Positions 1 through 64,000 of a stretch of DNA of 64,000 nucleotides are shown here, piece after piece. The DNA lies in the NCBI GenBank assembly GCA_024276425.1, contig JAJRXF010000095.1, positions 20,207-84,206 on the forward strand. Direction: 5' to 3'. The first letter of the stretch is position 1. Every line of letters begins with the position of its first letter. The stretch comes from Actinomycetes bacterium. GTDB lineage: Bacteria; Actinomycetota; Acidimicrobiia; Acidimicrobiales; SZUA-35. Below the pieces are notes generated by a model. The model made no database searches. It was given only the letters and a program-made list of their open reading frames with translations, and was not told where the DNA came from. Made by a program: the position numbers and the translations under genes.

Positions 1-430
1 GCTTCACGACATGAATACCCAACTCGAAACTCGCCTCGGCCCAATCCAGCCGACGTTCTGCCACAACGACCTGCTACCAGCGAACATCCTGGACGACGGC
101 TCCCGCTTGTGGCTCTTGGATTGGGAGTACGCCGGGTGGAACACCGCCATGTTCGACCTGGCCAACCTGGCGGCCAACGCCGAGTTCACTACCGGTCAGA
201 GCGACCATCTCCTCGAAGAATACTTCGGTGCGCCCCCAGACTCGCCCCAGCTCGACTCCTTCGCCGTTCTTGGCAGCGCGTCCCTACTTCGCGAGGGCCT
301 GTGGAGCCTGATCCAAGAACAACACTCCACCCTCGATTTCGACTTCGAAACCTATACCGATACACAGCTCACCCACTTGGAGGTGGCACGCCAAAACCTT
401 CAGCTGCATAGCCATCGAGAACGAACCTGA
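1..430 (+). CDS. Choline/ethanolamine kinase-like (APH family) phosphotransferase, C-terminal part, truncated by window edge
   Basis: Translation contains HNDLLPANIL...LWLLDWEYAGWNTAMFDLANLA, the catalytic HxDxxxxN and DWEYAG...DLA motifs of choline kinase/APH enzymes; reading frame is open to the window start. Confidence 0.85.
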   Translation, partial: LHDMNTQLETRLGPIQPTFCHNDLLPANILDDGSRLWLLDWEYAGWNTAMFDLANLAANAEFTTGQSDHLLEEYFGAPPDSPQLDSFAVLGSASLLREGLWSLIQEQHSTLDFDFETYTDTQLTHLEVARQNLQLHSHRERT

Positions 431-2919
431 TGCGAACAACACCCGTTCCGACTCGGGCCGAAGTGGTCATCATCGGGGGAGGAATTATCGGCTGCTCCAC
501 CGCCTTTCATCTGGCGAGAGCCGGGGTCACCGACGTGGTTTTACTGGAACGAGCCCAACTGACATCGGGGTCGACGTTCCATGCCGCAGGACTTGTTGGC
601 CAGCTACGTTCGTCTCGCAACGTCACCCAACTACTCAAGTACTCCGTCGAACTCTATGACCAACTGGAAGACCTCACCGGTCAAGCCACCGGCTGGAAAC
701 GTAACGGAGGACTCCGACTGGCTTGCACCACAGAGCGACTCATCGAGCTTCAGCGCAGCGCCACCACCGGTCGATCGTTCGGCCTCGATATCGAGATCGT
801 CTCCCCCGCCGAGGCCAATAACCTATGGCCGTTGCTCGACCCCTCCGATGTAGTAGGGGCCGCCTTCCTCCCTGGCGATGGACAGGCCAATCCCTCCGAC
901 ATCACCCAGGCACTGGCCCGAGGAGCACGCAAGGCCGGAGCTCTCATCATCGAGAACTGCAACGTGACCGGAATCGAAACCAAGGATGGTCGGGTTGCTG
1001 GTGTGGCAACCAGCGAAGGCGCTCTATCCGACGTCAACTACATTGAGTGCGAGAAAGTCGTGAACTGTGGCGGCCAATGGGCCCGCGATATTGGGGCGAT
1101 GGCCGGAGTCTCGGTTCCCCTCGTCTCCATGCAGCACCAGTACATCGTGACCGAGCAGATCGAAGACATCAACGACACTCTGCCCACCCTTCGTGATCCA
1201 GATCGACTGGTCTACTTTAAGGAAGAGGTGGGCGGCCTGGTCATGGGAGGATATGAAGCCGATCCCCTCACCTGGGGCGAAAACGGAATCCCCGCCGACT
1301 TCAACAACCGAATATTGCCGTCGGATTGGGAACACTTCGAGCCCCTATTGGCCCAGGCGGTGAAGCGAGTCCCGGCCCTGGAAACGGTCGGGATTCGCAA
1401 ACTCATTAACGGGCCGGAGAGCTTCACCCCCGATGGAAACTTCATCCTGGGTGAAGCCCCCGAGGTTCGCGGCTTTTTTGTTGGTGCAGGCTTCAACGCG
1501 TTCGGAATCGCCGCCGGTGGCGGTGCAGGTAAGGCGTTGGCCGAGTGGGTCCAGGCTGGCGAACAGCCGGTCGACCTCTGGCCGGTCGATATCCGTCGAT
1601 TCGGCAGGGTTCATCACGATGTCGACTGGGTCAGAAGTCGCACAACGGAGATGTACGCCAAGCACTACACCATGTCCTGGCCCCACGAAGAACACACCAG
1701 CGCTCGACTCATCCTGGTGTCCCCGCTCTTTGACACGCTGGTCGAGGCGGGGGCTTGTTTTGGTTCAAAGCTCGGTTGGGAGCGTCCAAACTGGTTCGCC
1801 ACTGCTGGTGAGGATCCGATCGACAAGTACTCCTTCGGTCGACAGAACTGGTTTGAGGCGGTCGGTCGAGAACACGCGGGGTGCAGGGAACGGGCCGTGT
1901 TATTTGATCAAAGTTCGTTTGCGAAGTTCTTTGTTGAGGGGCCCGACGCTGAGTCGGCACTCCAGCGGATGTGTAGCAACGATGTTGGTCGACCCCCTGG
2001 CAAGCTCACCTACACCCAACTACTCAATGATCGTGGTGGGATCGAGTGTGACCTCACGGTTTCCCGGCTGGCCGATGACCGTTTTTACATTGTCACAGGC
2101 ACCGGATTTCGAACCCGGGACCTGGACTGGATCACCGGCAGCATTCCGTCCGGATCAGACGTGGCCGTTCGGGACGTGACTGAGGATTTGGCGGTCCTGA
2201 GCCTGATGGGACCCAACGCTCGTGACGTCCTGCAGCCGGTGATCGACACCGATGTTTCCGGCCAAGCCTTCCCCTTTGGTTCGGTGGTCGAGCTAGCCGT
2301 TGCTGGTTGTCCCGTGACCGCCCTACGGGTTACCTATGTGGGTGAGCTCGGCTGGGAACTCCATGTGGACCGGGCCAACACCTCGGTGGTCTACCAAGCG
2401 TTGATGTCGGCCGGTCGAGCATTCGGTATTGCCAATGCTGGGTATCGAGCGATCGAGTCGCTGCGATTAGAGAAGGGCTATCGGGCCTGGGGCAGTGATA
2501 TCGGCCCCGACCACACGCCGATCGAGGCCGGTATGGGCTGGGCGGTCAAGCTCTCTTGCGACATCGCGTTTCGAGGCCGCAATGCCCTGGAACGCCAACG
2601 GCTCGATGGCGTGACGAAGCGACTGACCTGCTTCACCGTTGATGATCCGGAGGTGACCCTGCTTGGCCGGGAGACCATCTATCGCGATGGTGAACGGGTT
2701 GGTTGGTTGACGAGTGGTGGCTGGGGCTACACCGTGGAGACCAACATTGGGTACGGCTATGTCCGTTCTGCGGTCGCCGGAATAGGCGAACCGGTCATCG
2801 TTGACACTGACTATTTGCGCGCCGGTTCCTACGAACTGGAGGTGGCAACCCGACGAATCCCCTGCCAACTCCGACTCGGAGTCCTCTATGACCCTAAATT
2901 GGAGAAGGTCCGGTGCTAG
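430..2919 (+). CDS. FAD-dependent oxidoreductase with C-terminal GcvT/aminomethyltransferase domain (sarcosine/dimethylglycine dehydrogenase-like)
   Basis: N-terminal VVIIGGGIIGCSTAFHLA dinucleotide-binding motif, DAO-type body, C-terminal GcvT-like half (FVEGPDAESALQRMCSNDV...YVGELGWELHV). 829 aa. Confidence 0.9.
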   Translation: MRTTPVPTRAEVVIIGGGIIGCSTAFHLARAGVTDVVLLERAQLTSGSTFHAAGLVGQLRSSRNVTQLLKYSVELYDQLEDLTGQATGWKRNGGLRLACTTERLIELQRSATTGRSFGLDIEIVSPAEANNLWPLLDPSDVVGAAFLPGDGQANPSDITQALARGARKAGALIIENCNVTGIETKDGRVAGVATSEGALSDVNYIECEKVVNCGGQWARDIGAMAGVSVPLVSMQHQYIVTEQIEDINDTLPTLRDPDRLVYFKEEVGGLVMGGYEADPLTWGENGIPADFNNRILPSDWEHFEPLLAQAVKRVPALETVGIRKLINGPESFTPDGNFILGEAPEVRGFFVGAGFNAFGIAAGGGAGKALAEWVQAGEQPVDLWPVDIRRFGRVHHDVDWVRSRTTEMYAKHYTMSWPHEEHTSARLILVSPLFDTLVEAGACFGSKLGWERPNWFATAGEDPIDKYSFGRQNWFEAVGREHAGCRERAVLFDQSSFAKFFVEGPDAESALQRMCSNDVGRPPGKLTYTQLLNDRGGIECDLTVSRLADDRFYIVTGTGFRTRDLDWITGSIPSGSDVAVRDVTEDLAVLSLMGPNARDVLQPVIDTDVSGQAFPFGSVVELAVAGCPVTALRVTYVGELGWELHVDRANTSVVYQALMSAGRAFGIANAGYRAIESLRLEKGYRAWGSDIGPDHTPIEAGMGWAVKLSCDIAFRGRNALERQRLDGVTKRLTCFTVDDPEVTLLGRETIYRDGERVGWLTSGGWGYTVETNIGYGYVRSAVAGIGEPVIVDTDYLRAGSYELEVATRRIPCQLRLGVLYDPKLEKVRC

Positions 2920-2934
2920 CGCGTGGCCGGACCG

Positions 2935-3678
2935 TCAGTCAATCACCCGAAGAATCGGGCCGCGGTCAAAAGGTGGGCTTCGATGACCACTGGCCATGGT
3001 GACCACCTGAGCTGGTACCGAGATATCGGCCAGAAAAAGGTGACCCGCTTCGGCTCTTCCTCGCAAACCTTGCTTGGGGAGACAGAGGGTGAGAGTGGCA
3101 TCGGCCCGCACAATCAAACCTTCGCTGTCGCCCGGGGTTGTCGGGTCCTCCCGGGTGTCGCTGATGAGCCCGGAGGGAACGTCGAGGCTGAGAACCTTGG
3201 TCGTGTTCACGTTCACTCGTTCAGCCAGGTCAAGGGAAGTGCCGCGGAGCGGGCCCTCGAGGCCATAGCCGACCATGGCGTCAATCACCAGGTTCGCGGC
3301 ATGCAGGCTTTCGGGTGCCAGAACCCCATCGGTGACACTAATTCCAAGCCAGTCCACCGCCGCCAGCTGATGGGCCGGGACCTCTCCCATTCGGTCACGT
3401 CTGGAACTAAGAACAACAAGTACCTCGACTGCGGCGTTGCACAGGTGCCGGGCAGCCACCAATCCACCACCACCATTTCCACCCGACCCGACCAGGACGA
3501 CGACCCGCTTTGGAGCGAACTCCTGGATGGCAACCTCGGCTAGAGACCGGCCCGCGTTCTCCATCATCTGAGCCAACGACACCTTGGCGTACTGGATCGT
3601 AAGACGATCAATCTCAGTCATCATCGCCGCATCGATCCATGTCAATTCCTCGGCCACCGCGGCCGGCCACATGCTCAT
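2935..3678 (-). CDS. nnrE: NAD(P)H-hydrate epimerase (YjeF N-terminal domain)
   Basis: AMMTEIDRLTIQY...MMENAGRSLAEVA...VLVGSGGNGGGGLVAARHL...DAMVGYGLEGPLRG typical of YjeF_N; no fused dehydratase domain. Confidence 0.85.
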   Translation of the reverse strand: MSMWPAAVAEELTWIDAAMMTEIDRLTIQYAKVSLAQMMENAGRSLAEVAIQEFAPKRVVVLVGSGGNGGGGLVAARHLCNAAVEVLVVLSSRRDRMGEVPAHQLAAVDWLGISVTDGVLAPESLHAANLVIDAMVGYGLEGPLRGTSLDLAERVNVNTTKVLSLDVPSGLISDTREDPTTPGDSEGLIVRADATLTLCLPKQGLRGRAEAGHLFLADISVPAQVVTMASGHRSPPFDRGPILRVID

Positions 3679-3871
3679 GATCAGAGACTAGGCCACCTCG
3701 GTCAGAGGGTGAGAACCGATGTCAGGCTCTGCCCTTTGGAGTCACTCCGTGTCAGCATATGGATCCCGCCGACCGCCATCTTCAAGAAGGAGATTCTCGA
3801 CCGATTTCAGATCGCCGGCACCCGAGCCATAATTCTCTGATCATCTCTTAGATATGTTTATTTCGCTCTTT

Positions 3872-3890
3872 TCTAATTTTACATATTAGA
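3872..3890. promoter_or_regulatory. AT-rich inverted repeat TCTAAT-N7-ATTAGA upstream of DUF222 gene
   Basis: Perfect 6-bp arms read directly from sequence, within an AT-rich island in otherwise GC-rich DNA. Confidence 0.35.
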
Positions 3891-3905
3891 ATAAGGAACA
3901 TTTGT

Positions 3906-5141
3906 TTGCAGTCTGGAGAAATGGAACCGGGTGATCTCCACGAACAACTCACCAATCTCGCCAACCTCGACCCTGCGGAGTTGACCGACGCGGAACTCTT
4001 TGCTCAGCTTCGCAAGATTGAAGAACTTGATGGCCTGATCCATGGTCACGCCATGCGTTTTCAGGCTGCTGCGGTCGATCGCAAGGTGCACAAAGTGCGC
4101 CACTACCGGAGCGCAGCAACGGGACTTTCGGCCGAAACTCGTCTCTGCTCAAGAACCTGCGCCAGCCATCTCAATCTGGCCGACCATGTGGTTAACAACC
4201 TGCCCAAGATCCATCGCTCCTATGTCGCCGGAGTACTCAACACCGACCAGGTGAACCTCATCCACCGGCTCACCAATCATCCGGACTTCCTTCAGGCAGC
4301 CATCCGAGATCAGAATCTTTTTATCGACTGGGCCAATGAGTCTTGGGCAGCCTTCAATCGCAACATGCGTACCTGGGCTGAGTACAACGATCCAACCGAC
4401 CCTCAAGACATCGATCGTCGAGCCGAAGCTAGCCGCCGCCTCCTTTGGGGCCTGGGATTGGACAAGACCATTCTGGGTGAGTTTTCGATGCCCAATGACA
4501 CCTTCGAGCAGTTCCTCGCCATCGTGCAACCGGTGTATGACAAGCTCTTCCACCAAGAATGCGCCCAAGCCAAGGCCACCCTAGATATCGAAGAATCGGA
4601 CACCAACGACGGTCATCTCGATGCCCATCTCAATCTGGCCAGGACCGATAAGCAGCGCTGGCTCGACGCACTTATGATTGTCTTGCGAGTGGGTGGATGT
4701 CACATCTACAAGCTCGAATCCTCCGTCGACGGTACCGGGCTCGATGTTTCTCTTAACGACCTCGATCCCGGTGTCACCACCGAGGTCATCATCATCTGCG
4801 ACCAGGAAACATTGACTCGCCAAATAGCAGAAGTCGAGGGAGTGGCACTTCCCAAACGAGACCCACAATCCGTGGCCAACTACCGGTGCGAAACCCTCTC
4901 CGGTCTACCAATCACACCAACCACTGCATTCAAGACTCTGGAACTCAACCACTTCCGCCGGATGGTCAACAAGCCCGGCGACCTCGACTTCACCCTGTCG
5001 AAACGGTCCCGATACTTCGCCGGACCCAAACGAACAGGCCTCACCGTCCCAGCCAACGGCCAGATTCGATGTGGTCCGTACAATCGGCACAAGACACGGC
5101 TGGAAGCTCGCGGGCTGTGGGCTCAGGCCAAGGCGGCCTGA
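3906..5141 (+). CDS. DUF222 / 13E12-type HNH protein with the HNH catalytic core apparently missing
   Basis: N-terminal DUF222-like region; C-terminus SRYFAGPKRTGLTVPANGQIRCGPYNRHKTRLEARG joins the sequence that normally precedes the HNH core directly to the sequence that normally ends it. Confidence 0.7.
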   Translation: MQSGEMEPGDLHEQLTNLANLDPAELTDAELFAQLRKIEELDGLIHGHAMRFQAAAVDRKVHKVRHYRSAATGLSAETRLCSRTCASHLNLADHVVNNLPKIHRSYVAGVLNTDQVNLIHRLTNHPDFLQAAIRDQNLFIDWANESWAAFNRNMRTWAEYNDPTDPQDIDRRAEASRRLLWGLGLDKTILGEFSMPNDTFEQFLAIVQPVYDKLFHQECAQAKATLDIEESDTNDGHLDAHLNLARTDKQRWLDALMIVLRVGGCHIYKLESSVDGTGLDVSLNDLDPGVTTEVIIICDQETLTRQIAEVEGVALPKRDPQSVANYRCETLSGLPITPTTAFKTLELNHFRRMVNKPGDLDFTLSKRSRYFAGPKRTGLTVPANGQIRCGPYNRHKTRLEARGLWAQAKAA

Positions 5142-5158
5142 CAGGTCCTGACCTCAGT

Positions 5159-6916
5159 TCAGGGCTCGCACCGAACAAGGTTCCGGCCATCATGCTTCGC
5201 GCGGTACAGGGCAGCGTCGGCTCTATCCACGATGTCGCTAATGGAACCTGTGGTGGTATCAGCGATACCAGCCGAGACCGTCAACTGCCCCCCAGGCTGG
5301 TCGGAGGACCCGGGGATCTGAGCAGCAGAAACCGCCTCACGAACACGCTCGGCAACCACCTTGGCTTCTTTGGCGGTGACACCAGGAAGAATGACGCAGA
5401 ACTCCTCTCCCCCGTAGCGATAGACGCCGTCTTCGGGCCGCACATTCTCAGACAGGACCCTGGCCACCACACGAAGAGCCTCATCACCCGCAGTGTGGCC
5501 ATTTTGATCATTGAAGACCTTGAAATGGTCGATGTCGATCATCAAATATGACAGGGTTGATTCCCGGGCGAAATCGGAAAGGTCTCGATCTAGGCATCGG
5601 CGGTTCTTGAGCCCAGTAAGTGGCTCGATGTCAACAAGGCGCGAGGTCGAGCCATGGGTTGAGGCAGCCTGGATGGCCGAACCGGCAAGTGGGACCAGCA
5701 TCTCCAAGGCCTCAATGTCATTTCGGGAGAACGGCTCTGCCGCTGAGCGGGTAACCAACACCGCTCCAATGATTGCTCCGCTCGCGATGATCGGAACAAT
5801 CGCTGTGGCAATGGGTCCACCACCGATGAGCGGATCATCCACGGTGACCGAGGCCAACGACCGACCGGTCTCGACAACACGGCATAGGACACTCTCGTTT
5901 AGACCCTCCAACCTAAAGAGGTCCTCCGGCTGGCCTTCAGCCGCCACCAACTCGCCCTGATCCCGAAGGACAAACAGACCAGCCTCGGCTGCAACCAAAC
6001 GGCGGGCCTCAGCCAGAGCGATCTTGGCGATCTCCTTGGAGTCCAATGAAGATGTCATGCGGCGACTGGCGTCTAACAGCCCGTCGAACTCAGCGAGTCC
6101 GGACACTGATGAAGCGCTGTTGTGCTTAGCGTTCACTCGCACCTTGCGAACCCAAAGCCCAACCAGAGCAAAGCCGACCACGATGCCAGCTATTGGCAGG
6201 AGCAGGTCAGAGTCCGGAGCGACGGTGCTGGCCGGCCCAGGAGTAGCCGTGGCGGCCGGGCCAGGAGTAGCCGTGGCGGCCGGGCCAGGAGTAGCCGTGG
6301 CGGCCGGAAGCTCCAGCAGAGAGTTCTGTGGCGGCGCCAAGCTGTCAGCATCGCCTTCCTGCAAGTCAAGCCGATCCAGAAACGCCCGGATGACCACGGC
6401 GGGATCGATCTCCTCAATCCTCACTCGCCCACTGGAGTCGCGGCTCAAAAGGTCTGCCAGTCCATCAAGCCAGGGCAGCGGGTCAAGGAGTTCTTCTTCA
6501 CCAGCTAGAACGGCCTCGAACTCGACACTGTCGACCTCGTCGGCGATCTCGCGAAGCTCACTTCTCAACGCCACCCCACTGCGGGTCAGATCACCAAGGA
6601 GTAGAGCCCAGTCCTCGGCAAAAAACTCAAGACCCAGAACGTGATCTTGGCGAGTCGACCCTGGAAACTGAGCGACCCTGCGCACCTCTTGCAAAACCTC
6701 ATCGGCCTCTGGGACGTTGGACTCGAACGCGTTGAGTTCAACAAGGGAGGCAATGGAAAGAACAAGTTCGTAGGAGGCATCCTCGATCAGGAACTGGATC
6801 TCTTGATCAACCGTCTCGGCGTCCGCTTCATCCCCCTCGGCGCCAGCAATCCCGGGCACAGCCAAGAACGCGAGTACCGCTCCCATGACAAGCAACACTC
6901 TTGACCTAGGTCCCAT
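5159..6916 (-). CDS. Membrane-anchored GAF-GGDEF diguanylate cyclase with signal peptide
   Basis: RYGGEEF active site, RPED at I-site spacing, LKNRRCLDRDL, GAF-like region, N-terminal signal sequence, and a TM segment after an ATATPGPA repeat linker. Confidence 0.9.
   Translation of the reverse strand: MGPRSRVLLVMGAVLAFLAVPGIAGAEGDEADAETVDQEIQFLIEDASYELVLSIASLVELNAFESNVPEADEVLQEVRRVAQFPGSTRQDHVLGLEFFAEDWALLLGDLTRSGVALRSELREIADEVDSVEFEAVLAGEEELLDPLPWLDGLADLLSRDSSGRVRIEEIDPAVVIRAFLDRLDLQEGDADSLAPPQNSLLELPAATATPGPAATATPGPAATATPGPASTVAPDSDLLLPIAGIVVGFALVGLWVRKVRVNAKHNSASSVSGLAEFDGLLDASRRMTSSLDSKEIAKIALAEARRLVAAEAGLFVLRDQGELVAAEGQPEDLFRLEGLNESVLCRVVETGRSLASVTVDDPLIGGGPIATAIVPIIASGAIIGAVLVTRSAAEPFSRNDIEALEMLVPLAGSAIQAASTHGSTSRLVDIEPLTGLKNRRCLDRDLSDFARESTLSYLMIDIDHFKVFNDQNGHTAGDEALRVVARVLSENVRPEDGVYRYGGEEFCVILPGVTAKEAKVVAERVREAVSAAQIPGSSDQPGGQLTVSAGIADTTTGSISDIVDRADAALYRAKHDGRNLVRCEP
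6231..6302. repeat. 3 x 24-bp tandem repeat (GCCGGSCCAGGAGTAGCCGTGGCG) encoding the ATATPGPA linker of the GGDEF protein
   Basis: Three consecutive 24-bp copies, one mismatch, in frame. Confidence 0.95.
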
Positions 6917-6946
6917 TGTCCTTGTATCGGCAGATTATTCGCAAGG

Positions 6947-8131
6947 TTGACTGGCCAATCTAGGCCAAATGGTCCAACCGCTAGGCTGTTCGCTGTGCCT
7001 GGACTCATCCAAGGTCGTTTCGCCAACCTCGCCGTTGTCCAACCCGGTGCTCCGCCGCGCCAACGGGATTGGATAATCTCAGCCCTTCTCGCGGCCATGG
7101 TTCTAGTCGAATTCGGCTTGAATCGATCCGGGTACCCCCTCATCGGGCTGATCTCGGCTGCAATTGCCATTGGACTACTCCCATGGCGGCGCCAGTTTCC
7201 GTTGCACACCACAATCCTTGCCTTCACCGCTGAAGCGGCTACCTCCGTGACCGCCTCGACGACAACAGGCGGGGATCCGTCAACCTTCGGGCATCTAGTA
7301 GCGGGGCTCATGCTGGTCTATGCCCTCTGTCGCTGGCTCCCACCGACCCGCGTGATTCTTGGGCTCATCACCGTTTCCTCCATCGTTCTTCTCTCGGAGT
7401 ACTTTGCCGGAGAGACCATTCTCAACAGTCTGGGCTTTCTAGTGCCTTGGCTGACCCTGACGCTGGTGGCCCTGGCAATGCGATACCGAGCGAGACTCAT
7501 TGCTCAACAGCATGAACAAGTTCGACTCAGTGAACGGACCGCATTGGCCCGAGAGCTTCACGACACTGTCGCCCACCACGTTTCCGCCATCGCCGTCCAG
7601 GCCCAAGCGGCTCAATTTGTCTCCAAGACCGACCCCTCCGCGGCCCTCAAGGCAATCACCACAATCGAGGAGGTCGCCAATCACACGATCGAAGAAATGC
7701 ATCGAGTAGTCGGCCTTCTTCGGACCGACGGGCAAGCGCTACCGGAATACGCTCGGCCTCGCCTCGACGACCTACTCGACCCCCATGGTCATCCCGCAAT
7801 CAGAGCGCATGGCGACACCGACATTTCGGACCTTCCCACCCCGATCCTGTCTGCGGTCTATCGCATCACTCAAGAGGCAATCACTAACGCACGAACTCAC
7901 AACCGAGGAGTGTCACGTGTCGATATCACCCTAACCCGAAGCACAAAGAGCCTGGAGCTAGTTATTCGCAACGACGGAACCCCATCGATGCGAAGCGGCG
8001 GCAGGGGTTTCGGTGTTATCGGAATGCGCGAACGTGCCGACGCCCTCGGTGGCACCCTTGGTTCTGGGCCCGAGTCGCCCAATGGCTGGCGAACAACGGC
8101 GAGTTTTCCCCTAGGCAAGCTCTCGAAGTGA
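6947..8131 (+). CDS. Sensor histidine kinase, HisKA_3 type (NarL/DesK-like); start codon uncertain
   Basis: ARELHDTVAHHVSAIAVQAQ H-box, N-terminal TM helices, HATPase motifs TQEAITNARTHN and GRGFGVIGMRERADALGG. Confidence 0.9.
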   Translation: MTGQSRPNGPTARLFAVPGLIQGRFANLAVVQPGAPPRQRDWIISALLAAMVLVEFGLNRSGYPLIGLISAAIAIGLLPWRRQFPLHTTILAFTAEAATSVTASTTTGGDPSTFGHLVAGLMLVYALCRWLPPTRVILGLITVSSIVLLSEYFAGETILNSLGFLVPWLTLTLVALAMRYRARLIAQQHEQVRLSERTALARELHDTVAHHVSAIAVQAQAAQFVSKTDPSAALKAITTIEEVANHTIEEMHRVVGLLRTDGQALPEYARPRLDDLLDPHGHPAIRAHGDTDISDLPTPILSAVYRITQEAITNARTHNRGVSRVDITLTRSTKSLELVIRNDGTPSMRSGGRGFGVIGMRERADALGGTLGSGPESPNGWRTTASFPLGKLSK

Positions 8132-8165
8132 TGACTTTCAATACCGACTCCGATCGATCTCGTCG

Positions 8166-8702
8166 ATGCCTGAGTTAGACAGGTCCGACTCTCGGTTTGA
8201 CTTAATCGTCGAGCTTTTTCGCAACCACGCCGACGCCGTCTACAACGTCGCCTATCGGATTGTGTGGAACCGGTCCGACGCTGAGGACGTTGTCCAAGCC
8301 ACCTTCATTCAGGTTTTCTTGAAGGTAGACCAACTAAGGGACTGGTCCAGGGCCCGTGGTTGGCTCTTGCAGATCGCCTACCGGCAAGCCCTCTCGATCC
8401 TGCGAAGAAGGAAAGAGGAGCCAACTGACCCCGCTGACCTAGCCGCTTATATAACCGCCGAGCAACGAACCTCCGAAGATGCGGTAAGCAACCAGATCCT
8501 TCGGGGGGAGCTAGCCGACACTATTCGCGACGCAATCAATGCGCTTCCGCAATCTTTGCGAATGGCCATTGTCTTGCGCGATGTTGAGGGACTAACCCTC
8601 GCCGAGGTTGCTGACGTATTAGACATCGGCCCATCGGCCACCAAAATGAGGGTCACACGGGGACGTCAACAACTCCGAGCGGACCTAGTGGGAAAAATCT
8701 GA
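8166..8702 (+). CDS. ECF-family RNA polymerase sigma factor
   Basis: Sigma70 region 2 (AYRIVWNRSDAEDVVQATFIQVF) and region 4 (LPQSLRMAIVLRDVEGLTLAEVADVLDIGPSATKMRVTRGRQQL). Confidence 0.95.
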   Translation: MPELDRSDSRFDLIVELFRNHADAVYNVAYRIVWNRSDAEDVVQATFIQVFLKVDQLRDWSRARGWLLQIAYRQALSILRRRKEEPTDPADLAAYITAEQRTSEDAVSNQILRGELADTIRDAINALPQSLRMAIVLRDVEGLTLAEVADVLDIGPSATKMRVTRGRQQLRADLVGKI

Positions 8703-8713
8703 AGGGAGCCGCC

Positions 8714-8953
8714 ATGCAATGCCACGAACTCGAAGCCAATCTCACAAGCTTTTTGGAAGGAGAACTTGACCAAGACACCGAAGCTGAAGCCCTGAAACAT
8801 CTTGCGACCTGCAGCCACTGCGAAACCGTCTTATCTGAGACCAGGTCGGTGATTGCTGCCTCCGCCGAATTTGGACAAGAACGGATGAGTCAATCGGCAC
8901 ACAAACGGCTGTTGAACTCCGTTCTCGATCAGTTGGGCGACCTAACCAACTAG
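8714..8953 (+). CDS. Small soluble ZAS-type (zf-HC2) anti-sigma factor
   Basis: 79 aa with H-x3-C-x2-C (HLATCSHC) preceded by MQCHELEANLTSFLEGELD; follows sigma factor by 11 bp; no TM helix. Confidence 0.8.
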   Translation: MQCHELEANLTSFLEGELDQDTEAEALKHLATCSHCETVLSETRSVIAASAEFGQERMSQSAHKRLLNSVLDQLGDLTN

Positions 8954-8956
8954 ACG

Positions 8957-9973
8957 CTACTGGGTCAGGGTCACCTTCTTTAGTCCCCGGGGGTGATCCG
9001 GATCCAGAGAACGGAGCTCCGTTTCGCGATGACAAAGCAGTTGGCCCATCACGATGGCTGGCAGGGGGCTCAGCCACTCAGGCAGACCCCCAACTAGCGG
9101 AAGCCGATGGCCGGGGAGATCTTTTTCCGAGGAGATCACAATCACCTCGGCCCCCTTTCCGGACACCTCTACAAGAAGCTCACGCTGCTCATGCAAAAGA
9201 GGACCCTGCGGGCAAATCGCCAAGACCGGAAGACCAGACTCGACCAGAGCAAGAGGTCCATGGCGAAAGTCTGCCGTCGAAAATGGGTGAGCCAGCAAGT
9301 AGGTCAACTCTTGCAACTTCAGTGCCCACTCAAAGGCAGTCGCCAAGTTAAATCCTCGCCCAAGAACGACCGCTCGCTCGGCTGCAACCAAGGCCTTCGC
9401 CGCCGGCTCGACCTCACCTGCTCGATCCAGGGTTTCCTGCACTGCGGTTGGCACCCGATCAAGATCGGGGTCTTCCGCTCCACTCCATGCCTCGCTCAGT
9501 AGGGCAACCACCAGCAACTGGGTCGTATAGGTCTTGGTCGCGGCGACGGCGAACTCCTCACCGGCCTCAAGAGTCATGGTTACATCGGCCAGTTCAGCCA
9601 TGGGAGAATCCCCATGATTGGTGATGGCCATTGTTGGTCGTCCCTGCCGTTTAGCCTCCTTGAGTACCTCAACCAAGTCGGGAGATTGGCCTGACTGGGA
9701 GATACCAACGACCAAAGCATCGTCGAGCTTCGGCGGGGTTCGGTAGGGTCCATACAACGATGGTGTGGCCAACCCAACGGTGAACTTGTTGCGACTACCC
9801 CAGACGTAGGAGGCATAGCGCGCCGCATTGTCCGACGTACCTCGTGCCGCAATCACAATATGGGACCAGTCATGACCAAGGGCCAACACCGCACTTGCCG
9901 CCTTACTGCGCCCGGCAGCGAGGAGATTGGCCAGGACCTCTGGTTGTTCATGGATTTCAGACCACAGACTCAT
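8957..9973 (-). CDS. SIS-domain protein, GlmS isomerase-like; candidate glucosamine-6-phosphate deaminase (NagB-II type)
   Basis: ARGTSDNAARYASYVWG...GISQSGQSPDLVEVLKEAKRQG...AATKTYTTQLL...HGPLALVESG; lacks the glutaminase domain; last gene of the amino-sugar operon. Confidence 0.8.
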   Translation of the reverse strand: MSLWSEIHEQPEVLANLLAAGRSKAASAVLALGHDWSHIVIAARGTSDNAARYASYVWGSRNKFTVGLATPSLYGPYRTPPKLDDALVVGISQSGQSPDLVEVLKEAKRQGRPTMAITNHGDSPMAELADVTMTLEAGEEFAVAATKTYTTQLLVVALLSEAWSGAEDPDLDRVPTAVQETLDRAGEVEPAAKALVAAERAVVLGRGFNLATAFEWALKLQELTYLLAHPFSTADFRHGPLALVESGLPVLAICPQGPLLHEQRELLVEVSGKGAEVIVISSEKDLPGHRLPLVGGLPEWLSPLPAIVMGQLLCHRETELRSLDPDHPRGLKKVTLTQ

Positions 9974-11166
9974 TGGGTCTCGTTTCGTTGTTGGTTGAGC
10001 TCTGGTCGTTGTTGGTTGAGCTCTGGATGCATGAAAACCGATTTTCCGTCAACAACCGTGGCCATGACCCGTACATCCGCGTCAAGAATCACCAAGTCCG
10101 CCCTTGCTCCAGGGACAAGCCTGCCCCGGCTCCTATCACTGAGTACCTTGGCCGGAGTCCTCGACGCAGCTTGAATGGCCTCGTCCAACGAACAGCCGGT
10201 GAACTTCATGGTGTTGCGGATGGCGCTCGGCATGTCGAGAACACTCCCCGCCAGAGTTCCATCGGCAAGGCGGGCTGAGGCCCCATCGAGATGGACCTCA
10301 TGGGATCCTAGCTTCACTACTCCGGGGGGCAGCCCAATCCCAGCCATTGAGTCTGTAACCAGAACGAGTCGTTCCTGTCCCGCCCTCCAGGCAAGGTTGA
10401 CCAGCTCCGGTGCGACATGGATTCCGTCGACAATCAGTCCAAAGTAACTCTCACCTGCCAGCAGGGCGGCCGCTAGGCCCGGGTCTCGATGGTGAAGGCC
10501 ACTCATGGCGTTGTAAAGATGGGTACCCATCGAAGCCCCGCGAGTAAACGCAGTTTCGGCTAGGGCAGAGTTGGCATCGGAATGCCCAACGGCAACGATG
10601 ACTCCGCGTTTGGACAGCTCCGCAATGGCCTCAAGCCCGCCAGAGACTTCGGGGGCCAGGGTAAGGAGGCGAACTCCGGCCTCCGGGGCCAGCGAGGAGT
10701 CGATAGGAAACGTCGGAGACCGAAGAAGGTCCGGACGATGAGCTCCCTTTCTGGCCGGATTCAGCCAGGGACCCTCGAAGTGCCATCCCAGAGGTTCGGA
10801 TCCAGCCCACTGGCTTGGCCGGTTAGATAGTGCCGCCAGTGCAGTCCTCCAACTCGACTCAGGCGTCGTGATGAGGGTTGGTAACCAGGCGGTGACTCCC
10901 GTGGCCGCCAAGCGTTGACCTACCTTCCAGAGCCCACCTGGATCGCTAGCCAGATCAACTCCCCAACCTCCGTTGACCTGAAGATCGACGAATCCGGGAA
11001 CAACCAGAAGGCCGTCGGCCTCGACAGTTTCGACCGGTCGATCGCCAGGCTGATCCGAGCCGTTGATCTCGATGGAAGTAACCAGATGATCTGCTAGACA
11101 AACATCGGCGTCGATCCAACCAGCGGGAGTCAGAACTCGACCGCCTCGAATCAAGAGATCGGTCAC
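9970..11166 (-). CDS. nagA: N-acetylglucosamine-6-phosphate deacetylase
   Basis: GFVDLQVNGGWGVDL, HFEGPWLNPARKGAHR, VAVGHSDANSALAETAFTRGASMGTHLYNAMSGLHHRDPG. Confidence 0.93.
   Translation of the reverse strand: MTDLLIRGGRVLTPAGWIDADVCLADHLVTSIEINGSDQPGDRPVETVEADGLLVVPGFVDLQVNGGWGVDLASDPGGLWKVGQRLAATGVTAWLPTLITTPESSWRTALAALSNRPSQWAGSEPLGWHFEGPWLNPARKGAHRPDLLRSPTFPIDSSLAPEAGVRLLTLAPEVSGGLEAIAELSKRGVIVAVGHSDANSALAETAFTRGASMGTHLYNAMSGLHHRDPGLAAALLAGESYFGLIVDGIHVAPELVNLAWRAGQERLVLVTDSMAGIGLPPGVVKLGSHEVHLDGASARLADGTLAGSVLDMPSAIRNTMKFTGCSLDEAIQAASRTPAKVLSDRSRGRLVPGARADLVILDADVRVMATVVDGKSVFMHPELNQQRPELNQQRNETQ
9985..10026. repeat. 2 x 21-bp tandem duplication at the 3' end of nagA
   Basis: TCGTTGTTGGTTGAGCTCTGG repeated exactly twice; encodes PELNQQR-PELNQQR. 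Confidence 0.95.
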
Positions 11167-12743
11167 ACCTCAACCAGTCCATGACCGGCCGGGTAGTGGT
11201 CGCCCACTGATACCGGGAGACGACCCGGGGCTGGCTGCTTTCCTGCGAGCACATCGGCCAAGGCTTCAAGACTTGGAGGAAGGATCGAGTAGGTACAGAG
11301 ATAGGTACCGACCTCCGGATAGCTCACAAGGTCAAAGGGGGTACGCAGGGCCACCGCGATCGTCGGTGCAATTTCCGCAACGGCTGAAACCATACGGGAC
11401 TGTTGCTCATTTGCGGTAATGGTGCCAACGACAACGAGGTCGGCACGAGCAGCTTCGGAACGAAGCTCCTGAATCTCTGCTGGGTTCGGATGGTGCCCCA
11501 CCACCATTGACCTCGCAGCAGGCCAGTGACGCTTCATGGCAGCCCCAAGACCTGCCTCAACCGAGGAAGAGGTATCTGCCGGAGTGAGATCTATCGGGCG
11601 CGGCATGACGACTAAAAGGTCGGCCTCGGACCCGATTGGCACTAGACCAGCCTCATCACGAACCAGGGTGACAGCTCTGCGAGCGAGTTGGGATGCGAGG
11701 GCCGCATGCTCGCTTGTGCCGACAACCTCAAGTTCGGGTTGATCCATCATTGTGACTCGCTGACGCAGGGCATCAATTCGTTCTCGAGAGTTTGCGAGTG
11801 CTTCCGGATCCAGAAGGCGCCGCGAAACGGCCAATCGCAGACTCTCAAAGAGTTGCTTCGCCCGTTGGAAGTCCGCGCCACATAGAAGAAGATCGATCCC
11901 CGCACGCAGAGCAGCAATGGCCTCGATGGCTGGCGCACCACCGTTCTGCTTCAGCGCTCCCATGTCCAAGGCATCGGTCACCACCACTCCATCAAACCCC
12001 AGCTCATCTCTAATGAGTCCGGTCATAGCCTCGGTTGCCACCGTTCCGGGCAGGTCATCTCGGCCGGTCAGGAACGGTAGCGCATAGTGGCCGCTCATTA
12101 TCATCTCAGCGCCGGCGGCGATCCCAGCACGGAAGGGAACCAGCTCGACGGTATCTAATCGTTGGCGGCTGAGATCGAGGACTGGAAGCTCATAGTGGGG
12201 GTCGACCCGAGCCTCGCCCTTGCCCGGAAAGTGCTTTAGTGAGCCAGCGATTCCGGCTTGGCGCAGTCCGCTGACGAACGCTCTTACGTGCTCAGCCACC
12301 GTTGCCGGGTCGCTTCCGAAGGAGCGAACCCCGAGGGATGGGTTATTTGGTTGTGTGACAACATCGGCAACCGGAGCGAAGTCGACATTGATTCCCACTG
12401 CAGCCAATTCAAGACCGATGGACTTGGCGACAGCTTCGGTTAGGTCAATATCGTTGACTGCCCCCAGAGCCAGGTTGCCAGCAAACTCGGTCGAACCAGT
12501 CAAGCCCAAAAACTGCCCTCCCTCCTGATCGATGGCGACCAAAGGGTGGAGTCCATCTGGCATAGCCTCACGAAGTTCACTGGTCATACCAAGAACCTGT
12601 TCTGGGCTCAACACATTGAAGTTCCGGAACAGGGTTAGACCAACAACCTCACCGTTGCGCGCCCTGTCCAGGAGTTCTCCGGGAAGCTCCGGGCCATCGA
12701 ACCCCCACAGCATGCTGTGATCAGCGACTTCGTTTTGACTCAT
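11163..12743 (-). CDS. nagZ: GH3 beta-N-acetylhexosaminidase
   Basis: AIDQEGGQFLGL, NVDFAPVADV, GSLKHFPGKGEARVDPHYELP (GH3 NagZ KHFPGHG-like motif), VTDALDMGAL. Confidence 0.9.
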   Translation of the reverse strand: MSQNEVADHSMLWGFDGPELPGELLDRARNGEVVGLTLFRNFNVLSPEQVLGMTSELREAMPDGLHPLVAIDQEGGQFLGLTGSTEFAGNLALGAVNDIDLTEAVAKSIGLELAAVGINVDFAPVADVVTQPNNPSLGVRSFGSDPATVAEHVRAFVSGLRQAGIAGSLKHFPGKGEARVDPHYELPVLDLSRQRLDTVELVPFRAGIAAGAEMIMSGHYALPFLTGRDDLPGTVATEAMTGLIRDELGFDGVVVTDALDMGALKQNGGAPAIEAIAALRAGIDLLLCGADFQRAKQLFESLRLAVSRRLLDPEALANSRERIDALRQRVTMMDQPELEVVGTSEHAALASQLARRAVTLVRDEAGLVPIGSEADLLVVMPRPIDLTPADTSSSVEAGLGAAMKRHWPAARSMVVGHHPNPAEIQELRSEAARADLVVVGTITANEQQSRMVSAVAEIAPTIAVALRTPFDLVSYPEVGTYLCTYSILPPSLEALADVLAGKQPAPGRLPVSVGDHYPAGHGLVEV

Positions 12744-12755
12744 CTTCGGAGATCC

Positions 12756-13610
12756 TTAGCCCTTAACCGATCCGGCGAGCATTCCCCGGACAAAGAATCG
12801 TTGCATGCCCAAGAAAACTCCGACCGGCACTGCCATGCTCACGAACGCCCCAGCGGTAAGAATATGCCATTTCTCCCCCTTGGAGCCTACCAACTCATTG
12901 AGCGTGGCGGTCAGGGTGGCTACCTCACTGTCTGTGCCCAGAAAGACCAGGCTTACCAAGAGGTCATTCCAAACCCACAAGAACTGAAAGATGGCAAATG
13001 AGGCCAAGGCCGGAGCTGAGAGGGGAAGAACCAAACGCCGGAAGATGTCGTAATGCGAAGCACCATCAAGATAAGCCGATTCCATGATTTCTGACGGAAG
13101 ACTGGAGATGTAGTTGTAGAGCAGATAGACGGCCAGTGGTAGTCCGAAGGTGGCATGAGCAAGCCACGTTCCAACATAGGTTCCCGACAGATTCAGGCCT
13201 GAGTACATCCGAAGCAGAGGGACAAGCGTCATCTGGATCGGGACCACCAACAACATGACCACGCCGCCAAAGAGCATGCGCCTCCCGGGAAACTTCATCC
13301 AGGCGAAGGCATAGGCGGCAAAAGCCGCGATCGTGATTGGGATGATAGTGGCGGGCAGGGTCACAACAACGCTATTGGCTAGTGCCCGCCAGAGCCCGTC
13401 AGACTCCAGTACCCGTGAATAGTTTTTGATTGTCCAGTTCGATCCCTCAAATGGGTGTTCGACGACGGTCCACCAGCCACTGGTCACCACATCGTTCTGA
13501 GGGCGGAAGGAGCTAATGAGCAGGCCAGTTGTCGGCAAGGACCACAGAGCCACGATGACAATGACCGCCACATGCAGAGGTGTTCGCTTCAGGAATCTCG
13601 GTAGCACCAT
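12756..13610 (-). CDS. Carbohydrate ABC transporter permease (MalG type)
   Basis: EAA motif ESAYLDGASHYDIFRRLVLPLSAPALASFAIF; six TM-like segments. Confidence 0.92.
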   Translation of the reverse strand: MVLPRFLKRTPLHVAVIVIVALWSLPTTGLLISSFRPQNDVVTSGWWTVVEHPFEGSNWTIKNYSRVLESDGLWRALANSVVVTLPATIIPITIAAFAAYAFAWMKFPGRRMLFGGVVMLLVVPIQMTLVPLLRMYSGLNLSGTYVGTWLAHATFGLPLAVYLLYNYISSLPSEIMESAYLDGASHYDIFRRLVLPLSAPALASFAIFQFLWVWNDLLVSLVFLGTDSEVATLTATLNELVGSKGEKWHILTAGAFVSMAVPVGVFLGMQRFFVRGMLAGSVKG

Positions 13611-14776
13611 TAACGCATGGCCTCCTGTCGTCTAGCACTTCGAAGATTGAGAACCATCACCGGAACCACCATCAAGAAGAGCAGTACCGCCAATGAACTT
13701 GCGCGGCCCTTGTTTGAGAAGATGAACATCTCCTTATACATCCGATTGGCAATTACATCGGTCTGGAATTTTCCACCAGTGAGGACGTACACAATGTCAA
13801 ACACTTTGAGCACGGCGACGGCAATAGTGGTGGTGACCGTGATAATGCTGGGCCGAATCGAGGGGAGTATCACTCGGGTGAAAACCTGGAGCTCGGAGGC
13901 ACCATCGAGCCTCGCCGCCTCAAGGTGCTCAGTCGGCACCCCCTTGATGGCCGCAGAGAGAATCACCATAGCGAATCCTGTTTGTAGCCAGATCATGATG
14001 GCGATGAGAGCCAATGTGTTGATGGGAACGGTCTGAAACACGGCGACCGGTTCGGCATCGAATTTTGTTATGACCGCATTGACCACACCGATTTGCCCAG
14101 TTCCCGGTGGTTTCCACCAGTAGACAAAGCGCCAAATCACACTTGCTCCTACCATCGAGATGGCCAGAGGCAAGAAGATGAACGTCTTCGCCAAGGCCTC
14201 ACGTTTGATGCGATCGAACAATTGGGCGATTACGAGCCCGATGCTGACACTGCCAGCGGTAGCGACAATGAGCCAGATCACATTGTTCACCAGGGCTCGC
14301 CGGGAATCGGCTTCCTGAAAGGCATCGAGGTAGTTTCTCCAGCCACGGTCTTCGGTGAAGCTAAGCCACACGGTCCACACCGCCGGGAACACCAGAAAGA
14401 ACCCCAGAAGCGAAACTGCCGGGAGGAGGTATACATATGGCCGGACCGATTCACGAACGCGTTGAGGAAGAGCGTCGACAAGCGCATTGAGGGCCCAGAA
14501 CAGGTACCAGATTCCGATGATGCCAAGAATGAGCGCAGTCAGTATGGTGAGGGCGACGGAGGGAATCGTTTGTAGCCCTCGATCGCGGATCGCATCCGCT
14601 GAGGCCCCCTGTCCAACGAGATCATAGACACTGGCGAGCACATCGCCGGGGCCCTCCGGCTCTTTGACCAGCCGAAGCGAAAGCCTCGCCAGACCGACGA
14701 GTCCTGCTAGCACAGCTACAGGTAGAGCCACTCGTCTCACAATATTGGGTTCGCTGTCATTGGTGCGGGTAACCAT
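13610..14776 (-). CDS. Carbohydrate ABC transporter permease (MalF type) with extended N-terminus
   Basis: EAARLDGASELQVFTRVILPSIRPSIITV EAA motif; start set to ATG at 14776 (MVTRTNDSEPN) behind GGAAAG. Confidence 0.9.
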   Translation of the reverse strand: MVTRTNDSEPNIVRRVALPVAVLAGLVGLARLSLRLVKEPEGPGDVLASVYDLVGQGASADAIRDRGLQTIPSVALTILTALILGIIGIWYLFWALNALVDALPQRVRESVRPYVYLLPAVSLLGFFLVFPAVWTVWLSFTEDRGWRNYLDAFQEADSRRALVNNVIWLIVATAGSVSIGLVIAQLFDRIKREALAKTFIFLPLAISMVGASVIWRFVYWWKPPGTGQIGVVNAVITKFDAEPVAVFQTVPINTLALIAIMIWLQTGFAMVILSAAIKGVPTEHLEAARLDGASELQVFTRVILPSIRPSIITVTTTIAVAVLKVFDIVYVLTGGKFQTDVIANRMYKEMFIFSNKGRASSLAVLLFLMVVPVMVLNLRSARRQEAMR

Positions 14777-14794
14777 ATGAGTCACTTTCCAAAC

Positions 14795-14826
14795 GGGGTC
14801 GTGCCAGCCATGGCTGACACGACCCC
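14795..14826. promoter_or_regulatory. Long hairpin between the SBP and MalF-type permease genes
   Basis: GGGGTCGTGCCAGCC-AT-GGCTGACACGACCCC, 15-bp arms with one mismatch (G-U pair possible in RNA). Confidence 0.75.
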
Positions 14827-14837
14827 CACGGGAGAAC

Positions 14838-16286
14838 CTATTCTGCGGGCCAGGACGCCTCGATGTCGGCGAAAACTTCGTCCGTGTTTTCGCCGTTGGC
14901 GGCGATCCAGTCGACCATTCCTGTCCAGAATGTTCCGGCTCCAACCTCTTTGGGCATGGTGTCCGAAGCGTCAAAGCGGAAGACCGTTGCCTCAGTCAAG
15001 ATGACGGCGAGGTCGGTTTGTGGGTACGAGGTGTACCAATCGGTGGGCACGCTCTTGTTCGGGGACAAGAATCCTCCAGCCTCAACCCAGCCCTTTGCTC
15101 CTTCTGGAGTTGCAATAAACTCCAGAACAGCGCGGACCTCGGGACGATCGTTGAACATCACGAATTGATCGCCGCCGCCCAGCACCGGTGAGCCGAATTC
15201 CGACTCGATTGGAGGCAGGTAGAAGAAGGAACTGTCAACGCCAGGCTCATAAAGTGGCTCGTCGTTATCATCAGTCGGCCAGAACCCGGGAATCCAGGCC
15301 GCCTGCTTGTGTAGCCAGCACTCCGGTCCGTCCGCCGCGAACATTGGCGTCTGAGTGTCGCCAACCCAGATCGAGTTGATGCCGGTATTTCCTCCGTAGA
15401 CGTAGTCCTCCTGGAAGAAGACGTCGGAAACGACCGCGGCTGCTTCCAGTACCTCGGGATCATTGAAGGGGATCTCATGATTCACCCACTTGTCATAGAC
15501 CTCTGGTGATGCCGTGCGAAGCAGAACGTCTTCCATCCAGTCCGTAGCAACCCAACCCGAGACGTCGCCATGCTCGATTGACAGGCACCAGGGATTTCCA
15601 TTTCCATCAGCAATTATCTGATCGCTGAGGGCGGTGAGTTCGTCCCAGGTAGTTGGAATCTCATAGCCATTATCGGCGAAAGCCTGCACCGGATACCAGA
15701 CGATCGACTTGATGTCGGCCTTGTAGAAAATGCCGTAGATGTTGCCATCGACAGAACCAAGATTCAGAAACGATTCGATGTAGTCCGAAGCAAGTTGGTC
15801 GGTGTTCATCCACTCGCTGAGGTTGACTAACTGACCTTGCTCGACATAGCTGCGCATCGCTCCCGGTTGGGCGATCTGGGCCAAGTCGGGGGCATCACCA
15901 GCGTTAACCTTGACGTTCAAGACAGTTTCGTGATCGCTCACGCCTTCATACTTGATGTCAATCCCTGTCTCAGCAGCGAATCCAGCCAAGGCCGCATTGA
16001 AGCCATCTTCCTCGGCCTCTACCCACTGACCCTGGATAGTCACTTCTGTTCCATCGAATTCACCAGCAAGGGCACGGTTGAGGTGCTCATAAGGACCCGA
16101 GGGGACCTCAGCCATATCATCCATTGCCTCGGTGGTTTCCGAGCCATCATCAGATGTTGGAGCCTCTGTCACTTCGCTGGACTCTGATGCCGTCGTTTCC
16201 GACGACGCCTCCGGTTCGTTGTTGGCACACGCTCCGGCAATCAAGGCCAAAGCCGTGATGGCCAGCAGCCATCGGTTCTTTTTCAT
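14838..16286 (-). CDS. ABC transporter sugar-binding lipoprotein
   Basis: MKKNRWLLAITALALIAGACANN lipobox, SBP_bac_1-like body (GDAPDLAQIAQPGAMRSYVEQGQLVNL). Confidence 0.9.
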   Translation of the reverse strand: MKKNRWLLAITALALIAGACANNEPEASSETTASESSEVTEAPTSDDGSETTEAMDDMAEVPSGPYEHLNRALAGEFDGTEVTIQGQWVEAEEDGFNAALAGFAAETGIDIKYEGVSDHETVLNVKVNAGDAPDLAQIAQPGAMRSYVEQGQLVNLSEWMNTDQLASDYIESFLNLGSVDGNIYGIFYKADIKSIVWYPVQAFADNGYEIPTTWDELTALSDQIIADGNGNPWCLSIEHGDVSGWVATDWMEDVLLRTASPEVYDKWVNHEIPFNDPEVLEAAAVVSDVFFQEDYVYGGNTGINSIWVGDTQTPMFAADGPECWLHKQAAWIPGFWPTDDNDEPLYEPGVDSSFFYLPPIESEFGSPVLGGGDQFVMFNDRPEVRAVLEFIATPEGAKGWVEAGGFLSPNKSVPTDWYTSYPQTDLAVILTEATVFRFDASDTMPKEVGAGTFWTGMVDWIAANGENTDEVFADIEASWPAE

Positions 16287-16324
16287 TTCTCCCCTTTTCA
16301 TCGGCGGTCTCGTGTGAGACCAGG

Positions 16325-17515
16325 TCATAGGACAAGATCCAGTTCTTTGGACAAGACCATGGCAACGGCGCCAGAGATGAGTAGATCGGTGTCATCACTA
16401 GCCGTGATTGTGAGATCCGCTCGCATGGCCGGCAGCACCCGTGGGACTAGGGTGGAGGACACCGAGGTGGTCAAAAGGTCCGCGGCATTCTTGATTCTGG
16501 TCCAGAGCACAACCTGGGAAATGTCCAAGGCGTTCACAAGGCTCGCCGCCACCTCACCAACAGCTTTGCCTGCCTCGGCAAGGGCCTTGGCCGCAGCAGC
16601 CGGTCCAACAAGGTCGGCCAGTGAATCGAAATCCCAAGCCAGTTCGTTGCCACGGGGGGCATCTCGCCCCACGGCATTGCGCCAGATGATGGGAGCCGAA
16701 GCTACGGTCTCCAAACAACCGCGATTGCCGCAACCACACGGCTCTCCATTCGCATCGACCACAACGTGACCAATCTCCCCCGCCGCTCGATGCGTGCCAA
16801 GGTGGAGAAGGCCATCAAGAATGATTCCAGCTCCCACACCACCCGAAATGTTGATCAGGAGCACTTCATGATTGCGGCTAGCCAGGCCGCGTTGGGCCGC
16901 CACCGCGGCGGCATGAGAATCGTTGGTGACGAGGACGGGAACCTCGACTCGTTCCTTCAGTCGATCAGCAAGATCAACATCTCGCCATCCAAGGTTAGCC
17001 GCCTGCAGAATCGAGCCTCGTTCGTTGATAATCCCTGGAGTGGCAACTCCAATACCCAGAACTTGCGATGGAGCACGAGAGATCAACTCACAGGCGAGAT
17101 CCAGAACGGACTCCACCGATTGTTCTTGAGCCTCTCCGGGCTCTGCGGCCTCAACCCTGGCGAGGACTGACCCTCGCAGATCGGTGACAGCACCGAAGAA
17201 AGGGCGGCAACTCAGATCAAGCACAACGATGGATCGGCCCGAGGCGTTGAGTTCGATAAGTGTCGGAGGTTTGCCCCCAGCCGAGCTGCCAACTCCAACT
17301 TCTTGGACAAGCCCGTCTTCGATCAGGTCGGCGACGATGCTGGAAACCGTGGCCCTCGTCAATGAGGTCAGGCGAGAGACCTCTGCTCGACTTGTCGTGC
17401 CCTGCTCGGCAATGACCTGGAGACATATTCTGCGATTTGTTTCTCGAGAATGACGACGCCCTGCCTTTTCCGGAACGCCAAGAAAGCGGGGTCGAAGAGG
17501 TAGAGAACTTTGCAC
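16325..17515 (-). CDS. ROK-family transcriptional repressor (HTH + ROK domain)
   Basis: HTH TSRAEVSRLTSLTRATVSSIVADLIEDGLV; GIGVATPGII; zinc motif GEIGHVVVDANGEPCGCGNRGCLE. GTG start at 17515 proposed. Confidence 0.9.
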   Translation of the reverse strand: MQSSLPLRPRFLGVPEKAGRRHSRETNRRICLQVIAEQGTTSRAEVSRLTSLTRATVSSIVADLIEDGLVQEVGVGSSAGGKPPTLIELNASGRSIVVLDLSCRPFFGAVTDLRGSVLARVEAAEPGEAQEQSVESVLDLACELISRAPSQVLGIGVATPGIINERGSILQAANLGWRDVDLADRLKERVEVPVLVTNDSHAAAVAAQRGLASRNHEVLLINISGGVGAGIILDGLLHLGTHRAAGEIGHVVVDANGEPCGCGNRGCLETVASAPIIWRNAVGRDAPRGNELAWDFDSLADLVGPAAAAKALAEAGKAVGEVAASLVNALDISQVVLWTRIKNAADLLTTSVSSTLVPRVLPAMRADLTITASDDTDLLISGAVAMVLSKELDLVL

Positions 17516-17526
17516 GTTTATTAAAC
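17516..17526. promoter_or_regulatory. Candidate ROK operator GTTTA-T-TAAAC
   Basis: Perfect short palindrome directly upstream of the proposed ROK start codon. Confidence 0.4.
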
Positions 17527-17604
17527 TTACATAGTTTTCCCCGCTCGTCAACGACTTTCTACATGACCTTTGCCCCTTCCTCCGGCAGAACCCCGAGGGT
17601 GACC

Positions 17605-18486
17605 ATGAAGAAGGGCCCAAATGAGGGCCAGCAAGAACCCAGAGAACAGGAACATACGGTGTTCGAAAACGTTGTCGTCCCACTGGACGGGTCGGATCTA
17701 TCCGCTACCGCCCTCCCCGTTGCCATCAAGGTATGCCGAGCCAGCGATGCTGCACTCGTGATCCTGAGCTTTGCCGATGCCGACGAGGCTGAGTCGCGCC
17801 GAATTCGGATCGAAGACCAGGCTGCCTTGGCCAATACCATTGGCGTCGAGACTGAGGTGCGAATTGTTTTACCCGAGGCCGAGATCGAACGAGAGATCCA
17901 GAAGCAAATTGATGCCCTTACCAAGGTCCTGGTTTGCATGTCCACCCACGGGCGTAGCCGCTCCGAGGCCCTAACCGGGAGCGTGGCCAGCAGCCTCCTG
18001 CAATACGTGAAGACCCCGGTTCTCCTAATCGGGCCAGATTGTGACACCGCGGCCTTTGACCCGGGTGGACATCTGGTTGTGGCCATCGACGGAAGCCGAA
18101 CGTCGGAGACCATCATCCCTCCGGCGGTGTGGTGGGCCCGAGAGTTTGGGAGCGCACTCGAGTTCATCACCGTGCTTGAACCACGCGTGGCCCGAGCCGG
18201 AGTTGGCCACGAGTCACTGCGAGGTGATATTAGCGAATCCGTCCAGGTCGAGCGTCATGCCCACGCTGCTCAGAAAGAGCTTGGCCGGGTGGTCAACTTC
18301 GAGGTCCTCCACGGAAAGAAGGCGGCCAAAGTTCTCCTCGAACGACTGGATAGTTCGGGCGCCAATATCATGGCGATGGCTACACATGGTGCCACCGGCC
18401 TGCGCCGGGTGGCCATCGGAAGCGTGACCAGCAATGTTGTCCGGCACGCCAAATGCCCGGTCATGGTTCTGCGACCAACCGAGTAG
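17605..18486 (+). CDS. Tandem universal stress protein (two UspA domains)
   Basis: VVVPLDGSDLSATALPVAIKV ... STHGRSRSEALTGSVASSLL and LVVAIDGSRTSETIIPPAV...ATHGATGLRRVAIGSVTSNVVRHAKCPVMVLRP. Confidence 0.92.
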   Translation: MKKGPNEGQQEPREQEHTVFENVVVPLDGSDLSATALPVAIKVCRASDAALVILSFADADEAESRRIRIEDQAALANTIGVETEVRIVLPEAEIEREIQKQIDALTKVLVCMSTHGRSRSEALTGSVASSLLQYVKTPVLLIGPDCDTAAFDPGGHLVVAIDGSRTSETIIPPAVWWAREFGSALEFITVLEPRVARAGVGHESLRGDISESVQVERHAHAAQKELGRVVNFEVLHGKKAAKVLLERLDSSGANIMAMATHGATGLRRVAIGSVTSNVVRHAKCPVMVLRPTE

Positions 18487-18498
18487 CCGACCAGGGAT

Positions 18499-18876
18499 CT
18501 AGCCAGAGACCAGAACGGCGAGAAGATCGAAACTGCTGAGTATTCCAGCCAAACCGTCCTGGTCCATGACAACCAGATGGTGGATCGATTCGCTCCGCAT
18601 CAGTTCGGCCGCCACCGAAACGGTAGCGTTGGCGTCCACCGATCGAACGGCGCGACTCATGATGGTGGCGACCGGCTCTCCGGCGGGCCATTCTTCCACC
18701 AGGTCGGCCGAGGTCACAATGCCAACGACCGAATCGTCCTCGACCACCGGCAAACCGTGAAACCCCAAACCCAACATCAAGTCTCGTGCTCGACCGATCG
18801 AGTCGGTCGGTTCGATCGTGATCAGGTCGGCCGTGAGATAGTCCCGGACCCGATATTCGTTCTCGTTGCTGGTCAT
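18499..18876 (-). CDS. Tandem CBS-domain protein
   Basis: RDYLTADLITIEPTDSIGRARDLML...GLPVVEDDSVVGIVTSADLV...VATIMSRAVRSVDANATVSVAAELM...HHLVVMDQDGLAGILSSFDLL. Confidence 0.9.
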   Translation of the reverse strand: MTSNENEYRVRDYLTADLITIEPTDSIGRARDLMLGLGFHGLPVVEDDSVVGIVTSADLVEEWPAGEPVATIMSRAVRSVDANATVSVAAELMRSESIHHLVVMDQDGLAGILSSFDLLAVLVSG

Positions 18877-18917
18877 GATGCTTATTGGAGACCATCGATC
18901 GGGCTCCGGCAAGAGAC

Positions 18918-19859
18918 CTAAGCCCCGGATGGATCCAGAACAACCTGCGGTAAGAGACTTTCCACATCCTCGGACCGACAAAGCTCGGTCCCGGCGGTAA
19001 GTACCGCTGCGGTGCCAGCGGCGATACCCAGCCTCCCCATTTCCTGAGTGCTCAGACCTCGGGCGAGACCGACCGCAAATCCAGCCACCATGGAGTCGCC
19101 CGCACCAACCGCGCTGGCCACTCGAACAGCCGGTGCGCGAAGTCGAAGAACCTCACCCGAGCGTTGAAACACAATTGCCCCACCAGCACCGATAGAAACC
19201 ACCAAGGTTGAGACCGAGGAATCGCCAAGAACCTCCCGAGCCGCCGTCACTACCTCGGCTTCAGTAATCAACTCTCGACCAACGAGTGCCGCCAACTCAC
19301 GGGCGCTGGGCTTGACCAGAAAGGCCCCCGACTGCAGCGCAGAGACTAGGGCATCTCCGGATGTGTCAACCAAAACCGGAACTGGGTCTAGCGCTGCCAC
19401 CAACGACTCCATCACCCCGACAGGAACACCGCTCGGCAAGCTTCCCGAGATGACAACACAGGCAGCCTCGTGGGCGGCCTCTACTACAGCGCGTTCGCAG
19501 GCACGGAGTTCCCCCAGGGTGATCTCCGGTCCGGGAAAGACGAACCTGAACTGATCCTCGGTTGACCCAACACCAATCGTCAAACTTTCCCTTGTCTCGG
19601 CCACAATCGGGACCGGTCGAATCGGAATCCCTTCATTTCTCAGGAGAGCTTCGATTCGGTCGCCAACGCCGCCGCCAAGGGGAATAACAGCCAGCACACT
19701 CTGTCCGAGGCGTTTAGCAACACGCGCCACATTGATCCCCCCACCGCCGGGGTCATACACCGGTGCTGAACAACGAACCTTGTGATTCGGGACGACGTTT
19801 TCTGCCCAACTCGAAATGTCAAGGGCCGGGTTCAGCGTGAGGGTCACAATGGCAGACAC
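18918..19859 (-). CDS. PfkB-family hexose-phosphate kinase (1-phosphofructokinase / tagatose-6-P kinase / Pfk2-like)
   Basis: TLTLNPALDISSWAENVVPNHKVR...DPGGGGINVARVAKRLG...VGAGDSMVAGFAVGLARG. Confidence 0.88.
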   Translation of the reverse strand: MSAIVTLTLNPALDISSWAENVVPNHKVRCSAPVYDPGGGGINVARVAKRLGQSVLAVIPLGGGVGDRIEALLRNEGIPIRPVPIVAETRESLTIGVGSTEDQFRFVFPGPEITLGELRACERAVVEAAHEAACVVISGSLPSGVPVGVMESLVAALDPVPVLVDTSGDALVSALQSGAFLVKPSARELAALVGRELITEAEVVTAAREVLGDSSVSTLVVSIGAGGAIVFQRSGEVLRLRAPAVRVASAVGAGDSMVAGFAVGLARGLSTQEMGRLGIAAGTAAVLTAGTELCRSEDVESLLPQVVLDPSGA

Positions 19860-19863
19860 GTCA

Positions 19864-20592
19864 CTATTCTCCCTCAGGTTCTCGGTCATAGTCTTTCGCG
19901 GAAAACAAACCAAGGGACTCTCCAAAACGCGACGCTGCGTCGGCTACCGACTGCTTGGCTCTACTTAGCGCTTCTCCTCGCAACCGAAAGTCCGGGCCGA
20001 GTATTGATAAGGCCGCCACGACCTGGTGCCCCGGGGTTACCACAGGAGCAGACACAGCCGTTATGCCCTCTTCGGTACTCCCGATACGCACAGCAGCCCT
20101 CGGCAGTCCCGGTGTTTGTTCCTGCGGGTCCGTCGCCAGCGCAACACCAACAGCCGTACCCTCAAGCGGAACGGAACGGCTGATCCAACCAACGTGTCGA
20201 ACAGCACGGGGACTTGGCGAAGTAGCCACATACATTGCCACCTCGCCCTCGCGCACAGCAAGGTAGGCCGACTCAAGGGTTGTCGCCGACAGGGAATCAA
20301 GAAAGGGGCGGACGGCGGCAATCAGTTGAGCAGTCGGGCTATCGCTGAGTGCGGTCAAAGCCAACCGTACAAATGCCGGTCCGGGACTAAACAACCCTTG
20401 CTCGTCGCGGCTCACAAATCCATGCAGCTCTAGCGTTTTCAGATGTCGCAGCGTTGTGCTCGGGGAGAGGTCGCCGAGGCGGGCCGACTCGGACAGCGAA
20501 ATGCGCCCTCCGGTGATCACGATACTGAGGAGCCGGAGAGCTCTCTCCGCCGAGCGAGAGACATGGAGGCCACCAGCATTGGACTCAGTCAT
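19864..20592 (-). CDS. IclR-family transcriptional regulator
   Basis: VSRSAERALRLLSIVITGGRISLSESARLGDLSPSTTLRHLKTLELHGFVSRDEQGLFSPG plus C-terminal IclR effector domain. Confidence 0.9.
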   Translation of the reverse strand: MTESNAGGLHVSRSAERALRLLSIVITGGRISLSESARLGDLSPSTTLRHLKTLELHGFVSRDEQGLFSPGPAFVRLALTALSDSPTAQLIAAVRPFLDSLSATTLESAYLAVREGEVAMYVATSPSPRAVRHVGWISRSVPLEGTAVGVALATDPQEQTPGLPRAAVRIGSTEEGITAVSAPVVTPGHQVVAALSILGPDFRLRGEALSRAKQSVADAASRFGESLGLFSAKDYDREPEGE

Positions 20593-21223
20593 CGTCGCGT
20601 TGGGAACCGAGCTCACCCGCTTCGATCTCAATCACCTCAGTCGCTCCCTCAACCAGTTCACGATCGTGCGTGCTGGAGAGCACAACACCTCCATGGTCGG
20701 CAAACTCGGCCAAAGTCTCAATGAGCGTAATCCGAGAGGTGGCGTCAAGGCCCGTTGTAGGTTCATCAAGGAGAAGGACCTTAAAGGGACGGGCCGTACC
20801 AACCAGAAGCCCAGCTTTTTGCCGCTGCCCCTTACTCATTGCTTGAGGAAAACGGCCAAGAAGTTCCGTTGCGTCCAACCTTTCGACCAACTCCACAGAG
20901 AAGTCCGTCGGCTCATCTTGGCCGTTGAGCTTGGCTACATACAACATCTGCTCTTGGACCGTCAGGTCATCGAAGAGTGCTGGCTGATCGGGGACAAAGG
21001 TGGTGACCTCACGAGCACCCCGAGACCCAACCAGTGAGCCATCAACAGAGATTGACCCCGAAGTCGGTCGGGCCAGGCCAGCAATGAGGGTCAGCAGGGT
21101 CGTCTTTCCCGCTCCATTTTGCCCGATGAGCACGGCATTGGAACCTGGTTCGAGGCGCCAGTCTGGAACCTGAAGGACCGTCGTCCTTCCGTAAGTCTTT
21201 TTCAATCTCTTGACCCGAATCAT
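20585..21223 (-). CDS. ABC transporter ATP-binding protein
   Basis: Walker A GQNGAGKTT, signature MSKGQRQKAGLL, Walker B VLLLDEPTTGLD. Confidence 0.95.
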   Translation of the reverse strand: MIRVKRLKKTYGRTTVLQVPDWRLEPGSNAVLIGQNGAGKTTLLTLIAGLARPTSGSISVDGSLVGSRGAREVTTFVPDQPALFDDLTVQEQMLYVAKLNGQDEPTDFSVELVERLDATELLGRFPQAMSKGQRQKAGLLVGTARPFKVLLLDEPTTGLDATSRITLIETLAEFADHGGVVLSSTHDRELVEGATEVIEIEAGELGSQRDDD

Positions 21224-22629
21224 CTGAGCGACTTCTCCAAGGGGTTCATGGCAACGACGGCAAGAATGAAAGCAATGACAGCAGTCAGTTGACCCCAGGT
21301 CTGGCCGAACTCATCCGGGCGAAAGTACTGATGGGAGATAGCGACTGTGGCCCCCAACAGCAGAAGCGGACCGCTCAAGGCACGCCCCCAAAGCAAGGGG
21401 CCAATGAATCCTGCGCCAACCGTCGTGGCCCATTTCGCCACATCCGGAGAACCAATCCGGGCCTGCATGAGGGCGGCAAGCGTGCCAACCAGGAAGAGGA
21501 ACATGGTGCCAGCGGCATCGTCAAAGGACTGACTCCAAAGCCAAGCCGTGAGCAGGCCACCTATGACCATGGCGATACTCAGGGCGGTAAGGGTTTGGCC
21601 CTGAAGGACTCTGGCTGAACCAGCTCGGTAGTGAACCAGAAAGGGGATCTGGTCGGCGGTAGCGGCCAAGGGCACGGCAAGATCAAACCCGATAACGGCA
21701 ACACACGCAGCCAGGCTCAACGCAACGACACCATGACTCGGATCGGAAAATCTGAGAAGGAGGAATATTGTTCCGCCCGCAAGTCCAAGTCTGGCTATCT
21801 GACCAGACAATCCGTGCTGGAGGGCAGCAATCTGACGCCAGAGGAAGGTCGGCATCCATGGCCTCGCCAGTTGAGGGCCCGCCACGCGTGGGGAGTCGCT
21901 GACGCGACGCATGTCCAACAACATTTGTTGGAAGTCGACCGTTTGCATCGATGAGCGCAGGGTTTCCAGGGCCCGAGCCCGAGACCACAATCGTTCCACC
22001 GGGGTCCAGGTTAGACCGAACAAAGCCAGACCGAGTGACAGGAGACCGAGGCTGAGGAGGCTCAGCAAACCGGTCGAGTCAAAGAACGTGCGCCCGCCAA
22101 GCAGACTGGCCAAGACGACCACGGGTACCAGCACAGCCCAGGCGACGACCCGCGGTCGGCGGCCCTCATTGGTAGAGAAGACGAGGTACCAGATCATCGA
22201 TTGACTAACCGAGATGGCCACGGCAAGAGCCGCAACCAGGGAGATTGTTACCGAGGAACTAACGGTGTATTCCCCGGGCGTCGACAATGCCAGGAATATG
22301 GTGGCCCCAATAGCTGCGATTGCAGACCGGGCCACCAACTGGCGTAGCAACCGAGGGTAAAGCATGGTCCGTCTCGATGCCCCCGAAGCCAGCTCATGGA
22401 GAACTCCGGCCCTCGACACCACCAGTGGTCCACCTCGCCATCCAAGCCAGACTGCAGCCGCAACAGCCACCACAACCGCAATGTTCACGCCAGGCTCGAT
22501 GGTAGAAAAGTCGCTCGGCAATAGTTCGGCCATTCGATCCCCATAGAACGGCAAAAGAAGCCAGCCAAGGCCAGCCAGATAGAGCGAGTACAAATCATCG
22601 CTTAGACGCGAACCCGGAGAAGCCGACAT
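21220..22629 (-). CDS. ABC-type transporter integral membrane subunit
   Basis: 469 aa, many hydrophobic segments, overlaps the ATPase gene by 4 bp. Confidence 0.75.
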   Translation of the reverse strand: MSASPGSRLSDDLYSLYLAGLGWLLLPFYGDRMAELLPSDFSTIEPGVNIAVVVAVAAAVWLGWRGGPLVVSRAGVLHELASGASRRTMLYPRLLRQLVARSAIAAIGATIFLALSTPGEYTVSSSVTISLVAALAVAISVSQSMIWYLVFSTNEGRRPRVVAWAVLVPVVVLASLLGGRTFFDSTGLLSLLSLGLLSLGLALFGLTWTPVERLWSRARALETLRSSMQTVDFQQMLLDMRRVSDSPRVAGPQLARPWMPTFLWRQIAALQHGLSGQIARLGLAGGTIFLLLRFSDPSHGVVALSLAACVAVIGFDLAVPLAATADQIPFLVHYRAGSARVLQGQTLTALSIAMVIGGLLTAWLWSQSFDDAAGTMFLFLVGTLAALMQARIGSPDVAKWATTVGAGFIGPLLWGRALSGPLLLLGATVAISHQYFRPDEFGQTWGQLTAVIAFILAVVAMNPLEKSLR

Positions 22630-22656
22630 GCAGCGGCCAATCCTAGGGCGAATGGA

Positions 22657-22962
22657 TCAGGGGAGAAACGCCCACGCCGCGAGCAGCGGGCCAAACATCG
22701 CTAACCCAAAGGAAAGCATGGTTGCACTTGTGGAAAGCCGCCGCAGATTCTCAATGGTCTCGGCCGAGCTATGGGAGAGCGCTGCGGTCCAGCCGTCGGC
22801 CATCTCGATTGCCTCATCAACACGTGTCAGCCTGCAGATCGAGGCCAGTACCACCAGCCATATCGCCAAAAGCATCGAAACCAAAACCAGGGTCGGGTGT
22901 CCCCCATTCTGAGAAAAACGCAATGCCGCAGCGACATACGCGAGGTAGGAAAGCTGGCTCAT
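22657..22962 (-). CDS. Small hypothetical membrane protein
   Basis: 101 aa, two to three hydrophobic segments, immediately upstream of and co-directional with the ABC permease. Confidence 0.6.
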   Translation of the reverse strand: MSQLSYLAYVAAALRFSQNGGHPTLVLVSMLLAIWLVVLASICRLTRVDEAIEMADGWTAALSHSSAETIENLRRLSTSATMLSFGLAMFGPLLAAWAFLP

Positions 22963-23085
22963 GTTGTTTCCGTCGGCACCTTTTAGGCCAGGATGAGGGG
23001 TTGAGGCCGAAACGGCAGGTCATCAAGAGAAAAAACCACCAACAGGAAACAAGACGGCCATAGAAGCCGGTAATATTGACACCGC

Positions 23086-24750
23086 TTGATTACCCAACCT
23101 AGGGTCGGCCCCATGGACCGAACTCTCCTGGCCCCTCCACTACCCTCATCGGTGGCCACTAGCTCCGAATCCTTCGCCAAGAACCGGGCAGACATGCTCG
23201 ACCAACTGCAGGTCATTGACGAACTCCTGGATGAGGCGGAGGCCGGCGGCGGTGAAAAAGCAATGGCCCGCATGCGCTCGAGGGGCAAGCTTCCCGTCCG
23301 GGAGCGCATCGCCAACGTGCTTGACCCTGACACCCCCTTCTTAGAGATCAGCGCGTTAGCTGGCTATGACTCCGACTACACCATCGGAGGCGGCATGGTG
23401 GTCGGAATCGGCATCATCGCCGGGACCGAGTGTGTGATCCTGGCCAACGACCCCTCCGTTCTCGGGGGGGCACTGACCCCCTACGTTCTAAAGAAGTGGA
23501 ACCGAGCACTGGAGATCGCTCGAGATAACCACATGCCCTATGTCAGCTTTGTCGAATCGGCCGGAGCGGACCTGCGAGTCGAAACTGGAGGGGGACGCAA
23601 GGCCAACACCAACCACTTCGCCGAGAGCGGTCGTTTCTTCTATGAGATGATCGAACTGTCGAAGATGGACATTCCCTTGGTCTGTGTTGTCTTCGGCTCT
23701 TCGACCGCAGGCGGTGCCTACCAACCAGGCCTGTCTGACTACAACATCGTGGTGAAGGACCAGTCGAAGATTTTCCTGGCTGGGCCTCCGCTGGTCAAGA
23801 TGGCCACCGGCGAAGAGTCCGACGATGAGACCCTGGGCGGGGCCAAGATGCACGCCGAGATCTCGGGCCTCGGCGACTACTTCGCCGAGGATGAGATGGA
23901 CGCCCTGCGATTGTGTCGCGAGGTGGTCTCACACCTCAACTGGCGAAAACCTGGGCCCGAACCGTCCCTCCTTGGGGATGACCCAATCTATGACCAGGAA
24001 GAACTGTTGGGTCTGGTGAGCCAGGACCTTCGCTCCCCTCTTGATGTCCGGGATGTCATCGCCCGAGTGGTCGACGGTTCTCGTTTCGAGGAGTTCAAGA
24101 CGCGGTATGGACCGACACTGGTCTGTGGATGGGCATCGATCCACGGCTACCCCATCGGCATCCTCGGCAACAACGGAGTTCTTCACCCCGAAGCAGCCGA
24201 AAAGGGTGCCCAGTTCATCCAGTTGTGCAACCAGATTGATGTCCCATTGGTGTTCCTGCAGAACATCACCGGCTTCATGGTTGGAAAAGACTTTGAGCAA
24301 GCCGGGATCATCAAAAAGGGATCCCAGATGCTCAACGCGGTCTCCAATTCAACCGTTCCCCATCTCACCGTGATAATTGGATCGTCCTATGGTGCCGGCA
24401 CCTACGGAATGTCCGGTCGGGCCTTTGGCAACCGATTTACCTGGTTGTGGCCAACGGCCAAGGTTGCCGTCATGGGTCCAAAGCAGATCGCCGGGGTGAT
24501 GTCGATGGTGCGCCGAGGACAAGCTGCCCGCAAAGGCATCGAGTTTGACGAAGAAGAGGACGCTCAGATCGTGGCCATGGTGGAAGAGGTTCAGGAAAAG
24601 GGTTCGCTGGCCTTGGCCGCAACCGGAGCGGTGAGCGACGACGGAATCATCGACCCCAGAGACACCCGCACGGTTCTTGGTATCTGCCTCTCGGTGGTTC
24701 GCAACACGCCCATTGAAGGCGCCGACGGCTATGGAGTATTCCGGTTATGA
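23086..24750 (+). CDS. Acyl-CoA carboxylase, carboxyltransferase (beta) subunit; start may be internal ATG 23113
   Basis: MRSRGKLPVRERIANVLDPDTPFLEIS, SAGADLRVETGG, VFGSSTAGGAYQPGLSDYNI, GSSYGAGTYGMSGRAFGNRFTWLWPTAKVAVMGP. Confidence 0.93.
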   Translation: MITQPRVGPMDRTLLAPPLPSSVATSSESFAKNRADMLDQLQVIDELLDEAEAGGGEKAMARMRSRGKLPVRERIANVLDPDTPFLEISALAGYDSDYTIGGGMVVGIGIIAGTECVILANDPSVLGGALTPYVLKKWNRALEIARDNHMPYVSFVESAGADLRVETGGGRKANTNHFAESGRFFYEMIELSKMDIPLVCVVFGSSTAGGAYQPGLSDYNIVVKDQSKIFLAGPPLVKMATGEESDDETLGGAKMHAEISGLGDYFAEDEMDALRLCREVVSHLNWRKPGPEPSLLGDDPIYDQEELLGLVSQDLRSPLDVRDVIARVVDGSRFEEFKTRYGPTLVCGWASIHGYPIGILGNNGVLHPEAAEKGAQFIQLCNQIDVPLVFLQNITGFMVGKDFEQAGIIKKGSQMLNAVSNSTVPHLTVIIGSSYGAGTYGMSGRAFGNRFTWLWPTAKVAVMGPKQIAGVMSMVRRGQAARKGIEFDEEEDAQIVAMVEEVQEKGSLALAATGAVSDDGIIDPRDTRTVLGICLSVVRNTPIEGADGYGVFRL

Positions 24751-26837
24751 CGCATGCTCAGGTTATGACGACCCCCTTTGACTCTGTGCTGGTTGCCAAC
24801 CGCGGCGAGATCGCAAGGCGAGTATTTGCTACTGCCCGCTCAATGGGCATGGTTTGTGTGGCCGTATTTACCGATGCCGACGCAGACGCCGCCTTCGTTC
24901 GGGAGGCCGATGAGGCCATTCGGTTGGCCACTGGCTATCTCGACGGCGACGCCATCATTGGCGCGGCAAAGCTCAGCGGCGCCCAGGCCGTTCACCCCGG
25001 CTACGGGTTTCTGTCAGAGAACGCTAACTTTGCTCGCTCCGTACAGGCCGCCGGACTGATTTGGGTTGGCCCGACACCGGACATCATCGCCACCATGGGA
25101 GACAAGATCCTGGCCAAGGAGGCAGCACTGGCTGCGGGACTGCCGGTGCTGGACAGCTATGACACCGAATCGCTGACGGGAGAATCGACCGAACTCATTC
25201 GCTTCCCAGTCTTGGTTAAGGCAGCCGCCGGTGGCGGCGGCAAGGGAATGCGAGTGGTCCAGTCGGCGGACCAACTGGATGAGGCCATCGCTTCGGCCAG
25301 TCGAGAGGCAGACAAGGCCTTCGGGGATAGTCGGGTCTTTGTCGAGCGCTACGTGCCTCGAGCTCGCCATATCGAGATCCAGATTCTTGGTGACGCCCAT
25401 GGCAATCTTGTCCACCTCGGCGAGCGTGAATGCTCCATCCAACGACGCCATCAAAAGATCATCGAGGAATCGCCCTCTCCGGTTGTGAGCCCCGAGCTTC
25501 GCCAAGCCATGGGCAACGCGGCCCTCGCCCTGGCCAGTTCTCTTAGCTACTCCTCCACCGGAACCGTTGAATTCCTTCTCGACGAGGACAGCCTTACCGG
25601 GGACAGCATTACTGAAGGTGGTGCAGAGTTTTTCTTTCTGGAGGTCAACACGAGATTACAAGTTGAGCACCCGGTTACCGAGGCCATCACTGGCCTTGAT
25701 CTTGTTCGTGAGCAATTGCAGGTTGCAGCGGGTCAACAACTCAACTTCGACCAGTCGTCGATCGATTTCTTAGGCCATGCCATCGAGGCCCGCCTTTACG
25801 CCGAAGATCCAGCCAATGGCTTCCTCCCCTCGGCTGGCACCGTCGATGTATTCGAACCGGCCGAGACGCCGGCGCTGCGATGGGATGTTGGTATCGAGCA
25901 GGGTTCGGAGGTTGGGGTTCACTTCGATCCGATGCTGGGCAAGGTCATTGCCCATGGCCCCACCAGGGCCGAGGCCGCAGCACAGCTAGCCCGTGGACTG
26001 GAGCGCCTCCATCTCGGTGGGCTCACGACCAACCGCGATTTTCTGGCCGCCACCCTCCGTCACCCTCAGTTCTTGGCCGGGGCGACCACAACCGATTTCA
26101 TTGAACGAGTCAATCCGACCCCCTTGGTCAGTCCCGACGATGTCGTGTTCGCTGCCGTGGCCGGGGCCCTTTGGATGCAGGGTCGACGGGTGGCCGATCT
26201 GGAAGTGCTCCCGAGAGTTCCCAGCGGTTGGCGAAACTCCAAACTGCCCATGGAGCGAACCAGCCTGCTTCTGGAGGACGGTCTGGGCGATGGACTAGGT
26301 GACGGTAGAGATCAAGAGCCAATGGAGGTTCGGTACCGGAGAAATCGGGATGGCTCGTTCTCGGTTCGCAACAGCGCGAACGACAATACCGTCAGCAATG
26401 CGGCCATCAGCAATGCGATCATTCATGCCTGGTCGGCCGAGTGGATTGACATTGAGCTGGATGGCCTTCGCCGAGGGGTTCGAGTTAGCCATACAGCTCG
26501 GGTCAGTCACACGGGTTCGGCGGCCTCGTTCCTGTATGTCCAGACTCCTTCGACCACCCTTCGGTTCCGGATTGAACCTCGGTTTGTGGTGCCGGGGGCC
26601 GATACCGATACGTCCACCCTGCAGGATGGTGGGCTGGTCTCACCCATGCCGGGATCGGTTCTGGAGGTGCGGGTTAACCCCGATGATGAGGTGGTGGCCG
26701 GACAGGTCCTCCTGGTGTTGGAGGCCATGAAAATGGAGCACCCCGTGCCTGCTCCCCGTGATGGCACGGTCAGCCAGGTTCTGGTTGAGGTCGGTCAACA
26801 AGTCGAACTGGGCCTCGTGTTGGTGGAGTTCGAATGA
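24747..26837 (+). CDS. Acyl-CoA carboxylase alpha subunit (biotin carboxylase + BCCP)
   Basis: VLVANRGEIARRVFATARSMG, VKAAAGGGGKGMRVV, ERECSIQRRHQKIIEESPSP, EVNTRLQVEHPVTE; C-terminal biotinylation motif EAMKMEHPVPAP. Confidence 0.97.
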   Translation: MTHAQVMTTPFDSVLVANRGEIARRVFATARSMGMVCVAVFTDADADAAFVREADEAIRLATGYLDGDAIIGAAKLSGAQAVHPGYGFLSENANFARSVQAAGLIWVGPTPDIIATMGDKILAKEAALAAGLPVLDSYDTESLTGESTELIRFPVLVKAAAGGGGKGMRVVQSADQLDEAIASASREADKAFGDSRVFVERYVPRARHIEIQILGDAHGNLVHLGERECSIQRRHQKIIEESPSPVVSPELRQAMGNAALALASSLSYSSTGTVEFLLDEDSLTGDSITEGGAEFFFLEVNTRLQVEHPVTEAITGLDLVREQLQVAAGQQLNFDQSSIDFLGHAIEARLYAEDPANGFLPSAGTVDVFEPAETPALRWDVGIEQGSEVGVHFDPMLGKVIAHGPTRAEAAAQLARGLERLHLGGLTTNRDFLAATLRHPQFLAGATTTDFIERVNPTPLVSPDDVVFAAVAGALWMQGRRVADLEVLPRVPSGWRNSKLPMERTSLLLEDGLGDGLGDGRDQEPMEVRYRRNRDGSFSVRNSANDNTVSNAAISNAIIHAWSAEWIDIELDGLRRGVRVSHTARVSHTGSAASFLYVQTPSTTLRFRIEPRFVVPGADTDTSTLQDGGLVSPMPGSVLEVRVNPDDEVVAGQVLLVLEAMKMEHPVPAPRDGTVSQVLVEVGQQVELGLVLVEFE

Positions 26838-28657
26838 TGAGCGGGCCGAGCGTCTTACGTGCCACTGACCCGATTCGAATCGCCAACTGCTCTGGCTTTT
26901 ATGGGGACCGGATCTCGGCCGCTTCCGAGATGGTCGAGGGCGGCCCAATCGATGTTCTCACCGGCGACTGGCTGGCCGAGTTGACCATGCTCATCTTGGC
27001 CCGCACCCAGGCCAAGAGACCCGGCGGCGGCTACGCCCGCACCTTCGTCACCCAGATGGAACAGGTCCTGGGGACCTGCCTAGATCGTGGCATCAAGGTG
27101 GTCAGCAATGCTGGCGGGCTCGACCCCGATGGCTGTGCTGAGGCGGTGGCCGAAGTGGCAGACAAGCTGGGGCTCGCACCCAAAGTCGCCTACGTTCGCG
27201 GCGACAACCTGATGGGTCGGCTCGATGAGCTTTCGGCCGCCGGAGTCACGCTCGATCATTTCGAAACCGGTGAGTCATTGTTGGGAGACTCCGAGGCAAA
27301 TTCTCGGTTCATCAGTGCCAATGCCTATCTCGGCTGTTGGGGCATTGTTGAGGCCCTTAACCAGGGAGCAGACATTGTCATTACCGGACGAGTCACAGAC
27401 GCTGCGGTAGTTTGTGGCCCAGCGGCCTGGCACCACGGCTGGGCCCGAGACGATTGGGACGCCCTCGCCGGTGGGGTCGTTGCCGGTCACATTATTGAGT
27501 GTGGAACCCAGGCCACCGGAGGCAACTATTCGTTCTTCACCGAGATCGACAACATGATCCATCCTGGCTTCCCCTGGGCCGAGGTGGCGGCCGATGGCTC
27601 GTGCGTGATTGGCAAACACGACGAGACCGCAGGGGCAGTTACCGAGGGGACCGTTATCTCCCAGCTTCTGTATGAGATCGGTGGACCGACCTACTTGGGT
27701 CCCGACGTCAACGCTCACTTCGACACCATTTCGGTCCACCAGACTGGCCGAGACCGGGTGTTGGTCAGTCACACCAAGGGCAGCCCACCTCCGGCCACCC
27801 TCAAGGTGGCCATGAACGAAATGGGCGGCTTCCGTCAAGATCTTGGGATTGCCCTGGTTGGATTGGACATCGAGGCCAAGGCCAAACTGGTTGATGAAGC
27901 CTTCTGGGCCGCCTGTCCCTATGAGCCTGACGATTTTGCCAGCATTACAACGCGGATCGAACGCACGGACAAACCCGATCCATCAACGAACGCTGAGGCG
28001 GTGGCCCAATGGCGCCTGACCCTCAAGGACCCGGACGAACGTAAGGTCGGTCGAGCAATCTCCAACGCCATGATCGAGCTGGCCTTGGCCACCATTCCCG
28101 GCTTCTACGGCACCAGCGGGGGTCCGGGAGCGGCGAAACCCTTTGGGGTGTACCGACCAGCCCTTATTCCGGCCGACCTGGTGCCACAAGAGGTCACGGT
28201 TCTGGGGGGCCCGACGACCACGGTTGAATCGGTGGCCCCGGACGGAGTAGCGAGTGTTGCTCATGATGTGGTTGAACCGCCAGGACGCCAACCTGCTAGA
28301 TCAGATTCCACAGTCCAGAGGCCGATTGGCTCGGTGATTGGGGCTCGCTCCGGTGACAAGGGCGGGAACGCCAACCTTGGTGTTTTCGTCCGAAGTGACG
28401 AGGCCTGGGATTGGCTCGATGGCTTCCTCACCACCGAGCAGTTGCGAAAGCTCCTTCCCGAAGTGACCGAGCTACGCGTGGATCGGTACCGGTTGCCCAA
28501 ACTGCGCTCACTCAACTTTGTCGTCCACGGCTTGTTGGAGGAGGGCGTTGCCGCCAGCTCCCGGCGAGACAGCCAAGCCAAAAGCCTGGGCGAATGGCTT
28601 CGGGCCAGAGTGGTTGAAATTCCAGAATCTCTCCTAGCGAAAGAACGCACATGTTGA
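26834..28657 (+). CDS. AtuA-like (acyclic terpene utilisation family, DUF1446) protein
   Basis: IANCSGFYGDRISAASEMVEGGPIDVLTGDWLAELTMLIL...GGYARTFVTQ...VVSNAGGLDP; C-terminal AtuA-like ferredoxin-fold GARSGDKGGNANLGVFVRS. Confidence 0.88.
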   Translation: MMSGPSVLRATDPIRIANCSGFYGDRISAASEMVEGGPIDVLTGDWLAELTMLILARTQAKRPGGGYARTFVTQMEQVLGTCLDRGIKVVSNAGGLDPDGCAEAVAEVADKLGLAPKVAYVRGDNLMGRLDELSAAGVTLDHFETGESLLGDSEANSRFISANAYLGCWGIVEALNQGADIVITGRVTDAAVVCGPAAWHHGWARDDWDALAGGVVAGHIIECGTQATGGNYSFFTEIDNMIHPGFPWAEVAADGSCVIGKHDETAGAVTEGTVISQLLYEIGGPTYLGPDVNAHFDTISVHQTGRDRVLVSHTKGSPPPATLKVAMNEMGGFRQDLGIALVGLDIEAKAKLVDEAFWAACPYEPDDFASITTRIERTDKPDPSTNAEAVAQWRLTLKDPDERKVGRAISNAMIELALATIPGFYGTSGGPGAAKPFGVYRPALIPADLVPQEVTVLGGPTTTVESVAPDGVASVAHDVVEPPGRQPARSDSTVQRPIGSVIGARSGDKGGNANLGVFVRSDEAWDWLDGFLTTEQLRKLLPEVTELRVDRYRLPKLRSLNFVVHGLLEEGVAASSRRDSQAKSLGEWLRARVVEIPESLLAKERTC

Positions 28658-29790
28658 CGCGCATCACCGAAGTGTTTGGAATCGATGTTCCCATCCTGGC
28701 CTTTAGTCATTGCCGTGATGTCGTTGCCGCCGTATCCAAGGCCGGGGGCATGGGGGTGTTGGGGGCAGTGGCCCACTCTCCCGAACAACTGGAGATCGAC
28801 CTCAACTGGATCGAAGATGAGATCGGAGACAAGCCCTACGGAGTCGACCTAATCATCCCGGCCAAGTACGCGGGTTCCGATGAGGGCGGCATCACCCGAG
28901 AGAAGCTTGAGGCCCTGATTCCGCCGGGACATAGAGAGTTCCTCCAAGACATCCTCGATCGCTACGGGGTGCCCGAACTACCCGAGGACGATGACGACAA
29001 CCAGGGATACGCGTCCGGAGACAACGGGGCAATCTTCTCCAACGAAAGAGCCGAACCCCAGTTGGATATCGCCCTGGCCCACCGGGCCGCCTTCATCGTC
29101 AACGCCCTTGGTCCACCAACCGAACACATGATCAAACGCTGCAAGGAGGAGGGCCGACTGATTGGGGCACTGGCCGGAAAGGCCCAACATGCCGAGCGTC
29201 ATCAACTGGCCGGGGTTGACATCATTATCGCCCAGGGCACCGAAGCCGGGGGCCACACCGGAGAAATCGCTTCCATGGTTCTGATCCCCGAAATCGTCGA
29301 TGCAGTCGATGTCCCCGTGCTTGGTGCGGGAGGCATTGGCCGTGGCCGCCAAATGGCCGCCGCCATGGCCCTTGGTGCCGAGGGGGTTTGGTGCGGATCG
29401 GTTTGGCTCACCACCGAAGAGGCCGAGACCCATCCCGTGGTCAAGGAGAAGTTCTTGGCCGCCAGCTCGAGTGACACCGTGCGCTCTCGGTCCATCACCG
29501 GAAAGCCTGCTCGCCAGCTCCGCACCGCGTGGACCGAAGAGTGGGACAACCCCGAAACCCCGATGCCGCTGGGAATGCCCATCCAGCCCGCCCTCATCGG
29601 AGCGGCCCAGGTCCGGATCAACCGGGCCGCTCACACCAAGGGTTCGGGGGCAGAGTCGTTGGCCAACTATTTTGTTGGTCAGATCGTTGGCGACATGAAC
29701 AAGTCGAAACCCGCGGCCCAGGTCGTGTACGACATGATCGAAGAGTTCATCGAGGCCACCAGTTCGTTGGCCAAACAGCTGGAGGTTTAG
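28651..29790 (+). CDS. Nitronate monooxygenase / 2-nitropropane dioxygenase-family flavoprotein
   Basis: AGGMGVLGAVAHSPEQLE, GTEAGGHTGEIASMVLIPEIVDAVDVPVLGAGGIGRGRQMAAAMALGAEGVWCGSVWL. Confidence 0.9.
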   Translation: MLTRITEVFGIDVPILAFSHCRDVVAAVSKAGGMGVLGAVAHSPEQLEIDLNWIEDEIGDKPYGVDLIIPAKYAGSDEGGITREKLEALIPPGHREFLQDILDRYGVPELPEDDDDNQGYASGDNGAIFSNERAEPQLDIALAHRAAFIVNALGPPTEHMIKRCKEEGRLIGALAGKAQHAERHQLAGVDIIIAQGTEAGGHTGEIASMVLIPEIVDAVDVPVLGAGGIGRGRQMAAAMALGAEGVWCGSVWLTTEEAETHPVVKEKFLAASSSDTVRSRSITGKPARQLRTAWTEEWDNPETPMPLGMPIQPALIGAAQVRINRAAHTKGSGAESLANYFVGQIVGDMNKSKPAAQVVYDMIEEFIEATSSLAKQLEV

Positions 29791-29792
29791 CC

Positions 29793-31013
29793 GTGGACTT
29801 CGACTTCCCGGACGACGATGACCCCCGCCGAACCAAGGTTCGGGACTGGATCGCCGCCAACCCAGACCCGACCGGGAAGGAACTGGCCGAGGCTGGCTAC
29901 GTGGTGCCCCACTGGCCAGCCCCCTACGGTCTGGATGCCGACCCAATGGAACAACTCATCATTGCTGAGGAGCTAGGCAATGCCAGCATTCAGCCGCCCA
30001 AGAACGACATCGGTATCGGCTGGGCTGCCCCAACCATTGCCCTGGCTGGAACCGAGGAGCAAAAGGCTCGCTACCTGCCGAAGATTTTCAGCGGTGAGGA
30101 GATCTGGTGCCAGATGTTTTCCGAACCCGATGCCGGTTCCGATCTGGCCAATCTGGCCACGCGGGCAGTTCGCGATGGGGATGAATACGTCATCAATGGC
30201 TCCAAGATCTGGACGAGTGGCGTACACCGTTCCCAATTCGGGATCCTGATCGCTCGAACCAATCCCGATGTTTCCAAACACAAGGGCATCAGCTATTTCA
30301 TCTGTCCGACCGACTTGCCGGGCCTCACCATGTCACCCATCATCGACATGACGACAGCCCACTCCTTCAACCAGGTGTTCTTCGACAACGTCCGCCTTCC
30401 TGCCTCCATGTTGGTTGGGGAAGAGGGCGACGGCTGGCGCCTCACCAAGGTGACACTGGCCAACGAACGGGTGAGCCTGTCGTCCGCAGGCTCACTGTGG
30501 GGCCACGGGCCGAGCACGGAAATGCTGCTGAACTGCATCCGGGAGAGTGGGGGGATTGCCGATCCCTTGCTTCGCCAGCAGGCGGCAGCCGCTTACATCG
30601 ACGGCGAGGTTCTTCGCCTTAACCGACTGCGCACCTTGAGCGCGCGGCTGGCGGGCAAGACCCCGGGGCCCGAAGCCTCGGTACAGAAGATCATGGCTGA
30701 TGAACATGGCCAACAGGTGATGGAGTTGGCTAAGGCAGTTGCTGGAACCAATGGGATGCTTGCCGGATCCGGGCCCAGCGGCGAGCTGCCACCGGTTGGT
30801 CGGTTGGGGGCCACCGAGGTGAATCCAAGCGGCGACCTGTATCCCGATGTCGACCCGATTTGGCACTACGGGTTCTTGTTTGCTCCCGCCCTGACCCTGG
30901 GCGGCGGCACATTCGCCGTCCAGCGCAACATCATTGGTGAAATGGTCTTGGGCCTAAACCGTGAGCCAAACCTGGAGCAAGGCCTCAGCTGGTCCGAGAC
31001 GCGCCGTTCGTGA
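29793..31013 (+). CDS. Acyl-CoA dehydrogenase
   Basis: CQMFSEPDAGSDLANLATRAVRDGDEYVINGSKIWTSGVHRSQFGILIARTNPD; GTG start at 29793, 2 bp after the preceding stop. Confidence 0.92.
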   Translation: MDFDFPDDDDPRRTKVRDWIAANPDPTGKELAEAGYVVPHWPAPYGLDADPMEQLIIAEELGNASIQPPKNDIGIGWAAPTIALAGTEEQKARYLPKIFSGEEIWCQMFSEPDAGSDLANLATRAVRDGDEYVINGSKIWTSGVHRSQFGILIARTNPDVSKHKGISYFICPTDLPGLTMSPIIDMTTAHSFNQVFFDNVRLPASMLVGEEGDGWRLTKVTLANERVSLSSAGSLWGHGPSTEMLLNCIRESGGIADPLLRQQAAAAYIDGEVLRLNRLRTLSARLAGKTPGPEASVQKIMADEHGQQVMELAKAVAGTNGMLAGSGPSGELPPVGRLGATEVNPSGDLYPDVDPIWHYGFLFAPALTLGGGTFAVQRNIIGEMVLGLNREPNLEQGLSWSETRRS

Positions 31014-31026
31014 GTGAGCTGGAGTT

Positions 31027-31662
31027 ATGAGTGAGTTAGAAGAACGGCTCGGGGAAGTACCTCGGCCAAAGCCGGTTTTGAGCCGCGAGGCCGAAGAGGC
31101 GCTGACCGAACGCCAACGGGAGATCCTGGACCAACTGGGAGAAATCTTCCAAAGCGGTTTCGCTTCGCTGACCATGGCCGACCTCGCCGCCAAGCTGGGC
31201 TGCTCCCTCCGCACGCTGTACGGCCTGGCCCCAAGCCGCGATGAACTGGTGATGGTAGTGGTCGATCGAAACCTCTGGGCCGCCGGACGGGTGGCCATGG
31301 CCGCCATTGGGCCCGACATGGAACCACTGGTCGCGTTACGCTCCTACCTTGAGGCGGCCAACCGGGCAGTGGAAAACACCACCGAGGCCTTCGCTACCGA
31401 TACCGCAGCCATGGCCGAATGGTCTGGGCTCGGGGCCAGCCACAACGGCTACTTGGTAGCCATGACCGCCGCTCTGCTGGAACTGGCGGCCGAGCGGGGC
31501 GACATTGGCGATGTCGATGTCGCCGCTACTGCCCATGTGGTGGCCGGACTAGGTAGATCCTTTGCCCAACCGGACATGATTCCCGTCATCCGGTCCAACC
31601 CGACCGCGGCAGCCAATGAGGTCCTCGATCTCTTGCTGGCCGGACTCCGAGCCACTGCGTAG
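31027..31662 (+). CDS. TetR-family transcriptional regulator
   Basis: REILDQLGEIFQSGFASLTMADLAAKLGCSLRTLYGLAPSRDELVMVVVDRNL. Confidence 0.85.
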   Translation: MSELEERLGEVPRPKPVLSREAEEALTERQREILDQLGEIFQSGFASLTMADLAAKLGCSLRTLYGLAPSRDELVMVVVDRNLWAAGRVAMAAIGPDMEPLVALRSYLEAANRAVENTTEAFATDTAAMAEWSGLGASHNGYLVAMTAALLELAAERGDIGDVDVAATAHVVAGLGRSFAQPDMIPVIRSNPTAAANEVLDLLLAGLRATA

Positions 31663-31692
31663 GTCCGAACACGACCATGACTATCAGTTAAC

Positions 31693-31710
31693 AGAGAGAG
31701 AGAGAGAGAG
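31693..31710. repeat. (AG)9 dinucleotide microsatellite
   Basis: 18 uninterrupted bp AGAGAG... in the intergenic region. Confidence 0.98.
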
Positions 31711-31747
31711 TTCATCCTGATGACTAGGCACCATCAAGGGGGAAACC

Positions 31748-31834
31748 ATGACCGTTCCTAACCTCGCAGCTGCGTTGGTCAACGGGATCCTCGGGCTTCT
31801 TCTGGTGGGAACCGTCGTACTCATCAACTCCTAA
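31748..31834 (+). CDS. Putative 28-aa single-TM small membrane protein
   Basis: ATG...TAA translating MTVPNLAAALVNGILGLLLVGTVVLINS, preceded by an AAGGGGGAAACC SD-like sequence; below the 60-aa cut-off of the ORF track. Confidence 0.5.
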   Translation: MTVPNLAAALVNGILGLLLVGTVVLINS

Positions 31835-31837
31835 CTC

Positions 31838-31885
31838 CAGCGGGAATACAGCTCAGCAGGAATACGGCTCGGTAGGAATACAGGG
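31838..31885. repeat. 3 x 16-bp imperfect tandem repeat (CAGCRGGAATACRGCT-like)
   Basis: CAGCGGGAATACAGCT / CAGCAGGAATACGGCT / CGGTAGGAATACAGGG read directly. Confidence 0.85.
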
Positions 31886-31908
31886 CGCCACCGCTAGGTT
31901 CGCTAGGC

Positions 31909-32742
31909 ATGTCTCAAACCCAGCCCAATGTTCCGGTATACCGCATGCAGAGAAGAGCCTTTCTTTCCCGCTACAGCACGGGCGCGATGGCTGTCGCCAT
32001 TCTCGGACCCGGCTTTCTTGCCGCCTGCGCAAGTGATGGAACCATCGCCTCTGCCACGAGCCAACCCGGCGACGATGGCGAGTCGACCACCTCGGCGACC
32101 TCGACAGGGGCCAGTGAAGCCGACCAAGAAGCGACAACCCCAGCCGTTGATGGCGACGGATCTGAGTTCCGCTGGGAACGGGTACAAATGGGATTTGTCT
32201 CGGCCTACCTCTTGGCCAGAGGCAACGAGATCACCATTGTCGACACCGGGACCCAGGGTAACCTCTCGGTCTTTGACGAAGCCCTCACCACCATTGGGGC
32301 AAGCTGGGGAGACGTTGGTCGGGTCATCATGACCCATGCCCACGGTGACCACATTGGTGGTCTGCCAGCAATTGCCAATGTTGCCACCGAGGCCACCGTC
32401 TATATCGGCGAGGCCGATCTCGTCGGACGCGATGCCGAAACTGTCAAAGATGGTGATGAGATCTTTGGCTTGCAGATCATTGGAACACCGGGGCACACGC
32501 CAGGACACATCTCGGTACTCGACCCCAAGGCTGGCTTCCTGGTTGCCGGGGATGCCATCAACGAAAGCGGCGGCATGGTGCTCGGACCAAATCCCGAGTT
32601 CACCAGCGACATGACCGCAGGCAACGCCTCGGTGCTGCGATTGGCCGAGCGAAACTTTGAGACCGTGGTGTTTGGGCACGGCGAACCAATCGAAGGTGGG
32701 GCATCCCAAGCCGTCGTTGCCTTCGCCCAGACGCTTGGCTGA
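31909..32742 (+). CDS. Exported (Tat-type, lipoprotein) metallo-beta-lactamase-fold hydrolase
   Basis: RRAFLSRYSTGAMAVAILGPGFLAACAS Tat/lipobox signal; MBL motif THAHGDHIGG, GHTPGH, AGDAI, FGHGEP. Confidence 0.9.
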   Translation: MSQTQPNVPVYRMQRRAFLSRYSTGAMAVAILGPGFLAACASDGTIASATSQPGDDGESTTSATSTGASEADQEATTPAVDGDGSEFRWERVQMGFVSAYLLARGNEITIVDTGTQGNLSVFDEALTTIGASWGDVGRVIMTHAHGDHIGGLPAIANVATEATVYIGEADLVGRDAETVKDGDEIFGLQIIGTPGHTPGHISVLDPKAGFLVAGDAINESGGMVLGPNPEFTSDMTAGNASVLRLAERNFETVVFGHGEPIEGGASQAVVAFAQTLG

Positions 32743-32744
32743 AT

Positions 32745-33911
32745 CTAGGGGGTAACCCACAACTCCGGCGGGCCACGAAACTCAAAACCCGTGTTGGTGA
32801 CCTCGTGGCTCGGATCCAGCATCAGATCGGGGAACCGGGCGAAGAGCCGCTCGACACCCTGGCGCACAACCTGGCGCCCCAACCACTCCCCCAGGCACCG
32901 ATGGGCACCAAGGGCAAAGGCGGCATGAGGTCCCTGCCGCCGGTCAAGATCGATCTCATCTGGGTTGTCCCAATGGCTTTCGTCTCGGTTGATGGAGCGC
33001 AGGATCCCAGATACAAGCGCCCCCTTTGGAATGGCAACGCCACCAAGCTCAGTATCTTCGGTGGCTTGTCTGGTGACCGTGCCGACCGGACAGTGCACTC
33101 GCAGTACTTCCTCGACCAGGCGCGCCATCTTGTTGGGTTCTTTGGCCACTCGTTGGCGCAAGTCAGGCCGGGTGAGCAGGGTCCAGGTCACCAGGCCGAT
33201 GGCCTCACAGGGTTCGTTGATTCCACCTGAGATCATCAGCCGGACATTGTTGAGGACCTCTTCGGGGGTCGCTCCGTTGGCGAGGAAGGCATCGATGGCC
33301 GAATTACCAGGATTTGTCCGACTCTGCTTGATCGCCTCGTCCAACGCGGCACCAAGTTCTTCCTTGGTCTTGGTTCCGATGGCGGCCAACTCGGGGTCGT
33401 CTTCAAAGTTGGCAAGGTCGGTGACCAGGCCGGTGCACCAGTCCCACATCTGGGCAAAGCCATGGTGGTCAAGGCCGAGTACCCGAGCCAATGATCCCGC
33501 AGACAGGAGCTGGGCATAAGAAGAGATCAGGTCGAAGCTCGCTCCCGATCCGGCTTCTCGGTTGAACTCGACCTGATCAAGGAGTTCATCGGCCATGTCT
33601 TTGAGTTCGTGTTTGGCAAACTCTCCGCTGCGGCCTCCAGCCTTGAACGGCGGCAGCATCATCGAGCGAAGCCGGTCCAGCTTCGGTGGATCGAGGGTCA
33701 ACATATTGACGCCAAGGGTGCGGGCCAGGAAGGACGGTTCGGTGGCAGCGGTAAACAACTCCGGGTTGTCTTCGACCGTGGCTACGTCATCCCAGCGGGT
33801 CACGAAGAACATTTGCAGGGCCGGTACCCAACAAACCGGCTCGTTGGCTCGCATCTTGGCCAGGATGGGATAGGGGTCGTCCTCAAGCTCGGCCAGGGTT
33901 ACCTCAAACAT
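32745..33911 (-). CDS. Cytochrome P450
   Basis: Heme-binding FALGAHRCLGEWLGR, K-helix-like EEVLR, I-helix-like LMISGGINEPCEAI. Confidence 0.93.
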   Translation of the reverse strand: MFEVTLAELEDDPYPILAKMRANEPVCWVPALQMFFVTRWDDVATVEDNPELFTAATEPSFLARTLGVNMLTLDPPKLDRLRSMMLPPFKAGGRSGEFAKHELKDMADELLDQVEFNREAGSGASFDLISSYAQLLSAGSLARVLGLDHHGFAQMWDWCTGLVTDLANFEDDPELAAIGTKTKEELGAALDEAIKQSRTNPGNSAIDAFLANGATPEEVLNNVRLMISGGINEPCEAIGLVTWTLLTRPDLRQRVAKEPNKMARLVEEVLRVHCPVGTVTRQATEDTELGGVAIPKGALVSGILRSINRDESHWDNPDEIDLDRRQGPHAAFALGAHRCLGEWLGRQVVRQGVERLFARFPDLMLDPSHEVTNTGFEFRGPPELWVTP

Positions 33912-33928
33912 GACCACAACCTATTTGA

Positions 33929-33956
33929 TGGGGCCCGCTCCCTCAAGCGAGCCCCA
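33929..33956. terminator. Hairpin between the amidohydrolase 3' end and the P450 5' end
   Basis: TGGGGCCCGCT-CCCTCA-AGCGAGCCCCA, 11-bp stem with one mismatch; no clear U-tract, so could also be a 5'UTR structure. Confidence 0.35.
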
Positions 33957-34051
33957 CCGTTCCGCCTACCCTCCGCTGATCCCGCTCCCTCCAGCAGGAC
34001 CGGCAGAGATCAAGATATGGGGTCGACCTGCTCCTCGAATCGGGGCATGCC

Positions 34052-35296
34052 CTAGTTCGGGTACGGATTGGTAGGGGAAACCGGAACGCCGTCCTGGTAG
34101 ACCCCCCGCAGGCGTGAGCGAAGATCACTCACATCTAGTGACTCACCCTCAAGAACGACCGCGTCGGCTCGGCGGCCAACGGTCAGAGATCCAAGGTCTT
34201 CTTCGAGACCCATGAGTTCGGCCGCCAACCCGGTGGCCGACCGCAACACCTCGGCATCGGTCATGCCCAACTCGGCCATGAGGGCAAGTTCACGGAGATT
34301 GGTTCCGTGGGGAACGACTCCGGCATCGGTCCCCATGGCAATCTTGACCCCAGCCTTTATTGCCTTGGTGATGGATTCCCGATGGACATCGATGACCTGC
34401 TTAGTCTTCTCGATGGCATAGGCGGGAACGTCTATCCCAGCATCGGCTGCGTCGAGGACTCCCTGGGGCGCAACCAAGGTCGGAACAAGATAGGTGCCAT
34501 TGTCCAGCATCATCTGGATGGCAAGGTCATCCAGATAGATGCCGTGCTCGATCGAGCGGATCCCGGTGCGAATGGCCGACTTGATTCCCTCGTTGGCCTG
34601 AGCATGAGACATCACAAAGAGGTGGGCGGCCGATGCTTCGGCCACTAGAACCTCAAGCTCCTCGTCCCGAAAGTGGGCGTGGCGGGGATCATCTCGAGGT
34701 GAGATCACCCCACCGGAGGTGCACACCTTGATGACGTCGGCGCCCGCCCGAACGAGCTGTCGGACCTTCTTACGCATCTCCTCTGGACCATCAACGATGT
34801 TGGAGGGACGACCGGGGTGGCAGTCCAACAGACCCGGCATGTGGGCACCGCAAACCTCCCAGCTGTCGCCATGACCACCCGTTTGAGAAAGGATGGTGAT
34901 GGCGATCTGCATTCGCGGTCCGGCGATCAGCCCTCGCTCCTGGGCTTCTTTGACACCCAAGTCGGAACCTCCGGCCTCGCGGACCGTGGTGATGCCAACA
35001 TCTAGTGTCCTCTTCATCCGCTCGGCTGCGGCATAGAAGTTGTAGGAAAAGGGTGTTTGTCCGTGAGCGGCGGCACTGAAGTTGCCGTCAACCATGAAGT
35101 GGACATGACAATCAATCAGGCCTGGGATCACTGTCTTTCCAACACAATCGACGATCTGGTCTGGCCCAAAAGCAGCGCTGTCCAAGTTCGGCCCGGCCGC
35201 ACTCACCCGGCCATCGACGAACACAACATCGGCCACAGTTGCGGGGCTTCCGGTCCCGTCAAAGACCAGCCCCCCTTGAAGAAGAAGAGAACTCAT
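34052..35296 (-). CDS. Amidohydrolase family protein (imidazolonepropionase-like)
   Basis: GKTVIPGLIDCHVHF, HAQANEGIKSAIRTGIRSIEHGIYLDD, AMGTDAGVVPHG. ORF-track start (36280) overlaps the opposite-strand gene; start set at 35296. Confidence 0.9.
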   Translation of the reverse strand: MSSLLLQGGLVFDGTGSPATVADVVFVDGRVSAAGPNLDSAAFGPDQIVDCVGKTVIPGLIDCHVHFMVDGNFSAAAHGQTPFSYNFYAAAERMKRTLDVGITTVREAGGSDLGVKEAQERGLIAGPRMQIAITILSQTGGHGDSWEVCGAHMPGLLDCHPGRPSNIVDGPEEMRKKVRQLVRAGADVIKVCTSGGVISPRDDPRHAHFRDEELEVLVAEASAAHLFVMSHAQANEGIKSAIRTGIRSIEHGIYLDDLAIQMMLDNGTYLVPTLVAPQGVLDAADAGIDVPAYAIEKTKQVIDVHRESITKAIKAGVKIAMGTDAGVVPHGTNLRELALMAELGMTDAEVLRSATGLAAELMGLEEDLGSLTVGRRADAVVLEGESLDVSDLRSRLRGVYQDGVPVSPTNPYPN

Positions 35297-35410
35297 GGCC
35301 ACAGCATCCCTGGTTGTGAGCACCTTGGCAAGATGAGACGCAAGGGGGGATCCATTCGGGCTAGGGTCCACAACCCGAACTCCAACCAGGATCAACGTTA
35401 GGAAGCCCAA

Positions 35411-36646
35411 GTGAACAGCGCCCCCAAGGTAAATGGCGAACGGTTGTGGTCCCGCCTTATGGACATGGCCAAAGTCGGTCCTGGTGTTGCCGGAGGTTCC
35501 AACCGCCAGGCCCTGTCCGATGAGGACCGCGACGGGCGCGAACTCTTCTTGTCCTGGGCCACGGCAGCCTGGTGCAGCCACGAGTTCGACGAAATCGGCA
35601 ACCTCTTCGTCCGTCGCGAGGGAAGCGACCCTGAAGCATCCCCGGTACTCATGGGGTCCCACCTTGACACCCAGCCAACCGGGGGCCGCTTTGATGGGGT
35701 CTATGGCGTATTGGGAGGGCTTGAGGTCATCGAATCGCTCAACGACCAGAATGTCACGACCACCCGGCCGATCGAACTCTGTGTCTGGACCAACGAGGAA
35801 GGTTCTCGATTCCAGTACTCGATGATGGGATCGGGCGTGTGGGCCAACCATTTGGATCTTGACACCGGCCGTGCCTTGGTCGACATCGACGGTGTCTCCG
35901 TTGCCGAGGAACTGGATCGACTTGGCTGGAAGGGCGAACGCCCAGCGAATCCCAGCGACTACAGCGCAGCCTTTGAACTGCATATCGAACAGGGACCAAT
36001 CCTGGAGGCGGAGGAGCTTGAGATCGGAGTAGTTACCGGCGTGCAGGGGTTCCGCTGGTACACCATTGATCTGGCTGGCCACCCCGTTCACGCCGGTCCT
36101 ACCCCGATGGAAGGACGCCAAGATCCGGCAAAGGCCATCGGCGCAATCATTACCAAGGTCTATGAGATGGCGGCCGAGTTCGCCCCCTGGGGTCGAGCAA
36201 CCTTCGCCATGTTCGGATCCCATCCCGTATCCCCAAACACGGTGCCAGAACGTCTGCACTGTTCCCTGGATATCCGCCACCCCGAGTTGAGGTCCCTGGA
36301 TGCCATGGAGTCCAAGATGCGGGCCATTGTGGCCTCAGAATGCGAGGCCCTTGGCGTTGGCCACACCGTCACGGTCGACAACGATTCCCCACCCGTTGCC
36401 TTTGCCGACAACTGCATCGATGCGGTCGAAGCCTCCGCCAAGGCCCTCGGGTACAGCTACAACAAAATGATTTCGGGTGCTGGCCACGATGCCTGCTACG
36501 TAGCCCTTCACAATCCGACTTCCATGATCTTTGTACCGTGTGAGGGTGGGCTTTCTCACAACGAAGCCGAACTGATCACGTCTGAACAAGCAGCCAGAGG
36601 GGCATCGGTGCTACTGGGTGCCATCCTGCAAGTGGCCAACGCCTAG
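35411..36646 (+). CDS. Zn-dependent M20-family amidase/carbamoylase (N-carbamoyl-L-amino-acid hydrolase / allantoate amidohydrolase-like)
   Basis: MGSHLDTQPTGGRFDGVYGVLGGLEVIESL, WTNEEGSRFQYSMMGSGVW, ELHIEQGPILE, GHPVHAGPTPMEGRQDPAKA, SGAGHDACY. Confidence 0.92.
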   Translation: MNSAPKVNGERLWSRLMDMAKVGPGVAGGSNRQALSDEDRDGRELFLSWATAAWCSHEFDEIGNLFVRREGSDPEASPVLMGSHLDTQPTGGRFDGVYGVLGGLEVIESLNDQNVTTTRPIELCVWTNEEGSRFQYSMMGSGVWANHLDLDTGRALVDIDGVSVAEELDRLGWKGERPANPSDYSAAFELHIEQGPILEAEELEIGVVTGVQGFRWYTIDLAGHPVHAGPTPMEGRQDPAKAIGAIITKVYEMAAEFAPWGRATFAMFGSHPVSPNTVPERLHCSLDIRHPELRSLDAMESKMRAIVASECEALGVGHTVTVDNDSPPVAFADNCIDAVEASAKALGYSYNKMISGAGHDACYVALHNPTSMIFVPCEGGLSHNEAELITSEQAARGASVLLGAILQVANA

Positions 36647-36661
36647 AAGGAGAAACAACTC

Positions 36662-38035
36662 GTGACCAAAGCTCCCCTCCAACTCGATGAACTCACCAGA
36701 CTGGTGGCTAGTGGCGACATCGACACTGTCGTCGTTGGCTTTACCGACCACTACGGACGAACCATGGGTAAGCGTTTTGACGCCGACTTCTTCCTCGACT
36801 CACTCGATGACGGAACCCACGTGTGCAACTATCTGTTCACCGTCGATATGGAAATGGAACCTGTTCCCGGCTTTGCCTCGGCCAACTGGGATCAGGGTTA
36901 TGGCGACGTTCACCTGGTTCCTGATCTGGACACCCTGCGCATCGCTGGCTGGACCGAGGGTGTGGCTTTTGTCTTGAGCCATGTGCACGATCACGACACG
37001 AAGGGGAACGAACGGCTGGCGCCCATTGCCCCACGCTCGATCCTCCAAATCCAAGTCGATGCGGCCGCCGCGACGGGATATGAGATTGCTGGCGCCTCCG
37101 AACTCGAGTTCTTCCTATTTCGCGACAGTTACCGCCAGGCCAACGCCAAGGGGTACCGCAACCTTGAGGCGGCTGGTTGGTACGTCGAGGACTATCACCT
37201 GCTCCAGGGGGCCCGGGTCGAGGACTATGTCGGAGCGGCGCGGCGGGCCCTCAAGGCATCGGGTATTCCGGTTGAGAACTCCAAGGGTGAGGCCGCTATT
37301 GGTCAACACGAACTCAACATCCGCTACGCCGATGCCATGACCATGGCTGACCGTCACGTCATCATGAAGCAGGGCATGAAGGAATTGGCCGATTCACTCG
37401 GTGTCAGTGTGTGCTTCATGGCCAAACCCGATGGGGACCAGCCCGGCAATAGCTGCCACATGCACCTCAGTCTGTGGGCGGACGGCAAGAACGTGTTCGC
37501 CGATGAGACCAGCGAAAAGGGTCGAAGCGATCTCTTCGGTTGGTTCCTCGGTGGTTGGATGAAGCATCTCCGAGACCTCATGCCCTTCTATGCCCCAACG
37601 GTGAATTCCTACAAGCGTTACCAGGATGAGTCGTGGGCTCCGACCCGGATCGCCTGGTCAACCGACAATCGGACCGCCGGTTTTCGCATTGTCGGCTCGG
37701 GGCCAAGTCTGCGGATCGAGAATCGCATCCCGGGAGCCGACGCCAATCCCTACCTGGCCTTCGCCGCCGCCCTAGCCAGCGGTTTGGACGGCATTGCTAA
37801 CAAAATCGAACCACCCCCCGAGTTTGATGGCAATGTGTATGACGCGGACGAGGTCGAGAAGGTGCCCTCAACCCTCGAGGCGGCCGTCGAGCGGTTCGCC
37901 AACAGTTCAGATGCTCGCAGACTCATGGGTGACGTGGTTGTCGATCACTACAGTCACTTCCTTCGCCAGGAAGTCGTCGCCTACCAGCGCTCGGTAACCG
38001 ACTGGGAAATGGCCCGCTACTTCGAACGCATCTGA
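36662..38035 (+). CDS. Glutamine synthetase family protein (GlnT/PuuA-like); GTG start
   Basis: IAGASELEFFLF, GNSCHMHLSLW, APTVNSYKRYQDESWAPTRIAWSTDNRTAGFRIVG, RIENRIPGADANPYLAFAAALASGLDGI. Confidence 0.92.
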   Translation: MTKAPLQLDELTRLVASGDIDTVVVGFTDHYGRTMGKRFDADFFLDSLDDGTHVCNYLFTVDMEMEPVPGFASANWDQGYGDVHLVPDLDTLRIAGWTEGVAFVLSHVHDHDTKGNERLAPIAPRSILQIQVDAAAATGYEIAGASELEFFLFRDSYRQANAKGYRNLEAAGWYVEDYHLLQGARVEDYVGAARRALKASGIPVENSKGEAAIGQHELNIRYADAMTMADRHVIMKQGMKELADSLGVSVCFMAKPDGDQPGNSCHMHLSLWADGKNVFADETSEKGRSDLFGWFLGGWMKHLRDLMPFYAPTVNSYKRYQDESWAPTRIAWSTDNRTAGFRIVGSGPSLRIENRIPGADANPYLAFAAALASGLDGIANKIEPPPEFDGNVYDADEVEKVPSTLEAAVERFANSSDARRLMGDVVVDHYSHFLRQEVVAYQRSVTDWEMARYFERI

Positions 38036-38053
38036 TCGTTCGCGGCACTGCAG

Positions 38054-38635
38054 TCAGCGCCCGAGGGTGTAGAACTCGTCATTAGGGCGCATCGAGGTGA
38101 AGTTGGCCATCCGGTTGCTCAGCCCGAAGAAAGCAGTGATTCCGGCAATATCCCAGATGTCTTCGTCATCAAAGCCATAACCCCGAAGAGTGACAAAGTC
38201 CTCGTCGTTGATGGACCGGGCATCGTTGGAGACCTTGAGGGCGAAGGCCAGCATGGCCTTCTGACGGTCATTAATGTCGGCTTTGCGGTAGTTGGTCGCC
38301 ACCTGATCGGCCACCAGTGGATCCTTGGCGCGGATACGCAGGATGGCACCGTGGGCAACGACGCAGTACAGACAACCGTTGTCCGTAGAGGTGGCGACGA
38401 CAATCATCTCCTTGTCGGCCTTGGTCAGGTTTCCTTCCCGGTTCAAGAGGGCATCGTGATAGTCGAAGAAGGCCCGCATCTCATCGGGGCGATGGGCCAG
38501 GGCGAGGAAAACGTTCGGGACGAACCCCGACCGTTCCTGGATGGCCAGAACCTTCTCCTTGATGTCGTCGGGAAGGTCGTTGATGTCTGGGACGGGGAAC
38601 CGGCTAATGGGATGGGCAAACTCTTGTGTCATCAA
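38054..38635 (-). CDS. Carboxymuconolactone decarboxylase/AhpD-like peroxidase-related protein
   Basis: IVVATSTDNGCLYCVVAHGAILR (CxxC..H), PNVFLALAHRPDEMRAFFDYHDAL. Confidence 0.88.
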   Translation of the reverse strand: MMTQEFAHPISRFPVPDINDLPDDIKEKVLAIQERSGFVPNVFLALAHRPDEMRAFFDYHDALLNREGNLTKADKEMIVVATSTDNGCLYCVVAHGAILRIRAKDPLVADQVATNYRKADINDRQKAMLAFALKVSNDARSINDEDFVTLRGYGFDDEDIWDIAGITAFFGLSNRMANFTSMRPNDEFYTLGR

Positions 38636-38739
38636 AGGCTCCTAGTCAAACAAACCGAGGGATCTCCAACCTATCTGAGCAAGCCCACCCGTATCACCGT
38701 TTGAACACACTCATGGCGGCGCATTGTAAAGGGGTTTTG

Positions 38740-38903
38740 GTGCTTGACGAGACGCCAAGTCGGAGCGGCTCATGCTGTTAAGATGTCGAGTGTCCTCGTT
38801 GTGGACGACCGCTGCCAGCTTCACTTCGAGGGCGAGCACACGTCCGTCAGCACGCTCCATGATGAGGTCGATCTCATGTTCACCTCCACGAGTGCGAAGG
38901 TTC
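38740..38903 (-). pseudogene. Remnant of an AAA/DUF4143-type ATPase C-terminus
   Basis: Minus-strand frame reads ...TRGGEHEIDLIMERADGRVLALEVKLAAVVHNEDTRHLN..., the conserved nuclease-like tail of DUF4143 ATPases; no upstream AAA domain. Confidence 0.65.
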
Positions 38904-38914
38904 TGACCCTGCCA

Positions 38915-39616
38915 CTAGCCAGCGGGGATAGTCTCTGACCATGGAGTACATCCATCGCACTCAACAGTGATGCTGTAGTCACTCGGGAGGGCTTGACCAA
39001 CAAACTCCACCACGAGCCCACCCTCACCAAGCACGACCCGCCCCCACGCCGGAGATACGGATACTCTCAGCTTCTTAGAAGCGTACGTTTCGGGCAGGTA
39101 CACGTTGAGAAGAGCATAGGGTTCCCTGCCTTCCACAATTGAATCAAAGGATCCCCACTGAATCTCATCCCAATACGACTGATCGTCAGCCGGGCTACAA
39201 TCAGATCCCGCAATCAGCGCCGAACCTGACAACAACTCCTTTGGCAACTCTTCACCTTTCGCTTGAGCTGCCTCGAAGCTCATCCTCCATTCTTCGGAAT
39301 CAGCGATTGCACCATCCAGATCGAGCTCAATGGAAGTGCTGGCTGCGGTAAGCATGCAGATGTTGCGTCCGGAGTGGACCCTCCACACCGAGAACCTGGG
39401 ATCCGAGACGACGATCTCGGCATCGTTAGCTTCAGACTTTGTCAGGCCGGACAGGGTTCGCACGCCCTCGGGTATGACCGTACTAGCCCGGGTCTCTGCG
39501 ACCTGTTCAGCGCTGTTTGCGCCAGCCGAGATCTCTTGGGGCTGGGTTGGGGCACAGCCGAACAGAGCGCCGGATAACGCCGCGAACAGAACTGCTCTCG
39601 CGAGGTTATGTCTCAT
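38915..39616 (-). CDS. Hypothetical lipoprotein
   Basis: MRHNLARAVLFAALSGALFGCAP lipobox; AAGGAG SD overlaps the 3' end of the upstream gene. Confidence 0.75.
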   Translation of the reverse strand: MRHNLARAVLFAALSGALFGCAPTQPQEISAGANSAEQVAETRASTVIPEGVRTLSGLTKSEANDAEIVVSDPRFSVWRVHSGRNICMLTAASTSIELDLDGAIADSEEWRMSFEAAQAKGEELPKELLSGSALIAGSDCSPADDQSYWDEIQWGSFDSIVEGREPYALLNVYLPETYASKKLRVSVSPAWGRVVLGEGGLVVEFVGQALPSDYSITVECDGCTPWSETIPAG

Positions 39617-39617
39617 C

Positions 39618-40052
39618 CTAAAACTCCTTGTAACAAGTCACGGCAATGGTTCCAGAGACATGCCAAGACCTTTCCCAGTAGTAGCAATAGTTGTTAACCG
39701 ACACGGCATATGAATCGAGGTTTACAACCCATCCGTTGCCTGTCTTGCATTGCTTAAAGTAGGGGCTCGCCCGGTACTGGCATATCCGTCCGGTGACGAG
39801 AGAAGTCTTGCTCATCTGACCGCCTAGTGAGTCATAGCTCCATGACCACTTCTTGGCCCATGGAGCCAGCTGGCCACTGAAGTAGCTTTGAGTCGCTGCA
39901 CCTGCAGGCAAGCCCAACGTAAAAACAATCACGACAGTTAAAGCTCGAACAGTCGTTCTGAGGAATCGAGAGCCGCCCCTGCTACGAAGTCGATTGCCTT
40001 GTCCGCCTCCTTGGTCTCTGAGGCAGATTACCCCCCCCCGAAAGGTTGTCAA
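39618..40052 (-). CDS. Hypothetical small secreted protein with four Cys in the mature part; start codon uncertain
   Basis: Signal-like RTTVRALTVVIVFTLGLPAGAATQ followed by ~95 aa aromatic-rich domain (GRICQY..FKQCKTGNGW..NNYCYYWERSW..TCYKEF). Confidence 0.6.
   Translation of the reverse strand: MTTFRGGVICLRDQGGGQGNRLRSRGGSRFLRTTVRALTVVIVFTLGLPAGAATQSYFSGQLAPWAKKWSWSYDSLGGQMSKTSLVTGRICQYRASPYFKQCKTGNGWVVNLDSYAVSVNNYCYYWERSWHVSGTIAVTCYKEF
40025..40052 (-). promoter_or_regulatory. Promoter-like element with poly-G spacer: TTGACA-N7-G9-TAATCT
   Basis: Reverse strand reads TTGACA ACCTTTC GGGGGGGGG TAATCT, 16-bp spacer, followed by AAGGAGG. Confidence 0.5.
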
Positions 40053-40144
40053 GCGGGGACAGGCGACAAGAGGAACGACAGACCAGCGGAACTGAGCTAT
40101 TCTGACATCGGCGCCCTCTGCATTGGCGTTGTGAGGCCTGGCGG

Positions 40145-41125
40145 TCAGGCCGAGACGTCGATGACAACACGACCGCGGACCTTGCCCGCCAGCTGCTCCG
40201 ATGCGAGGGGGATCACTTCGTCAAGGCTGACCTCGCTGGCCATCAGCGAAAGCTTGTCCGCATCCAAATCCGTGGCCAAACGGTTCCATGCCTCAATCCG
40301 CCTGGGCTTGGGACAGTTCACACTGTCGGTCCCGGCCAGGGTGACGCTTCGAAGAATGAACGGCATCACCGTCGCTGGCAAATCAAAGCCTTGGGCCAAT
40401 CCACAGGCGGCCACGGTGCCCCCATACTTCAGCGAGGCACACACGTTGGCCAGCGTGTGGCTGCCAACAGAATCGACCGCACCGGCCCACCGTTCCTTGC
40501 CAAGGGGACGGCCCGGTTCGGATAGTTCGCTTCGATCGATGGTTCCGGCCACTCCAAGTTCGGTGAGATAGTCTGCCTCCTCGGGTCGACCGGTGGAGGC
40601 GATGACGGTGTAGCCAAGCTTGGCCAAGACGGAGATGGCAACGCTCCCAACTCCCCCAGCGGCCCCGGTAACCAGGACCTCTCCCTGGTCCGGCGTAACC
40701 CCGTTTTTCTCCAGATTCAGGACGCACAGCATGGCGGTGTAGCCCGCAGTTCCGATAGTCATTGCCTCACGAGTGGTCAACGCCTCCGGCAGGGCAACGA
40801 GCCAGTCCGCCTTGACCCTGGCCTTTTGGGCATAGCCACCCCAATGACGCTCACCTACCCCCCAGCCATTGAGAACCACCTTGTCACCAACGGCGAACTC
40901 ATCGTTGGTGCTGCTGCTTACCGTGCCGGCAAAGTCAATTCCAGGCACCATTGGGAACTCACGCACGATCGGCGAAGAGCCCGTGATGGCCATCGAGTCC
41001 TTGAAGTTGAGGGTTGAGTAGTCGATGTCAACCGAGACCTCGCCCTCTGGCAACTCAGATTCCTCGACCTCGGTCACCTCGGCTGAATAGTCTTCTTCGG
41101 TTTTAGTTACCACGATCGCCTTCAT
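40145..41125 (-). CDS. acuI: MDR-family acrylyl-CoA reductase-like oxidoreductase (AcuI/YhdH)
   Basis: [86 protein letters not shown]. Confidence 0.88.
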
Positions 41126-41167
41126 GGTTTCTATGCATAGCAGCCAACCTCTGGCAAACTGGAATTT

Positions 41168-41545
41168 ATGGCTGCCAAGATTCCCGTCCTCTCACAAACC
41201 GAAGAAGCGCTCGGCGCGGCCTGTTGCGCTCCGATCCTAGAATCCGTCCTGTCTGCGGAGGAGGCGGTCCAGTTAGCCAAGTCGCTCAAGGCTCTGGCCG
41301 ATCCGGTACGGCTTCGCCTGGTGAGCATCATTGGAGCTTCCGGTGAGGCTTGCGCATGCGACTTTCCCGCACTCCTCGGAAAGTCCCAACCCACGGTCAG
41401 CCACCATCTCAGTTTGCTGGTCGCGGCCGGGATCCTGGAACGTGAGCAGCGCGGGAAGTGGGCCTGGTTCCGAGTTCTCAACGACGAACTGGCGGCGATT
41501 CGAGCCGCGCTCGGACCGGGCATAGCCGGCGAAACCACGGGCTGA
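41168..41545 (+). CDS. ArsR/SmtB-family regulator with CC...CxC cysteines
   Basis: AACCAPIL...[64 protein letters not shown]. Confidence 0.92.
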
Positions 41546-41553
41546 GAACCCCG

Positions 41554-42762
41554 ATGGACTTCGCCATCAATCCCAACCATCAACTCATCGTCGAGGGTGT
41601 CGATCTGGTGTGCTCAGGTTTCGACGATACCTACTGGTCACAATGCGATCAGAACCACACCTTTCCCTGGGACTTCTATCGGGCCATGGCAGAGGGTGGA
41701 TGGGTTGGCATCTGCATCCCGGAGCAATACGGCGGAGGGGGCCAAGGTATTACCGAGGGCGCCCTAGTCCTGAATCGGGTGGCTGCCTCTGGCGCCGCCA
41801 TGAACGGCTCAACGGCCCTTCATCTGACCCTATTCGGTTTGAATCCGGTCGTTCGGTTCGGTAATGAACGGCTCAAAGAAGCCTTCTTGCCCCGGGCAGC
41901 AAAGGGAGATCTCCACGTCGCTTTCGGGGTGACCGAACCCGATGCCGGGACTGACACCAGTCGGATTTCTACCCGGGGAACCAAGACCTCAACCGGGGAC
42001 TGGGTCATCAGCGGACGAAAGATTTGGACCTCGAAGGCACTGGAGTCCGAGGTCTGTCTGCTGCTGGTTCGAACTGGTGGACATCCCGGCAGCTTTGATG
42101 GCCTCACTCTCTTTCTGGTTGACCTCGACAAGCGCTACTGCGACATTGCACCGATCTCAAAGGCCGGCCGCAACGCCGTTGCCTCCTGTGAAGTGTTCTA
42201 CGACGAACTCCCAGTCGAGGCCTGGCGAATGGTGGGCGAACAAGGGCAGGGTTTTCGCCACATTCTTCACGGCCTGAACCCTGAGCGAATCCTCTTAGCT
42301 GCCATGGCGTGTGGCATTGGTGAAGCGGCGCTTCGACGGGCCGTCGCCTACGCTAAGGAACGTGAGGTCTTCGGCCGACCCATCGGCGCGAATCAGGCCA
42401 TTTCTCACCCCCTGGCCAAGGCCCATATGGAGCTCGAGGCTGCTTGGACAATGGCCATGCGGGCCGCTTGGACCTACGACCAGCAAACCAACGACCAGCA
42501 AAACCTGGGGAACAAGCGCACCACCAAAGGCGACGACTCGATCGGCCAGCTGGCCAACACAGCCAAATACCTGGCGGCGGAAGCGAGCTACTTTGCGGCA
42601 GACCAGGCCATGCAAACCCATGGTGGCCTGGGCTACGCGGTGGAGTACCACGTCGAGCGCTACTGGCGGGAAGCCAGGATCCAGCGATTGGCGCCGATCA
42701 GCCAGGAGATGACATTGAACTATATCGCGACGAAGGGGCTCGGACTGCCGCGAAGCTACTAG
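41554..42762 (+). CDS. Acyl-CoA dehydrogenase
   Basis: FGVTEPDAGTDTSRISTRGTKTSTGDWVISGRKIWTS; ATG at 41554, 9 bp after the ArsR stop. Confidence 0.92.
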   Translation: MDFAINPNHQLIVEGVDLVCSGFDDTYWSQCDQNHTFPWDFYRAMAEGGWVGICIPEQYGGGGQGITEGALVLNRVAASGAAMNGSTALHLTLFGLNPVVRFGNERLKEAFLPRAAKGDLHVAFGVTEPDAGTDTSRISTRGTKTSTGDWVISGRKIWTSKALESEVCLLLVRTGGHPGSFDGLTLFLVDLDKRYCDIAPISKAGRNAVASCEVFYDELPVEAWRMVGEQGQGFRHILHGLNPERILLAAMACGIGEAALRRAVAYAKEREVFGRPIGANQAISHPLAKAHMELEAAWTMAMRAAWTYDQQTNDQQNLGNKRTTKGDDSIGQLANTAKYLAAEASYFAADQAMQTHGGLGYAVEYHVERYWREARIQRLAPISQEMTLNYIATKGLGLPRSY

Positions 42763-42775
42763 GTCCGGCTGGGCA

Positions 42776-44089
42776 TCACGAGCGAACCCTGGCGCCCAGA
42801 AACTGGATCGTTCCAGCGGCGAACAGGCCCAACCCGCTCATGCCAAGCAGAGCCGTGTCCATGGAGGTGAGACGGGCTACTGCCGTCACCGCTAGGGGCA
42901 TCGCCATCCCCGGATAGGCCAGAAGATAGAACGTTGAAACGGATGCTCCCCGGGTCTTCGCGTCAGACATCTCCCCCAATCGAGTGAGGCAGCCCGCGGT
43001 GAGCGTGCCCGACGATGTTCCCAAGATGACCGCGGCCGGGATGAGCAAGGGCCAAGACTCGGTGAAATAGGCCAGCGTCCCAATCAAGTAACCGAAAGAA
43101 CCCAGCCAAACTCCGATAGGCAAGGATCGACGAGCACCCATGCGATTCACCAGCGGGCGGGCCAAAACGCCACTCGTTGCTGTCAGGGTTCCCGCTACTC
43201 CAGCGATCATCACATCAGAACCCGTTTGCTCCAGTGAACCACTCAGAAGTACAGGAAGGAGAGCAAAGGAGACCGAGGCAAAGGCGAACACCCAGATAGC
43301 AGCAGGAACAATGGTGAAGAGGAAGGTTTGGCGATGCTCCTGGGGAACCCCGAACGTGACTCGAATTGATAGCGGTCCTTCGCGAGGCGGGACCGTCTCC
43401 CGAGTACGCACTAAACCTGGCACCAGAATCAGGGTTGCGAGCGCATGAATGACATAGGGGGTCACCAGCGGCGCCGGTAAAGCCTCGGCCAGAAGGGCTG
43501 AGCTGATTGGCCCAAAGCCAAACCCGAGGTAGGTCACCACAGTGAGCAAGACAGCAGCCCGCTGCTCCCCTCCTTTGCCGATGAGTTCCTGGGTCCAAGC
43601 CGCCCCAACTCCGAGCACACAACCGCTCACCATGCCCAGCAACAACCGGCCAACCAAGAGAAGCCAAAATTGGTTGCGTCCAAACAAAAGAAGAATGGAG
43701 GCAACGGCAGAAAGGATCACGAACGGCACCACAACTCGGCGACGTCCAACATGATCCGAGATCGGTCCTGCCACAAAAAGTGTGGCAAAGATGCCCGCTA
43801 CATAGACAACAAAGATGGCCATTGTCTGACTGGGTGACAGCCCGAGACGCTCCCGGTAGAGAACTAGAAAAGGCGTCGACACGTTGGTCCCATAGGAAAC
43901 CGCAAACAGACCGAGCAAGACCACGATGACGTCGCGACCCACCGATGCTGCGGAGACCGCCAATCGTGGCGTCCCGGTTCGGCTGGCAATCAAGAGATGA
44001 TCACGAGATATCCCCGGCCGATCGGCGAACTTCGGCCAGGGTGTTGGCGATTTGGACGGTCGGCTCCTCCGGAACTTCTCCGAGCCCAA
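42776..44089 (-). CDS. MFS transporter (5' end uncertain; overlaps MarR gene)
   Basis: About 12 hydrophobic segments, GPISDHVGRRRVVVPF loop 2-3 motif. Confidence 0.85.
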   Translation of the reverse strand: MGSEKFRRSRPSKSPTPWPKFADRPGISRDHLLIASRTGTPRLAVSAASVGRDVIVVLLGLFAVSYGTNVSTPFLVLYRERLGLSPSQTMAIFVVYVAGIFATLFVAGPISDHVGRRRVVVPFVILSAVASILLLFGRNQFWLLLVGRLLLGMVSGCVLGVGAAWTQELIGKGGEQRAAVLLTVVTYLGFGFGPISSALLAEALPAPLVTPYVIHALATLILVPGLVRTRETVPPREGPLSIRVTFGVPQEHRQTFLFTIVPAAIWVFAFASVSFALLPVLLSGSLEQTGSDVMIAGVAGTLTATSGVLARPLVNRMGARRSLPIGVWLGSFGYLIGTLAYFTESWPLLIPAAVILGTSSGTLTAGCLTRLGEMSDAKTRGASVSTFYLLAYPGMAMPLAVTAVARLTSMDTALLGMSGLGLFAAGTIQFLGARVRS

Positions 44090-44495
44090 ATCGGATCTCG
44101 ACCATTGACTGGGTGGCCTTTTCTAGGCGGAGTCGACCCTGGGCCGTTATTTTTGCCAGTGTGGCCCGTCGGTCCGTTGGGTGGGCAACTCGTCGCACCA
44201 ACCCATCGGCTTCGAGCCGATCAATGGTGTTGGTCACGCTGGTGGGATGTACCTGGAGCCGCTCTCCCATTTTGCCTAGCGGCAGGGCACCCGACCGAGA
44301 GAAGCTGATCAATGCCAGCGCCTCGTAGCGGGAGAAGGTGAGATCAAAGGGCAGCAAAGCCTGATTTATGCGACCGAGTACAATCTGATGGGCGCGAGTG
44401 ATTGAGGTTGCGGCAGCCATGGCATCAGCCTCTCCCCAACCGCGCCGATCCCAATTCCGTTTCGCTTCCGTTATGAGATCGACAGGATGCTCCAT
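44001..44495 (-). CDS. MarR-family transcriptional regulator
   Basis: LTFSRYEALALISFSRSGALPLGKMGERLQVHPTSVTNTIDRLEADGLVRRVAHPTDRRATLAKITAQG. Confidence 0.93.
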   Translation of the reverse strand: MEHPVDLITEAKRNWDRRGWGEADAMAAATSITRAHQIVLGRINQALLPFDLTFSRYEALALISFSRSGALPLGKMGERLQVHPTSVTNTIDRLEADGLVRRVAHPTDRRATLAKITAQGRLRLEKATQSMVEIRFGLGEVPEEPTVQIANTLAEVRRSAGDIS

Positions 44496-44526
44496 CGCCG
44501 CTATCTTAGTTCTCGTCAATAGTAGG

Positions 44527-46212
44527 ATGTCCAACTATCTGGCATCAAATGAGTTAGAGGAGTCTCTCGTGGACCAGGAACAGTCCAGGGCACAGTCCAG
44601 GAAGAGGTGGCAGACCGAATACGATCGGGCCAAGCTCCGTGATGCCGACTGGGAAACCATGTCTGGGGTGCCCGTCGAGCCGATCTACGGGAACGCTCCC
44701 TACCCGGGCCAGTATCCCTACACCCGCGGCGTTTATGCCTCCATGTACCGATCCCGACTCTGGACAATGCGCATGTTCGCCGGGTTTGGGACTGCAGTTG
44801 ACACCAACCTTCGCTTCAAGGACATCCTGCGCAACGGAGGCGGTGGGCTCTCGACCGCCTTCGACATGCCGACTCTCATGGGACATGACTCCGATCACGA
44901 GTGGTCCATTGGTGAGGTAGGCAAGTGCGGCGTCGCCGTGGACACCTTGGCTGATATGCGGGACCTCTTCGCCGACATCAATCTTGGTGGCGTGTCAACC
45001 TCGATGACAATCAATGGACCGGCCAACATCATCATGGCCATGTACATCGCCAACGCCGAGGAAACAGGAACCGAGCGAAGCAGGCTGGCGGGCACAATCC
45101 AAAACGATCTACTCAAGGAGTATCAAGCGCAGAAGGAGTACATCTTTCCTCCTCGTCCCTCCATGCGCCTGGTTACCGACCTGATCCGGTTCACCTCAAC
45201 CGAGATGCCTCGGTGGCATCCGGTGTCGGTATCGGGTTACCACATTCGTGAAGCTGGTAGCACCGCCGCTCAAGAATTGGCTTACACCCTGGCCAACGGC
45301 TTTGCCTACGTCGAAGCTGCCGTCGCTGCCGGCATCGACGTCGATGACTTTGCCCCGCGACTGAGCTTCTTTTTCAACAGCCACAGCGACTTCTTTGAAG
45401 AGATCGGCAAGTTCAGAGCGGCCAGACGAATCTGGGCGACGTGGATGCGCGAACGGTACGGGGCCAAGGACGAACGCTCCCTGCTATGCCGATTTCACAC
45501 CCAGACCGCAGGAGTGTCTCTAACGGCCCAGCAACCCGAAATCAACATTGCCCGGGTCGCCATTCAGGCAATGGCTGGGGTGCTCGGCGGAACCCAAAGC
45601 CTGCACACCGACGCCTTCGATGAGGCCATGGCGCTCCCCACTGAGGATGCGGCCCGAATCGCGCTTAGGACCCAACAAATAGTGGCCCACGAAACGGGAG
45701 TCGCATCGGTGGCCGACCCCCTAGGGGGCTCCCACTATGTCGAATGGATGACCGACGAAATGGAACGAAGAGCCGAGGCTATCTTTGCTCACCTTGATGA
45801 ACTGGGCGGAGGCTCCATCCTGGAGGGCGTCTTCGCTGGCATTGACAACAACTACTTCACAAGCGAGATCGCCAATGCTGCCTACCGATTCGAACAGAAA
45901 GTTAATGCGGGGAGACGAATCATTGTTGGCGTGAACGACTTCACCGAGGGAGATTCCGAACAACGGGATCTGCTTCGAATCGATCGCACCGTGGAGGAAA
46001 ACCAACTCAAACGACTATCCAATGTCAAGCACGACAGGGACAACAGTGCCGTCCGATCCGCTTTGGACGAACTTGTTGAGGTCGCGCAGGACTCCACCCT
46101 CAACACCATGCCCGCGACCATTAAGGCAGTGCAGTCCATGGCGACCGAAGGCGAAATTGTCGAGGCCCTGCGCGGCGTCTTTGGCACCTACGTCGAGAAG
46201 GCGACCATGTAG
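44527..46212 (+). CDS. B12-dependent acyl-CoA mutase, large (substrate-binding) subunit, specificity uncertain
   Basis: YPYTRGVYASMYRSRLWTMRMFAGFGTAVDTN, GTIQNDLLKEYQAQKEYIFPPRPSMR, SVSGYHIREAGSTAAQE, RLSFFFNSHSDFFEEIGKFRAARRIWA. GTG at 44569 is an alternative start. Confidence 0.92.
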   Translation: MSNYLASNELEESLVDQEQSRAQSRKRWQTEYDRAKLRDADWETMSGVPVEPIYGNAPYPGQYPYTRGVYASMYRSRLWTMRMFAGFGTAVDTNLRFKDILRNGGGGLSTAFDMPTLMGHDSDHEWSIGEVGKCGVAVDTLADMRDLFADINLGGVSTSMTINGPANIIMAMYIANAEETGTERSRLAGTIQNDLLKEYQAQKEYIFPPRPSMRLVTDLIRFTSTEMPRWHPVSVSGYHIREAGSTAAQELAYTLANGFAYVEAAVAAGIDVDDFAPRLSFFFNSHSDFFEEIGKFRAARRIWATWMRERYGAKDERSLLCRFHTQTAGVSLTAQQPEINIARVAIQAMAGVLGGTQSLHTDAFDEAMALPTEDAARIALRTQQIVAHETGVASVADPLGGSHYVEWMTDEMERRAEAIFAHLDELGGGSILEGVFAGIDNNYFTSEIANAAYRFEQKVNAGRRIIVGVNDFTEGDSEQRDLLRIDRTVEENQLKRLSNVKHDRDNSAVRSALDELVEVAQDSTLNTMPATIKAVQSMATEGEIVEALRGVFGTYVEKATM

Positions 46213-46213
46213 G

Positions 46214-46663
46214 ATGAGCGACCGAGATCCAAAAGAAGAACAGGCCATTGCCGAGGCGGCCGCCTACGGCCCAATGCGGGTGATTCTGGCCAAGGTCGGT
46301 TACGACGGCCACGACCGCGGTGTGAAGATCGTGGCAAGAACTCTCAGAGACGCTGGCTTTGAAGTCATCTACCTTGGCCTCCGCCAAACAACTTCGGACA
46401 TCGTCTCAGCCGCCCAGCAAGAAGATGCAGATGCGGTTGGGCTTTCTCTCCACAATGCTGGCCACATGACATTGGCACCTCGAATGGTCGAGGCCCTACG
46501 AGAGGCCGAGTTGGACATACCGGTGGTTGTGGGTGGCATTATCCCCGATGAGGATATTCCCCAACTGCTCGATGGTGGCGTTGCTGCAATACTCACTCCG
46601 GGGGCCTCGTCCGATGAGGTGGTACGGGCGATGCGTGACGCCATTCTCGCCTCCAACCGGTGA
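46214..46663 (+). CDS. Cobalamin-binding (small) subunit of acyl-CoA mutase
   Basis: AKVGYDGHDRGVKIVARTLRDAGFEVIYLGLRQTTSDIVSAAQQEDADAVGLSLHNAGH...VVGGIIPDEDI (DxHxxG). Confidence 0.93.
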   Translation: MSDRDPKEEQAIAEAAAYGPMRVILAKVGYDGHDRGVKIVARTLRDAGFEVIYLGLRQTTSDIVSAAQQEDADAVGLSLHNAGHMTLAPRMVEALREAELDIPVVVGGIIPDEDIPQLLDGGVAAILTPGASSDEVVRAMRDAILASNR

Positions 46664-47631
46664 GCCTACGTGGGCTTAGCCCCGCCCAGGTTCTGGCCCG
46701 CGCCCTCGAGGGCGACCGTCACGCAACCGGGAGGCTACTCACCTTGATCGAACGCGGTGGGGAAGGAGCAGACGAGGTTGCATCCCTCACCCATCCAATG
46801 GCAAAGGGGGCCCACGTCATCGGCATCACGGGTCCTCCAGGAGCAGGCAAGTCAACCTTGGTGGGCCAACTAATCAAGGAGGCCGTGCGCCATGGTGCTC
46901 GACCGGCTGTTCTCGCCGTCGACCCATCATCGCCACTGAGTGGGGGGGCCATCCTCGGTGACCGGATTCGGATGGATGATCCCGAATCAGATTGTTTTAT
47001 CCGCTCGATCGCGACCCGAGGTCACTCCGGGGGACTTGCCCTCGCGGTACCCGGTGTGGTTCGGGTCTTTGATGCCTGCGGCTTTGGCCCCATCATTATC
47101 GAAACCGTTGGTGTTGGTCAGGTCGAGGTCGATATCACCGCAGCGGCAGACACCACGGTGGTCGTCATGAATCCAGGTACTGGTGACGCCGTGCAGGCCA
47201 ACAAGGCCGGACTTCTTGAAGTGGCCGACATTTTCGTGGTGAACAAGGCCGACCGCCCGGGAGCAAACGAGGTCCGTGGCGACCTCCAAATCATGCTCGA
47301 CCTCAGTCACATGACCGGTCGCGAAGATCATTGGGGTCGACGACCTCCCGTCGTGATGCTCAAAAGTTTGGAAGGAACTGGCTTCGGTGAACTCTGGAAC
47401 GAGATACAAACGCATATCGAGTTCCTTGGCATCGGCTCAGAACGAGAACGGCGTCGACATCTCCGGCAACGAGCCGAAGTCGAAGCCCGGATTGAACAGA
47501 TTGTTCATCAAAGTGTGCAACAGGTTCTTGACTCCCAAGAGGGTGGGCGGGTCCTTGAGCGACTTCGGAAACTGCAGGATTCTCCGGCGAGCGCCGCCAA
47601 AGAACTCGCCCGTTTACTTCTGGGGTCCTGA
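46660..47631 (+). CDS. meaB: MeaB/ArgK-family GTPase chaperone of B12 mutase (GTG start)
   Basis: GITGPPGAGKSTLVGQLI, DPSSPLSGGAILGDRIRM, RSIATRGHSGGLA, IIIETVGVGQVEVDI, VNKADRPGA. Confidence 0.95.
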   Translation: MSLRGLSPAQVLARALEGDRHATGRLLTLIERGGEGADEVASLTHPMAKGAHVIGITGPPGAGKSTLVGQLIKEAVRHGARPAVLAVDPSSPLSGGAILGDRIRMDDPESDCFIRSIATRGHSGGLALAVPGVVRVFDACGFGPIIIETVGVGQVEVDITAAADTTVVVMNPGTGDAVQANKAGLLEVADIFVVNKADRPGANEVRGDLQIMLDLSHMTGREDHWGRRPPVVMLKSLEGTGFGELWNEIQTHIEFLGIGSERERRRHLRQRAEVEARIEQIVHQSVQQVLDSQEGGRVLERLRKLQDSPASAAKELARLLLGS

Positions 47632-47741
47632 TCTAAAATTCTCCGACCGGCGCGCGTTGTCCAGCAGGGCGGGAGACTAAGGTCTTCCTCGGCCAGAACA
47701 AGATCTGGACGGGCGACGTCATCAGGACGAAGGAAACCTCG

Positions 47742-48353
47742 ATGTATCAGCCCTGTACGAGCGGACAACTTGGCCTGCCAGCGTCTCGTCAGCTTCGGCC
47801 AATCTTGGGCGGAACACTCCTTGTCTTGGCCAGCGTGGCACTGTCTGCCTGTGCCGAAATCACGAACTCAGGATCAACCGACGAGGTGCGTGGATTGAAT
47901 TTGATCGAGGACGTTCAGAACCAAGCTTCGATCGAGGAAATCTCACCAGAACCAACCACTCTTGGTAGTACTCAAACGGCGGAAGAGCAGAGCCAGCCAA
48001 CGACCCAGTCGATCTCGACAACTGGTTTGGTTGAGGGCTGGCCACAGGAGTATCCGCTGCCCAGTGGCGTCGAGATTACCCTGAGTTCGCGAACCGACAA
48101 CAACGGCGAAATCGACTTCTCCGCCAGCTTTGTCGGCTCGTTGTCCTTTGAGGAGACTGTCGGCCACTTTGCCGTCGTTACCGACGGTATCTATCCCGAA
48201 ACCGACGAACTGACTAGTGATCAAGGACAACGCAGCCTGGTACGGGTGTTCAGGGATTCGCCCAGCCGATTGTTAACCATTACAGTTGAGGAAACGGACG
48301 GCGGTTCGCGCGGTACAATCTCTATTGCCGGTTACTGGCAAGCGGGACAGTAG
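47742..48353 (+). CDS. Hypothetical lipoprotein, paralogue A
   Basis: ILGGTLLVLASVALSACAE lipobox; C-terminal domain EGWPQEYPLPSGVEI... also present in the next gene. Confidence 0.75.
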   Translation: MYQPCTSGQLGLPASRQLRPILGGTLLVLASVALSACAEITNSGSTDEVRGLNLIEDVQNQASIEEISPEPTTLGSTQTAEEQSQPTTQSISTTGLVEGWPQEYPLPSGVEITLSSRTDNNGEIDFSASFVGSLSFEETVGHFAVVTDGIYPETDELTSDQGQRSLVRVFRDSPSRLLTITVEETDGGSRGTISIAGYWQAGQ

Positions 48354-48426
48354 CGTCTGGAAGGGCTCACGCCAGGCCATGAGCCGCCGACCCAGACGTA
48401 ACCCGAACTGGTTGGAGGGAACCAAA

Positions 48427-49077
48427 ATGAGCAGAATAGTGATCGCTAGTGTTGCCGGATTTGTCGTACTGGTATCTGGCTGTGGCAAAATTATCGAAGC
48501 TGGAACCGAGCGAGTGACCGAAAAGGTCATTGAGTCTCAAACCGGTGGCGACGTTGACATCAATACCGATGACGGCTCCTTTACCATCACCGGTGAGGAC
48601 GGCGAGAAAATCGAACTCAACACTGATGAAGATGGCGCCACCCTGGAAATCACCGATGCGGAAGGCAAAACCATCGAGTACAACGCCAATGAAGACGACG
48701 GGTCCGTCGTTATCACGGGCGAAGACGGTGAACTCTTTACCAGCGGCTCCGAGTTGGTGGATGATTGGCCATCGGAATTCCCGATTCCTGGCGGGTTGAC
48801 CATCGTCCAAAGCGGCCGTTTCGTGGAGGGCGACAGGGTCGCATACACCGCCACCTTCGAAGCCGACAAGAGCTTTGATTCCATTTTGGAAGACTTTAAG
48901 TCTATGGCGGGTGGTGGCCAACCTGCCTCGGAGACAACCACCAATTCCGATGGGCAGCGAGTGGCCATTGTTGGCTACGAGCTTGATTCGGGAATCTTGC
49001 TCACGCTCTTTTTGACCCAAGACGATGCCGAAGAGACACTCATCGGTACAGTCTCGGTGACTAACTACCCTGGCTAG
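48427..49077 (+). CDS. Hypothetical lipoprotein, paralogue B, with acidic repeat
   Basis: MSRIVIASVAGFVVLVSGCGK lipobox; repeated D/E-rich GxDxxIxTDDGSFTITGEDGEKIEL units; C-terminal DDWPSEFPIPGGLTI... domain. Confidence 0.78.
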   Translation: MSRIVIASVAGFVVLVSGCGKIIEAGTERVTEKVIESQTGGDVDINTDDGSFTITGEDGEKIELNTDEDGATLEITDAEGKTIEYNANEDDGSVVITGEDGELFTSGSELVDDWPSEFPIPGGLTIVQSGRFVEGDRVAYTATFEADKSFDSILEDFKSMAGGGQPASETTTNSDGQRVAIVGYELDSGILLTLFLTQDDAEETLIGTVSVTNYPG

Positions 49078-49110
49078 ATTCTGCCCTGTTCATTGCTGGG
49101 ATGATGTGAC

Positions 49111-50838
49111 TTATTCCTGACGCCCTGACGTGTCAAGTGACCCATCTGGATTGACAACCACCCCATAGTCGTCTCGGGCCGATTCGACCGAGACGAGTTC
49201 ATCGGCAAGATCCTGGGCCACACGGCCTGCTGGCCGATCATGAGGGTGACCGAGGCCACCCCCGCCGGGCATCTCCAGAATCAGTCGATCATTAGCCGGA
49301 ATTGACTGTTGACCCTTGGCTTGCATGATGGCCCCAGACCCCAAGGAAACTTGGCCACGTTGCCCATCATGGCCACCGTGGCGGCCCCGTGGCGCCGTTT
49401 GCACTCGTTCGAACATGGCGAGCACATCAAAAGGTGCACCCCCATCGCCAGCCAACTCGATGATCTGACCCAAACCACCTCGGTACTTTCCTGCTCCGCC
49501 CGAATCCTCCCGCAGTTCCTTTCGCCAAAAAATCATGGGGACAATGGACTCGGTGGCCTCAACTGGTACCCCGCGGACGCCGCTGGGGAACCCGGTGGCA
49601 CTCAGCCCATCCTTCGTGGGGCGGGCCCCGGCCCCTCCACTGTTGAAATGGGTCATCTCAAACTCCGGGATCTCGCCCGCAAAAGACGACTCAGTCGACA
49701 CCGAAGGTCCACTTCGCAGTTGAATGTTCCACAACGAAGACGATCCCTCGGCCTGCACTCCCCCTTCGATCACCTGATCCAGGCACCCAAGAATGGTGTC
49801 GGGTAAGAGGTGCCCAATGATGTGTCTCGCCGCCACGGCGTAGGGTCGCGGCGCATTGAGAATGCAGCCAAGCGGAGCACTGAAAGTGAAGGGCTCGATC
49901 GAGCCGTGGTTGTTCGGTATTTCCGGGGCGACAACCGCCTTCATGCCATAGGTGGTGTAGGCCTTGGTGTAGTTCAGGACAACATTGATGCCATAGCTCG
50001 AAGCGGGCGAGGTTCCCTCATAGTCAACGTGAATGCTGTCCTTACCAATGGTCATGGCCGCCACGAGATGTACCGGCTGGTCATAACCATCCATTGTGAG
50101 CTCATTCCGATACGTTCCTGGTGCAAGCGCGCTGATTCGTTTCATGGTCGCCTGGCGAGAACTGTCGACGATGAAATCCGCCAGATCATCCAGTTCCGTG
50201 ATGGCGAACTCCTCCATCATTGCAATCAAGCGGGCCGCGGCAATGTCGTTGGCCGCGGCAAACGAATAGATGTCACCAATGACCTGGTTGGCTTCCCTCA
50301 CGTTCATCCGCACAATCTCCATCAACGTGTCGTTGACGTGTCCCCGCTCAAAAAGCCGAAGGATCGGAATGTTGAGGCCCTCTTCATACACCTGGCGGCC
50401 ATCGGGGGTGAAGCCGCGCCCTCCAATATCAACAACGTGGCAGGTGTTTGCCACCATGGCCACCGCTTTCTCCTCAATAAACACCGGCGTTGCCACAGTG
50501 ATGTCGTGCTGATGCCCCGAAGCTAACCAGGGATCGTTGGTGATGAACACATCACCCGGCGCCATCTCGGCCATAGGGAACTTTTCGATGAAATGTACCA
50601 GGCAGGCCGCCAGTGAGTTGATGTGGCCCGGAGTGCCAGTGACGGCCTGGGCCAACATGCGACCCTGCCCGTCAAAGACCGCAGCCGCCAAGTCTCCAGC
50701 CTCTCGGACGCTGGTGGAAAAGGCGGTTCGAATCAGGGTTTGCGCCTGCTCTTCCACCACGGCGATAAGACGATTCCACATGATGTGACGGTGAATCGTC
50801 GCCAGTGCGTTCCCCATGCTCGGGTTACTATCACTCAT
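49111..50838 (-). CDS. Hydantoinase B / oxoprolinase subunit family
   Basis: SVREAGDLAAAVFDGQGRMLAQAVTGTPGHINSL...GDVFITNDPWLASGHQHDITVATPVF...GGAGKYRGGLGQ. Confidence 0.93.
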   Translation of the reverse strand: MSDSNPSMGNALATIHRHIMWNRLIAVVEEQAQTLIRTAFSTSVREAGDLAAAVFDGQGRMLAQAVTGTPGHINSLAACLVHFIEKFPMAEMAPGDVFITNDPWLASGHQHDITVATPVFIEEKAVAMVANTCHVVDIGGRGFTPDGRQVYEEGLNIPILRLFERGHVNDTLMEIVRMNVREANQVIGDIYSFAAANDIAAARLIAMMEEFAITELDDLADFIVDSSRQATMKRISALAPGTYRNELTMDGYDQPVHLVAAMTIGKDSIHVDYEGTSPASSYGINVVLNYTKAYTTYGMKAVVAPEIPNNHGSIEPFTFSAPLGCILNAPRPYAVAARHIIGHLLPDTILGCLDQVIEGGVQAEGSSSLWNIQLRSGPSVSTESSFAGEIPEFEMTHFNSGGAGARPTKDGLSATGFPSGVRGVPVEATESIVPMIFWRKELREDSGGAGKYRGGLGQIIELAGDGGAPFDVLAMFERVQTAPRGRHGGHDGQRGQVSLGSGAIMQAKGQQSIPANDRLILEMPGGGGLGHPHDRPAGRVAQDLADELVSVESARDDYGVVVNPDGSLDTSGRQE

Positions 50839-52985
50839 TGGGAACTCTCGAGGACTAGGTGGCCAAGTGGGTGCACGGTAGCGGAGTAACGAGACGTGAT
50901 GACCGTGGCGGTATCGGTCTCAACAACAACACAGGGGCCTTGGAGCACCGCACCGCTCTCAAGCTCAGCACGGTCATAGACCGGAGCCGAGACCGTTTCG
51001 CCGCTGGCCGAATCAACCAAGAGCCTGCTGGCCGTTGGGGCGGGGACACCCGAACTTAAAGATCCAAGATCTAGCTCGTTCAGCCCGACACCGCTGTCGT
51101 CTCCCTCCACCGCATCGGGTTCGGTGCTTATGACCAATACCCAGCTCAATATCTCGACGTCCAGATCGGGGATAGACCGCTCATACAGTCGGTTGTAGCT
51201 GTCGAGGAAAGCCTCACGAAGCACGCCAGGAGTGGAATCATCCAACCTAGTGGCTTCGATTTTGACCGGAAGTTCAACCCCAACCTCATGACCTTGGCCA
51301 ACGTAGCGCATATACGCCAACCGGGTCTCCACCAGCGGGCGACCAACCGCTCCGGGCTCGACCACGATGTGGGCCTCTCGCCGCATCTCCTCCAGCAACT
51401 CATTGCAGGCCAGTGCATTAAGATCACTCAGACGCTGATAGTAACTTCGGGTTACCTCATAGGCCACCGGCGCTCGCAAAAAACCAAGGGCCGAGCCAAC
51501 ACCGGCACCGGGAGGAATGATCACTCGGTCCATGTTTAGCTTCTCGCCAATGCGGGCGGCATGAAGCGGCGCGGCACCGCCAAAGGCAATGAGGGTCCTA
51601 GCCTCAATAGTCTCTCCGGACTCAATGGCATGAACTCGAGCCGCGTTGGCCATGTTCTCATCAACCATCTCCGACACTCCCAACGCCGAGGCACTGGCGT
51701 CAAGGTCAAGATGGCTTCCGACCGCACCAACCAGAGCAACCTCAGCCGCCGCTTGATCTAAGGTCATCGAGCCCCCGGCAAAATTCTGCGGATCAATTCG
51801 GCCCAACACGACATCGGCATCAGTCACGGTCGGCTCCCGACCGCCCCGACCATAGGCCGCTGGGCCAGGGTCAGATCCGGCACTGTGAGGACCAACAGCT
51901 ATGCGACCTAGCGCATCGACGCTGGCGATCGAACCTCCACCCGCCCCGATCTCGACCATCTCAATAACGGGAATCCGCAGCGGCAGGCCGCTGCCCTTCA
52001 TGAACCGATAAATCCGGGCTACTTCAAAACTACGGGAAGTCTGAGGCATTCCATCATCAATCAGACAAAGTTTCGCTGTCGTGCCACCCATGTCATAGGA
52101 CACAACCTCACTCAGATCGAGTTGACGAGCAATGTGACCAGCGAAGATCGCCCCACCAGCGGGACCAGACTCGACCAACCGGACCGGAAAACGGCGTGCG
52201 GTATCCAACGTGGTTATGCCGCCACCAGAGAGCATCAAAAACAAGGGACACGCCAAGCCGATCCGGCGAAGTTCGGCCTCCAGCCGAGTGAGATGTCGAG
52301 AGATGAGCGGCTGTACGTAGGCATTCGCACAGGTGGTTGAGATCCGCTCGTACTCTCGCATTTCGGGTGAGACTTCACTCGATATCGAGATCTCTACCTC
52401 AGCAAGTAGGGGGGCAAGGATCTCACGGGCACGACACTCATGGTCGTTGTTGATGTAACTATGCAGGAATCCGATGGCCACACTCTGAACCTCGGCCTGA
52501 CGAAAAATGTCAGCTGCACGACGAAGCGCACCCTCATCTAGCTCAACGAGAACCTCCCCCTTCACGTTGATTCTCTCGGGGATCGGGATCCGCAGCCGTC
52601 GAGGAACGAGTGGTTCGGGAAGATCGATGTTGAGGTCGTACTGCTCATATCGGCTCTCATTGCGAATGGCCAAAGTGTCGCGAAAGCCCTCCGTCGTCAC
52701 CAGACCAACCGGGGCCCCCTTCCGCTCGATCAATAGGTTCGTAGCCAGGGTGGTTCCATACACCAGGGTGGTGACCTGAGTCGGCTCAATTCCGGCCGAT
52801 CGAAGGACCTCAGCGACGCCAAGAACAACGCCGCGATCGGGTGCATCATGCGTCGTGAGAGTCTTGGTGACCGTTGTTGTCCGCCCTGGTCCGCGACCCT
52901 GTTCAAGGGCAACGTCGGTGAAGGTTCCGCCAATATCAACCCCGATACGAACTTCGCGTATGTCCGCCGGCGTCACAACGGGCAT
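50835..52985 (-). CDS. Hydantoinase A / oxoprolinase N-terminal family
   Basis: RIGVDIGGTFTDVALE, VYGTTLATNLLIERKGAPVGLVTTEGFRD, SGPAGGAIFAGHIA, DMGGTTAKLCLIDDG. Confidence 0.95.
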   Translation of the reverse strand: MPVVTPADIREVRIGVDIGGTFTDVALEQGRGPGRTTTVTKTLTTHDAPDRGVVLGVAEVLRSAGIEPTQVTTLVYGTTLATNLLIERKGAPVGLVTTEGFRDTLAIRNESRYEQYDLNIDLPEPLVPRRLRIPIPERINVKGEVLVELDEGALRRAADIFRQAEVQSVAIGFLHSYINNDHECRAREILAPLLAEVEISISSEVSPEMREYERISTTCANAYVQPLISRHLTRLEAELRRIGLACPLFLMLSGGGITTLDTARRFPVRLVESGPAGGAIFAGHIARQLDLSEVVSYDMGGTTAKLCLIDDGMPQTSRSFEVARIYRFMKGSGLPLRIPVIEMVEIGAGGGSIASVDALGRIAVGPHSAGSDPGPAAYGRGGREPTVTDADVVLGRIDPQNFAGGSMTLDQAAAEVALVGAVGSHLDLDASASALGVSEMVDENMANAARVHAIESGETIEARTLIAFGGAAPLHAARIGEKLNMDRVIIPPGAGVGSALGFLRAPVAYEVTRSYYQRLSDLNALACNELLEEMRREAHIVVEPGAVGRPLVETRLAYMRYVGQGHEVGVELPVKIEATRLDDSTPGVLREAFLDSYNRLYERSIPDLDVEILSWVLVISTEPDAVEGDDSGVGLNELDLGSLSSGVPAPTASRLLVDSASGETVSAPVYDRAELESGAVLQGPCVVVETDTATVITSRYSATVHPLGHLVLESSQ

Positions 52986-53015
52986 CCTTGGATAGTCATC
53001 AACGTTCCCTGCTCA

Positions 53016-53915
53016 CTAGTGTTGCTCGTCAGTGTTGCTCGTCAGTGCCCGCATCACCACCTTGTGTACCGGTCGGGCAGTCGAAGAAGAGCGGGCAATA
53101 ACCAGAATCTCGCGACAAATTGGTTCGCCAGCCACCTCGCGGATCACCACCCCTTCGGGTGGAGGGTCAGCGGAGAATGGGGGATGCAATGCGACTCCGA
53201 AACCATCAGCCACATAACGCTGCATCAGGAAGATGTCATCGGTTTCCCAGCGGACTCGGGGCTCGAAACCCGCCGTAGTGCAAGCCGCCCTGACCGCCCC
53301 TGCATAGGAAGTAAAAGCAGGCGAGCTAATCCAGTTGGCGTCGGCCAACTCGCCAAGTTCGACTGGTCCGGCAGGCAACTTCATGGTTGAGGGTACAAAA
53401 AGCTGCATTGCGTCACGCCCGAGCGAGGTGGCTTGCAGCCCGTCCGGAATGGTCCAAGGCTGTCCGTCGAATACCTCGATCACTGCTAGGTCGACCGCAT
53501 GACTCTGGAGTTGGCGAAGGCTTGTGAGCGGGTCCTGGTCAATAACAGAAAGCTCAAGCTTTGGATGTTCATTCTGGAGCGCAAGAATGGCATGGCGAAC
53601 CAGAGATAGGGCTGCGGTTGGAATCGAGGAGATACGGAACCGCCCAGTCGTGTCGGCTCCGGCCTCCTCAGCTACCGCTTTGGCCGCCTCAAGGGTGGCG
53701 ACAAGCTCACCTCCTAGCTGGGCTAGCCGGAACCCAAGGTCGGTCAGCACAACCCCTCGCCCCTCGGCTTGAAGAAGATCAGCTCCAACGGCTCCCTCGA
53801 GCACTCCGAGTTGCTGAGAAACTGCCGAGGGGGTGACTCCCAGTCGCTGTGCGGCCGCCGCCAGCGTGCCGACTTGAGAAACTAACCAAAGAGTTCGGAG
53901 CCGCTCGAAGTTCAT
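53016..53915 (-). CDS. LysR-family transcriptional regulator
   Basis: MNFERLRTLWLVSQVGTLAAAAQRLGVTPSAVSQQLGVLEGAVGADLLQAEGRGVVLT. Confidence 0.93.
   Translation of the reverse strand: MNFERLRTLWLVSQVGTLAAAAQRLGVTPSAVSQQLGVLEGAVGADLLQAEGRGVVLTDLGFRLAQLGGELVATLEAAKAVAEEAGADTTGRFRISSIPTAALSLVRHAILALQNEHPKLELSVIDQDPLTSLRQLQSHAVDLAVIEVFDGQPWTIPDGLQATSLGRDAMQLFVPSTMKLPAGPVELGELADANWISSPAFTSYAGAVRAACTTAGFEPRVRWETDDIFLMQRYVADGFGVALHPPFSADPPPEGVVIREVAGEPICREILVIARSSSTARPVHKVVMRALTSNTDEQH
53020..53045. repeat. 2 x 13-bp tandem duplication at the 3' end of the LysR gene
   Basis: TGTTGCTCGTCAG repeated exactly twice; 13 bp is not a multiple of 3, so it alters the C-terminal frame. Confidence 0.95.
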
Positions 53916-53918
53916 GAA

Positions 53919-55109
53919 CTAGATAATGTTCGTCTCAACAACAGGTTCGCCAAGGAGAATCCGTTCGTATCCGAGTGGAGACAGATCAAGCGTCTGGTAT
54001 GAGCCATCGAAAATCAGTTCGCTCAGGCCACGACCAACCGCCGGAGCCTGCTGGAGTCCATGACCACTGAAGCCATTGCAGAAGAAGAAACCATTGATTG
54101 GGCTGGATCCAACCACCATATTGTGATCGAGGGTGTTGTAGGCGTAGTGGCCTCCCCATGATGACGTCACACGGATCTCATCGAACTGCGGAATCCGCTT
54201 GGCTAGCGCGGGCCAGATCTTGTCTTCAAACTCTTCGTTGCGGGCGCGGGTGTCCTCTGGGTCGACGGCAACGTCAGACTGGGGCTCAGTTCCGCTGAGA
54301 AACTGTTTGCCCTCACGCCGGACGTGGACTCCGCTGGTATCGATGGTCAGGGGAAAGATCTGGTCGATCGACGTACGGCATTCGAACACGAAACTCGTTC
54401 TGATGCGAGCCTCGACTGGAATCTGAAGTCCAACCATTTGAGCTACCTGGTTGGCCCGGACGCCCGCACAATTTACAACTTGAGAACAAGGCAAGACAGC
54501 TCCCGAAGCCAAACTTACCGACGATATCGAACCTTGGGTTAGCCCGATCCCGATCACCCGATCAGTCCCATAGGTAACTCCATTGGCCCGTGCCCGCTGC
54601 TTGAACCCACTCATGAATGCCCAAGGGTCAAACGTTCCTTCTCTCGACCCCAAGCTGGCTGCTACAAGACCATCGAGGTTGAGGTACGGAAAACGTCCGG
54701 CCAGTTCATCGATCTCGAGAAGTTCGACACTCGCACCACAAGAGCGTTGCACCGCATGACTCTGGCGGAACCCTTCAAGTCGATCTTCGTCGATAAGAAA
54801 GAGGTAGCCGGTGTCGACAAAACCAAGTTCTGGCGATTGGCCATCCACCTCAACCCACTCGTGCCAGTTCTCGATGACCTCCAGACCAAACTGGGAGACC
54901 AGCACATTGAGCGGGGTGGAGAACTGCTGTCGAATACTGCCACCTGACAAGGGAGTGGAGGCCTTCTCATAGGTCGGGTCGGCTTCAATGACCAAGACCG
55001 AATGGTCCACATTTTCCCTCCGGGCTCGCTCAGAAAGAAAGTAGGCCAGAGAGCTTCCCATCACGGCTCCACCAATGACGATGGTGTCGTAGTGAGCAGA
55101 TCTGGTCAC
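53919..55109 (-). CDS. FAD-dependent oxidoreductase (DAO family, sarcosine oxidase/FOXRED1-like)
   Basis: DTIVIGGAVMGSSLAYFL, GGSIRQQFS, VVNCAGVRANQVAQMVG, FFFCNGFSGHGLQQAPAVGRGLSELI. Confidence 0.9.
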   Translation of the reverse strand: MTRSAHYDTIVIGGAVMGSSLAYFLSERARRENVDHSVLVIEADPTYEKASTPLSGGSIRQQFSTPLNVLVSQFGLEVIENWHEWVEVDGQSPELGFVDTGYLFLIDEDRLEGFRQSHAVQRSCGASVELLEIDELAGRFPYLNLDGLVAASLGSREGTFDPWAFMSGFKQRARANGVTYGTDRVIGIGLTQGSISSVSLASGAVLPCSQVVNCAGVRANQVAQMVGLQIPVEARIRTSFVFECRTSIDQIFPLTIDTSGVHVRREGKQFLSGTEPQSDVAVDPEDTRARNEEFEDKIWPALAKRIPQFDEIRVTSSWGGHYAYNTLDHNMVVGSSPINGFFFCNGFSGHGLQQAPAVGRGLSELIFDGSYQTLDLSPLGYERILLGEPVVETNII

Positions 55110-55924
55110 TCAAGCCTCCCGAGCTTCGGGAAGCCAGACGGAGGCATGATGTCAACTGTGGCCGAGCGCTGCTGAGCCAACATCCCACCATCGACCCGAA
55201 GCACTTCACCAGTGACATAGTCGGCATCGTCACTGGCCAAGAAGACGGCTGGGCCAGTCATGTCCGCGGGCTCCCCAATCCGTCCAAGAGGAACGTTCTG
55301 CCCTCGGTAGACTCGCTCATTCTGATCAAGATCAGTGGTATCAATCGAACCTGGTGTCAGAGCATTAACCCGAACGCCATAGGGGCCAAGGTCAAGAGCG
55401 AGTGCTCGGGTGAACGCCTCGATTCCCCCCTTTGAAGCGTCATAAGAGGTGAAGGATCGGTGAGCTCGTGTTGCACCCCCCGACGACATGTTGATGATCG
55501 AGCCTGCACCCGCCTCGACCATGATGTGAGCCGCTCGCTTACAGGTCAGGAAGGCCCCGGTCAGATTGACATCGATAATGCGACGCCACCACGCCTCGTC
55601 CGCCTCAAGAAAATGAAGCATGGGTGAAACAATTCCAGCATTGTTCACCAGGATGTCGACCTGACCGTACTCCGCCAGAGTCAGATCGAATACGGAATCA
55701 ACTTCGGTTCTGATAGAAACGTCGGCCTGAGCCGACTTTGCTGTATAACCCAGGGAGACCAGCGTTGTAGCTACGGCCTCCGCCGTGGCGCCATCGAGAT
55801 CGTTGATGACCACGCTGGCTCCTTCTGCCGCATACCTTTCGGCAATCGCTCGGCCGATGCCCCGGCCAGCACCGGTGACGATGGCAACCTTGCCATCCAG
55901 CCTCGGACCCTTCGCTTCGCTCAT
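55106..55924 (-). CDS. Short-chain dehydrogenase/reductase
   Basis: [68 protein letters not shown]. Confidence 0.95.
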
Positions 55925-55974
55925 TGTGAACCTCCTGAAGGGCGCCTCACCGTGGGTGCCAAGACCGTTAAATA

Positions 55975-56706
55975 GTGATCCCGATTAATCTATCAAATCC
56001 AATTTCATTAGTCCATGTGATGAAAGGAGTACCACTTTCCATCACTGCTCTTCCCGTCCGTGACCTCTACCCGAGTAGAGTTCTAGCGATGAGTGCCGAG
56101 TTGACGCACGAACTGAACAACCTTCTGACCATCATCAGAAGCTCAGCCACCCTGCTTGGCCAAGGGTTGCCAACCGATGACCCAGGCCAGGAATATGTCA
56201 AAGCAATCACCGATGCGGTTAACCAAGCCGCCTTTCTCACCGCACAGTTGCCATCAGGCGCCGTTTCCGGTGCCAAGGATGCTCCACACCAACCATTCCC
56301 AACAGACTCCGGTGGAGGTGCAACCAATGGAGCAGAAACCGTCTTGCTGGTTGAGGACGAGCAGGATGTTCGCCAAGCCAGCGTCCAGGCCCTATCCCAT
56401 CTTGGCTACCGGCTACATAGCGCTCACCATCCCGAGGAGGCCTTGACCGTGGTCGAGAAGTTGGCTCAGAGAGACGAGACAATCGACCTGCTGATTACCG
56501 ATATCACCCTCCCAGGAATGTCTGGTTATACCTTGGCCCAGGAACTCCAAACCCGCCAACCCTCACTTGCTGTTCTGTACTTCAGTGGGCACAGCCGAGA
56601 GTCCCTGGCCGATGAACTGGTCAACGGACACTTTCTACCAAAGCCCTTTACCTTGGAGAACCTGGCCAAATCGGTCCGACGAGCACTCGACAAATCACCG
56701 GAATAG
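55975..56706 (+). CDS. DHp (HisKA-like)-REC protein lacking an HATPase domain
   Basis: H-box [23 protein letters not shown] followed after ~80 aa by receiver [20 protein letters not shown]...[17 protein letters not shown]...PKPFTLENL; no N/G1/G2 boxes between. Confidence 0.8.
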
Positions 56707-56719
56707 ACGGAGCCCGACA

Positions 56720-57118
56720 ATGACCAATACCTATGGAAGCTTCGCCCTCAAGGATTTCTTGAGAATGTCGGTCCAGGAATCGTCAAGCGGTTCGGGATCA
56801 ACAACAATTCAGATCGGAACCGAGCACCTCAACCCAAACGGGGTCATACACGGTGGGGTCCTGTTCACGATGATCGACACTGCCATGGGAAAAGCCTCCA
56901 TGAGCGTGCTCGACGATGGTCAATTCTGCGCCTCAGTCGAGGTCCAGTTGCGCTTTATCCGGCCCGCATCGGAGGGCCAGCTCACGGCCGTGGCCAACGT
57001 TGTCAAGCGGGGGCGAAGTATCCTTCACCTTGAGGGCCACATCACTGGCCCCGACGCTCGACTAGTAGCCAGCGCCACCGGGACATTCACCGTCATCTCC
57101 TTCGATCCCCCGGGTTGA
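56720..57118 (+). CDS. PaaI-like hotdog-fold thioesterase
   Basis: HLNPNGVIHGGVLFTMIDTAMGKA...ASVEVQLRFIRPASEGQLTAVANVVKRGRSI. Confidence 0.9.
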   Translation: MTNTYGSFALKDFLRMSVQESSSGSGSTTIQIGTEHLNPNGVIHGGVLFTMIDTAMGKASMSVLDDGQFCASVEVQLRFIRPASEGQLTAVANVVKRGRSILHLEGHITGPDARLVASATGTFTVISFDPPG

Positions 57119-57219
57119 TTGGAACCACTCGGAACCCCAAGGCGTCTAAGAACTTGCAGCAGTTCATATCCGGCCTACCGAAACCGATATGGACCAGGTA
57201 AGAACGAGAGAGGGAAGCC

Positions 57220-58068
57220 GTGAAAGTTCATCGTCCAACCGTACTGATACCAGTCCTGGTGTCCACCGCTTTGTTGGCATCGGCCTGTGGTAGCAGCGAC
57301 TCTGGGGCGACGAGCCCCACCACCTCAAGTGAGCCACCGGCCGCCTTGGTGGAGCCAGAGTCACCCGTTGTAACCGAACGGCCTCCGACCACCCAGCCCG
57401 CAACCTCATCCACCAAGGCTGATCCCGAAGAAACCACAACATCAACATCGGAAACCACGACAACCAACCCCGGTAGCGCACTGGACTTCTACCCACCAAT
57501 CGGAACGGAGTTCACCGTTGTTGGGGTGCGTTGGGACGACGATCTCAACTTCCGATCTGGCCCAGGAACCAGCAACGATGTGCTAGCCAACGTCGTTTCG
57601 TTGACCAACGAACACACCATTGTCGGCCTTGGGCAGGCTTGGCAGTTGGAAAATTCAATTTGGTGGAAAGTCAGTGTCGATGGCACCGAGGCCTGGGCCA
57701 GCCAGCGATACCTCGCTGCACCGGGTCTCCAAGACAGCGTGTTTGATGAGGTCGCGGCCCAGCTTGGGATCCTCAAGTTCGAGACATTGCAGGATATGGC
57801 TGACGCCGTGGCCGCCACGAGAGAGACCGGTGGACCCGAACCTCGAGTTGTCGTGGTCGGAGAGCCACTGGTATTTGAGACCGGCGGCATCATCACCATT
57901 GATGTCCTTGACTATGGAGATGACGCGCTGAAAGGCGAACGGCTACGACTCGAGGCCGCCGCCGCCCTCGGCGAAGGCGACGACCCCGTCGTTGAATTCT
58001 TCGTGCTCGAAGGCGTCGAGCGCACCATCTTGTGCCAGCGAGGAGTTTCCGGCGGGTTGTGCACCTAG
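57220..58068 (+). CDS. Lipoprotein with bacterial SH3-like domain
   Basis: VSTALLASACGSS lipobox; LNFRSGPGTSNDVLANV...WWKVSVDGTEAWASQRYLA SH3b signature. Confidence 0.8.
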   Translation: MKVHRPTVLIPVLVSTALLASACGSSDSGATSPTTSSEPPAALVEPESPVVTERPPTTQPATSSTKADPEETTTSTSETTTTNPGSALDFYPPIGTEFTVVGVRWDDDLNFRSGPGTSNDVLANVVSLTNEHTIVGLGQAWQLENSIWWKVSVDGTEAWASQRYLAAPGLQDSVFDEVAAQLGILKFETLQDMADAVAATRETGGPEPRVVVVGEPLVFETGGIITIDVLDYGDDALKGERLRLEAAAALGEGDDPVVEFFVLEGVERTILCQRGVSGGLCT

Positions 58069-58099
58069 GCCACACATCTCGTCCAGAGCTTTAGCCCAC

Positions 58100-59335
58100 T
58101 CAGATCGGCAAGTTTCCGGTCGCCGGAGCGGTCGAGCCGAAGTCCTTGTACGCGGCAATCGTTCGTTGGGCAATCCTCATCTGATGGACCTCGTCGGCAC
58201 CATCAGCGAATCGAGCCCAGCGGGCGTGTTGATACATGTTGGCCAGCGGTGTGTCAGTCGAATAGCCAAGAGCACCGTGCACCTGGATGGAACGGTCAAC
58301 TATTCGTCCAAGGGCATTGGCGACAAAGTGTTTGGCCATCGAAACCTCCGACTTGAAGTCCTCTCCCGCATCGATTTTGGAGGCAGCGTGTAGAACCATC
58401 AGCTTCGACTGATAGAGCTCCATGGTCGAGTCGGCAATCATCCATTGGATACCCTGCTTCTCAGCCAGAATCGAACCGTGACTGTAACGATCGAGCGAAC
58501 GGGCCACCATCATGTCCAAAGCAGTCTCGGCCTGAGCGATCCAGCGCATGTAGTGGGCAAGTCTTGCTGGTCCGAGCCGATACTGGCCAAGCAGGTGTCC
58601 TTGCCCACGGCCACCAAGCATCTGGCGCCCGTGAACCCGCAGATCCTCGATCATGATCTCGCTGTGGCCGGTACCCCCATGCATCGTTTCGATCTCGCGA
58701 ATCTCATTCCAGCCCTCGCTCGGCAAATCAATGATGAACGCGGTGTTGGCGGCCTGAGGAAGGTCCGGGTCGTCCTCGGTCCGACATATCAAGATGGCAA
58801 ACTTGGCTCGGTTAGCATTGGAGATGAACCACTTGTGGCCATTGATAACCCATTCCTCTCCGTCCTGATATGCCGAGGTGCGAATCAGGGTCGGGTCTGA
58901 GCCAGCAACTTCGGGTTCGGTCATGGCGAAACATGACCAAGTCGTTCCCTCACAAAGCGGACGGAGATAGGCCTCCTTCTGCTCGTCGGTGGCCCAATGA
59001 AGAAGGGTGTGCATATTTCCCTCATCGGGGGCCTGACAGTTGAGGACCCAGGGCCCGATTCGACTCTTGGCTGCCTCGGCCTGGACCATAGCCAATTCAA
59101 CATGACCGAGTCCCATTCCGCCCCACTCGGTCGGCATGTGAGGCAACCAGAGACCATCGGCAAAGGCCAGCTTGCGAAGGGCAATGAGGGCCTTGATGTA
59201 GGCCCCGCGGTCGGTCTCAGAAACTCGGTCCTGCTCGAGTCGCGCTTCTTCGGGCGCCACGACCTCGGAGATGAAGGTCCGGACTCGGGACCGAATCTGT
59301 TCACGTTCAGGGGTTAGGGTGAAACCAATGACCAT
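58100..59335 (-). CDS. Acyl-CoA dehydrogenase
   Basis: CFAMTEPEVAGSDPTLIRTSAYQDGEEWVINGHKWFISNANRAKFAILICRT; QVHGALGYSTDTPLANMYQHARWARFADGADEVH. Confidence 0.93.
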   Translation of the reverse strand: MVIGFTLTPEREQIRSRVRTFISEVVAPEEARLEQDRVSETDRGAYIKALIALRKLAFADGLWLPHMPTEWGGMGLGHVELAMVQAEAAKSRIGPWVLNCQAPDEGNMHTLLHWATDEQKEAYLRPLCEGTTWSCFAMTEPEVAGSDPTLIRTSAYQDGEEWVINGHKWFISNANRAKFAILICRTEDDPDLPQAANTAFIIDLPSEGWNEIREIETMHGGTGHSEIMIEDLRVHGRQMLGGRGQGHLLGQYRLGPARLAHYMRWIAQAETALDMMVARSLDRYSHGSILAEKQGIQWMIADSTMELYQSKLMVLHAASKIDAGEDFKSEVSMAKHFVANALGRIVDRSIQVHGALGYSTDTPLANMYQHARWARFADGADEVHQMRIAQRTIAAYKDFGSTAPATGNLPI

Positions 59336-60746
59336 TGGGCTGATCCTTCGTTCGAGCCGGGGCCGTCTCGATGAGTTCCAGTACTCGATCCAGATCGCCG
59401 TCGTGGGTCCTGGGGTTCAGGAAGGCCAAGCGGATAATGAGCCTGCCGTGTATTTGAGTTGAGGTCAACAGGACCTCACCGTCCTTGTTGATGTGGTCAA
59501 GTAATACTTCGGTGTCCACATCCCCGTGAACTGACCGGAAGACAACCACGCTAAGGTCCGGACTGCCAACTACCACGACGCGGGCGATCTGATCAAGCTC
59601 GGTGCGGGCTCGTTCGGCCAAGTCCAACATGCGGTCCAGTTCACCTCTGAAAGCAGCCACACCGTGGAGGTGCAGGCCGAGCCAGACCGGCAGTCCTCGA
59701 AAGGGCCGAGTTAGTTCTGGGCCAAGGGAATAGAAGTGCGGCAGGCCCTCAATATCCACGGTGTCTCGTAGGTAAGAACCCGAACCAGCATGCGCCTCCA
59801 CCAGCGCATCACCGTCGCGAACCAAGAGTCCACCAATTCCAAAGGGCATGAAAAGACTCTTGTGGGCATCAAGGGTGACCGAGTCAAACTGATCAATACC
59901 AGAGAGGCGTTTCGAGCCTCGTTCGGTGAGCTGAAAGAAGCCACCATAGGCCGCATCAACATGACTCCAGGCGCCGTACTTTGCCGCGGTCCCAGCCACA
60001 TCTGCCAGCGGGTCGATTGTTCCGGAGTCGGTCGTTCCGGCCGAAGCAACCACGAGCATCGGCCGCAGGCCCAAGCGCAAGTCTTGATCAATGGTTGCCT
60101 GGAGTTGAGCGGTGTCGATCCGAAGCGAGGCATCCGCATCGATGGTTCGGACCCGATCTGGGGCGATGCCGGCCAGCCTTGCTGCCTTGGTTATCGAGTG
60201 GTGGGCCTGGACCGAAACATAGACAACTCCTTGGCGAAAGTCGCCGTCGGTCGAGTCGCGGCTGAAACGAGAGCGCGCGGTCACCACCGCGGTGAGGTTA
60301 GCTATGGAGCCACCAGACAAAAGCACTCCGGCCGCCCGCGATCCCATGGAGAAGAGTTGGATCATCCAGTCGATGACTCCTTGCTCGATCGCCACCGCTC
60401 CGGTGCTGGCGTTGTTTCCGCCGGTGTATCGGTTTAGTCCCGCAGCCAAGAATTCGCCCACCGCACCGCTAAACACTCCCCCGTTTGGGATGTAGCCAAG
60501 GTGGGAGCCCGAAGCAGTGTCGACACCGACTTGATTGGAGCTCAGGATGACCTCGAGCAAGTCCTCCATTGCCCCACCAACCTCCGCCGGAGGCTGACGA
60601 AGAGTCTCCAGAACAGAAGCGTCGGAGACCGGCCCCACTACCGGGGCGCTGGGCAAGTTGATGAGAAACTGATCGAGAAACTCCAAGGCTTGATCGCCGA
60701 GCGTTCTTCTCTGATCGCTAGACATCTCAAGCGGAAGGTTGGACAT
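59307..60746 (-). CDS. Group II PLP-dependent decarboxylase (aromatic amino acid/glutamate decarboxylase-like)
   Basis: SGGSIANLTAVVTAR, ASAGTTDSGTIDPLADVA, HVDAAYGGF, DSVTLDAHKSLFMPFGIGGLLVRD (PLP lysine). Start refined to 60746. Confidence 0.9.
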   Translation of the reverse strand: MSNLPLEMSSDQRRTLGDQALEFLDQFLINLPSAPVVGPVSDASVLETLRQPPAEVGGAMEDLLEVILSSNQVGVDTASGSHLGYIPNGGVFSGAVGEFLAAGLNRYTGGNNASTGAVAIEQGVIDWMIQLFSMGSRAAGVLLSGGSIANLTAVVTARSRFSRDSTDGDFRQGVVYVSVQAHHSITKAARLAGIAPDRVRTIDADASLRIDTAQLQATIDQDLRLGLRPMLVVASAGTTDSGTIDPLADVAGTAAKYGAWSHVDAAYGGFFQLTERGSKRLSGIDQFDSVTLDAHKSLFMPFGIGGLLVRDGDALVEAHAGSGSYLRDTVDIEGLPHFYSLGPELTRPFRGLPVWLGLHLHGVAAFRGELDRMLDLAERARTELDQIARVVVVGSPDLSVVVFRSVHGDVDTEVLLDHINKDGEVLLTSTQIHGRLIIRLAFLNPRTHDGDLDRVLELIETAPARTKDQPNGHWFHPNP

Positions 60747-60881
60747 GGCTGCAGTTCTAGCAAATCCGTACCCAATGGTTTGGGCATAGGTCTCAGGAAT
60801 CTGGGAGAATGCCACCGCATCTGCGCAACTCTGCACCCAACCCTTTGAGCAGGAAACAATATAGAAACGGACAGATAGAAG

Positions 60882-63152
60882 ATGGTGTTGACCGAGGTAC
60901 CCAAATTCGTCCGAGCCGACGGGCCAGATAAGGTCACGGGCACGGGCCGTTACACAGCGGACATGAACCTGACCGGAATGCTGGCAGCAAAGCTCAAGTT
61001 CGCCGAGATCTCTCACGGCCGAATCACCAAGCTTGACGTCGAGCAGGCTCGGGCAATCCCGGGCGTCTTCGCTGTGCTCACCGATGCTGATGTCCCCGAG
61101 GTGCGTTACAGCTCTCAAGTCCAAGACCGAACGCTGTTCGCCCGAGACACGGTTCGTTTTGAAGGAGAAGTCGTGGCCGCCGTCGCAGCGCTAACTCCCG
61201 AGATTGCCGAGGCGGCAATCGCCGCTATCACCGTCGAGTACGAAATGCTCCCACCAATCACCGACCCCGAGGCCGCTCTCGCCGACTCTGATGCCCTTGT
61301 CCACCAAGATTGGGAGAGCTACTCCAGCAACGGGATCGTGGTGCGGTCGGGTAATACCGCCTCGTTCTCCTCGTTGGAGAGGGGCGACAGTGACGCCGCC
61401 ATGGCGCTGGCCGACCGGGTGATTCACAGCCGCTATGTGGCCGATGCCAGCCATGCCGTTCCCATCGAGCCACGGGCAGTTTTGGCTCAGTGGCAGGGCA
61501 ACAAGGTTACGATCTGGAGTTCGACCCAGGTCCCCTTCGATGCCAGGGCTGGCGTGTGTGAGACACTCCAAATCCCAACCAATCGGGTACGCATCATTGT
61601 TCCCCACCTTGGTGGCGGCTTTGGTGGCAAGTGCGGATTCCACTTCGAGGCCCACGTCGCTGCCTTGGCCCGAGCGGCCAGGCGACCGGTGCGCCTCGTA
61701 TTCTCCCGTCACGAAGAGTTCGTCGCTCCTGACCGTCGACGCGAAGGAATTGTCGTCGAGGTGGCAACTGGTGTCGATGCTGAGGGCTCGATCGTGGCCA
61801 GAACGGGCAAGGTCGTTATCGACTGCGGGGCCTATATCGCCGATACCGCCTTCTTTCCCCAACTAGCCGCCATGCACCTCGCTGGGCCCTACCTTGTACC
61901 CAATCTCAAAATCGAATCTCACCTCGTTTACACCAACCATCAGCCCTCCGGTTCGGTCCGAGCCCCCACCGCCCCCCAAGTATGCTGGGCATTAGAATCA
62001 CATACCGATGAGATCGCGGCCGCCATTGGGATGAATCCGGTTGATTTTCGACTCAAGAACGCGGTCGAAACCGGCATGGTCGGACCGATGGGCCAGACCT
62101 ATGACGAAATTGGTCTACGGCGCTGCATCACCCTGGCCAGCAAGGGTGCGGGCGATCAGGACGAACTTGGACCGGATGAGGCCGTCGGGGTCGCCATTGG
62201 TTGGTGGCCTAGCTTCTCGTCCCCTTCGGGGGCCTATGTGAAACTCGATGATGACGGTGCGGGCCAAATCATCACCGGTGCTCAAGAATGCGGCACCGGC
62301 GCGGTCATGACCCTGCGCCAATTGGCGGCTGACGAGTTAGGCATGCACCCAGAGGACTTTGAACTCATCTATCAGGACACCAGCACTGGCCCCTACGACA
62401 TGGGTGCCACCGGATCCCAAACCCTGCTCAACAACGGCCGAGCGGTGGTCAATGCCTCCCGCCAGATTGCCGACCAACTCCGAGAGTTGGCGGCTCAACA
62501 ACTGGAAGCCTCCCCTGCCGACATTGTGCTGGCCAACGGCCATGCCAACGTCGCAGGATCGAGCACTCCATCGGTTTCACTCACCGAACTCGCTGGTATC
62601 GCCGCTGGCGGCGAACTGCTTTTGGGGGTCGGATCCGGTGAGCCACCGGAGGCCCCACCCATTGTGGGAGCGAACTGCGTGGGAGACCAAGGAATGGCGG
62701 CATGGGTTGGGCCTCAGTTTTCCTGCCATGCGGTGCGAATCCGGTTGGATCGAGACACTGGAGTGGTTCGTGTCCTCAAGGTCAATGCCGCCCACGACTC
62801 GGGCACCATTATCAACCCCATGGGGGCCCACGGTCAGGTGGAGGGTGCAGTTGTGATGGGTATCGGCCAAGCACTAACCGAGGGAACCCGCTATGACGAG
62901 GACGGCAAACAGATGAACACCGCTTTGTTGGAGTACAAGCTGCAGACCTCGGCCGACGCACCCGAGATCAATACCCAGTTCGTTGAGATATTCACCAGCA
63001 ACGCCGGTCCAAATGGAGCCAAGGGATTGGCCGAAGCACCCAATATCGCAACCGCGGCGGCCATCGCCAACGCACTTGCCAAGCTCATTGGCCGACCACT
63101 TCGCCAGTTGCCAATGACAGCGGAGCGAGTATGGGAGGCCATGTCGCAATGA
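60882..63152 (+). CDS. Xanthine dehydrogenase-family molybdopterin-binding large subunit
   Basis: GTGRYTADMNLTGMLAAKL, PHLGGGFGGKCGFHFEAHVAALA, SGSVRAPTAPQ, GAKGLAEAPNIATAAAIANA. Confidence 0.93.
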   Translation: MVLTEVPKFVRADGPDKVTGTGRYTADMNLTGMLAAKLKFAEISHGRITKLDVEQARAIPGVFAVLTDADVPEVRYSSQVQDRTLFARDTVRFEGEVVAAVAALTPEIAEAAIAAITVEYEMLPPITDPEAALADSDALVHQDWESYSSNGIVVRSGNTASFSSLERGDSDAAMALADRVIHSRYVADASHAVPIEPRAVLAQWQGNKVTIWSSTQVPFDARAGVCETLQIPTNRVRIIVPHLGGGFGGKCGFHFEAHVAALARAARRPVRLVFSRHEEFVAPDRRREGIVVEVATGVDAEGSIVARTGKVVIDCGAYIADTAFFPQLAAMHLAGPYLVPNLKIESHLVYTNHQPSGSVRAPTAPQVCWALESHTDEIAAAIGMNPVDFRLKNAVETGMVGPMGQTYDEIGLRRCITLASKGAGDQDELGPDEAVGVAIGWWPSFSSPSGAYVKLDDDGAGQIITGAQECGTGAVMTLRQLAADELGMHPEDFELIYQDTSTGPYDMGATGSQTLLNNGRAVVNASRQIADQLRELAAQQLEASPADIVLANGHANVAGSSTPSVSLTELAGIAAGGELLLGVGSGEPPEAPPIVGANCVGDQGMAAWVGPQFSCHAVRIRLDRDTGVVRVLKVNAAHDSGTIINPMGAHGQVEGAVVMGIGQALTEGTRYDEDGKQMNTALLEYKLQTSADAPEINTQFVEIFTSNAGPNGAKGLAEAPNIATAAAIANALAKLIGRPLRQLPMTAERVWEAMSQ

Positions 63153-64000
63153 GTATCACCATCGCCACCACGTTGACCGAAGTTTTTGCCGCCATGGACC
63201 AGGGAGCGCGGCCGATCGCAGGCGGGACCGATCTGGTCGTCGGAGCACGGTCGGGCAAATCATCCCTTCCTGACCAACTGGTTGCCATAGACCGGATACC
63301 GGAACTGTCCACAATCACAACCATCGAGGTTGTCGGTGGGGATCCACCATCCGATGATGGCACCTGGTTGCGGATTGGTGCCACGGTTAGTCACGCGGAA
63401 CTCATGGCTAATGAAGTCATAGCTCGCGACTACAGCGGGTTGGCCGACGCTAGTGCCCTGGTCGGGTCACCGGCGACGAGAAACGTTGGCACCCTTGGAG
63501 GCAACGTCATGAATGCTTCCCCGGCTATGGATACCGGGGCTCCACTGCTGGCTATGGGAGCCAAGGTCGTTCTCGCCTCAAGCGATGGGAGTCGCACGAT
63601 CGGGCTGGCCGAGCTATGGACGGGACCAGGGCAAACATCGGCTCGCCCAAACGAAGTTTGTATCGCCATTCTGATTCCCGAACACAGCCCCGGCGTGGCC
63701 AGCGCTTACGTACGGCTGGAGTATCGCCGAGCCATGGAGATTGCGGTTGTTGGAGCCGGGGCAATGGTGGCGCTAGACAATGACGGTTCCGTAAAACACG
63801 CCGCGGTCGCCATGTCTGCGGTGGGACCCACCATCGTGGCACTCGAGGGCCTGGCTGGTGTTGTTGTTGGCAGGGGGCTCGACCATGGAAGCCTGACTGG
63901 TGTGGCCCAACTCGCTTCCGAGCAGGCGACACCAATATCTGATCTGCGGGCAAGCGACCGGTACCGCAGGCATGCCGTTGGTGTCATGGCCAGACGGGCA
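63149..64000 (+). CDS. Xanthine dehydrogenase-family FAD-binding (medium) subunit, truncated by window end
   Basis: RPIAGGTDLVVGARSG, IGATVSHAELM, VGSPATRNVGTLGGNVMNASPAMDTGAPLLAMGA; ATGA overlap with the large subunit. Absent from the ORF track because no stop lies in the window. Confidence 0.92.
   Translation, partial: MSITIATTLTEVFAAMDQGARPIAGGTDLVVGARSGKSSLPDQLVAIDRIPELSTITTIEVVGGDPPSDDGTWLRIGATVSHAELMANEVIARDYSGLADASALVGSPATRNVGTLGGNVMNASPAMDTGAPLLAMGAKVVLASSDGSRTIGLAELWTGPGQTSARPNEVCIAILIPEHSPGVASAYVRLEYRRAMEIAVVGAGAMVALDNDGSVKHAAVAMSAVGPTIVALEGLAGVVVGRGLDHGSLTGVAQLASEQATPISDLRASDRYRRHAVGVMARRA

What the first reader, a model, noticed from the sequence alone, without database searches (positions are those of the whole stretch)
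39618..40060. Poly-G tract placed as spacer of a promoter-like element in front of a secreted Cys-containing protein
On the minus strand the sequence reads TTGACA-ACCTTTC-GGGGGGGGG-TAATCT: a perfect -35, a weak -10, and a 16-bp spacer of which nine bases are one G homopolymer, followed by AAGGAGG. Homopolymeric spacers are the classic architecture of phase-variable promoters (Neisseria porA/opc), where tract length sets promoter strength. The alternative is that translation starts at the TTG of TTGACA, which puts the G9 inside the coding frame; slippage would then switch translation. Either way the tract could control the secreted protein and the coupled lipoprotein. Caveat: no canonical start codon lies between AAGGAGG and the signal peptide, so the gene start is unresolved.
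Basis: partly seen in the sequence, partly recalled or inferred. Interest (0 to 1): 0.66.

Follow-up and report, generated by a model that had tools for sequence, protein, structure and literature searches.

The report
G9 tract in a putative promoter spacer
The longest run of G in this bacterium's genome (one of only two of that length) sits between the two halves of a promoter-like sequence in front of a small secreted protein and a lipoprotein, so copying slips there could tune their expression, but no variation in its length could be shown and the gene's start codon is still unknown.

Summary
The letters are as described: minus strand TTGACA (40052-40047), ACCTTTC, G9 (40039-40031), TAATCT (40030-40025), AAGGAGG (40012-40006). 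The tract is unusual. Runs of nine or more G occur twice in 3.95 Mb, against about 100 expected. The chance that a G9 falls inside a TTGACA-N15..19-TANNNT spacer is about 1e-4, though this was tested after the fact.

The downstream ORF looks real. A homologous pair (small secreted four-Cys protein, then an abutting lipoprotein gene) exists in one genome of another family (BLASTP E=2e-9). That homologue has no G tract. The genome has NucS and no MutL was found; mycobacterial NucS does not repair 1-2 base indels, so slippage is plausible.

What is missing is decisive: no second genome of the species, no reads, no RNA. No start codon follows AAGGAGG. The in-frame TTG start would put G9 in the coding frame with no Shine-Dalgarno upstream. 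The other G9 in the genome lies in a frameshifted gene and is no phase-variable partner.

Best reading: an accessory two-gene unit behind a G-spacer promoter whose strength should depend on tract length. A candidate new member of a known kind, with a precedent reported in Propionibacterium acnes. Modest interest.

The parts
40047..40052 (-). TTGACA: -35-like hexamer, or TTG start codon of the 144-aa frame
40031..40039 (-). G9 homopolymer, one of only two G runs of 9 or more in the genome
40025..40030 (-). TAATCT: -10-like hexamer fitting TANNNT, 16 bases from TTGACA
40006..40012 (-). AAGGAGG, Shine-Dalgarno-like but with no start codon at a suitable distance
39618..40052 (-). Small secreted protein with four Cys; signal-peptide core about 39945-39890; stop TAG 39620-39618; start unresolved (TTG 40052 is the only upstream in-frame start)
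38915..39616 (-). Lipoprotein (233 aa, lipobox-like LFGC), start one base after the upstream stop, own SD AAGGAG 39629-39624
40145..41125 (-). Upstream zinc-type alcohol dehydrogenase/quinone oxidoreductase-like gene, same strand; a weak 6-bp hairpin spans its stop codon
38700..38914 (-). Probable remnant of a DUF4143-domain gene just downstream of the lipoprotein (sub-threshold match)

Best explanation
An accessory two-gene unit (a small secreted four-Cys protein translationally coupled to a lipoprotein) is transcribed from its own sigma-A-type promoter, TTGACA-16-TAATCT, whose spacer is largely one G9 tract. RNA polymerase would contact both hexamers best at a spacer of about 17. Slippage to G8 or G10 (spacer 15 or 17) would therefore lower or raise transcription of both genes in a graded way. 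Shown: the anatomy, the rarity of the tract, the homologous gene pair elsewhere, NucS present and MutL not found. Inferred: that the promoter is used, that the tract varies, and that expression follows it. The translation start lies downstream of the tract at an unidentified, probably non-canonical codon.
For: The exact hexamers at 16 bp and the position of G9 are real. Chance of such placement is about 1e-4 per tract. G runs of 9 or more are about 50-fold depleted in the genome, 2 against about 100, and are rare across the taxonomic family, 0-2 per genome in most members. The ORF downstream is a real gene by homology, with four Cys conserved. Codon usage in the gene frame is typical of genes from just after AAGGAGG to the signal-peptide core (0.18 per codon) and non-coding-like before it (-0.27), on only 19 and 13 codons. 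NucS was found and MutL was not; M. smegmatis NucS does not repair 1-2 base indels (PMC11551767). The same layout is proposed for HPT_37 in Propionibacterium acnes (PMC4746626) and established for meningococcal porA (PMC3639595).
Against: No ATG, GTG or TTG lies where AAGGAGG would place a start. The only homologous unit has no G tract and no TTGNNN-15..19-TANNNT in its upstream region. The chance estimate was made after the observation. The hairpin at the upstream gene's stop is no stronger than shuffles (z -1.24), so read-through from the dehydrogenase gene is possible.
Confidence: 0.38

Rival explanations
1. The tract is a neutral long homopolymer in a young accessory or decaying segment. 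The promoter-like flanks are coincidence or an ordinary promoter, and the small gene may have lost its start codon. No switching function exists.
For: No start codon is present between AAGGAGG and the signal-peptide core. The unit is AT-rich (mature part 50.9% GC against 58.8% for the window) and absent from the same genus and from all but one of the other genomes searched. A DUF4143 gene remnant lies just downstream. The genome's other G9 sits in a gene carrying further frameshifts relative to its 79%-identical relative, which has no tract. Family G9 tracts show no common placement.
Against: Both reading frames are intact, with signal peptide, four conserved Cys, lipobox-like sequence and stop-start coupling retained as in the distant homologous pair. 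Chance placement in the spacer is about 1e-4.
Confidence: 0.35
2. Translation starts at TTG 40052, the TTG of TTGACA, and the G9 lies in the coding frame. Only G6, G9 and G12 keep the frame open. G8 and G10 end it after 7 and 23 codons, so slippage is an on/off translational switch.
For: The frame is open from TTG through the signal peptide and mature part only at G9 or G12 among lengths 7-12. The homologue starts at an ATG with a similarly long Arg-rich leader of about 42 residues and also has no start codon nearer the core. 3 of the first 8 residues after Met agree, p about 0.04.
Against: No Shine-Dalgarno upstream of the TTG (GTCCCCGC). Codon usage of the first 13 codons is non-coding-like. 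The N-regions of the two homologues are no more alike than shuffles (89% of shuffles score as well). TTG is also part of a full -35 hexamer with a well-spaced -10.
Confidence: 0.22

Closest known systems
Neisseria meningitidis porA promoter, poly-G between -35 and -10 (PMC3639595)
   Same: A G tract of 9-11 in the spacer of a promoter in front of an exported protein; slippage would be expected to change spacer length.
   Different: Here no length variation or expression change is known, the organism and protein are unrelated, and the host has NucS rather than MutSL repair.
Propionibacterium (Cutibacterium) acnes HPT_37 upstream of PPA1943 (PMC4746626)
   Same: A G/C homopolymer placed between -35 and -10 in an actinobacterium, with spacer length as the proposed control.
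   Different: HPT_37 is 5 or 7 C, varies between strains with a 2-fold expression difference reported, and precedes a cytoplasmic methylase; ours is G9 with no variation data.
Translational poly-G switches in coding frames, e.g. meningococcal lgtG (named in PMC3639595)
   Same: If TTG 40052 is the start, the tract lies in the reading frame and indels would switch it on or off.
   Different: Coding status of the tract is unresolved here and the evidence leans against it.

Membership tests
Spacer-tract phase-variable promoter (porA type) | Homopolymer located between -35 and -10 elements | tested here: met
   TTGACA-ACCTTTC-G9-TAATCT, 16 bp, as sequence only; promoter activity itself is not testable here
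Spacer-tract phase-variable promoter (porA type) | Tract length varies between or within populations | not testable with these tools
   Only one genome of the species is held; the gene is not found in the same genus; metagenome scans not available
Spacer-tract phase-variable promoter (porA type) | Expression depends on tract length | not testable with these tools
   Needs RNA or reporter assays
Spacer-tract phase-variable promoter (porA type) | Tract retained in homologous genes (supporting, not strictly defining) | tested here: not met
   The one homologous unit (L008) has no G run of 6 or more upstream of the gene; one distant relative only, so weak
Translational phase-variable gene | Tract inside the reading frame | tested here: inconclusive
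   Frame open from TTG 40052 at G9, but no SD, poor codon score, no N-terminal homology
Permissive repair background for mononucleotide slippage | No MutSL-type indel repair | tested here: met
   NucS_C found (E 1.4e-35); MutL domain PF01119 not found in a 96% complete genome; MutS not searched

The most novel reading that the evidence does not exclude
A contingency locus in an uncultured NucS-bearing environmental bacterium: the single G9 promoter tract switches or tunes an uncharacterised secreted four-Cys protein with a partner lipoprotein (for example a secreted effector and its surface immunity or anchor protein).
Probability: 0.15. Interest if true: 0.5.

Novelty: new member of a known kind. 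Interest (0 to 1): 0.32.

Why it matters
If true, it would extend promoter-spacer phase variation from host-associated pathogens and commensals to an uncultured lineage whose repair system probably cannot fix small indels. It would also point to a rare secreted-protein/lipoprotein pair worth characterising. If not, it is an ordinary long homopolymer near an accessory gene.

Tried and rejected
(1) The genome's second G9 (contig C196, L047) at first looked like a textbook translational switch: ATG AAA AT-C9, out of frame at C9 and in frame at C10 with a signal peptide. Rejected as support, because the relative G001 (79% DNA identity) has an intact gene without the tract and the G000 copy has further gaps that break the frame, so it is decayed or poorly assembled.

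(2) N-terminal homology with L008 as proof of the TTG start: MAFFT pairs MTTFRGGVI with MNTKRATRI, but whole-region and DNA scores do not exceed shuffles.

(3) AAGGAGG as proof of a leader: 11 copies in the window, none before a long ORF.

(4) G211, G384 and other weak hits as homologues: different frames, stops or low-complexity matches.

(5) Pfam, NCBIfam, PADLOC and PDB sequence searches: no family for either protein.

(6) AlphaFold model of the mature protein: pLDDT 43, not used for a fold search.

(7) G9 tracts in relatives as a shared switching scheme: mixed contexts, none in a TTGAC-TANNNT spacer.

(8) Viral, plasmid and genome-contig searches: nothing.

Full report
Observation. It is one of three exact TTGACA-N15..19-TANNNT matches in the window, where shuffles give 0.55. 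The tract is the only homopolymer of 8 or more bases in the window.

How unusual is the tract? In the whole genome (3.95 Mb, 203 contigs) runs of at least 9 G, both strands, occur twice and of at least 8 six times. The window's first-order Markov expectation is 1.63 runs of at least 9 per 64 kb, about 100 for the genome, so long G runs are some 50-fold depleted. The same holds across the taxonomic family: most of the 36 other members searched have 0-2. A simulated G9 in Markov sequence lies wholly inside a TTGACA-N15..19-TANNNT spacer with probability 9.5e-5. This was computed after the feature was seen, so the real surprise is smaller.

What is downstream? The 144-aa frame has no Pfam, NCBIfam or PADLOC match, and neither has the lipoprotein. 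A search of 397 genomes of the order with the mature part found one convincing relative, G206 (L008): 156 aa, with a signal peptide and four Cys in the same places (BLASTP E=2e-9). Directly behind it on the same strand, abutting its stop codon, lies a 217-aa lipoprotein gene. The two lipoproteins are not detectably alike in sequence (E 0.11). So the arrangement, not just the frame, recurs, which argues that the small protein is real. It is rare: no other convincing hit came from the relatives, the order, G206's family or the class draw. The window's unit is AT-rich (mature part 50.9% GC, window 58.8%), and a probable DUF4143 remnant follows it. These are signs of accessory DNA.

Where is the start? 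In the window no ATG, GTG or TTG lies between AAGGAGG and the signal-peptide core in frame; the only upstream in-frame start is the TTG of TTGACA. With that start the G9 is coding, and of lengths 7-12 only 9 and 12 keep the frame. For this reading: the homologue also has a long Arg-rich leader (about 42 residues from an ATG) with no nearer start. Against it: no Shine-Dalgarno before the TTG, non-coding-like codon usage before AAGGAGG and gene-like usage after it (few codons), and no significant similarity between the two leaders. The point remains open.

Repair background. NucS was found and a MutL domain was not; MutS was not searched. M. smegmatis NucS does not repair 1-2 base indels, and the authors link this to homopolymer phase variation (PMC11551767). 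Slippage at G9 is therefore expected to persist. This also offers a reason for the depletion of long G runs (inference).

A lead that failed. The second G9 in the genome follows an ATG (ATGAAAAT-C9) and would be in frame at C10 with a signal peptide, which looked like a second switch. The same-genus relative has an intact 754-aa open frame without the tract, and the window genome's copy has further gaps breaking the frame. It is decayed or poorly assembled, and it shows that a G9 can arise here without any switching role. G9 tracts in the family lie in mixed contexts and none lies in a comparable spacer.

Mechanism. I judge most likely that TTGACA-16-TAATCT is the unit's promoter and that its strength depends on tract length as in porA, with G10 giving the 17-bp spacer. 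Promoter use, variation and effect are inferred. The main rival is that the tract is neutral in accessory DNA and the gene may even have lost its start. The second rival is a translational switch from TTG. Promoter-spacer tracts are known in Neisseria (PMC3639595), and one is proposed in the actinobacterium Propionibacterium acnes (HPT_37, PMC4746626), so the kind is known. The one homologous unit has no tract, which lowers but does not exclude a switching role.

Noticed in passing
window 38915-40052 and L008 838-1962: A recurring pair of a small secreted four-Cys protein and an adjoining lipoprotein, without any database family, found in only two genomes of the order among those searched.
   Followed up: partly
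window 38700-38914: Probable remnant of a DUF4143-domain gene (C-terminal end, sub-threshold Pfam match E 0.0012) between the lipoprotein and the carboxymuconolactone decarboxylase-like gene.
   Followed up: partly
L047 (own genome, contig C196), about 900-1550 minus strand: The genome's other G9/C9 tract lies next to the ATG of a secreted protein gene that carries further frameshifts relative to an intact 754-aa open frame in the same-genus genome G001 (L115).
   Followed up: yes
L099, L110, L112, L113, L097 (family genomes): A few G tracts of 12-32 bases, some next to runs of N, in draft genomes of the family; probably assembly artefacts in part.
   Followed up: no
L050 and L051 (own genome): Two G8 runs lie in frame inside conserved-looking coding genes (an aldolase-like and an Rrf2-like protein), encoding Gly-Gly stretches.
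   Followed up: no
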